NCBI GenBank assembly: GCA_018818145.1
Contig: JAHIST010000006.1
Location: 1 to 38,261, forward strand
Direction of reading: 5' to 3'
Length of the DNA: 38,261 nt
Source: Patescibacteria group bacterium
GTDB taxonomy: Bacteria; Patescibacteriota; Minisyncoccia; Portnoybacterales; GWB1-42-6
Positions 1 to 38,261 of this stretch are shown here, in pieces. Position 1 is the stretch's first letter. Each line of letters starts with the position of its first letter. The position numbers and the translations under genes were made by a program. The notes under the pieces are model-generated. The model was not told the origin of the DNA. It did not search any database and worked only from the letters and a program-made list of their open reading frames with translations.

Positions 1-392
1 AAGTTTTTGAAAGCCCGCTTCATCGCTAATTTCGTCGCTGCAAGAATATTTATTTTATCTATAATTTTTTCTGAAACGACACCAATTCCCCATTTGATAT
101 CCGGATGGCTAATTAAAACCTTATACCATTTATCGCGCTGTTTGGCCGAAAGTTTTTTGGAATCGCGAATCCCCTTTTTTGTCATTCCCGCGAAAGCGGG
201 AATCCAGTTTTTTTTTCTGGATCCCGCATCAAGTGCGGGATGACAGAATATAACTGCCGCCGCGACAACCGGTCCGGCCAAGGGCCCGCGGCCGGCTTCG
301 TCCAAGCCCACGACAAACTCATAGCCTCGTTGCCAAAGCTTTCGTTCCTCTTTAAAACTGGGATAATTTTTTGTTTTTATTATCTCCTTCAT
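1..392 (-). CDS. rnhB: Ribonuclease HII, C-terminus cut by window edge; contains an in-frame REP-like insertion
   Basis: Reverse-strand translation [48 protein letters not shown]...[42 protein letters not shown]; RNase HII motifs [17 protein letters not shown] and DSKKLS. Missing from the ORF track because it has no stop inside the window. Confidence 0.93.
180..245. repeat. REP-like inverted doublet inside rnhB
   Basis: TGTCATTCCCGCGAAAGCGGGAATCCAG-T(n)-CTGGATCCCGCATCAAGTGCGGGATGACA; encodes [22 protein letters not shown] in frame. Confidence 0.9.
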
Positions 393-431
393 CTTCTTGT
401 ATATTAGCAGCAATTTTCATATAATTATACC

Positions 432-1037
432 ATGACCGAAAACAAACTAGGATTAAATTGGTCGGCTGTGGAGAAAGCCTTGGCCGAGGGAACTTTTTCT
501 GGCTACAAAGTCGGAATTTTGGAAACCGAAAAGCTTTTTAACGAAATGTTCAAGGCCAAAAAAATCCCCGGCTCCACGGTTGAACGGAAAACCAAATACA
601 TTAAGCGCTTTTTAAGCTTGCCCGACAAACTAGAATACGGCCGGAATATCTATGAAAGAATAATTAATGAGCCGCATTTTGAAATCTCGCGTGAAGAAAC
701 CAAACACGTAATTTCCGGCTATTGGCAAGCCATGCTGGATATTGAAGAAGCGGTGCAAAGCTTATCGCTCTGGGAAAAAATTACTCTGCGCGCCAGATAT
801 ATTTTTGGCACAGCGCTGAAAAATTTAAAAATTATCGCAGCGACAATTCTGGGGGCAACAGCGGTTATTTGGTTTTTGGGCGAAACTGTTTGGGGACAAA
901 AAATCAGCCGTGCGGTTGTCATTGGCAATCACTTTTTTATTTTTAAAATACTTTTTTGGAGCACGATTGTTTTAGTCTCGTTAATAATTATCGGCGGATT
1001 ATTATTTTTTATCCTGCGCAGGAAACGACACTTCTGA
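432..1037 (+). CDS. Hypothetical protein with two C-terminal TM segments
   Basis: 201-aa ORF; hydrophobic segments near the C-terminus. Confidence 0.75.
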   Translation: MTENKLGLNWSAVEKALAEGTFSGYKVGILETEKLFNEMFKAKKIPGSTVERKTKYIKRFLSLPDKLEYGRNIYERIINEPHFEISREETKHVISGYWQAMLDIEEAVQSLSLWEKITLRARYIFGTALKNLKIIAATILGATAVIWFLGETVWGQKISRAVVIGNHFFIFKILFWSTIVLVSLIIIGGLLFFILRRKRHF

Positions 1038-1158
1038 AAATTTTCAATTATCAATTTACAATGAATTTTCAATTGAAAATTTAGAAAATTGATTATTGAT
1101 TAAAAATTGAAAATTGGAAAATTAAAAATTAAGTCTTGTTTAATAGAAAAAATAACTA

Positions 1159-4100
1159 ATGCAAAAGTTTACACACTTACATGTACATAGCCATTTTAGT
1201 CTTTTAGACGGTCTCCCTAAAATTGACCCGCTAATTGACCGCGCGCTGGAACTGGGAATGGATTCGCTGGCAATAACGGATCACGGCTCTCTCTACGGAG
1301 CCGTTGAATTTTATAAAAAAGCTAAAGCCAAGGGGTTAAAGCCGATTATCGGGTCGGAAATGTACGTGGCGCCTGCCAGCCGCCTAAGCAAACAGCCCCG
1401 GATTGACGATAAAAATTATCACCTGATAGTTTTGGTCAAAAATAAAACCGGCTATCAAAATTTAGTTTATTTAACGACCAGCGCGTGGCTGGAAGGATTT
1501 TATTATAAACCCCGCATTGATAAAGAACTGCTGCGGCAGTATTCAGAAGGCCTGATTGCCACCTCCGCTTGCCTGGCCGGAGAAATTGCCAGAGCCATTG
1601 AAGCCGGACATCCCGAAAAAGCCGAAGCGCTCGCTTTGGAATACCAGGAAATTTTTGGCAAAGGAAATTTTTATCTGGAAATAGAACACCATCCCAACCT
1701 CGGCGACCAGGCCAAGGTCAACGAAACGCTCAAAAAAATTTCCAAGAAATTGAATATTCCCCTGGTCTGTGCTCATGATGTGCACTACATCAAACCGGAA
1801 GAGGCCCAGGCACAGGATATTTTAATGTTGGTCAATACCAGCGCCAGCCTTGAAGACCAAGACCGCCTGACGCTCAAAGCCGATGATTTTTCGCTGCGGC
1901 CGCCCCAGGATATGATTGACTGGTTTAAAGACGTGCCCGAATCCATTGCCAATACACAAAAAATTGTCGCTGAATGCAATTTTGAATTTGAACTGGGCAA
2001 ATACCAGCTGCCTCATTTCAAAGTTCCTTCGGGTAAATCGCCAGAAGATTTTTTGCGCCAGCTGGCCTACGAAGGACTGGAAAAGAAATATCCGGGCAAT
2101 GGCGAGGAAGTCCGCAAAAGACTGGAATACGAACTTTCGGTCATTGCCAAAACCGGCTTTGCCTCATATTTTTTAATCGTGCATGATTTTGTCAGCTGGG
2201 CCAGACAAAACGGCATTGTCGTCGGCCCGGGGCGCGGTTCGGCTGCCGGCTCAATTGTTTCGTATCTTTTAAACATCACCAGCATTGACCCGCTAAAATA
2301 TGACCTGCTATTTGAAAGATTTCTGAATCCGGAAAGAATTTCTATGCCCGATATTGACCTTGACTTTGCCGACACGCGGCGCGATGAAGTCATCAGTTAT
2401 GTGCGCCAAAAATACGGCGAAGACCATGTGGCGCAAATCATCACTTTTGGAACAATGGCCGCCCGCGCCGCTATCCGCGACACCGGCCGCGCCATGGGCA
2501 TTTCCTACCAGCTTTGCGACCAGGCGGCCAAGACAGTTCCTTTTGCGGTTGGCATGACGCTGGAAAAAGCGCTCAACGAATCAGTAGAGCTCAAACAACT
2601 ATATGAGTCTGACGAACAAGTTAAAAAACTGATTGACACGGCCAAAATTCTTGAAGGCGTGGCGCGACACGCCTCCACCCACGCGGCCGGTGTCGTTATT
2701 ACCAAAGATCCTTTAAGCAAAGTGGTGCCGCTTCAGCATCCCACGCAGGATGACAACGCCATTGTCACGCAATATGAAATGCACGCGATAGAAGACTTGG
2801 GCTTGCTCAAAATGGATTTTTTGGGCCTGAAAACTTTGACGCAAATTGAAAACACCATCAAAATAGTCAAAAACACCAAAAACATAGATATTGATATTTC
2901 TGGTCTGGCGCTGGAAGACCAGAAAACTTACAAGCTCCTGCAGGAGGCCAGAACGACGGGCGTCTTCCAGTTGGAATCGGGCGGTATGAAAAGAAATTTG
3001 AAAGAGCTCAAACCGACTGTCTTTGAAGATATCATTGCCATGGTCGCGCTTTACCGTCCGGGCCCCATGGACCTGATACCGGATTTTATCGCGCGCAAAC
3101 ACGGCCACAATAAAATTGAATATATTGATGCGGGGCTTGAACCAATCCTGAAAAACACTTACGGCATCGTGGTGTATCAGGAACAGGTCATGGAGATTGC
3201 GGGGAAGCTCGCCGGCTTTACCATGCCCCAAGCCGACACTTTGCGCAAAGCCATGGGTAAAAAAATCAAAAAGCTGATGGACGAGCAAAAAAATAAATTA
3301 ATTGACGGCATGATTAAAAATAGCATCGCCGGCGCCACGGCCGAGCGTATTTGGGAATTCATTGAGCCTTTCGCCCAATACGGCTTCAATAAATCTCATG
3401 CCACCTGCTACGCTTTACTGGGCTACCAGACTGCTTATCTTAAAGCCCATTTCCCCACTGAATTTATGGCCGCTTTGATGAATTCAGAGCTGGACGACAT
3501 TGAACGCGTGGCTTTTTTGGTAGACGAATGCCATAGTATGAACATTGAAGTTTTGCCGCCGGACATTAACGAAAGCCTGGGAAATTTTACGGTGATCAAC
3601 CCCCACACCTTAAAAAAATATAATGACCAGCGCAAGATAAATTTATCCGAGGACGAAAAAGACCGAAACGAGACAATAGAGCAAAAAGGTATGGGGGCAA
3701 AAGATCATGTAATCCGCTTTGGTTTAAACGCTGTCAAAAATGTCGGTGAAAACATTGTCGCCGCCATTGTCAAAGAACGCAAGCGGGGCGGGCCATATAG
3801 TGTAATTTCTGAATTTATTGAGCGGGTGCAGGACAAAGATTTAAATAAAAAATCTCTGGAAAGCCTGGCTAAATGCGGAGCCATGGATAAATTGGGCGAG
3901 CGCGGCCAACTACTGGCCAATATGGAAACGCTGCTTATCTACGCCCGCGAAATGCACCGACCAAAAACCAACGGCCAAGCCAGTCTTTTCTCGGCCCCGG
4001 CCACTGGCGGCAAAAGTATTCTGCCGCCGCTGAAACTGCAGGACGCGCCGCCAGCCGGCAAAAAAGATAAGCTGACCTGGGAGAAAGAATTGCTGGGCCT

Positions 4101-4464
4101 TTATATTTCGGCCCACCCGGCAAAAGAATATGAAAAAGTGATTGAACGCCTGGCTATGCTGCCTTCCAGGATTCCCAAAGAACTGCTCGGCCAGCGCACC
4201 AAAATCGGCGGTGCCATCACCAACATCCACAAAATCATCACCAAGGCCGGGCATCCCATGCTCTTTGTGATGATTGAAGACTCCAAAGCTCGCATTGAAA
4301 CGCTCATTTTTCCCAAAGTGCTTGAGCGCACCGCCACTATGTGGCAGGAAGGCAAAATCGTCCTGATTTCCGGCCGGCTGGACGACAAAGACGGAAATTT
4401 AAAATTATTAGCCGAAGAAGTGCAGGAATTGAATGAGAATCATTTGAAGAATTTTAGACAATAA
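1159..4464 (+). CDS. dnaE: DNA polymerase III subunit alpha
   Basis: PHP start FTHLHVHSHFSLLDGL; GPGRGSAAGSIVSYLL; PDIDLDFAD; YRPGPMDLIPDFI. Confidence 0.97.
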   Translation: MQKFTHLHVHSHFSLLDGLPKIDPLIDRALELGMDSLAITDHGSLYGAVEFYKKAKAKGLKPIIGSEMYVAPASRLSKQPRIDDKNYHLIVLVKNKTGYQNLVYLTTSAWLEGFYYKPRIDKELLRQYSEGLIATSACLAGEIARAIEAGHPEKAEALALEYQEIFGKGNFYLEIEHHPNLGDQAKVNETLKKISKKLNIPLVCAHDVHYIKPEEAQAQDILMLVNTSASLEDQDRLTLKADDFSLRPPQDMIDWFKDVPESIANTQKIVAECNFEFELGKYQLPHFKVPSGKSPEDFLRQLAYEGLEKKYPGNGEEVRKRLEYELSVIAKTGFASYFLIVHDFVSWARQNGIVVGPGRGSAAGSIVSYLLNITSIDPLKYDLLFERFLNPERISMPDIDLDFADTRRDEVISYVRQKYGEDHVAQIITFGTMAARAAIRDTGRAMGISYQLCDQAAKTVPFAVGMTLEKALNESVELKQLYESDEQVKKLIDTAKILEGVARHASTHAAGVVITKDPLSKVVPLQHPTQDDNAIVTQYEMHAIEDLGLLKMDFLGLKTLTQIENTIKIVKNTKNIDIDISGLALEDQKTYKLLQEARTTGVFQLESGGMKRNLKELKPTVFEDIIAMVALYRPGPMDLIPDFIARKHGHNKIEYIDAGLEPILKNTYGIVVYQEQVMEIAGKLAGFTMPQADTLRKAMGKKIKKLMDEQKNKLIDGMIKNSIAGATAERIWEFIEPFAQYGFNKSHATCYALLGYQTAYLKAHFPTEFMAALMNSELDDIERVAFLVDECHSMNIEVLPPDINESLGNFTVINPHTLKKYNDQRKINLSEDEKDRNETIEQKGMGAKDHVIRFGLNAVKNVGENIVAAIVKERKRGGPYSVISEFIERVQDKDLNKKSLESLAKCGAMDKLGERGQLLANMETLLIYAREMHRPKTNGQASLFSAPATGGKSILPPLKLQDAPPAGKKDKLTWEKELLGLYISAHPAKEYEKVIERLAMLPSRIPKELLGQRTKIGGAITNIHKIITKAGHPMLFVMIEDSKARIETLIFPKVLERTATMWQEGKIVLISGRLDDKDGNLKLLAEEVQELNENHLKNFRQ

Positions 4465-4473
4465 TTATTAATA

Positions 4474-4502
4474 TTGACCAAAAAATTTCTTTAAGATATA
4501 CT
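4474..4502 (+). promoter_or_regulatory. Candidate sigma70-type promoter for the HD-domain gene
   Basis: TTGACC-17 nt-TATACT, 36 nt upstream of the ATG. Confidence 0.6.
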
Positions 4503-4538
4503 TGAAAATCGATCTTTAAAAAATAAGGAGGCGAAAAT

Positions 4539-5552
4539 ATGAAATATACAGACAGAGTATATGGAGAATTTAAAATCACAGAACCGGTTATTTTGGAACT
4601 TGTAAAATCTTACCCGCTCCAAAGATTAAAAGGAGTGGACCTTGGAGGCTATAATCCGCATTGGGTGAAGCCAGCTACGGATACCGGTAAATATGATCAC
4701 AGCCGATTTGCTCATTCGGTAGGTGTCTATCTTTTGCTTCGTGAATATAATGCTCCCATTGAAGAGCAAATCGCCGGCTTAATCCACGATGTTTCTCATT
4801 CGGCCTTTTCCCACTGCATTGACTATGTCCTGGATACCGGTTCAGAAAAAGAACACAATCACCAAGATAATGTTTTTGAAAGATTTACAGAAAAGACGGA
4901 GATACCGCAGATGCTCAAACAACACGGATTCAATCCAAAATACATTCTGGATGATAGCCATTTCCCGTTGAAAGAAAATAATCTGCCAGATTTATGCGCT
5001 GACAGAATTGATTATTCCTTGAGAACAGCGGTAATTTTTGACGAGCTTGATGATGAAAGCAAAAAATATCTTCTGGATAATTTAACGGCTGAAAACAATA
5101 AGTGGGTTTTTAGAGATTTTGAAAGCGCCAAAAGATACGCGGAATTGTTCCTTAAAATTAACATAATTTATTACGCCGGCCTTCCTTCGGCGATCATGTT
5201 CAGAACAGTCGGCGATTGCCTGCGATACGCCCTGCAAAAAGGATACATTTCAGAAGACAACCTCTATACAACCGACAAATTAGTGATAGAAAAAATTGAA
5301 GAATTTTTGGATAAAGATGAAAGACTAAAGCTTCTTTTTAACCGGATGAATAACAAAGTTAGAATCATTAATAATCCAAACGATTATGATGCCAGCGTCT
5401 TTTGCAAATCAAGAGTTGTTGACCCTTTGTTTAAACATTTGTTTAAACACGGGAAAGAAAAAAAACGTGTATCCGAAGTTAATTCAGATTGGGCCAAGAT
5501 ACTTAAACAAGAATCAAAGCCAAAACAGTATTTTTTGAAATTTGATAAATGA
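4539..5552 (+). CDS. HD-domain phosphohydrolase (dGTPase-like)
   Basis: HD signature HSRFAHSVGVYLL...IAGLIHDVSHSAFSH; SD AAGGAGG upstream. Confidence 0.85.
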   Translation: MKYTDRVYGEFKITEPVILELVKSYPLQRLKGVDLGGYNPHWVKPATDTGKYDHSRFAHSVGVYLLLREYNAPIEEQIAGLIHDVSHSAFSHCIDYVLDTGSEKEHNHQDNVFERFTEKTEIPQMLKQHGFNPKYILDDSHFPLKENNLPDLCADRIDYSLRTAVIFDELDDESKKYLLDNLTAENNKWVFRDFESAKRYAELFLKINIIYYAGLPSAIMFRTVGDCLRYALQKGYISEDNLYTTDKLVIEKIEEFLDKDERLKLLFNRMNNKVRIINNPNDYDASVFCKSRVVDPLFKHLFKHGKEKKRVSEVNSDWAKILKQESKPKQYFLKFDK

Positions 5553-5571
5553 AATTTAATCAAAAACTTTA

Positions 5572-5604
5572 AGCTCCTAGCGGTCTCCGCTCGGAGCTTT
5601 TTTT
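5572..5604 (+). terminator. Rho-independent terminator after the HD-domain gene
   Basis: GCTCC...GGAGC hairpin followed by a T tract. Confidence 0.75.
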
Positions 5605-5639
5605 AAACGGCTCAACGGCAATTGCCCGTTGAGCCGTTT
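5605..5639. repeat. Hairpin with 14-bp perfect arms
   Basis: AAACGGCTCAACGG-caattgc-CCGTTGAGCCGTTT. Confidence 0.8.
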
Positions 5640-5724
5640 GTTCTGCCGTCTCGCGCGGGGCAAACTTCAAAAAGAGCAAAGGATAAATACTACGACTAAC
5701 ACGGACTCATGGCACAAGGATTTA

Positions 5725-5752
5725 TTGACAATTTTCTCTACTGATTTAAAAT
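5725..5752 (+). promoter_or_regulatory. Candidate promoter upstream of the T-box leader
   Basis: TTGACA-16 nt-TAAAAT. Confidence 0.6.
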
Positions 5753-5790
5753 ATACTTAAGAGCGATGACGCAGACTAACCACCTGCTGA

Positions 5791-5825
5791 CCCCAATTAG
5801 ATAGCGCTTCGCGCATCTAACGGGG
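5791..5825. repeat. Palindromic element inside the T-box leader, copy 1
   Basis: CCCCAATTAGATAGCGCTTCGCGCATCTAACGGGG. Confidence 0.85.
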
Positions 5826-5852
5826 TAAAGCTCGCGTAAGCAGCCGACGATA

Positions 5853-5886
5853 CCCCATTAGATAATGCTTCGTATATCTAACGGGG
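5853..5886. repeat. Palindromic element inside the T-box leader, copy 2
   Basis: CCCCATTAGATAATGCTTCGTATATCTAACGGGG. Confidence 0.85.
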
Positions 5887-5952
5887 CAAGACAGGCGTAA
5901 AAAGTGGTCCGGTTTGTATAATCGGGCAACTTGGGTGGAACCGCGAGGTTAA

Positions 5953-5978
5953 CCCTCCTTCGCTAAAGCTACGGAGGG
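5953..5978. repeat. Palindromic element between T-box core and terminator
   Basis: CCCTCCTTCGCTAAAGCTACGGAGGG; related hairpins at 13571-13610 and 29537-29563. Confidence 0.7.
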
Positions 5979-6058
5979 CGAAGAAAAAACCCCGTCCCAA
6001 GAATTTGCTTTTTTGGCAAATTTTTGAGATGGGGCTTTAGTTTTTACGTCCCTCCTTT

Positions 6059-6310
6059 TCAATGACTTTTTTTGGGAAACTGTGAGGGCTCGCGGTCGTG
6101 GCAACCGCAATTCCGACAGTCAACCAGCAGCCGCAGAACCGACGCCCCAAACTCGTCAAACACATTCGCGAAGCTAACCGAACACTGACCTTTATCGGCA
6201 ACCTTGGTCCCGCATTGCGGACAATAAAGAGTCACCTCCTCCGGCAGCTCTACCGAGCCAGATCTTGATTTTGTCAAAATACCAAGACCTATTCTAGTTT
6301 TAACACTCAT
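6059..6310 (-). CDS. Small zinc-ribbon protein
   Basis: CPQCGTK...CRNCGCHD; SD AAAGGAGG upstream of GTG-ATG start codons. Confidence 0.7.
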   Translation of the reverse strand: MSVKTRIGLGILTKSRSGSVELPEEVTLYCPQCGTKVADKGQCSVSFANVFDEFGASVLRLLVDCRNCGCHDREPSQFPKKSH

Positions 6311-6389
6311 CACTAATCCTCCTTTCCTAAAAAATAGAATCCTACCTTATTTTAAAACAACAAATTAACAATAATAGCTTTTTAAACCT

Positions 6390-8213
6390 ATGTCAACAAA
6401 ATCAAATCAAAATAATAAATTAGATATCTTAAGGCACTCCGCCTCCCACATCCTCGCCGCCGCGGTTTTGGAAATGTTTCCCGAAGCCAAATTCGGCATC
6501 GGACCAACTATTGAGGGTGGATTTTATTATGACTTTGACTTGCCCCGCACGCTAATTCCCGAAGACCTGCCTCTTTTGGAAGAGAAAATGCGCGCGATAA
6601 TAAAGCAGAATTTTTCGTTTGAGCGACAAGAAATTGAAGCCAAAAAAACACAAAAGCTTTTTGATAAAGCTGGACAACCCTACAAAGTTGAACTGATAAG
6701 AAAATTGAGTAAACAAGAAACAAGTAAACAAGTCGCAAGTAAAAATAAAAAGGCAGAAAAACTTGTCACTAAACACTTGCCACTTGTCACTATCTATAAA
6801 ACCGGAGGTTTTGTAGATTTATGCCGCGGCCCGCACCTTGATTCCACCGGCGAAATCAAAACCGATGCCTTTAAGCTTCTCAAAATTGCCGGCGCTTATT
6901 GGCGCGGGTCGGAAAAGAATAAAATGCTTCAGCGTGTTTACGGCACGGCTTTTGAGACAAAAAAAGAGCTGGATGAATATTTCAAAAAATTAGAAGAAGC
7001 CGAAAAAAGAGACCATCGCAAGTTGGGCAAAGAATTAGATTTATTTAGTAGCCACGATGAAGTAGGCGCTGGTATTTTTCTATGGCATCCAAAAGCATCA
7101 GTTATTCGTACTGTTATAGAAGACTTCTGGCGCATTGAGCATAGTAGGCGCGGTTATCAATATGTTTTCACGCCGCATATCGGTAAATTAGAACTATGGA
7201 AAATTTCCGGCCATTGGAATTTTTACCGTGAAAATATGTATACGCCGATGATAACGCCAGAAGGAGAATATATGATTAAGCCGATGAATTGCCCTTTCCA
7301 TATCTTAATTTATAAAACCAAACCCCGCTCCTATAAAGATTTGCCTATTCGTTATGGTGAGTTGGGCACCGTTTATCGTTTTGAACGGGCTGGCACGCTT
7401 CATGGATTATTGCGAGTAAGAAGCTTCACCCAGGACGATGCCCATATTTTCTGCCGCCAAGATCAATTATTAGATGAGATAATCGGTGTATTAGATTTAG
7501 CTCTCTTTATGTTGAATTCGTTTGGTTTTAAAGAGTATAAAATTGAATTATCGACTCGAGATCCCAAAGAAAAGAAAAAATACATGGGCGATGATAAAGT
7601 GTGGGATAAAGCGGAAAAGGCCCTGGCGAACGCCCTTGAAACCAAAAAGTTAAAGTATAAAATTATGCCCGGCGAAGCAAAATTTTACGGACCAGCGATT
7701 GATATTAAATTGATTGATGCCCTTGGTCGAGGCTGGCAAGGGCCGACTATTCAACTTGATTTCAATTTAGCTAAAAATTTTGACGTCAACTATATTGATC
7801 AAAAAGGCAAACCGCAACAAGCAATTATTCTCCACCGCACCGTACTTGGCTGCATGGAAAGATTTTTGGGTTGCCTAATTGAGCACTACGCCGGCGCGTT
7901 TCCGGTGTGGCTGGCGCCGGAACAGGTCTGGATTTTATCCATTGGCTCGCGGCACGAAGAATATGCTTTTAAGGTCGCCGAAAAATTGAAATCCGAAAAT
8001 ATCAGAGTTGCGGTCAAAAATGAAAACGAAACCATCGGCAAAAAAATCCGCGAGGGCGAACTTCAAAAAATCCCCTATCTTTTAGTTGTGGGCGATAAAG
8101 AAATCGCCGCCGACTCCGTCGCTGTGCGCGAACGAGGCAAGGGAGACTTGGGGCCAATGAAAGTGGACAAGTTTATAGAAAAGATCCTTAACGAGATTAA
8201 AAATAAGAATTAA
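6390..8213 (+). CDS. thrS: Threonyl-tRNA synthetase
   Basis: RHSASHILAAAVLEMFPEAKFGIGPTIEGGFYYDF; MKPMNCPFHILIYK; RVRSFTQDDAHIFCR. Confidence 0.97.
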   Translation: MSTKSNQNNKLDILRHSASHILAAAVLEMFPEAKFGIGPTIEGGFYYDFDLPRTLIPEDLPLLEEKMRAIIKQNFSFERQEIEAKKTQKLFDKAGQPYKVELIRKLSKQETSKQVASKNKKAEKLVTKHLPLVTIYKTGGFVDLCRGPHLDSTGEIKTDAFKLLKIAGAYWRGSEKNKMLQRVYGTAFETKKELDEYFKKLEEAEKRDHRKLGKELDLFSSHDEVGAGIFLWHPKASVIRTVIEDFWRIEHSRRGYQYVFTPHIGKLELWKISGHWNFYRENMYTPMITPEGEYMIKPMNCPFHILIYKTKPRSYKDLPIRYGELGTVYRFERAGTLHGLLRVRSFTQDDAHIFCRQDQLLDEIIGVLDLALFMLNSFGFKEYKIELSTRDPKEKKKYMGDDKVWDKAEKALANALETKKLKYKIMPGEAKFYGPAIDIKLIDALGRGWQGPTIQLDFNLAKNFDVNYIDQKGKPQQAIILHRTVLGCMERFLGCLIEHYAGAFPVWLAPEQVWILSIGSRHEEYAFKVAEKLKSENIRVAVKNENETIGKKIREGELQKIPYLLVVGDKEIAADSVAVRERGKGDLGPMKVDKFIEKILNEIKNKN

Positions 8214-8235
8214 TCACTGTAATATCTACTCCCTT

Positions 8236-8263
8236 TGTCATTCCCGCGAAAGCGGGAATCCAG
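8236..8263. repeat. REP-like palindrome, left inverted copy flanking the GIY-YIG gene
   Basis: TGTCATTCCCGCGAAAGCGGGAATCCAG; exact reverse complement of 8600-8627 and identical to 180-207. Confidence 0.95.
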
Positions 8264-8306
8264 TGCGGGATAAACTCCAGCGGGAATCCAGTTTTTGAAT
8301 TTTAGA

Positions 8307-8597
8307 ATGAATCAAAAAAGTTATTACGTTTATATTATAGCCAGCAAACGAAACGGCACTTTGTATATTGGCGTAACTTCCGACTTAAAAAAACGCATCT
8401 GGGAACATAAGAATAATCTCGTAGAAGGATTTACTAAAAAATATAAAGTTCATTTGCTTGTATATTATGAATCGACTAATAATGTACGCAGTGCAATAAC
8501 ACGAGAAAAACAATTAAAGAAATGGAACAGAAAATGGAAAATAGGGCTCATTGAAAAAAATAATCCCCGATGGAAAGATTTATACTGTGATCTTTAA
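8307..8597 (+). CDS. GIY-YIG nuclease superfamily protein 1
   Basis: NQKSYYVYIIASKRNGTLYIGVTSDLKKRIWEHKN...REKQLKKWNRKWKIGLIEKNNPRWKDLY. Confidence 0.9.
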   Translation: MNQKSYYVYIIASKRNGTLYIGVTSDLKKRIWEHKNNLVEGFTKKYKVHLLVYYESTNNVRSAITREKQLKKWNRKWKIGLIEKNNPRWKDLYCDL

Positions 8598-8599
8598 TC

Positions 8600-8627
8600 C
8601 TGGATTCCCGCTTTCGCGGGAATGACA
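8600..8627. repeat. REP-like palindrome, right inverted copy
   Basis: CTGGATTCCCGCTTTCGCGGGAATGACA. Confidence 0.95.
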
Positions 8628-8654
8628 GCCTTAAAAAAATTTCAAAAATAAAAA

Positions 8655-8686
8655 AGCCCAGGGCCTTATTAAATAAGGTTGGGCTT
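8655..8686. terminator. Possibly bidirectional terminator
   Basis: AGCCCAgggCCTTATTaaATAAGGttGGGCT with A/T tracts on both sides. Confidence 0.7.
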
Positions 8687-8711
8687 TATGGCAAAACGTA
8701 TTTACGGGCCG

Positions 8712-8999
8712 CTAGGGAATATCCTCTATAATCAGAATCAGATCTTTGGGTTCATCCATTGCGGCCACACACGCTTTGTCTAATATTCTCTGTAACAGAT
8801 GCCGCCTGCCCTCATTGCCTGCATAGGGATCAAAAACAGCATCTTTGAACTGAACTCCCGGAATTCCTGGAATTTCTGATTCCAGAAATTTTCGACCATC
8901 AACAGGGCTTTTTTCTGCCCTTAGCTTCCGTATTTTTGAATCAATCGGTTCCGAGTCAATTGCCTGAAGAAAAACCCTGACCACGACGCTTTTAGCCAT
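8712..8999 (-). CDS. Hypothetical protein, 95 aa
   Basis: ORF with AGGAGGT SD. Confidence 0.65.
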   Translation of the reverse strand: MAKSVVVRVFLQAIDSEPIDSKIRKLRAEKSPVDGRKFLESEIPGIPGVQFKDAVFDPYAGNEGRRHLLQRILDKACVAAMDEPKDLILIIEDIP

Positions 9000-9064
9000 A
9001 ATTCACCTCCTGGAATGTACTGGATTCAAGATAGCATACTAAATCAAAATACGCAATAAACCAA

Positions 9065-10525
9065 ATGAAACCGTTTCTCAAAAAATCTTGGCCATTTCTC
9101 GTTTTGGCTATTCTATCTTTTACAATCCATCTCGCCTTTTTGAGTTACCCCAGCCAGGTCGTTTTTGACGAAGTGCATTTTGGCAAGTTTGTGGGCGCGT
9201 ATTTTACCGGCCAGTATTATTTTGACATTCACCCGCCACTGGGAAAATTAATTATTGCCGGCTGGGCGAAATTAAATGGAGTCAATCCCGTCTTTGATTT
9301 TGAAAAAATCGGTGAGCAAATTCCAGCCCAAACACTTTTTGTTTTAAGATTTTTGCCCGCTTTTTTTGGCGGACTTTTTGTTTTGACGGTTTCTTGGCTC
9401 GCTTGGCTGATCAGCCGCTCAAAAAAAGTGGCGCTAATTGCCGGCCTGCTGATTTTGCTGGATAACGCTTTTTTAATCCAGTCGCGTTTTATTCTGGTGG
9501 ATATTTTTATGCTGACTTTTGAAGTGCTGTGTTTTTGTTTTTTCTTTTTGTATCAGCGCCAAAAAAGTTTCGGAGCTAAATGGTTTGGCTATTTAATTTT
9601 AACCGGCGCATTCTTTGGCCTGACAATTTCGGTTAAATGGACCGGGTTGGCGACGATTGGAATCATCGGTGTGGTTTTGCTGGCTAAAATTTTCAGCCGG
9701 AAATTGGCCGATTATCTCAACAGCTCTATTTCTGTCATTCCTGCGAAAGCAGGAATCCAAACCCCTAGACCCCAGATTAAGTCAGGGACGACAAAATGGA
9801 TACAAATTAAAGAAGCATTAACCGGCTTAATAATTTTAATAACCATCGGGCTCGCCATCTACGCCATCCCCTTCTATATCCACCTTAAACTCCTCCCCGA
9901 CTCCGGCCCCGGCGATCCTTTTATGTCACAGGCCTTCCAAAGAGAATTAAAAGGCGGAGGCAACGAGCTGACATTTTTGCAAAAATTCACCGAGCTTAAC
10001 CAAAAAATGTTTTTTTATAACTCTACTCTTAAAAGCAACCATCCTTATTCCAGCCGCTGGTATACTTGGCCGCTTGATTATAAACTGATTTACTACTGGA
10101 ATCAGAATCAACAGGACAACCAAGACGTTTGGGCCGGAAAAATTTATTTTATGGGAAATCCTGTTCTTTGGTGGCTGGCCGGAGGGCTGATAGCGGTTAC
10201 GCTAATACAGCTAACAACCAAAAAAGGCCGCCAGAAAAAACCTATTGTTTATATTTTAGTTCTGGCTTACTTTGCCAATCTTCTGCCTTTTATTTTTGTC
10301 AGCCGCGTGGCATTTCTGTATCATTATCTGGCTTCTGCGCTTTTTGCCATTTTGCTTTTCAGCTTCCTGCTGTCGGATTTTTGGCCCCAAAAAAAACTTT
10401 TTGCCGGAATTTTGTTTTTTATATTTATCAGCTTCATTTTGTTTCTTCCGCTTTCCTACGGCATTCAAGTCCCCGCGTCTTTTGACAGACTTGAATCAAA
10501 ATTAATCAATCCTCTGGTGCGCTAA
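9065..10525 (+). CDS. PMT/GT39-like dolichyl-phosphate-mannose mannosyltransferase; contains in-frame repeat
   Basis: N-terminal VVFDEVHFGKFVGAYFTGQYYFDIHPPLGKL; many TM segments. Confidence 0.85.
   Translation: MKPFLKKSWPFLVLAILSFTIHLAFLSYPSQVVFDEVHFGKFVGAYFTGQYYFDIHPPLGKLIIAGWAKLNGVNPVFDFEKIGEQIPAQTLFVLRFLPAFFGGLFVLTVSWLAWLISRSKKVALIAGLLILLDNAFLIQSRFILVDIFMLTFEVLCFCFFFLYQRQKSFGAKWFGYLILTGAFFGLTISVKWTGLATIGIIGVVLLAKIFSRKLADYLNSSISVIPAKAGIQTPRPQIKSGTTKWIQIKEALTGLIILITIGLAIYAIPFYIHLKLLPDSGPGDPFMSQAFQRELKGGGNELTFLQKFTELNQKMFFYNSTLKSNHPYSSRWYTWPLDYKLIYYWNQNQQDNQDVWAGKIYFMGNPVLWWLAGGLIAVTLIQLTTKKGRQKKPIVYILVLAYFANLLPFIFVSRVAFLYHYLASALFAILLFSFLLSDFWPQKKLFAGILFFIFISFILFLPLSYGIQVPASFDRLESKLINPLVR
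9733..9793. repeat. REP-like element in the PMT-family CDS
   Basis: TGTCATTCCTGCGAAAGCAGGAATCC...GACGACA, encodes VIPAKAGIQ in frame; stem changes compensatory versus copy at 180. Confidence 0.88.
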
Positions 10526-10640
10526 GGCATTGGGGATAACTGAATTTTCTATTTTGTGGTATAATGTATTTAATTAAATTCTAAGGAGGGCCGGACTGGC
10601 TAACTATTTATTTAGTCTGCGCCGCGACTTCGTATAATAT

Positions 10641-11093
10641 ATGAAAAAAATAAATACGCAAAGAATTCTGCTAACTACTTTAGTAGCCGTAGCTTTTTTT
10701 GGTTTTCTTTTGTGGTCAATCCAACAATCTCTATCCGAAGAAGAATCGCTTTACATAGGTCCAACTATTTCCTATGTTAATCCTTTGGCCAACAGCTCAA
10801 TTACTATTATTGCTCCCACTCTTAACGACCGGATTAAAAGCCCGCTGGCCCTTTCCGGCCGGGCTGATTTGGCGGGGAATAAATTAAAAACAAGAATAAA
10901 AGACGTCAAGGGTCTTATTCTGGCAGAAAGCTTCATTCAAACAAAAGACGCTAAAAAAATGTCTGATTTCTCTCTCGTCTTAAAATATAAAAAACCTTCT
11001 GCTGGCACCGGAATAGTTGAAGTATTTTTAATATCGGCAAAAGACGGAAAAGAAATCAAAAAAATATCTGTTCCCGTAAACTTCACAGACTAA
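10641..11093 (+). CDS. Membrane-anchored protein with Gmad2-like Ig-like domain
   Basis: N-terminal TM anchor then ITIIAPTLNDRIKSPLALSGRA...VEVFLISAKDGKEIKKISVPVNF. Confidence 0.6.
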   Translation: MKKINTQRILLTTLVAVAFFGFLLWSIQQSLSEEESLYIGPTISYVNPLANSSITIIAPTLNDRIKSPLALSGRADLAGNKLKTRIKDVKGLILAESFIQTKDAKKMSDFSLVLKYKKPSAGTGIVEVFLISAKDGKEIKKISVPVNFTD

Positions 11094-11116
11094 TCTCATT
11101 ATTTTTCTTATTATTG

Positions 11117-11144
11117 AAAAGACTCTTGAAACGGGGTCTTTTTT
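11117..11144 (+). terminator. Rho-independent terminator
   Basis: AAAAGACTC...GGGTCTTTTTT. Confidence 0.7.
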
Positions 11145-11156
11145 GTATTAAAGTAA

Positions 11157-12488
11157 ATGGCAAGCATGAAATACTTTATTATTACTTACGGCTGTCAAAT
11201 GAACGTTGCTGACAGCGAAAAAATTGCATCGGCCCTAGAAAAGACCGGCCAGCAACCCGCCAATAACGTCAAAGAGGCTGATTTATTAGTGATCAATGCT
11301 TGCTCTGTGCGCCAGGCGGCAATTGATCGGGTCTATGGCCAAATAAATAATTTCCCCGACAAAAAAATCATCGTTGCCGGTTGTTTGCTTGATTTTGACA
11401 AAAAAAGGCTCGCTCAAAACAAAAATATTTCTTTTTGGAACCCGGATGAATATTTTAAACTGCCGCCCGCCCGCCTCGCAAGCGAGAGCGTTGCGGGCGG
11501 GCCGCCTCGGACGAACAAAAACACGGCTAATATCCCGATTATGACCGGCTGCAATAATTTTTGCTCTTACTGCGTTGTCCCCTACACTCGCGGCCGGGAA
11601 AAATCCCGACCGGCATCAAGAATTATTAAAGAAGTAAAATCACTGATTAAAAAAGGTTATAAAGAAGTTATTCTGCTGGGACAAAACGTCAATTCTTATA
11701 AAGACAAAAAAAATAATTTTCTTCAGTTATTACAAAAAATTAATAATTTACCCGGCGATTTTTGGCTGAGTTTTCTTACTTCTCATCCAAAAGATATGTC
11801 TGATAAACTAATCGAGACTATGGCGCGCTGTGAAAAAATAGCGCCCTATATTCATTTACCGGTTCAAAGCGGCGACAACGAAATATTGAAAAAGATGAAT
11901 AGACATTATACCGTGACACATTACAAAAATCTGATTAAAAAACTGCGTGCTGCTTTTAAAAAACACCGGGTAAATTTTCCGCCGCTGGCTATTTCTACCG
12001 ACATTATTGTCGGCTTCCCCGGCGAAACTAAAAAACAATTTCAACATACCGCCAATCTCGCCAGAGAAATTAAATTTGATATGATTTATTTTGCTCAATA
12101 CTCACCGCGCCCCGGCACCGCGGCCGCCCGACTGCCAGACGACGTACCGCAGCAAGAAAAAAAGCGGCGCACCCGGATTTTAAATAATATCTTAAAAAAA
12201 ACGGCCTTGCAAAATAATAAAAAATATATCGGCAAGACTGTTGATGTGCTGATAAATAAAATTAAAAAAGACTGCGCCATCGGCAAAACCGCTACTTTAA
12301 AAACAGTAAAAATTGACGCAAATCCCCATTCCGAACTTACTTATCTGCCAAAACTTCAGAAACGGACAGTTTCGGACTCTCTTGCTTCCGTTAAAATTAT
12401 CGGCGCTACGGCTTGGGGATTAAGGGGAAAACTAAAAGCCGACACTGATAAAATCAGTAATCGGCTCTATAAAAAGTCAAACATATAA
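11157..12488 (+). CDS. miaB: tRNA-2-methylthio-N6-dimethylallyladenosine synthase family (radical SAM)
   Basis: YGCQMNVADSE; GCNNFCSYCVVPYTRGREKSR; LTSHP; LPVQSGD. Confidence 0.93.
   Translation: MASMKYFIITYGCQMNVADSEKIASALEKTGQQPANNVKEADLLVINACSVRQAAIDRVYGQINNFPDKKIIVAGCLLDFDKKRLAQNKNISFWNPDEYFKLPPARLASESVAGGPPRTNKNTANIPIMTGCNNFCSYCVVPYTRGREKSRPASRIIKEVKSLIKKGYKEVILLGQNVNSYKDKKNNFLQLLQKINNLPGDFWLSFLTSHPKDMSDKLIETMARCEKIAPYIHLPVQSGDNEILKKMNRHYTVTHYKNLIKKLRAAFKKHRVNFPPLAISTDIIVGFPGETKKQFQHTANLAREIKFDMIYFAQYSPRPGTAAARLPDDVPQQEKKRRTRILNNILKKTALQNNKKYIGKTVDVLINKIKKDCAIGKTATLKTVKIDANPHSELTYLPKLQKRTVSDSLASVKIIGATAWGLRGKLKADTDKISNRLYKKSNI
11465..11502. repeat. In-frame GC-rich nested palindrome in miaB
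   Basis: GCCCGCCCGC-ctcgcaagcgag...-GCGGGCGGGC; encodes ARLASESVAGG. Confidence 0.85.
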
Positions 12489-12925
12489 CAAAACCAAAAC
12501 GTAATTCTTAGGGCATTGAAAAAAAGAACAACGAGAAGAGTATATTTCAAGCCAAAGGCTTGACCGCTGACCAATCCTGCTTCCTTTAACGAAGGAGCGA
12601 AAGGGATCGAAACAAGAAAAATCAAGCCGATATAGCCAAATTTTTTAACTATGCCGGAGGTGGCTGTGCGAAACTTTTCAAAAGATTTATCAAGCTCTTT
12701 TCTAAAGATCCGCGAAAGAAAGGGTAATAAAATCTTTGAAACAAAAGGGAATAGACCTTTTCCATTCCCTAAATAAAGCAGTATTACTCCAAAAGAGCTA
12801 ACTGCTACAGCCAATAAGATAACCTGGAAATCCGGATATCCTGCTTCCTTAAAAGTAGAAAAAGAACTATCGGTGTTTAAAAAAGCGTGTATCAGACCAT
12901 ACAACAACCATTCTGTTTTTTCCAA
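12467..12925 (-). CDS. Membrane protein, likely TTG start
   Basis: SD AAGGAGG then TTGGAAAAAACAGAATGG; multiple TM segments; tail overlaps miaB by 22 nt. Confidence 0.65.
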   Translation of the reverse strand: MEKTEWLLYGLIHAFLNTDSSFSTFKEAGYPDFQVILLAVAVSSFGVILLYLGNGKGLFPFVSKILLPFLSRIFRKELDKSFEKFRTATSGIVKKFGYIGLIFLVSIPFAPSLKEAGLVSGQAFGLKYTLLVVLFFNALRITFWFCYMFDFL

Positions 12926-13004
12926 TTGATATCCTCCTTTTTTTATCTTAATAAAAATTGCCAAAGAACTGGCTACTATATATTTTATCTCTTTATACAA
13001 TAAA

Positions 13005-14045
13005 ATGCAAAAAAAATATCCCCAGAGACTTCATCCTGATCGACGGAAAAAAATTATCGTCGTCCTCGGCCCAACCGCATCCGGCAAAACGGACTTGGCG
13101 GTTGGCTTGGCGCGCCAATTTAACGGCGAGATTATTTCGGCTGATTCGCGCCAGGCTTATCGCGGGATGAATATTGGAACAGGTAAAATTACAAAAAAAG
13201 AAATGGCAGGCATTCCCCACTATCTTTTGGATATTGCCTCGCCAAAACGTCGATTCACCGTCGCACAATACCAAAAATTAGCGCAATCAGCTATTAAAAA
13301 AATTCTAGCCAAAGGCAAAATTCCAATTATCTGCGGCGGGACGGGTTTTTACATTCAAGCAATCACGGAAAATTTACAAATTCCCGAAGTCAAGCCAGAT
13401 TTGAAACTGCGCGCGAAATTAGAAAAAATAGCCACAAAAGAACTCTACAAAAAACTACAAAAGTTAGATCCAAAACGTGCCAAAGAAATAGACCCATTTA
13501 ATCGACGCCGATTGATTCGGGCACTTGAAATAGTTTTAAAAACCGGCAAGCCAGTGCCCGCACTTGTCATTCCCGCCCGCTTCGCCGTAGCTTTAGCGAG
13601 GCGAGCGAAAGCGGGAATCCAGAATTCAGAACCTAGATTCCGGGTCCCACCGCCGCTAAAGCTTTGGCGGGCAGGCAAGCCCGGAATGACAAAAGAATAT
13701 AATATTTTATTTTTGGGCGTTAAAAAATCGCCTGCAGAACTAAAAAAACTTATTCACAAACGCCTACTCAAGCGTCTTAAACAAAGAATGATAAAAGAGG
13801 TGCAAAACTTACGGGCATCCGGTCTCTCGTGGAAACGGCTGGACAGCTTCGGCCTTGAATACCGCTGGGTTGCTCGGTTTTTACAAAAAAGAGTCGGCTA
13901 CGAAGAAATGATATCGCAGCTGCAAAAAGATATTGAACATTTTGCCAAGCGGCAGATGACTTGGTTTAAAAGAGATAAACGAATCTTTTGGATAAATAAT
14001 AAGCGGCGAGCTTATGTTCTGGCAAAAAATTTTCTGCAACATTAA
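13005..14045 (+). CDS. miaA: tRNA dimethylallyltransferase with in-frame repeat insertion
   Basis: VVLGPTASGKTDLAVGLA; ISADSRQAYRGMNIGTGK; GGTGFYIQAI. Confidence 0.95.
   Translation: MQKKYPQRLHPDRRKKIIVVLGPTASGKTDLAVGLARQFNGEIISADSRQAYRGMNIGTGKITKKEMAGIPHYLLDIASPKRRFTVAQYQKLAQSAIKKILAKGKIPIICGGTGFYIQAITENLQIPEVKPDLKLRAKLEKIATKELYKKLQKLDPKRAKEIDPFNRRRLIRALEIVLKTGKPVPALVIPARFAVALARRAKAGIQNSEPRFRVPPPLKLWRAGKPGMTKEYNILFLGVKKSPAELKKLIHKRLLKRLKQRMIKEVQNLRASGLSWKRLDSFGLEYRWVARFLQKRVGYEEMISQLQKDIEHFAKRQMTWFKRDKRIFWINNKRRAYVLAKNFLQH
13565..13691. repeat. Composite REP-like element within miaA with nested hairpins in both arms
   Basis: TGTCATTCCCGCC|CGCTTCGCCGTAGCTTTAGCGAGGCG|AGCGAAAGCGGGAATCCAG ... 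GCCGCTAAAGCTTTGGCGGG...CCGGAATGACA. Confidence 0.85.
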
Positions 14046-14066
14046 AAGCGCCCAAAAGGCGCTTTT
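14044..14066. terminator. Terminator between miaA and gatB
   Basis: AAAAGCGCCcaaaaGGCGCTTTT. Confidence 0.75.
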
Positions 14067-14085
14067 AAAACGGGCTGAATAACAG

Positions 14086-15696
14086 CTATTTTAATAACTC
14101 CGTTAAAATATCCCGGGCAAGATTGGGATTTGCCCTTCCCCTGCTTTCTTTCATCACCTGCCCGACCAAAAACTGCAAGGCGTTAGTATGGCCTTTTTTA
14201 TAATCAACAACGGTTTTTTGGTTATTCTCTATAACTTTCTGCGCGATTGAACGCAGAGCTCCTTCGTCGCTCACCTGCCCTAAATCTTTTTCTTCAATGA
14301 TATGCGTTGGGTCGGCGCCGGTTTTAAACATTTCCGCCAAAACAGCTTGCGCGCCGGAAGAAGAAACTTTTCCCTGATGAATTAAAATGATAAATTCCGC
14401 AAAATTCTCCGCCGTGATTTTGTCTTTTATTTGATAATTAGTCAGCTGCAAAATTGCCGCGATACGCGGAATTTCGGTTATTAAATAATTTACCGCTAAT
14501 TTACAAAGTTTAACAATTTCTTCTTTAACTAGGCCGGCCACATTCTCTGTTTTATTAAACTCCGAACAAACATTCTCAAAATAATCTGTAATATTTTTGC
14601 TCTGAATCAAAACCTCAATGTCGGATTGCGACAGGACATATTCTTCAGCCAACCGAACCTTTTTGGCTCTGGGCAACTCCGGCATCCCGGCTAAAAGTTT
14701 ATCGGCCAACTTATCAAGGCCGACCAGCGGCGGCAAATCCGGTTCTGGAAAATAACGATAATCGTGCGCCTCTTCTTTGGTGCGCTGACTGACTGTCTTG
14801 CCGGCCGCGTCGTCCCAACCGCGCGTCTCCTGAATAATTTTACCGCCCGCCTCAAGCTCTTCGGCTTGGCGTTTTATTTCATAATTAATTGATTTTTCTA
14901 CCGCCCGAAAAGAATTTAGATTTTTTATTTCAACTTTTGTCCCCAAAACCGCTGATTCTCGCTGATCTTCTGCCTGATTATCGCGGATCCCCTCTTTATA
15001 TATTGATCCGCGTCTATCTGCGGTATTTATATCCGCGCCTATCTGCGGTATTTCGCGAAGCGAAATATTAACTTCGCAACGCATCTGGCCCTTTTCCATA
15101 TCAGCGTCAGAAACGCCCAAATATCGTAAAATCAATTGTAGTTCCTGGCAAAATTTCCTGGCCTGACTTCCTGATTTAATATCCGGTTCAGTCACCAATT
15201 CCATCAGCGGAACGCCTGCCCGATTTAAATCAACCAGAGAATAGTCCGCGCCTTTTGGATTGACCCCGTTAGAAAAATCCGATTTTCTAACGGGATGGAC
15301 GAGCTTGCCCGTATCTTCTTCCAGATGCACGCGCGTAATTTGGATGCGACCGGTGCTCTCCCCGTCTATTATGTCTAAATGCCCGCCCAGAACCAGCGGC
15401 TTGTCATATTGGCTAATCTGATACCCTTTTGGCAAGTCGGGATAAAAATAGTTTTTTCGGTCAAATTTGGAAAATTCGGCAATTTTAGCGTTGAGCGCCA
15501 AGCCGGTTTTTAAAACCATATGCACCGCCTCTTCATTTATAACGGGCAAAACCCCCGGCTGGCCCGTGCAGACCGGGCAAATATTAACGTTAGGCTCTTT
15601 TTCCAAACCAAGGCCATTAGGCGTATCGCAAAACATCTTGCTTTTGGTTTTCAGCTCAACGTGAATTTCCAGACCGATTGTCGGTTCATATTTCAT
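14086..15696 (-). CDS. gatB: Asp-tRNA(Asn)/Glu-tRNA(Gln) amidotransferase subunit B
   Basis: IGLEIHVELKTKSKMFC; CPVCTGQPGVLPV; YSLVDLNRAGVPLMELVTEPD; VEIKNLNSF. Confidence 0.96.
   Translation of the reverse strand: MKYEPTIGLEIHVELKTKSKMFCDTPNGLGLEKEPNVNICPVCTGQPGVLPVINEEAVHMVLKTGLALNAKIAEFSKFDRKNYFYPDLPKGYQISQYDKPLVLGGHLDIIDGESTGRIQITRVHLEEDTGKLVHPVRKSDFSNGVNPKGADYSLVDLNRAGVPLMELVTEPDIKSGSQARKFCQELQLILRYLGVSDADMEKGQMRCEVNISLREIPQIGADINTADRRGSIYKEGIRDNQAEDQRESAVLGTKVEIKNLNSFRAVEKSINYEIKRQAEELEAGGKIIQETRGWDDAAGKTVSQRTKEEAHDYRYFPEPDLPPLVGLDKLADKLLAGMPELPRAKKVRLAEEYVLSQSDIEVLIQSKNITDYFENVCSEFNKTENVAGLVKEEIVKLCKLAVNYLITEIPRIAAILQLTNYQIKDKITAENFAEFIILIHQGKVSSSGAQAVLAEMFKTGADPTHIIEEKDLGQVSDEGALRSIAQKVIENNQKTVVDYKKGHTNALQFLVGQVMKESRGRANPNLARDILTELLK
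14953..15064. repeat. In-frame repeat tract in gatB
   Basis: RC contains tandem AAATACCGCAGATAGGCGCGGATAT/AAATACCGCAGATAGACGCGGATC; encodes EIPQIGADINTADRRGSIYKEGIRDNQAEDQRESAV. Confidence 0.8.
15261..15296. repeat. In-frame palindrome in gatB
   Basis: CCCGTTAGAAAAATCCGATTTTCTAACGGG; encodes PVRKSDFSNGV. Confidence 0.85.
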
Positions 15697-15776
15697 GCTA
15701 GCAATAATAGTATTAATAACCCTGCGTAATTCTATAATAACACATAAATATTTACAATTGTAGTTTAATTTTTCTA

Positions 15777-15936
15777 TTCCGCGCTTGCCAAAAATTTTGT
15801 TAGAAATTAGAGCTAAGCCGAAGGATAAAAATTGCGTGTTGTGGTGGGGCCCCAGCCTCTGGGCTGGGGCGTTGTGGATAGTAATTTTTATCGTGAGGCG
15901 AGGCCTAATTTATCAAAATTTTATGGCTGCGCGGAA
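15777..15936. repeat. Long imperfect inverted-repeat element, copy 1 (downstream of folD)
   Basis: TTCCGCGC..CAAAAATTTTGTTAGAAATTAG...GTGTTGTGG...TTTATCAAAATTTTATGGCTGCGCGGAA. Confidence 0.8.
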
Positions 15937-16058
15937 ACTCTTTTGCTACTTTTCTGGTTACAGAAAAGTAGAAGAAAAATTTAATAAGACCGGTAAAAAC
16001 CGGCCTTTGCGGTCCTCCGCCCGAAGGCAGAGAGCGCCAACAATATTATAGCAATGCT

Positions 16059-16922
16059 TTATTTTTTAACAATACCTTTCGCGGCCAAAAAAACATTACG
16101 CAGAAGCAACGCCACCGTCAAGGGCCCGATGCCGCCGGGTACCGGCGTCAAAAAAGCGGCCTTGCTTTTCACGTCTTTGCGATTGACGTCTCCAACCACT
16201 TTGCCATCATGATAGCGAGTGACGCCCCCATCAATTAAAATTACACCGGATTTTATCATTTCTCCTTTAATTAAGTTAGGACAACCGCAGACAGTAATTA
16301 AAATGTCAGCCGCCTGTATCTCTTTCTCTATCCCCAAAACGATACAAGTATTTCTTACTTGATATTTAAGGGGCGCACCTTCTTTCTCTAGAACCAATTT
16401 TAAAATAGAACCGAAAATTTCAGAATTAACCAGGGCCAGAATATTTTTATTTTTTAAACTGGCAAGGTTCTTTTTAACCGCGTCGGCTATAGCCGTTAAA
16501 ATTGCCAAAGGCAAAACCGGTAAAAAATGCGGTGTCTCCCCTTTTTCCAGCAACCGCCTGTTTTCTTTATGAAACCCATCAACGTCTTTTTGCGGACTTA
16601 TTATTTCCAGAATTCGCTCGGTATTAAAAACTGCCGGCAGCGGCAATTGAACAATTATCCCATGAACCTTTTCATCTTCGTTTAATTTCTCTATTCTATC
16701 AATAATTTCCTCTTCCTTCGCTTGGTCGCCAAAATAAAATTCCTTGATTTCAACGCCGATTTTTACGGCCGCTTCTTTTTTTAATTTAACATAAAGCTTG
16801 GAGGCTTCATTTTCACCGACCAAAACCACGGCCAGCGCCGGCCGAATTTTATCTTTTTTAATATCCGCCGCTAAATCTTTCAAAATCTTCCGCGCGGCTT
16901 TTTTGCCATCAAATAGTTTCAT
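16059..16922 (-). CDS. folD: Bifunctional methylene-THF dehydrogenase/cyclohydrolase
   Basis: Start MKLFDGKKAARKIL; SKLYVKLKKEAAVKIGV; HGIIVQLPLP; DVDGFH; TPVPGGIGPLTVALLL. The 39 codons upstream in the longer ORF are mostly repeat-derived. Confidence 0.92.
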   Translation of the reverse strand: MKLFDGKKAARKILKDLAADIKKDKIRPALAVVLVGENEASKLYVKLKKEAAVKIGVEIKEFYFGDQAKEEEIIDRIEKLNEDEKVHGIIVQLPLPAVFNTERILEIISPQKDVDGFHKENRRLLEKGETPHFLPVLPLAILTAIADAVKKNLASLKNKNILALVNSEIFGSILKLVLEKEGAPLKYQVRNTCIVLGIEKEIQAADILITVCGCPNLIKGEMIKSGVILIDGGVTRYHDGKVVGDVNRKDVKSKAAFLTPVPGGIGPLTVALLLRNVFLAAKGIVKK

Positions 16923-16949
16923 AAAAAACAATGTGAAAAATTCATTTTC

Positions 16950-17100
16950 TCCGCGCTTGGCGAAAAATTTGTTATAAAATCGCGGTGAGCCGAGCGTTAA
17001 AAATTTGCGTGTTGTGGCTGCATATTTTGCCGCAGGCAAAATGGCATAGCAAATTTAGCGAGGCGAGCCCGATTTTATCAAATTTTTGCGCCCTGCGCGG
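16950..17100. repeat. Long imperfect inverted-repeat element, copy 2 (upstream of folD)
   Basis: CCGCGCTTGGCGAAAAATTTGTTATAAAATCGCGGTGAGCCGAGCG...GCGTGTTGTGG...GATTTTATCAAATTTTTGCGCCCTGCGCGG. Confidence 0.8.
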
Positions 17101-17281
17101 CGGTTTTTTCCCTGCCCGCCGATAACCAAAGCTTGATTACTTATATTTATATTTAACGCAAACTTTAAGTTTATATCCATTATATATCAGCTAATCATTA
17201 TCGAGCTTTGGCAGGCGCGGCGCCGCTTTGGAGTTTACCCCGATGAAAATCGGGGCCGCCAAAAAAGCGGCAAAAGATTTT

Positions 17282-18535
17282 TTACCACTTAAAATTATTA
17301 TAAATCGGGAATTTTTTTACCAGTCTTTGAACTTCTTGTTTAATTTTTATCTTAACGTTCTTATCTCCAAAATTCTTAATAAATTCGGCAACCAATCCTG
17401 CCACCAGCGCCGCGTCTTTTTCTTTAAGACCACGAGTGGTAATGGCAGGCGAACCGACTCTTATACCAGAGGGATTATATGGTGGTTTGGAATCATTAGG
17501 AATGGTATTTCGGTTAACATAAATATTCAATTCGTTCAGCCCGTCCTGAATCTTTTTAGATTCTACGCCAAAGGAAGAAATGTCAATGACCATCAAATGA
17601 TTGTCCGTGCCGCCGCTGACTACCCGAATCCCCTGCTTTTTAAACTCTTCAGCCATAGCGCGGGCGTTCAAAATAATCTGACGCTGATACTTTTTAAAAG
17701 CCGGCTGCATTGCTTCCAAAAAACAAATTGCCTTGGCGGCAATAATATGATCCATCGGCCCTCCCTGAAGTCCCGGAAAAACGCCTTTATCAATTTTTTG
17801 CGCCAAACTGCCGCCAGTGATCTCATCCTTTTCTTTGCACAAAATCAAGCCGCCCCGCGGGCCGCGCAAAGTTTTGTGAGTTGTGGTGGTCACTACGTCG
17901 CAGAAAGGAAAAGGATGTGGATGTTCAGCCGCGATAACCAAACCGGCAATATGTGCGATGTCGCCCAAAAGATAGGCATTAACTTTTTTGGCGATAGCGC
18001 TGAATTTGGCAAAATCCAAAATGCGAGAATAAGAAGTCGTGCTGACAATAATTAATTTTGGCTTAAATTCCAAAGCGATTTTTTCCACTTCGCTAAAATC
18101 AATTAGTTCTGTCTTGGGATTCACGCCATAAAACGCGAAATTATAGGTTAGGCCGGAAAAATTAACCGGCGAGCCGTGAGTTAAATGACCGCCGGCTTTC
18201 AGGTCAAAACCTAAAATTTTATCGCCCGGTTTAAGCAAAGCCAGATAAACCGCCGCGTTGGCTTGGGAACCGGAATGCGGCTGAACATTCGCATGCTCGG
18301 CATTAAATAATTTTTTAGCCCGCTCTACTGCCAACGCCTCAATCTCATCAATAAATTTGTTGCCGCCATAATAGCGCTTACCCGGATAGCCCTCGGAATA
18401 CTTGTTTGACAACGGCGTGCCCATCGCGGCCAAAACTTCCGGCGAGGCATAATTTTCCGAAGGAATCAAAACCAACCCATCGCGCTGACGGCTGATTTCT
18501 TTTTGAATTAAATCTTGGATTTTCTCATCCTTCAT
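17282..18535 (-). CDS. glyA: Serine hydroxymethyltransferase
   Basis: LIPSENYASPEVLAAMGTPLSNKYSEGYPGKRYYGG; VVTTTTHKTLRGPRGGLILC. Confidence 0.97.
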   Translation of the reverse strand: MKDEKIQDLIQKEISRQRDGLVLIPSENYASPEVLAAMGTPLSNKYSEGYPGKRYYGGNKFIDEIEALAVERAKKLFNAEHANVQPHSGSQANAAVYLALLKPGDKILGFDLKAGGHLTHGSPVNFSGLTYNFAFYGVNPKTELIDFSEVEKIALEFKPKLIIVSTTSYSRILDFAKFSAIAKKVNAYLLGDIAHIAGLVIAAEHPHPFPFCDVVTTTTHKTLRGPRGGLILCKEKDEITGGSLAQKIDKGVFPGLQGGPMDHIIAAKAICFLEAMQPAFKKYQRQIILNARAMAEEFKKQGIRVVSGGTDNHLMVIDISSFGVESKKIQDGLNELNIYVNRNTIPNDSKPPYNPSGIRVGSPAITTRGLKEKDAALVAGLVAEFIKNFGDKNVKIKIKQEVQRLVKKFPIYNNFKW

Positions 18536-18548
18536 TTTAATTTTTTTA

Positions 18549-18603
18549 TTTTGACTAGCGAGGACAATGCGCCCGCAGGCATATTGTCCGAGTGAAGTCA
18601 AAA
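18549..18603. repeat. Palindromic element upstream of glyA
   Basis: TTTTGACTagcgaGGACAATgcgcccgcaggcatATTGTCCgagtgaAGTCAAAA. Confidence 0.85.
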
Positions 18604-18651
18604 GAAAGGGATTTTTAATACCCCAAACAGCTCTGTTGCGAGGGTAGATTC

Positions 18652-19233
18652 CTAATTTGAGTCTCCCGCATTTGCGGGACTCTGGAGTTTAAAACCCTTT
18701 ATTATTTTATCAATCTGTTGATATAGGTCTTTGAGATTTCCTTCGTTTATCAATGTATATTCAGCCATAGCAATGGGGCCGGCCTGAAAAAGATTCTCAA
18801 TTTGTGCATAATCGCGGCCCTGGGCTTCCGCGCTCGTCAAGGGTCGCGTCGGCCTCTTAGCCAGTCGCGCGTAGCGTATTTTTGGCGGAGCATAAACCGC
18901 AACAGCTTTAAAATTATCGCCAAATTTTTTCTTAAATTCCAGATATTCAACCCAACTATATAAACTCTCCACCAAAATATTACCGCTTGGAATTTTTTCA
19001 ATTTTTTCTATCACCTTTTTGGCATAATAATCTTGCCCATGCTTAACACGCAATTCTTCTCTAATTTTTCTCTCGTTAGCCTCATTAATCGCTAATCTCT
19101 TCTTTTTTAATTCGTCGAATGTCACTTCGCCAAAATAAACTTTTGGCCAATTTAATTTTTTAAGTAAATAATTTATCGCTTCTGTTTTACCCGAGCCGGG
19201 CAGGCCCAACACCGCTACAATTTTTCTTTTCAT
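18652..19233 (-). CDS. P-loop NTPase, nucleotide/dephospho-CoA kinase-like
   Basis: VLGLPGSGKTEAINYLL Walker A; ILVESLYSW; C-terminus SPANAGDS from a palindrome. Confidence 0.75.
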   Translation of the reverse strand: MKRKIVAVLGLPGSGKTEAINYLLKKLNWPKVYFGEVTFDELKKKRLAINEANERKIREELRVKHGQDYYAKKVIEKIEKIPSGNILVESLYSWVEYLEFKKKFGDNFKAVAVYAPPKIRYARLAKRPTRPLTSAEAQGRDYAQIENLFQAGPIAMAEYTLINEGNLKDLYQQIDKIIKGFKLQSPANAGDSN

Positions 19234-19249
19234 AATTTTAAAACAAAGA

Positions 19250-19813
19250 CTATCTATTTTTTAAATGTTTTTCTGTCACAATTTCACGACCGTTGCCGCA
19301 CTGATGACGGTCATCAATAATCTCTTTTTTCTGCCAGTCTTTTATCCAATCATCAATCTTAAAAATTTTAGTCCCGTTTTTCGTCATAATAATAGCACTA
19401 TCAATCCCCGCATTAATAATCATGCGCTTACAGATAAAGCAAGGAAAAGCGTCAATTAATTTTCCGGTTGCGGCGTCTTCTCCCCAAATATAAATTTTAC
19501 TGCCCAGGGTTGAAGCGGCGCCGCGGGCCGCGTTTATAATGGCATTTTGTTCGCTATGCACCGAACGGCATATTTCATAACGCTGACCGTGGGGCATACC
19601 CAAAGTTGTACGCAGGCAATTGCGGCGCTCAAAACAATCCTTGGTTTTACGAGGTGCTCCAATGTAACCGGTAGCAATAATCTGGTCTTCTTTCACAATA
19701 ACACTGCCTATCCGATTGCGATAACAAGTAGAACGCATTGCAATTTGCTTAGCAATTGATAGATAATAATCATCTTTTGAGGATCGATTTTTAAGAAGTA
19801 ATTTTTTTGCCAT
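19250..19813 (-). CDS. dCMP deaminase family protein
   Basis: HSEQNAIINAA...PCFICKRMIINAG; C..RRNCLR...GQRYEICRSVHSE. Confidence 0.88.
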   Translation of the reverse strand: MAKKLLLKNRSSKDDYYLSIAKQIAMRSTCYRNRIGSVIVKEDQIIATGYIGAPRKTKDCFERRNCLRTTLGMPHGQRYEICRSVHSEQNAIINAARGAASTLGSKIYIWGEDAATGKLIDAFPCFICKRMIINAGIDSAIIMTKNGTKIFKIDDWIKDWQKKEIIDDRHQCGNGREIVTEKHLKNR

Positions 19814-19826
19814 ATTTATAAAAAAT

Positions 19827-19867
19827 AGGGGCCTTGCTGGATTTATTGTAACCCAGTTTAGCCCCTT
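19827..19867 (-). terminator. Hairpin terminator after the ThyA-like gene
   Basis: AGGGGC..CTGG...CCAG..GCCCCT. Confidence 0.6.
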
Positions 19868-19875
19868 TGTTCAAG

Positions 19876-20664
19876 TCAAGATTTCCGTGATGGGATTTCT
19901 TTAAGCTTTTTAATTTCTTCTACGGAAAGTCCGCGGCGGATGCCAGCGATTTCCCAGCAATGGTCGTAAAGGTGCAGGCCCTTGCTGACGCAGATCATCT
20001 CTCCGTCCTCAACGCCAATCTGGCGAGCCATATATTCTTTCATTAGCTGAATAGCGGCGAGATTTGCTGGCAAGCCTCCCCAAAGATCCCAGCTTCGGAA
20101 ATACACGCAAACAAAATGCAATTTCCCTTCCTTGACTCTGGTGTCGATTTGGCGAAGACAGGGCGGGTCTTTGAGCATAATGTCGGCGGGTTGACCAACT
20201 TGTAGAATCAACTGGTTATTACCCGGGCCATACTTTTTGTATCTGTCTATAACTTCGTCCATCTGATTGACGAATTCCGGAGGATTAACCCCCAGAAAAG
20301 TTTGATTTCGCTCGATGTGCTGTATCGCAGAAGTGCGCGCTTTGGTAATCCGCTCGCCGTAGGTATATTGTTCGTTCCCTTCTTTTAAATCGGTCATCCA
20401 GTATCGATCGGTATACATTTCGACAAATTTCATATCGGTCGGCGGCGGAATGCCAAGCCCGGGCGGAATATCTGGAATCAGCGGTCTCACGCCCGGATAA
20501 TGAACATGGATTATCACGAAATCAAATTCTAAGCGGTATTGACTAGCATATGAACCCTGATCAATCCTGTATTTGTCAGCTATGCCTGGCTCAATAATCT
20601 TCGCCACTAACTGAAACCAGGCATCCGGAAGATCGCGCGCTTCAATAAGAACAATTTTCAACAT
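19876..20664 (-). CDS. thyA: Thymidylate synthase-like (ThyA family, divergent)
   Basis: DPPCLRQIDTRVKEGKLHFVCVYFRSWDLWGGLPANLAAIQLMKEYMA...SKGLHLYDHCWE; catalytic Cys context and RSxDxxxGLPxN motif. Confidence 0.8.
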   Translation of the reverse strand: MLKIVLIEARDLPDAWFQLVAKIIEPGIADKYRIDQGSYASQYRLEFDFVIIHVHYPGVRPLIPDIPPGLGIPPPTDMKFVEMYTDRYWMTDLKEGNEQYTYGERITKARTSAIQHIERNQTFLGVNPPEFVNQMDEVIDRYKKYGPGNNQLILQVGQPADIMLKDPPCLRQIDTRVKEGKLHFVCVYFRSWDLWGGLPANLAAIQLMKEYMARQIGVEDGEMICVSKGLHLYDHCWEIAGIRRGLSVEEIKKLKEIPSRKS

Positions 20665-20676
20665 CTGCTCCTCCTT

Positions 20677-21684
20677 TCATAATTTAACATAACGAATATT
20701 GATAGCTGCCTCTCTCAAAATTTCAGTACCATTGGTCGGGTAAACGCCAAGGGGTATCACTATTGTTTCAATCCCAGCGTTAGTGATAAGCGTAGCGCAT
20801 AGCTCACACGGTTCTGCATTGTTATAAAGCGTGGCTCCTTTGGTTGCGTGACCAAGCCTGGCAGCATTAGTGACTGCCCACTCTTCTGCGTGGATAGCGC
20901 GGCATTTCTCAAGTCTTGTGCCTGAAGGAATATTTAATTCGTCTCTCAAACACCCCGTCTCCTCACACCGTGGAGACCCCGGCCGATAATCATTAAATCC
21001 TTGCGCGATGATAGTGTCGTCTTTAACAATAAGAGAGCCAAATTTTCTTGTCTGACCAATTAACTTACCCTTTGCATCCCGCGGGTATTGATCGTTAATT
21101 TTTTTCATCCCGCGTACGCATCGCGAACGGCCAGCCGCCATCAAAGCAACGCTCATGTAATATTCGTCCATCTGTCGGATTGATTCTTCGTAATCCGTTA
21201 TGCCTAGGCCGCCACCAAAAAGTCCTGTCCCGCCGAAACCCAGTGAACCTCGCCGCGTCAATGGAAGATCCAAAGTCTCTTCTAAAATTGGTATCTCAAC
21301 TTTAGAAAAAACTAATTGAGCAATCCGCATATTCTTCTCTATTGTAAATGGTTTCTCGCCCCTGTTTCTGAGCAACACTCCGGCTTCTCCACGAAAGTCT
21401 GGATCAATCGTGCCTGGCGAATTAGAAAGTTCAATATCGTACTTGCTGGCAAGACCGCTACGCGGTCGCACTTCACACTGAATAGGCCAAGGCACAGCCA
21501 TTTGTACACCGATACCTATAAGAACGCTGTTGCCGGGAGAAATTTCGACTGGTAATTCTTGAATGACCTCTTTGGTCGATTTATCCAAGACCCGAGAAGC
21601 ATATACGTCATAACCAACCGCGCCATCCGATGCCCTAACTGGAATTAAAGCATCCCTCCTGATTTTTTTTACTTTGATATTCAT
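20677..21684 (-). CDS. Fusion: N-terminal dUTPase + C-terminal dCMP deaminase
   Basis: dUTPase motifs DGAVGYDVYA, RPRSGLASKYDI, GTIDPDFRGE, RIAQLVF, RRGSLGFGGTGLFG; deaminase HAEEWAVTNAA...PCELCATLITNAG in one ORF. Confidence 0.9.
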   Translation of the reverse strand: MNIKVKKIRRDALIPVRASDGAVGYDVYASRVLDKSTKEVIQELPVEISPGNSVLIGIGVQMAVPWPIQCEVRPRSGLASKYDIELSNSPGTIDPDFRGEAGVLLRNRGEKPFTIEKNMRIAQLVFSKVEIPILEETLDLPLTRRGSLGFGGTGLFGGGLGITDYEESIRQMDEYYMSVALMAAGRSRCVRGMKKINDQYPRDAKGKLIGQTRKFGSLIVKDDTIIAQGFNDYRPGSPRCEETGCLRDELNIPSGTRLEKCRAIHAEEWAVTNAARLGHATKGATLYNNAEPCELCATLITNAGIETIVIPLGVYPTNGTEILREAAINIRYVKL

Positions 21685-21760
21685 CCTTCACCTCCGCTTA
21701 TAAAATATTGTAAGGTACTGCCAAAAAGATACTTATTAATCTTTATCACGGCAGAATACA

Positions 21761-21786
21761 AAAAGCAAGGCTTTTTGGCCTTGCTT
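21761..21786 (-). terminator. Terminator ending the nusG-rplK transcript
   Basis: AAGCAAGGCcaaaaaGCCTTGCTTTTT on the minus strand. Confidence 0.8.
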
Positions 21787-21802
21787 CTGGCAAAAGAACA
21801 GA

Positions 21803-21910
21803 CTATTTAAACCTAATAGGCTGACGAGAATGAGTGTTTTTGCCGATATCGCATCCTCTACCCGAGCACTTACGCACCAAAAACTGCCAAAATCTTTTCA
21901 GCCATCTCAT
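21803..21910 (-). CDS. Small ORF, 35 aa, strong SD
   Basis: AAAAGGAGGGAGAAG-ATG; MRWLKRFWQFLVRKCSGRGCDIGKNTHSRQPIRFK. Confidence 0.4.
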   Translation of the reverse strand: MRWLKRFWQFLVRKCSGRGCDIGKNTHSRQPIRFK

Positions 21911-21925
21911 CTTCTCCCTCCTTTT

Positions 21926-21963
21926 CTATTCCACTTTTATTCCCATACTTCTGGCCGTGCCTT
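21926..21963 (-). pseudogene. Remnant of a second rplK 3' end
   Basis: AAA GGC ACG GCC AGA AGT ATG GGA ATA AAA GTG GAA TAG = [12 protein letters not shown]; intact rplK ends [12 protein letters not shown] with different codons. Confidence 0.75.
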
Positions 21964-22050
21964 TCCCGATTTTCTCCAAATCTTCGATTTGGCTAGAAAA
22001 TCGAGGATCCTCGAAAAATATAAAAATCAAAGATTTTTTATTTTTCGGGA
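21964..22050. repeat. Palindromic element E, copy 1
   Basis: TCCCGATTTT...CGAGGATCCTCG...ATAAAAATCAAAGATTTTTTATTTTTCGGGA; shares termini and GGATCC core with 30351-30430. Confidence 0.8.
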
Positions 22051-22061
22051 CAACAATTTTC

Positions 22062-22484
22062 TTATTCTACCTTAATACCCATAGAACGTGCAGTACCTCC
22101 GATTATCTTTTCCGCCGCTTCAATGTCGTTGGCGTTTAAATCCGCCATTTTTTTGGTGGCGATTTCGCGGATTTGCGCTTTGGTAACTTTGCCGACTTTT
22201 TCCTTCAACGGATTAGCCGCGCCTTTTGCCACACCGGCCGCCTTGCGCAACAAATCAGCCGCGGGCGGCGTTTTAAATTTTAGACCGTAACTCCGGTCCT
22301 CATAAACCGTAATTTCCACCGGAATAATGTCGCCGACTTTATCCTTTGTGCCGTCGTTAAATTTGCTGCAAAATTCAGCCAGGTTTAAGCCGTGCTGGCC
22401 CAAAGCCGGCCCGACCGGCGGCGCGGGCGTTGCTTGCCCGGCGGGCAATTGCAACTTGATAATAGTTTTTATTTTTTTAGCCAT
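22062..22484 (-). CDS. rplK: 50S ribosomal protein L11
   Basis: [43 protein letters not shown]. Confidence 0.97.
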
Positions 22485-22526
22485 TTGTTGATAACCAACC
22501 ACCAATAGAAGCAATTAGTGGTTAGC

Positions 22527-23069
22527 TTAAATCTTCCTTACTTGTAAAAAGTCCAACTCCACCGGCGTTTCCCGGCCAAACATTGAAATCAAAACCTTAA
22601 CGCGACCCCTGTCTTCGTCAATTTCCGCCACCTTGCCGTCGGTATCTTTAAACGGCCCGTCGGTAATTTTGACCGAATCGCCAAACGCAAAATCAATTTT
22701 ATATTTGGGCTCTTCAACCCCCATCCGCTTTTGCAGGTCTTTTATTTCTTCCGGAGAAATCGGAGTCGGGGTGGTGCCCGAACCCACAAAGCCGGTCACC
22801 CGCGGAGTATTGCGCACCACATACCAGGAATCATCAGTCACAATCATTTCAACCAAAACATAGCCGGGATAAATTTTTTCTTCCACGACCTTACGTTTGC
22901 CGGCTTTTATTTTTATCTTTTTCTCGGTCGGAACCAAAACATTAAAAATCTTGTCTTCCATCCCCATGGATTCAATGCGCTGTTTGAGATTTCGCACAAC
23001 CGCTTCCTCATAGCCCGAATAGGTATGCAAGACGTACCAATTTCGACCGCGTGAGACTTGCTTAGGCAT
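22527..23069 (-). CDS. nusG: Transcription termination/antitermination protein NusG
   Basis: NWYVLHTYSGYEEAVVRNLKQR; YPGYVLVEM; VRNTPRVTGFVG. Confidence 0.97.
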   Translation of the reverse strand: MPKQVSRGRNWYVLHTYSGYEEAVVRNLKQRIESMGMEDKIFNVLVPTEKKIKIKAGKRKVVEEKIYPGYVLVEMIVTDDSWYVVRNTPRVTGFVGSGTTPTPISPEEIKDLQKRMGVEEPKYKIDFAFGDSVKITDGPFKDTDGKVAEIDEDRGRVKVLISMFGRETPVELDFLQVRKI

Positions 23070-23189
23070 AAATTACGGATTTACAAATCAATACAGATAT
23101 GCAGATACAATGATGATTTTAAACGCAATGCGTATGCAATTAACCCATCTACTATCTGTATATTTGTAAAAATCTGTAAATCTGCAAGA

Positions 23190-23381
23190 TTAAATCACAA
23201 ATGTATTTAATAACCAAGTAAACAATAAATCAGCGGCGCCCAAAAAAGCTGCCACGGCCAAAGAAATCACAATAACCGCCAAGGTGTGCTTAATTGTTTC
23301 CTGCCGAGTCGGCCAGGTAACTTTTTTTAGCTCCAGCCGAACTTCTTTTAAAAAAGTTATGATTTTCCCGAATATTCCCAT
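23190..23381 (-). CDS. secE: Preprotein translocase subunit SecE
   Basis: FLKEVRLELKKVTWPTRQETIKHTLAVIV. Confidence 0.95.
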   Translation of the reverse strand: MGIFGKIITFLKEVRLELKKVTWPTRQETIKHTLAVIVISLAVAAFLGAADLLFTWLLNTFVI

Positions 23382-23423
23382 AAATATACGAATCTATTAA
23401 CCGCTAAGACTATTCTGGTTTCT

Positions 23424-23444
23424 AAAAACCCCCCTCGCGGGGGT
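23424..23444 (-). terminator. GC-rich hairpin terminator
   Basis: ACCCCCGCGAGGGGGGTTTTT on the minus strand. Confidence 0.65.
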
Positions 23445-23495
23445 GTTATTTGAATCTTACTACCCCCATTATATATAGCCCAAGTTAAATGTCAA

Positions 23496-23637
23496 CCCTC
23501 ACACCTAATCAGAAATTTTAATTGAAGAATTTTTCCTCTTGCGGTCTTTAATTATTTTTTTTGAAAAAATACTATCGCAGTAAACTATTTTATGAATCCC
23601 GCCAAGCGGGATTCATTTTTCTGATTAGGTGTGGGGG
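23496..23637. mobile_element. MITE-like element, copy A (142 bp)
   Basis: CCCTCACACCTAATCAGAAA ... ATGAATCCCGCCAAGCGGGATTCATTTTTCTGATTAGGTGTGGGGG. Confidence 0.85.
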
Positions 23638-23689
23638 TCAAGGTTCTGCCCTTCAAAAATTTCTTACTAAATTTTTTCAGGGTAAACTA

Positions 23690-25783
<2,094 letters not shown>

Positions 25784-25899
25784 CTAAAGGTTTAAAGCTC
25801 AAATTTCAAATCAAATCCAAAGCCCAAATGTCAAAATTTGGATTTTGGATTTTAGTCATTGATTTGTCATTTGAATTTTGAAATTTGGATTTTTTTGAT

Positions 25900-27960
25900 T
25901 TATTTTCTCACTTCCCAACCTTTCTCTTCCAGCGACTTGATTATTTTTTCCATTAACTTATTAATTTCCGCGTCGGAGAGACTTCTTTCATCTGATTGAT
26001 AAATTAGGCGGAAAGCCAAACTTTTCTTATAATCAACCAATCCTTCATAAATATCGAAAATATCGGTGTCCTGCAAGAGCGGCCCGCCTGCTATTTCAAT
26101 GATATTTAAAACCGTTTCAATTTTTGTTGTCTGCTCAACCACAATTGCCAAATCCCGAATAATAGCCGGATATTTGGAAGGCGGGATGTATTCCCTTTCT
26201 TCTGAAGCTATCCTGATTACCTCCGAAAAATCAAGCTCAAAAACAGATATTTTTTCCTTTATCTCCATAGCGCTCAAAATTTTTGGCTTAATCTCGCCAA
26301 CCCAGCCGATTTGATTCTGACCCGATTTAATCTGTGCTCGCCTTGCTGGATGCGTGTATTTAAGCCAAAAAGGCATTACGGAAGAATCTGATGAAATTTC
26401 GTCATCAAACCAGACATCGTCAATTCCCAATTTTTCAAACAATATATGTACCAATCCTTTTAGCTCAAACAGGCCCTCGGCTGGTCTTTTTGCATTTTTA
26501 TTTGAGACCACAGCGGCAATCTTATTTTTCCATTCCGCCGGATTGCCGCCAACCATGGTGAAACTGCGCCCTATCTCAAACAGCCGGACGCCGTCAAAAT
26601 ATTTCAAATTTTCTTTCACATTTTTCAATAAATTGACAATCAGAGTCGGTCGCAGATACTTTTGGTCTTGCGAAAAAGGATTTTTAATTTCAACCTGTTT
26701 AACTATTTCAAATGTCTTTACGTCAGCGTCTGAGATAAAAGAATAATTCTGCGCCTCAGACCATCCGGCACCAACCAATATATCCTTGATTTTATCTTCA
26801 TAAATCAAGTTCTCTTCTTTCGCTGCTGGAATTAAAATTCCCGAGGGCACTGTGGCCGGAATTTTGTCATAGCCCATAATGCGCGCGATTTCCTCGGCGA
26901 TGTCTTCTTGCGCCCGTAAATCAAGACGGCTGGAAGGCGGTGTTACCTCGATAAAAGTTTTTTTGTTTTTCTTGATGATTTTTGCAGGAACATCCAATCT
27001 TTTTAAAATATTTATCATCTCCTGCATTTTAACCGGCAAACCCAATAGCCCCTGAATCCACTCAACGTCCGCGAAAATTTTACGCGGTTTTACCTTATTC
27101 GGATAAACATCAATCAAGCCGCTTGCGACTCTTCCGCCGGCAAATTCAGCCATAAGTGACGCCGCCCGCCCAAGCGCCTTGATTGTCAGTTCCGGATCAA
27201 GTCCGTTTTCAAAACGAATTGAGGCATCAGTTCGCAAATTAAATGCTTTTGATGTGCGGCGGATATTTGTCGGCTCAAAATTCGCCGATTCAATTACCAC
27301 AACTTTCGTTTTTTCGTCAATTTCCGGACCTTCCCCGCCCTTAATGCCAGCGATACCGATAGCGACTTTTTCATCCGCGATTACTAAGTTTTGATTGCTT
27401 AATTTATAAGTTTTTCCTTCGAGCGTCGTAATTTGCTCTCCCTCGTTAGCTCTCCTTACAATAATTTTTTTACCGCCAACCTTATCAACATCAAAAGCGT
27501 GCAGCGGCTGACCGGTTTCTATCATCACATAATTGGTAATATCAACGATATTTGAAATAGGCCGCAGGCCGCACGCGGCCAAGCGCTCCTGCATCCATTT
27601 TGGCGACGGCGCGACCTTCACATCAGACAAAACGCGCATGCTGTAACGCGGGCACAAATCGCCTGATGGCACTTCAACGAAAATAAAATCCTTGGCTTTG
27701 ATTTTTTTGTCTTCGGAAATATTTGCTTTAGATTCAATAAATCCAAGGCCTGAAATCGCCGCCAGCTCCTTGGCAATCCCGATATGTGACATGCAATCAT
27801 GCGCCCGGTCGGGCAAAACTTTGATATCCAACACAAAATCTTTGCCGAATTTTTCGCAAGTTTCAACCTCAAACGCGTGCATGGTCAAAAGATCGGCTAT
27901 CTCTTGCGGCTTTAACGGTTTTTGCAAATATTCATTTAGCCAGTTAGCGGAAAATTTCAT
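25900..27960 (-). CDS. pheT: Phenylalanyl-tRNA synthetase beta subunit, short form
   Basis: MKFSANWLNEYLQKPLKPQEIADLLTMHAFEVE; IVDITNYVMIETGQPLHAFD; C-terminal FDX-ACB-like domain. Confidence 0.95.
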   Translation of the reverse strand: MKFSANWLNEYLQKPLKPQEIADLLTMHAFEVETCEKFGKDFVLDIKVLPDRAHDCMSHIGIAKELAAISGLGFIESKANISEDKKIKAKDFIFVEVPSGDLCPRYSMRVLSDVKVAPSPKWMQERLAACGLRPISNIVDITNYVMIETGQPLHAFDVDKVGGKKIIVRRANEGEQITTLEGKTYKLSNQNLVIADEKVAIGIAGIKGGEGPEIDEKTKVVVIESANFEPTNIRRTSKAFNLRTDASIRFENGLDPELTIKALGRAASLMAEFAGGRVASGLIDVYPNKVKPRKIFADVEWIQGLLGLPVKMQEMINILKRLDVPAKIIKKNKKTFIEVTPPSSRLDLRAQEDIAEEIARIMGYDKIPATVPSGILIPAAKEENLIYEDKIKDILVGAGWSEAQNYSFISDADVKTFEIVKQVEIKNPFSQDQKYLRPTLIVNLLKNVKENLKYFDGVRLFEIGRSFTMVGGNPAEWKNKIAAVVSNKNAKRPAEGLFELKGLVHILFEKLGIDDVWFDDEISSDSSVMPFWLKYTHPARRAQIKSGQNQIGWVGEIKPKILSAMEIKEKISVFELDFSEVIRIASEEREYIPPSKYPAIIRDLAIVVEQTTKIETVLNIIEIAGGPLLQDTDIFDIYEGLVDYKKSLAFRLIYQSDERSLSDAEINKLMEKIIKSLEEKGWEVRK

Positions 27961-27961
27961 G

Positions 27962-28975
27962 TTAAAATTGTTTTAAAAATCTTAAATCTCCAAAATTCAA
28001 CACTCTCATATCGTTAATTTTGTATTTCATCATCACCAGCCGGTCCAAGCCAAATCCAAAGGCAAATCCCTGCCATTCATAAGGGCTATAACCAGCCGAT
28101 TTAAAAACAAAGGGGTGTACCATACCCGCTCCGGCCATTTCAAGCCAGCCCGTATTTTTGCAAATCCGGCAACCCCTCCCATCGCAAAAAGTACAGGATA
28201 TATCTGGTTCAAAGCTCGGCTCCGTAAAAGGAAAATAACTTGGCCGTAGTCTGATTTTGATCTTTTGACCATAAAGCTGACTAAAAAATTCACCGATAAC
28301 CGCTTTAAAATGGCCTATTGAAATATGTTTATCAACCATCAAGCCTTCAACTTGATAAAATTGAGATTCGTGAGTTGCGTCAGAAGCGTCACGGCGAAAA
28401 ACCTTGCCGGGCACAATTATACGCAAAGGCGGATTATGTTTTTCCATATAGCGCACTTGATTAGGCGAAGTCTGGGTGCGCATTAAAAGTTCATCAGTAA
28501 TATAAAAAGTGTCCTGCATGTCGCGTGCCGGATGATCTTTTGGGAAATTTAATGCCTGAAAATTATAATAATCAGTTTCCATTTCTCGACTGTCAACAAC
28601 GGAAAATCCCAGCGACTGGAAAATTTCTTCAACTTTGCGAAGAACGATTGTCCGCGGGTGCAAATGGCCCTGTGGTAATTTTGCGCCGGGCGCCGTAACA
28701 TCCAACCATTCTTTTGAAAAATCTTCGGCCATTTGTTTTATTTTTTCTTCCGCAGTTTCCATCAACTCGCTAATCTCTTTTTTAAACTCGTTAATATAGC
28801 GACCGACTTGAACGCGCTCTTCTTCCGAAAGCTCCTTTAACCCGCGCAGGATTTTATTCAACTCGCCATTCCGGCCCAAATAACGCACGCGAAGATCTTC
28901 CAGCAATTTTTTGTCGCTGACTTTCTGCATTTCCTCTTTAAACTTTTTCTTTAAATCTTCTATAATATTTTGCAT
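27962..28975 (-). CDS. pheS: Phenylalanyl-tRNA synthetase alpha subunit
   Basis: GHLHPRTIVLRKVEEIFQSLGF; DTFYITDELLMRTQTSPNQVRYM; FGFGLDRLVMMKY. Confidence 0.96.
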   Translation of the reverse strand: MQNIIEDLKKKFKEEMQKVSDKKLLEDLRVRYLGRNGELNKILRGLKELSEEERVQVGRYINEFKKEISELMETAEEKIKQMAEDFSKEWLDVTAPGAKLPQGHLHPRTIVLRKVEEIFQSLGFSVVDSREMETDYYNFQALNFPKDHPARDMQDTFYITDELLMRTQTSPNQVRYMEKHNPPLRIIVPGKVFRRDASDATHESQFYQVEGLMVDKHISIGHFKAVIGEFFSQLYGQKIKIRLRPSYFPFTEPSFEPDISCTFCDGRGCRICKNTGWLEMAGAGMVHPFVFKSAGYSPYEWQGFAFGFGLDRLVMMKYKINDMRVLNFGDLRFLKQF

Positions 28976-28979
28976 AAGA

Positions 28980-29357
28980 TTAACTCCTCTCGCCGTAAAG
29001 AAACGCCAGCTCAATCGCCACCACAATTATTAAAAAAATCAAAGCAGTCCACCAGTAAAAAACCTGAAAAAATTTCATTGCCAGAAATCCCACAAAAAGC
29101 AGGCCCAGCAATGATCCTTCGCGAAAAGAAATTCCTAAAAAATATATGGCGGATTTATCTCGCTGTTTTCGCCGGCGGATATAAAAACCCAGCAGGCTGA
29201 AAAAACCGCAAAGCGACAGGAATAAACTTAACGCCAATAAAATCAAAATTATGCCGCTTGAATTCTCCGGCGAGAAAAACCATATAAGCGCCAAAAACGA
29301 AGCCAGGGCCAACGCGCTGGCCAGCCCCACGCCCCATAGATAAGTTCTGGAAGTCAT
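28980..29357 (-). CDS. Small membrane protein
   Basis: 125 aa, four hydrophobic segments. Confidence 0.65.
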   Translation of the reverse strand: MTSRTYLWGVGLASALALASFLALIWFFSPENSSGIILILLALSLFLSLCGFFSLLGFYIRRRKQRDKSAIYFLGISFREGSLLGLLFVGFLAMKFFQVFYWWTALIFLIIVVAIELAFLYGERS

Positions 29358-29498
29358 TAATTACTTAACTTATTCCTTTATAATTTCTACTTTAATTTTA
29401 CCCCAACCGCCTCATAAAAGCAAGGGCAAAACAAGGGTAAAATGTGTATAAATATTGCCTCTAAAACAACAAAAAAACAGGCTTAAAGCCTGATTTTT

Positions 29499-29536
29499 TG
29501 GCGGGCCGTAGGGGATTCGAACCCCTAATCTTCTCC
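29499..29536 (-). tRNA. 3' half of an interrupted tRNA (GGAGA AGATT AGGGG TTCGAAT CCCCT ACGGCCC G CCA)
   Basis: Perfect T stem, acceptor strand complementary to GGGCCGT at 29757-29763, encoded CCA. Confidence 0.75.
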
Positions 29537-29583
29537 CCGCCTTCGCTTAAAGCTACGGCGGGCAAGCGTGATCCCGTTCAAAG

Positions 29584-29659
29584 CGGACCGTGCGGGATTT
29601 GAACCCGCGATCTTCTCCGTGACAGGGAGACGTGTTAGACCAGGCTACACCAACGGTCC
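29584..29659 (-). tRNA. tRNA-Asp (anticodon GTC)
   Basis: GGACCGT TG GTGTAGCCTGGTCTAACAC G TCTCC CTGTCAC GGAGA AGATC GCGGG TTTGAAT CCCGC ACGGTCC G; complete cloverleaf. Confidence 0.95.
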
Positions 29660-29687
29660 GCTTTGAACGGGACAAGCAGAAATAATA

Positions 29688-29763
29688 GGAGACGCGCCTG
29701 CCCCATAGTATCCGAGCTTTACAAGGATTGCTTCGGGGTCAAGCCAGGCTACGCTAACGGCCC
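29688..29763 (-). tRNA. 5' half of an interrupted tRNA, with a hairpin in its D-loop
   Basis: GGGCCGT TA GCGT AGCCTGGC[CCCC...GGGG hairpin]AG GCGC G TCTCC. Confidence 0.7.
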
Positions 29764-29773
29764 ATATTTTGTG

Positions 29774-29846
29774 TAGCAGGGGTGGGGATCGAACCCACGA
29801 CCTCGGGCTTATGAGTCCCACGCTCTACCAACTGAGCTACCCTGCC
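29774..29846 (-). tRNA. tRNA-Met (anticodon CAT), elongator-like
   Basis: GGCAGGGTAGCTCAGTTGGTAGAGCGTGGGACTCATAAGCCCGAGGTCGTGGGTTCGATCCCCACCCCTGCTA. Confidence 0.93.
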
Positions 29847-29989
29847 TCGCTAAAATAAATATATTTTATATTTTCTACGCTCGCTCGGAAATGAAAATAA
29901 ATTTTCATTTCACTCGCTCTCTTAAAAATAACGCCAAAATTAAACACTGTCACTATTTAATCAACGGCGTTAGATTTAAACAAAAAGTG

Positions 29990-30060
29990 TTGCGGGGCCC
30001 GGAATTGCACCGGGGTCTGGGGCTTATGAGACCCCCGAGATACTTCTTCTCCACCCCGCG
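29990..30060 (-). tRNA. tRNA-fMet-like (anticodon CAT), atypical D- and T-loops
   Basis: CGCGGGG TG GAGA AGAAGTA TCTC G GGGGT CTCATAA GCCCC AGAC CCCGG TGCAATT CCGGG CCCCGCA A; C1 x A72 mismatch. Confidence 0.8.
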
Positions 30061-30296
30061 ATAAGTTGTTCTATAATATACCTCTTTTTGATCTTTTTCA
30101 ATTGCATTTCTCTTTTTATAGCTTCTCGCTTTGAGTCATAGGATTCTTCATACACTAACTTCCATGGAATTCCTGATTTTGTTGATCTTGATGTTCCTAA
30201 ATTGTGCTCTTGGATCCTCTTTGCTAATTTTTCAGTCTGACCAATATAATAATGATTATTTTTCAAGCTTTTCAAAATATAAACTTTACATTCCAT
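30024..30296 (-). CDS. GIY-YIG nuclease superfamily protein 2; 3' end overlaps tRNA-fMet
   Basis: MECKVYILKSLKNNHYYIGQTEKLAKRIQEHN...REAIKREMQLKKIKK; ends ...GWRRSISGVS*, stop within fMet anticodon loop. Confidence 0.85.
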   Translation of the reverse strand: MECKVYILKSLKNNHYYIGQTEKLAKRIQEHNLGTSRSTKSGIPWKLVYEESYDSKREAIKREMQLKKIKKRYIIEQLIAGWRRSISGVS

Positions 30297-30303
30297 ATCA
30301 ATT

Positions 30304-30352
30304 CCGAGATATCCTCGTCCTCGACGCCGAAGGCGTCGAGGACGAGGATCTC
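30304..30352. repeat. Palindrome upstream of GIY-YIG gene 2
   Basis: CGAGATATCCTCGTCCTCGACGCCgaaGGCGTCGAGGACGAGGATCTC. Confidence 0.85.
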
Positions 30353-30430
30353 CCGATTTTATCGTGGATCCTCGCCATCTTTGATGGCGGGACTCAAAAT
30401 TATAAAATCTTCGATTTTTAATTTTCGGGA
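30351..30430. repeat. Palindromic element E, copy 2
   Basis: TCCCGATTTTATCGTGGATCCTCG...ATAAAATCTTCGATTTTTAATTTTCGGGA. Confidence 0.8.
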
Positions 30431-30452
30431 CTTCTTCTCCACCCCGCGATAA
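30430..30452 (-). pseudogene. Truncated duplicate of the tRNA-fMet 5' end
   Basis: ACTTCTTCTCCACCCCGCGATAA, identical to 30042-30064 (23/23). Confidence 0.9.
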
Positions 30453-30532
30453 AAATGCGACTTTTATTATTATATATAAAAAAGCGCCCTTAATCAAGGG
30501 TTCTCAAAATTAAGACGCTAAAAACCTTTATT

Positions 30533-31057
30533 TTATAAATATTCCAGTTCCTTCAACGCCGCTTCGTAATTTTCAACCGCCTGCTCGGCTTGCTCATGGG
30601 CAATTTGAATGCTTGGCTCGTGGACTATCGCGTTGCGCAGACGGTGCGCTTCCCAGACTAAATTCACGCTTTTTAGCTCGTGCGGCTCAAATTGGCGCAG
30701 ACGCTCCCCCATATCTACGCCGGGCAGGCCCATTTGTTTCAAAATGCCATCAAAAATATTATCCGCTTCAATAATCGCCAGCTTCAAATTCGCTTCATCG
30801 CCTTTGCGCAGCCTTGTTTGAATTATCTGCCATTTTTTATCAACCTTGGCCCCGCCGTAAATAAACCTCCGCGCCTGCATCTGCTCTTTCAGCCACCAGG
30901 CGGCATCGGAACGCTTCAGTAAAACCGCGATCAAAAAAATAAAAAACAAAGAAACTCCGTAGCTGATAAGTTTCAAGGTTAAAACAGTCCCTCCAAATTC
31001 GGTAGTTGTGAAAAAATAATATATTTGGTCGTAGAGGTCGTAGAGAAAAGTTATCAT
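30533..31057 (-). CDS. Conserved hypothetical membrane-anchored protein
   Basis: 174 aa; one N-terminal TM then soluble domain. Confidence 0.7.
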   Translation of the reverse strand: MITFLYDLYDQIYYFFTTTEFGGTVLTLKLISYGVSLFFIFLIAVLLKRSDAAWWLKEQMQARRFIYGGAKVDKKWQIIQTRLRKGDEANLKLAIIEADNIFDGILKQMGLPGVDMGERLRQFEPHELKSVNLVWEAHRLRNAIVHEPSIQIAHEQAEQAVENYEAALKELEYL

Positions 31058-31067
31058 CCTTCTAAGC

Positions 31068-31138
31068 GACCCGAATGACGCGAATTACCACTCGAATGAC
31101 CCTAATTCGGGTAATTCGGGTGAATTCGTAATTAGGGT
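31068..31138. repeat. Palindromic element supplying the gatA stop codon
   Basis: GCGACCCGAATGACGCGAATTACC...CTAATTCGGGTAATTCGGGTGAATTCGTAATTAGGGTCG. Confidence 0.7.
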
Positions 31139-32577
31139 CGCCTTAATAATTCTTCACACATTCCTGCAACCTGAAAAATCAAATCTTCGGAAAAATGTTT
31201 CCCGATAATCTGCAGCCCGACCGGCAAATTACCAATTTTACCGCAAGATAGAGAGAGCGCCGGCACGCCGGCCAGGTTTATGGGCACGGTATAAATATCG
31301 GAAAGATACATCTTGATTGGATCATCCACTTTTTCGCCGATTTTGAAAGCGGGCGTGGGCGAGGTAGGTGTTAAAATTACATCAACCTGTTCAAACGCTT
31401 TTTGAAAATCCTGCAAAACTTTAGTCCGCACTTTTTGAGCTTTCAAATAATAGGCATCGTAGTAGCCAGCAGACAAAGTATAGGTGCCAAGCATTATCCG
31501 CCTTCTGGGCTCGGCGCCAAAATAATGCCCGCGCGTTTTTAAATAAACATCCAGTAAATCGCTTGTGGCAAATCGTTTATCGCTTATCGCAGAAGTTCCA
31601 TACTTAATACCATCGTAGCGCGCCAAATTTGCCGAAACTTCCGAGGGCATAATTATATAGTAGCACGCCAAAGCGTATTCCGTATGCGGCAGATTTATTT
31701 CTTTAACTTCTGCTCCAGCATCGGCCAATTTTTTTATAGCTTGCTTCACCAATTTTTCTACTTCAGGATCAATGCCTTGGCTGAAATATTCTTTAGGCAA
31801 ACCAATTTTTAAGTTTGTAGTTTGTAGTTTGTAGTTTGTAGTTTGGGGAAAATCTGCGCTGGTTGAATCTTTTAAGTCTTTACCTTTAATCACATCAAAC
31901 ACTTTCTTACAATCCGCGACATTTTTGGCGAACGGCCCGATCTGGTCAAGCGAAGAAGCCATTGCCATTAAGCCATAGCGAGAAACTGCGCCATAGGTGG
32001 GTTTTAACCCCACAACGCCGCAAAAAGAAGCGGGCTGGCGGATTGAGCCACCGGTATCGGAGCCCAAAGAAAAAACACATTCTTCCGCTGCCACGGCTGC
32101 AGCCGAACCGCCCGAGGAGCCGCCCGGAACTCGTTGCAAATCCCGCGGATTACGAGTTGGGCCAAAAGCCGAATTTTCGGTTGAAGAACCCATGGCAAAT
32201 TCATCCATATTGGTCTTGCCCAAAAATATCGCGCCGGCTTTTTTTAATTTCTGAATTACCGTAGCGTCATAAGGCGCAATGTAATTTTCCAAAATCTTTG
32301 AGCCGGCAGTGCATTTTATGCCCTCCAGCAAAATTATGTCTTTGATGGCGCAGGGAATTCCCGCCAAATCCCCTATTTCTTCTCCAGCTGCGATTTTTTC
32401 ATCAATTTTTTCCGCCTGCGCTAAAGCCAAATCATCTGTCACAGTCAAATAAGCATGCATATCTTTTTCACGCTTTTCAATCTGCGCCAAAAACACTTCG
32501 GTCAGTTCAGTCGCCGAAAATTCTTTATTTTTTAACCCCTGCTTGGCCTGGGTAATTGTTAATTTAGTTAAGTCCAT
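31132..32577 (-). CDS. gatA: Asp/Glu-tRNA amidotransferase subunit A
   Basis: [46 protein letters not shown]. Confidence 0.97.
31813..31844. repeat. Heptamer tandem repeat in gatA
   Basis: TTTGTAG x4 plus TTTG; encodes [11 protein letters not shown]. Confidence 0.85.
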
Positions 32578-32595
32578 AAATAATCTTTATTTTCT

Positions 32596-32703
32596 GCGTC
32601 GTTCCGCGAGAAATGATGAATAGCTAATAAGCGTTTTATCTCTGAACCACGCGGAACTTTGCGCGGAACAACGCGGAAATAGATTCTGCGGAGTTCCGCG
32701 GTT
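32596..32703. repeat. Repeat tract (TTCTGCGtcGTTCCGCG family) between gatC and gatA
   Basis: Multiple (N)TTCTGCGNNGTTCCGCGGTTA-like units; similar units at 37137-37222, 37262-37376, 37950-37998. Confidence 0.7.
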
Positions 32704-32983
32704 ATTCAAATACCGCCTTCACCTTAATAAAGCCTTTCTTAGTTTCCGGCGCATTGGCTAAAATTTGCCCGCGCGTCTTTTCGTCTTGTTTTTCCGATTC
32801 GTCGACCCGCATCACATTTTGTTGTCCGGTCGCCTGCGCCGTCGGCTCCACATTTTGGGTATCCACTTCTTTTAATTTTTCCACGAACGCCAAAATCGCC
32901 GCCAACTCTTTGGTAAACTTTTTTTCCTCCTCGGTAGACAAACCTAGTCGGGCTAATTTTGCGATATGATTGACGTCAAACAT
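32702..32983 (-). CDS. gatC: Asp/Glu-tRNA amidotransferase subunit C
   Basis: HIAKLARLGLSTEEEKKFTKELAAILAFVEKLKEVDT. Confidence 0.92.
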   Translation of the reverse strand: MFDVNHIAKLARLGLSTEEEKKFTKELAAILAFVEKLKEVDTQNVEPTAQATGQQNVMRVDESEKQDEKTRGQILANAPETKKGFIKVKAVFE

Positions 32984-33094
32984 AAAGAATTTTAAATTTC
33001 TAATTTTAAATTTTAAATCAAATTCTAATTTCTTAATTTTAAAACATTAAATCATTAAAAATTCATTCGAAATTTGAATTTCAAAATTCAGAAT

Positions 33095-35149
33095 TTATTT
33101 TATTAGATTAAGAAACTCCTCTTCTCCTATTATTTTAACACCCAAATCCCTCGCTTTATCATACTTTGACCCCGGCTCCGCGCCTGCCACCACCAAGTCG
33201 GTTTTAGCCGAAACAGAAGAGGAAACATCGCCGCCTCGCTCCCGTATCAATTGCTTGGCCTGCTCGCGGGACAAGCTTTCCAGCTCACCGGTTAAAACAA
33301 TGGTTAGGCCTTTAAGCGTCTGATTTTTCTTTTTAATTTTCGGATTGATAATTTTAACCGCTTTAAGCAGGCGAGCCAAGAGTTTTTGATTTTTGGCGCT
33401 GGTAAACCACTCATAAATACTTTTGGCAACAACCTCGCCGATATTGGCAATTGAGCTTAACTCATTTATACTTGCTTGCGCCAATTTATGAATGCCGCCA
33501 AAATGATTGGCTAAATCTACTGCCGTTTCCTCGCCCACGTGCAAAATGCCAAGCGCGTTGATAAATTTTGTCAGCGGAACTTCACGGCTTTTATCAATCG
33601 CTTCAATCAAATTTTGGGTTGCTTTTTCCGCAAAGCGTTCCAGCGGCACCAAATCCCCTTCTGCCAAATCATAGATGTCCGCTGGATCGCGCACCAGGCC
33701 TTCCCTCATCAGCTGATCAATGATTTTCCCGCCCAAGCCCTCAATATCCATCGCGCCTTTGGAAACAAAATGAATCAGATTGCGGCGGCTCACGGCAAAG
33801 CAATTTTTATTGGCGCAACGGTGCGCCACTTCACCCTCGGCCCTTACCACGCGACCGCCGCACATCGGACAGGTTTTTGGCATCTGAAACTTTTTTTCTT
33901 TGCCGGTGCGGAGTTTGGGCAAAACTTTAATGATGTCGGGAATCACATCGCCGGCTCGCCGGACGATCACCGTATCGCCAATTTTCAAATTCAGCCGCCT
34001 GATTTCATCTTCGTTATGAAGCGTGGCGCGCGCCACCGTAACGCCGCCGACATTAACCGGTTCTAAAACAGCTACCGGCGTCAGGATGCCGGTCCGGCCG
34101 ACCTGCAAAATTATATCTTCAACAATAGTTGTTGCCTCTTTGCCGGAAAATTTGTAAGCCTGCATCCAGCGGGGCGCCTTGCCCACCACGCCCAATTTTT
34201 TATGGAGATTGAGATTATTTACAACTACCACCACCCCATCGCACTCAAAAGGCAGATTTTCTCGCTGCCTCACCCAGCGCTCATGAAATTTCATGACGGC
34301 TGACAAATCTTTGCTATATTGGTTTTGGAAAATAGTTTTAAAACCAATGGCTTTGGCAATTTTATGCTCTTGCCCATGAGTCTCCTGCCCCAAATCAGAA
34401 ATCAATGCATACACATAAAAATCAAGTTGGCGCTCGGCGGTTATTTTGGAATCAAGCTGACGGATTGAGCCGGCCGCGCCGTTCCGAGGGTTAGCCAGAA
34501 GCGGCTTGCCTTCTTTTTTATACTGCCGGTTAAGCGCCTCAAAAACTTTTTTGGTCATTACCGCCTCGCCCCGTATTTCAACCTTGCCGCTCTTAACTGC
34601 CGCCAAAATTTTTTTAATCTGCCCCGTGCCAAAACCTTCTTTTTCCAGTTCCGCTTCGGTCGGCAGGCGCAGACGCAAAGGAATAGATTGAATTGTTTTT
34701 AAATTCTGCGTCACGTCCTCCCCTGTTTTGCCGTCGCCCCGCGTGGCGCCGCGCGTAAAAACTCCATTTTCATAAATTAAAGAAGCGGCCAAACCATCCA
34801 GTTTTAATTCACAAAAATAATCCAGCTTGGCGTTTGGAACTAATTTTTGAATCCGCTCCTGCCAGGCCTTAATTTCTTCTTCGCCAAAAGCGTCGTTTAG
34901 CGAAAGCATCGGCACGACATGTTCAACTTTTTTGAATTCGTCCAACGGCTCCCCGCCCACCCGCTGGGTCGGTGAATCGGATGTAATTAAATCAGGGTGT
35001 TTTAACTCCAACTCTTCCAGCTCATTTTTAAGCGTATCAAAAGCCGCGTCGGAAATATCCAATTTATCCAAAACGTGATACATGTAACGATGGCTGTTTA
35101 TTTCCTCTTTGAGTTTTTCAATCCGCTGTTTGGCCTCTGCTTTATTCAT
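33095..35149 (-). CDS. ligA: NAD-dependent DNA ligase
   Basis: CELKLDGLAASLIYENG; NPRNGAAGSIRQLD; zinc finger CPMCGG..C; C-terminal BRCT. Confidence 0.97.
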   Translation of the reverse strand: MNKAEAKQRIEKLKEEINSHRYMYHVLDKLDISDAAFDTLKNELEELELKHPDLITSDSPTQRVGGEPLDEFKKVEHVVPMLSLNDAFGEEEIKAWQERIQKLVPNAKLDYFCELKLDGLAASLIYENGVFTRGATRGDGKTGEDVTQNLKTIQSIPLRLRLPTEAELEKEGFGTGQIKKILAAVKSGKVEIRGEAVMTKKVFEALNRQYKKEGKPLLANPRNGAAGSIRQLDSKITAERQLDFYVYALISDLGQETHGQEHKIAKAIGFKTIFQNQYSKDLSAVMKFHERWVRQRENLPFECDGVVVVVNNLNLHKKLGVVGKAPRWMQAYKFSGKEATTIVEDIILQVGRTGILTPVAVLEPVNVGGVTVARATLHNEDEIRRLNLKIGDTVIVRRAGDVIPDIIKVLPKLRTGKEKKFQMPKTCPMCGGRVVRAEGEVAHRCANKNCFAVSRRNLIHFVSKGAMDIEGLGGKIIDQLMREGLVRDPADIYDLAEGDLVPLERFAEKATQNLIEAIDKSREVPLTKFINALGILHVGEETAVDLANHFGGIHKLAQASINELSSIANIGEVVAKSIYEWFTSAKNQKLLARLLKAVKIINPKIKKKNQTLKGLTIVLTGELESLSREQAKQLIRERGGDVSSSVSAKTDLVVAGAEPGSKYDKARDLGVKIIGEEEFLNLIK

Positions 35150-35203
35150 AGCTTATTTTTGCACCTTTATTATATATAAAAAAAAGGTGGCTGACAACAA
35201 AAA

Positions 35204-35224
35204 ACCGCCCAAAAGCGGCTTTTT
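35204..35224 (-). terminator. Terminator after the pilin cluster
   Basis: AGCCGCttttgGGCGGTTTTTT on the minus strand. Confidence 0.7.
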
Positions 35225-35253
35225 AGTTCGCACTAAATCCAAAGTTTAGTTTT

Positions 35254-35631
35254 CTACCAATCTACTTGTATTTTCCGCTTTGTCTGGGAAAAAATACCGC
35301 TTGACTGAATTTGTTGATTGGTGATTCTTGTGGCAGAAACAGCAGCGCCGTTGCTTAAAGAATAATTAACCGTGCCGCCCACATTAGCGCATCCGCCCGA
35401 GGTTTTTCTGGCTTCGTACAAACACTGTTCCGCTCCGGCGTCGGCCGCATAAAACGCGGGGATGGAATTAGCGATTCCCCGGGACATTTTTATTTCAAAA
35501 AGCATAATGCTGGCCACGACCAAAGCAATCAAAAATATAATCATCATCACAAAAAAGGACATCAAAATAGCTGCGGCCCCGCGCTGGCAATTGAAAATTG
35601 AAAATTGAAAATTGAAAATTTTATGGTGCAT
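35254..35631 (-). CDS. PilX-like pilus assembly protein
   Basis: MHHKIFNFQFSIFNCQRGAAAILMSFFVMMIIFLIALVVASIMLFE...AFYAADAGAEQCLYEA; ATGCACCATAA overlap with previous gene. Confidence 0.7.
   Translation of the reverse strand: MHHKIFNFQFSIFNCQRGAAAILMSFFVMMIIFLIALVVASIMLFEIKMSRGIANSIPAFYAADAGAEQCLYEARKTSGGCANVGGTVNYSLSNGAAVSATRITNQQIQSSGIFSQTKRKIQVDW
35591..35618. repeat. Heptamer tandem repeat TTGAAAA x4 in the leader of the PilX-like gene
   Basis: TTGAAAATTGAAAATTGAAAATTGAAAA. Confidence 0.85.
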
Positions 35632-36181
35632 ATTGCCTTGAAGAAATAGTTGTCTGTAAATTAACTTGTACTTGCTGCGTAAGAATCGTTGTTTTATTTT
35701 TAACATTCATCGTCACTGTCACTCTGGCTTGCTCCGTAGCAGCTATATTAATCCAAAAAGAACCGGTTATTTCCACTTCATCTGGCGTCAATTCTACCGG
35801 AAGTACGCCTACTGTGCAGCCGGCCCCACTCGTGACCTCTCGCGTTACGACCGTACCAGAAAAGGCATATGTGACATAGCAATCTTTTGAGTTTTTAATG
35901 TTAATAGAGGCCGAGGGGCCGCCGGCGCCGGTGAGAACATCACTCATCCTGATTTCCTTGCTCATTGATTCCAAAACGAAACGTGCTGCATCCAGGGCGT
36001 TTTGCCGGCCAAAAAGCCGCTTAACCCCCCCCATACCGGCCGAGAAAATTTGCGCAACAACAACAATAACAATCAAAAAAATAGCCATAGCGATTAGAAT
36101 TTCAAGCAAAGTAAACCCGGACCGCACAGAGCCGGATGTGGGGCTACACGAAGCTTCTTTATTTTTTTCTGGTAGCGTCAT
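35621..36181 (-). CDS. Pseudopilin, prepilin-type N-terminal methylation domain (PilW/GspJ-like)
   Basis: RSGFTLLEILIAMAIFLIVIVVVAQIFSAG. Confidence 0.85.
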   Translation of the reverse strand: MTLPEKNKEASCSPTSGSVRSGFTLLEILIAMAIFLIVIVVVAQIFSAGMGGVKRLFGRQNALDAARFVLESMSKEIRMSDVLTGAGGPSASINIKNSKDCYVTYAFSGTVVTREVTSGAGCTVGVLPVELTPDEVEITGSFWINIAATEQARVTVTMNVKNKTTILTQQVQVNLQTTISSRQYAP

Positions 36182-36228
36182 AGATTTTTTCACTCCTATG
36201 TAACAAAAAACATAAAACATGTAACAGA

Positions 36229-36588
36229 TTATTTATTTTCTAAATTTTTAATTGTTTTCCATAACATCGCGCCTATCTCCTCGGCCAAGTTTATGGCTTT
36301 TTGATAAATTATCATTTCCATATATTCTTCTTTCAAAGAAAAGTATAAAAGATATTTGCATTCCTTCAATGAACCGTAAGAAATTTCCAAAAAATTTAGT
36401 AAAACTAATTTCTTTCTGCGCGCATAACCTTCAATATAATTTAAAATTACAGACAAGGCCGCACGTCTTAGCTGAGAGACTACGCCATATAATTCCTCTC
36501 TGGGAAATCGCTTGGTTATTTGATAAATTAAATGAACAAACTCATCCATCTTTAGTTTTAAATTATCGTGAAAAGGTCTTTTTTCCAT
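36229..36588 (-). CDS. Four-helix bundle protein (S23/IVS-like)
   Basis: LIYQITKRFPREELYGVVSQLRRAALSVILNYIEGYARR...FLEISYGSLKECKYLLYFS. Confidence 0.85.
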   Translation of the reverse strand: MEKRPFHDNLKLKMDEFVHLIYQITKRFPREELYGVVSQLRRAALSVILNYIEGYARRKKLVLLNFLEISYGSLKECKYLLYFSLKEEYMEMIIYQKAINLAEEIGAMLWKTIKNLENK

Positions 36589-36606
36589 CCTTCTGTTTTC
36601 TGTTCT

Positions 36607-36648
36607 GTTATATGTTATATGTTATATGTTATATGTTATATGTTATAT
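36607..36648. repeat. Heptamer tandem repeat GTTATAT x6
   Basis: Counted directly in the sequence. Confidence 0.95.
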
Positions 36649-36654
36649 GGTCTT

Positions 36655-37257
36655 TCATCTCCAATTCCAAAACATATCCTCAACTATGATGCTCTGGGTC
36701 TGGTTACGATCGCTCCAGGTCACGCGAGAGACAACTCTTAGCTGATTGTCGGAAAATTTGGTTAAAATAATTTCCCGCTTAAAGGGAGTATCAGCTCCGG
36801 AATCATAGCTATAAAGACCCGTCCCCGCGTCAAATTTTAAAAAATTATTCTGGAGAGCGCCAAAACTATTGCTATTGTACTGCACAGAATAACTATTAGT
36901 CCCGGCCGGAATGCCTGCATGCCAAACATCCCAAGTTCCCAGGTCTATCACAAAAGCAACATCTCTCATATTTTTGACAACTTCAATCCCCTCTTGCGCT
37001 AAATTAGCGGCAATCAGGCGCTGGGCGCTGCTGTTGCCGGCATAGGTGCTCCGGCTAACCAATAAAAGCGCGACCACCAGGCCCATAATAATAATAAAAA
37101 TAGCCACCATTACTTCCAGCAGGCTAAAGCCTGCAGCGCGGAACCACGCGGAATTCACCCCGTTAGATGAACGAGCTCTATAAGCTCTATCTATCGGGGT
37201 AAGCGCGGAACCACGCGGAATTTCTGTAGCATCTTTTTTAATGTGTCTCAAAAACAT
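36655..37257 (-). CDS. Pseudopilin (PilV-like) with repeat-derived leader peptide
   Basis: AAGFSLLEVMVAIFIIIMGLVVALLLVSRS. Confidence 0.85.
   Translation of the reverse strand: MFLRHIKKDATEIPRGSALTPIDRAYRARSSNGVNSAWFRAAGFSLLEVMVAIFIIIMGLVVALLLVSRSTYAGNSSAQRLIAANLAQEGIEVVKNMRDVAFVIDLGTWDVWHAGIPAGTNSYSVQYNSNSFGALQNNFLKFDAGTGLYSYDSGADTPFKREIILTKFSDNQLRVVSRVTWSDRNQTQSIIVEDMFWNWR
37135..37222. repeat. 21-bp direct repeats (37135-37155, 37202-37222) flanking a palindromic element, all in the prepilin leader
   Basis: AGCGCGGAACCACGCGGAATT x2 around CCCCGTTAGATGAACGAGCTCTATAAGCTCTATCTATCGGGG. Confidence 0.85.
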
Positions 37258-37372
37258 TTTTGCTTCCGCGTAGTTCTGCGAGAGGAAATACGATAATTAA
37301 ACTTCCTGTCGCTAACTACGAAGAATTTTAAAAACGGTAACGGGCGGAAATGAGTTCTGCGTCGTTCCGCGG

Positions 37373-37882
37373 TTACTGGATATCAATTTTCCCGCCCGCC
37401 TCAACTATAATTTGCCGACTATAACTGCCGTTGGTCAAAGTAAAAACCAAAGAGCCGGAAGACGCGCCATTAAGAAAGGTTGTCGGATCGGGCGGGATAA
37501 AATAAACATCGCTGTTAACCGGGCTTATTGTTACGCCGGCGGGCAAAAAAATGGAATCTAAAATCGTGCTGGCTCCCCCCGAATAACGCCTACTGCCGGA
37601 ATCATGGTGAAAGAAAAGATATGAATTAGATGAATTAGTATTTATTCCGTAGCCCCGGGGGCTGGGAGCTGCTCCAAGGTCCATAGGCGCCAGCGCCAAA
37701 TTCTGCGCTCGCCGCAAATCCGCCGCCATTCTTTGAACAGCCGAATCTACCGCATATCTTTTTTGCCCTTCGCGATAGTTAGCTATGGTCAAAACGGACA
37801 ACAAGGCAATAATAAAAATAACCACCAGTAGCTCGACAAGAGTGAACCCTTTTAAACTAAATGGAAGCCTACTGTTTACCAT
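37373..37882 (-). CDS. Pseudopilin (GspH-like)
   Basis: LKGFTLVELLVVIFIIALLSVLTIANYREGQKRYAVDSAVQRMAADLRRAQNLAL. Confidence 0.87.
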   Translation of the reverse strand: MVNSRLPFSLKGFTLVELLVVIFIIALLSVLTIANYREGQKRYAVDSAVQRMAADLRRAQNLALAPMDLGAAPSPRGYGINTNSSNSYLFFHHDSGSRRYSGGASTILDSIFLPAGVTISPVNSDVYFIPPDPTTFLNGASSGSLVFTLTNGSYSRQIIVEAGGKIDIQ

Positions 37883-37999
37883 TAAGATAAATTATGCCTT
37901 TGTTAAACTGACAGCTCAATAAATCCTGAAGAAAAAGTCTTTAATCAGATTATTTCTGCGTAATTCTGCGTCTTAGTTCTGCGTTTGTTCCACGGTTTA

Positions 38000-38137
38000 C
38001 CCCCACACCTAATCAGGAATGTTTTTAGTTAATAAGAGATTTCTTCTTTTGATATTTTTTCATCTTTTAAGATAGCATAAAACTTTATTTTATGAATCCC
38101 GCCAGGCGGGATTCATTTTCTTGATTAGGTGTGGGGG
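38000..38137. mobile_element. MITE-like element, copy B (138 bp)
   Basis: CCCCCACACCTAATCAGGAA ... ATGAATCCCGCCAGGCGGGATTCATTTTCTTGATTAGGTGTGGGGG. Confidence 0.85.
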
Positions 38138-38141
38138 CTTT

Positions 38142-38261
38142 CTACGGCGCCACCTCTTTCCATTTAGGCAAGGTTGAACCAACCTGCACCGAATCAGCAA
38201 AAGGAGGGCAAGAGAAGCCGCTCGCGTCGGTTACCGACAGGGTTATAATTTTGCCGCCGCT
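38142..38261 (-). CDS. C-terminus of an unidentified protein cut by the window edge
   Basis: Reverse frame SGGKIITLSVTDASGFSCPPFADSVQVGSTLPKWKEVAP*; open to the window end. Confidence 0.6.
   Translation of the reverse strand, partial: SGGKIITLSVTDASGFSCPPFADSVQVGSTLPKWKEVAP

Follow-up and report, generated by a model that had tools for sequence, protein, structure and literature searches.

The window, by which is meant the whole stretch of 38,261 nucleotides analysed here, contains at positions 29763–29499 of the minus strand a tRNA-Asp gene that is broken in its anticodon loop, with a complete tRNA-Asp(GTC) lying within the break. Both halves of the split outer tRNA, with their paired stems and encoded CCA, are found where the original prediction had placed them. 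The outer tRNA retains a fully complementary acceptor stem (GGGCCGT/ACGGCCC, 7/7), a D stem of four pairs including one G-U (GCGT/GCGC, 4/4), an anticodon stem (TCTCC/GGAGA, 5/5), and a T stem (AGGGG/CCCCT, 5/5), followed by G73 and the CCA. Its 5′ part (29739–29763; GGGCCGTTAGCGTAGCCTGGCTTGA) comprises the 5′ strands of the acceptor and D stems and the start of the D loop, and shares 24 of 25 bases with the intact tRNA-Asp of a related genome, G006 (locus L035). The D loop is filled by a hairpin of 38 nt (29738–29701; CCCCGAAGC...CTATGGGG), as had been noted from the sequence, which occurs once in the window's own genome (G000, a draft of 866 kb on 99 contigs); a hairpin also occupies the corresponding D-loop position of a broken tRNA-Asp in genome G010. 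The end of the D loop, the 3′ strand of the D stem (GCGC, identified by its pairing with GCGT) and the 5′ strand of the anticodon stem (TCTCC) follow at 29688–29700. The remaining half (29499–29536), recognized by its stem pairing and by comparison with G006, consists of the 3′ strand of the anticodon stem, the variable loop, the T arm, the 3′ strand of the acceptor stem, G73, and CCA. A folding check of the 265-nt stretch, proposed with the original prediction, gave a structure more stable than those of its shuffles (z = −6.0).

The interruption in the anticodon loop is 151 nt long and begins with a left flank (29660–29687), in which a spacer ending in CTTG is followed by the arm TCCCGTTCAAAGC; the same CTTG-(C)CCCG junction recurs in other cassettes of this kind. 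The inner tRNA-Asp(GTC) at 29583–29659 is the sole match of ARAGORN and Rfam within the nested locus, and is followed by a right arm (GCTTTGAACGGGA, 29572–29584) that is the perfect complement of the left one, such that the acceptor stem of the inner tRNA is prolonged into a perfect inverted repeat of 20 bp, acceptor stem included (29572–29591 with 29653–29672). The 3′ part of the gap (29536–29571) is made up of a junction, TCACGCTTG, and a dispersed hairpin, CCCGCCGTAGCTTTAAGCGAAGGCGGG (CCGCCGTAGC...GCGAAGGCGG), which adjoins the outer 3′ half and of which further copies are found in G000 and in related genomes. Directly after the outer CCA lies a hairpin resembling an intrinsic terminator and followed by T7 (29478–29492), identified by consensus match only.

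Upstream of the nested locus, on the same strand, are two further intact tRNA genes found with ARAGORN and Rfam, an elongator tRNA-Met (29774–29846), also recognized in relatives, and a tRNA-fMet (29989–30060, called by ARAGORN). A second broken tRNA, of fMet type, is located ∼670 nt farther upstream on the minus strand. Its 5′ half (30304–30448) consists of CGCGGGGTGGAGAAGAAGT (30448–30430) and TATCTCGG (30311–30304), carries hairpins within its D loop, and matches positions 1–19 of tRNA-fMet at 19 of 19 bases. Between this 5′ half and the complete tRNA-fMet, within 30061–30448, sits a gene for a GIY-YIG nuclease-like protein (30061–30296; MECKVYILKSLKNNHYYIGQ...; PF01541 at 30081–30284, 54 bits), which ends against the tRNA-fMet, its open frame continuing into the tRNA.

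In relatives, the genes for tRNA-fMet, tRNA-Met, and tRNA-Asp lie together in a conserved cluster, in which the tRNA-Asp is intact. When the inserts and the anticodon loop are left out, the outer tRNA is identical to the tRNA-Asp at the same locus of G006 at 68 of 70 positions. Intact genes of the outer type occupy the cluster in G006, G008, and G003, all of them relatives from other genera, and in G008 the next reading frame after the cluster is, by eye, recognizably that of the window. The inner tRNA is of a different type and shares 97% identity with the tRNA-Asp of G001 and G005. As the outer type is intact at this locus in relatives and the inner type is found in G001 and G005, the outer gene is, on these comparisons, the former resident tRNA-Asp, and the inner gene comes from another lineage. 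The original prediction, made from the letters of the window alone, had held the anticodon of the outer tRNA to be unassignable; the relatives now identify its isotype as Asp, although the anticodon itself cannot be recovered from the halves. The suggestion of a recently broken tRNA is supported, given that an uninterrupted orthologue exists in relatives such as G006 and that the only intact tRNA-Asp among 44 Rfam tRNA matches in G000 is the inner gene.

The pattern of the D-loop insert, searched for in GTDB and viral contigs, was present as a tRNA only in G010 (L085), which represents the order to which G000 belongs and matches Candidatus Portnoybacteria PFOG01000051 at its tRNA-Asp locus; the other matches had no surrounding tRNA. 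Among 392 genomes of the class, searched with up to two mismatches, it was exact only in G000 and G010; five matches with two mismatches were presumed to be chance. Phage records matched the inner tRNA only. The idea that the tRNA-Asp composites of G000 and G010 represent a single old shared locus was dropped because the same hairpins and cassettes turned up in many tRNAs of both genomes. In two other relatives (L038 in G002 and L056 in G007), an open reading frame that by eye resembles a homing endonuclease of the LAGLIDADG type lies between the tRNA-Met and the tRNA-Asp, directly upstream of the latter.

The arrangement recurs throughout the order. In five of its genomes, own-sequence fragments lie near 42 of 185 intact tRNAs, as compared with 33 of 2076 control comparisons (1.6%; p ∼5e-28). 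In G000 alone, where a slightly less strict cut-off was used, the figure is 14 of 42 intact tRNAs with an own fragment no more than 700 bp away, the control comparisons giving 47 of 1674. Enclosing inverted repeats of at least 9 bases, often starting with CCC(C)G, surround 28 of the 185 tRNAs and 33 of 1593 random sites. Where an orphan T arm lies downstream of an intact tRNA, a 7/7 matching acceptor strand is present upstream, completing an outer pair, in 17 of 30 cases across the five genomes; mismatched pairings gave a 7/7 acceptor match in only 10 of 1127 (Fisher p ∼3e-23). Orphan 3′ halves share the isotype of the neighboring intact tRNA in 29 of 35 instances, 2.5 being expected from the isotype frequencies, with the isotype of each half taken from its best match outside its own genome. 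The six misses include one chance match to a non-tRNA sequence and three from other orders, for which there are few same-order references. Two additional nested cases, Val(CAC) and Pro(TGG) in G043 (L281 and L292), were found among 33 tRNAs of other orders, and nested tRNAs may thus be spread over the class. The view that there is no standard bacterial precedent needs revision: nesting of this type is frequent in this lineage of ultra-small bacteria, even though the open-access literature searched yielded no account of it.

Individual loci, read by eye, display the same architecture with varied insertion points. The Arg(TCT) gene of G000 is divided into ...CTAGCCTTCT and TAAGCTGG... by a cassette carrying Arg(TCT), and has a hairpin in its T loop, whereas in G010 Arg(CCG) the cassette is within the D loop and the remaining outer tRNA is intact. 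In G008, the outer Pro(CGG) parts GAGTCCTT and CGGGGGGATTT enclose a second Pro gene between the arms TTTACCCCGCACC and GGTGCGGGG. Further clean nested cases are Ala and Glu in G004 and Val in G001, and nesting three deep is seen for Thr(TGT) in G000, Val(CAC) in G000 and G004, and Pro(TGG) in G001. Arm-flanked tRNAs with no visible outer tRNA also exist (Arg(TCG) in G001 and Gln(CTG) in G004). The two Pro(CGG) loci are nested reciprocally. The outer gene of G000 is identical to the inner gene of G008 at all 70 aligned bases, and the outer gene of G008 matches the inner gene of G000 at 66 of 72 and also resembles intact genes of G001 and G004, whereas each outer gene differs from its own inner gene at 14–18 positions. 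Each Pro(CGG) type is therefore found inside the other. Such reciprocity results from replacement by incoming tRNAs and not from simple tandem duplication.

A related observation concerns contigs C72 (L106) and C73 (L107) of G000, which carry identical tRNA-Cys genes, each beside a different broken Cys 3′ half; one of these halves is almost the same as the Cys gene that is intact in G010. The pair may represent either two loci or two strains binned together.

The cassettes belong to a larger set of palindromes starting with CCCCG, with or without a tRNA, whose flanks tend to TTCA at one end and CAAG at the opposite one, the elements lying either way round. An element-end score of at least 6 out of 8 was reached by 20 of 38 elements and by 9 of 456 shifted controls; the consensus (TTCA-CCCCG...CGGGG-CAAG) was derived from the same elements and the orientation was fitted, with the controls treated alike, so that the score measures the strength of the consensus and is not an independent test of it. 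In the Asp cassette, the arm end TCCCG is weaker than the consensus, yet the CTTG junction is the same. Element lengths cluster at ∼30 nt and ∼95–110 nt; those of more than 100 nt mostly carry a tRNA, and several of 95–96 nt are intergenic palindromes with none. Exact copies of the arm ACCCCGTTAGAT number 29 in G000, against 0 for its reversed control, and the arm CCCCGCACCTTTT is common to the Val(CAC) and Leu(TAG) cassettes. Beyond their CCC(C)G ends the cassette arms diverge from one another, and the same cassette was not found at two loci within one genome. No transposase or recombinase tied to the elements was found, so that we infer, rather than observe, that the cassettes move as units.

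These features point to a mechanism in which hairpin cassettes carrying a tRNA probably displace the cognate resident tRNA genes. At the locus described here, the resident tRNA-Asp would now be a dead, interrupted remnant, and the interruption is a short hairpin cassette in which a pair of complementary arms frames an intact tRNA-Asp of different lineage. This inner tRNA would be made from the cassette and would replace the resident. The hairpin in the outer D loop has no cargo, and a third hairpin lies against the outer 3′ half. Such cassettes and empty hairpins are present across the genomes of the order and sit in tRNA genes, in the loop of the D, anticodon, or T arm; a cassette within a tRNA gene nearly always brings a tRNA of matching amino-acid identity. 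The isotype match may arise because the cell would lack the tRNA if the cargo were any other, or because sequence shared between tRNAs directs the insertion. Where a single-copy tRNA is destroyed, the insertion would survive only when it brings that tRNA, and repeated insertion would produce the Russian-doll loci. A broader proposal is that the cassettes constitute a new selfish element: a hairpin transposon reduced to a minimum, with a tRNA gene as its sole cargo, which lands in the resident gene for the same tRNA, each insertion thereby making the element indispensable; rival invasions would then generate the dolls and move essential tRNA genes between lineages. We consider this broader proposal evenly balanced.

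The alternative that survives best, although it is unlikely, is local duplication with hairpin decay, in which tandem or template-switch copies arise, palindromes accumulate in the redundant copy, and its pieces come to surround the intact one with no mobile cassette involved. Such a process could account for the many intergenic palindromes that carry no tRNA, for the several loci (Lys, Met) that consist of only a 5′ piece, a hairpin, and a complete tRNA, and for the failure to find a mobilizing enzyme. Tandem copies, however, do not end up inside a loop of their partner between complementary arms. In addition, the outer genes for Asp, Pro, Thr, Leu(GAG), Glu, and Ala are closer to tRNAs of other genomes than to their own inner genes, the outer Ala 3′ half beside the intact Ala(CGC) of G000 matching an Ala gene outside G000 at 30 of 30 bases, and the reciprocal nesting of Pro(CGG) likewise argues against duplication in place.

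Homing by GIY-YIG nucleases is a second alternative, which we judge improbable. Here the nuclease would cut a tRNA gene and repair would import the nuclease gene together with a complete tRNA, the nested tRNAs being either products of this process or leftovers after loss of the nuclease. About 7 of the 12 GIY-YIG genes of G000 lie within ∼160 bp of a tRNA gene, including the one beside tRNA-fMet in the window, and the neighboring tRNAs are those for fMet, Asn, Cys, Pro, and Lys; this proximity is much commoner than the number of GIY-YIG genes would lead one to expect. Moreover, the Asp locus of G010 (L060/L085, 230–1151) alternates tRNA pieces with two such genes, in the order broken 5′ half, decayed Asp, GIY-YIG, intact Asp, GIY-YIG, Asp 3′ fragment, with an in-frame stop in the second nuclease gene. 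The Asp cassette of the window and most other cassettes, in contrast, contain no nuclease gene, and hairpin elements are also found far from any GIY-YIG gene. As the mobilizing enzyme, the tRNA-associated GIY-YIG genes are a lead only.

A further possibility, raised in the original prediction, is that the outer tRNA is functional, the inserts being cut from the RNA and the halves joined to give two tRNAs per precursor. The intact stems and the terminator-like hairpin after the outer CCA would be compatible with this. The tRNA splicing endonuclease (PF01974), however, was detected in 0 of 23 genomes of the order, with four archaeal controls positive, and the group I intron model had no match in the window, where only tRNA matches were returned. 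Next to the outer anticodon stem lie TATTATT... and ...GGCGG where CTGTCAC would be expected, and consequently removal of the insert fails to restore a 7-nt anticodon loop with an Asp anticodon; the D-loop insert would also have to be removed. Similar damage is seen elsewhere in G000, where the anticodon bases of the outer Pro(CGG) and the T-loop bases of the outer Arg and Ile genes are replaced. As to whether the outer tRNA is needed, for which a census of anticodons had been suggested, tRNA-Asp is already provided by the inner gene, and none of the isotypes turned up solely in interrupted form. Intact His was not found in G000, nor intact His or Cys in G008, and these were considered as candidates for such isotypes; no clear halves of them were found either, and they were read as assembly gaps. 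Splicing is thus unsupported, because the Asp anticodon is unrecoverable, the endonuclease is absent, and the inner gene provides the tRNA. Intact stems are expected of recent remnants and therefore do not demonstrate function. We regard a functional outer tRNA as highly improbable, and it presumably yields no product.

That the nesting is an assembly artefact of metagenome bins is scarcely credible: every genome examined is a draft of 8 to 220 contigs and G010 corresponds to a metagenome-assembled genome, but the same architecture appears on long contigs in several separate genomes from two families and another order, with perfectly complementary arms and matching acceptor strands.

Displacement by tRNA-carrying cassettes, the preferred reading, can be compared with several known systems. 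Rickettsia palindromic elements and mitochondrial double-hairpin elements are short dispersed palindromes that insert within genes; like the cassettes, they enter RNA or protein genes and can nest. To our knowledge, no such palindromic element has an intact tRNA in its loop or lies within a tRNA of the same isotype. The elements described here do have the multiple palindromes and shared ends of dispersed palindromic elements. As far as the open-access literature searched and general knowledge go, tRNA cargo combined with cognate landing is undescribed for a palindromic element. The integrative elements that target tRNA genes are phages with tyrosine recombinases, ICEs, and genomic islands. They resemble the cassettes in entering a tRNA gene and preserving the cell's supply of that tRNA. 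The insert here, however, is 151 nt long, with no integrase and no room for its gene, and whereas those elements restore one half of the target, both outer halves are broken here and a whole second tRNA is supplied inside. REP/RAYT systems also consist of small dispersed hairpins with defined ends, and we know of no REPs with a cargo tRNA. The Y1 transposase on which such systems depend is absent from three of the five element-bearing genomes (G000, G001, and G004), and RAYT was rejected as the mobilizer on this ground.

Other interrupted tRNA genes differ in their processing. The tRNA introns of Thermoproteales are mobile inserts that move between tRNAs (Fujishima 2010, cited in PMC10714607); their splicing, by an endonuclease that is absent here, takes place at bulge-helix-bulge motifs, and they contain no tRNA. 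The split and permuted tRNA genes of Archaea and red algae likewise have a tRNA in two separated pieces (PMC4390854, PMC3978253). Here the pieces are in the order 5′ then 3′, have a working copy of the same tRNA between them, and bear no sign of joining. The features of the locus place it outside group I introns, archaeal split or bulge-helix-bulge-spliced tRNAs, tRNA-targeting integrative elements, and REP/RAYT systems.

Genes for tRNAs are usually counted among the core genes that are stable and inherited vertically. The essential single-copy tRNAs of these tiny genomes seem to have been overwritten repeatedly by copies arriving as the cargo of short hairpins. If confirmed, this would be a case in which an element with no protein gene becomes indispensable by killing and replacing its target gene. 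The broken outer copies would constitute a readable record of past replacements, which makes the process directly testable by strain comparison. Caution is also warranted in tRNA annotation and tRNA phylogeny in Patescibacteria.

Hairpin elements are additionally present away from tRNA genes. In the window, further copies of the arm ACCCCGTTAGAT are located at 5815–5826 and 37157–37168. On contigs C46 and C91 of G000 (L118–L125 and L136–L140), near-identical palindromes of 95–98 bp (ACCCCGTTAGAT ... ATCTAACGGGGT) recur in several intergenic spacers that also hold other nested palindromes, in a neighborhood that resembles ribosomal genes, by look only.
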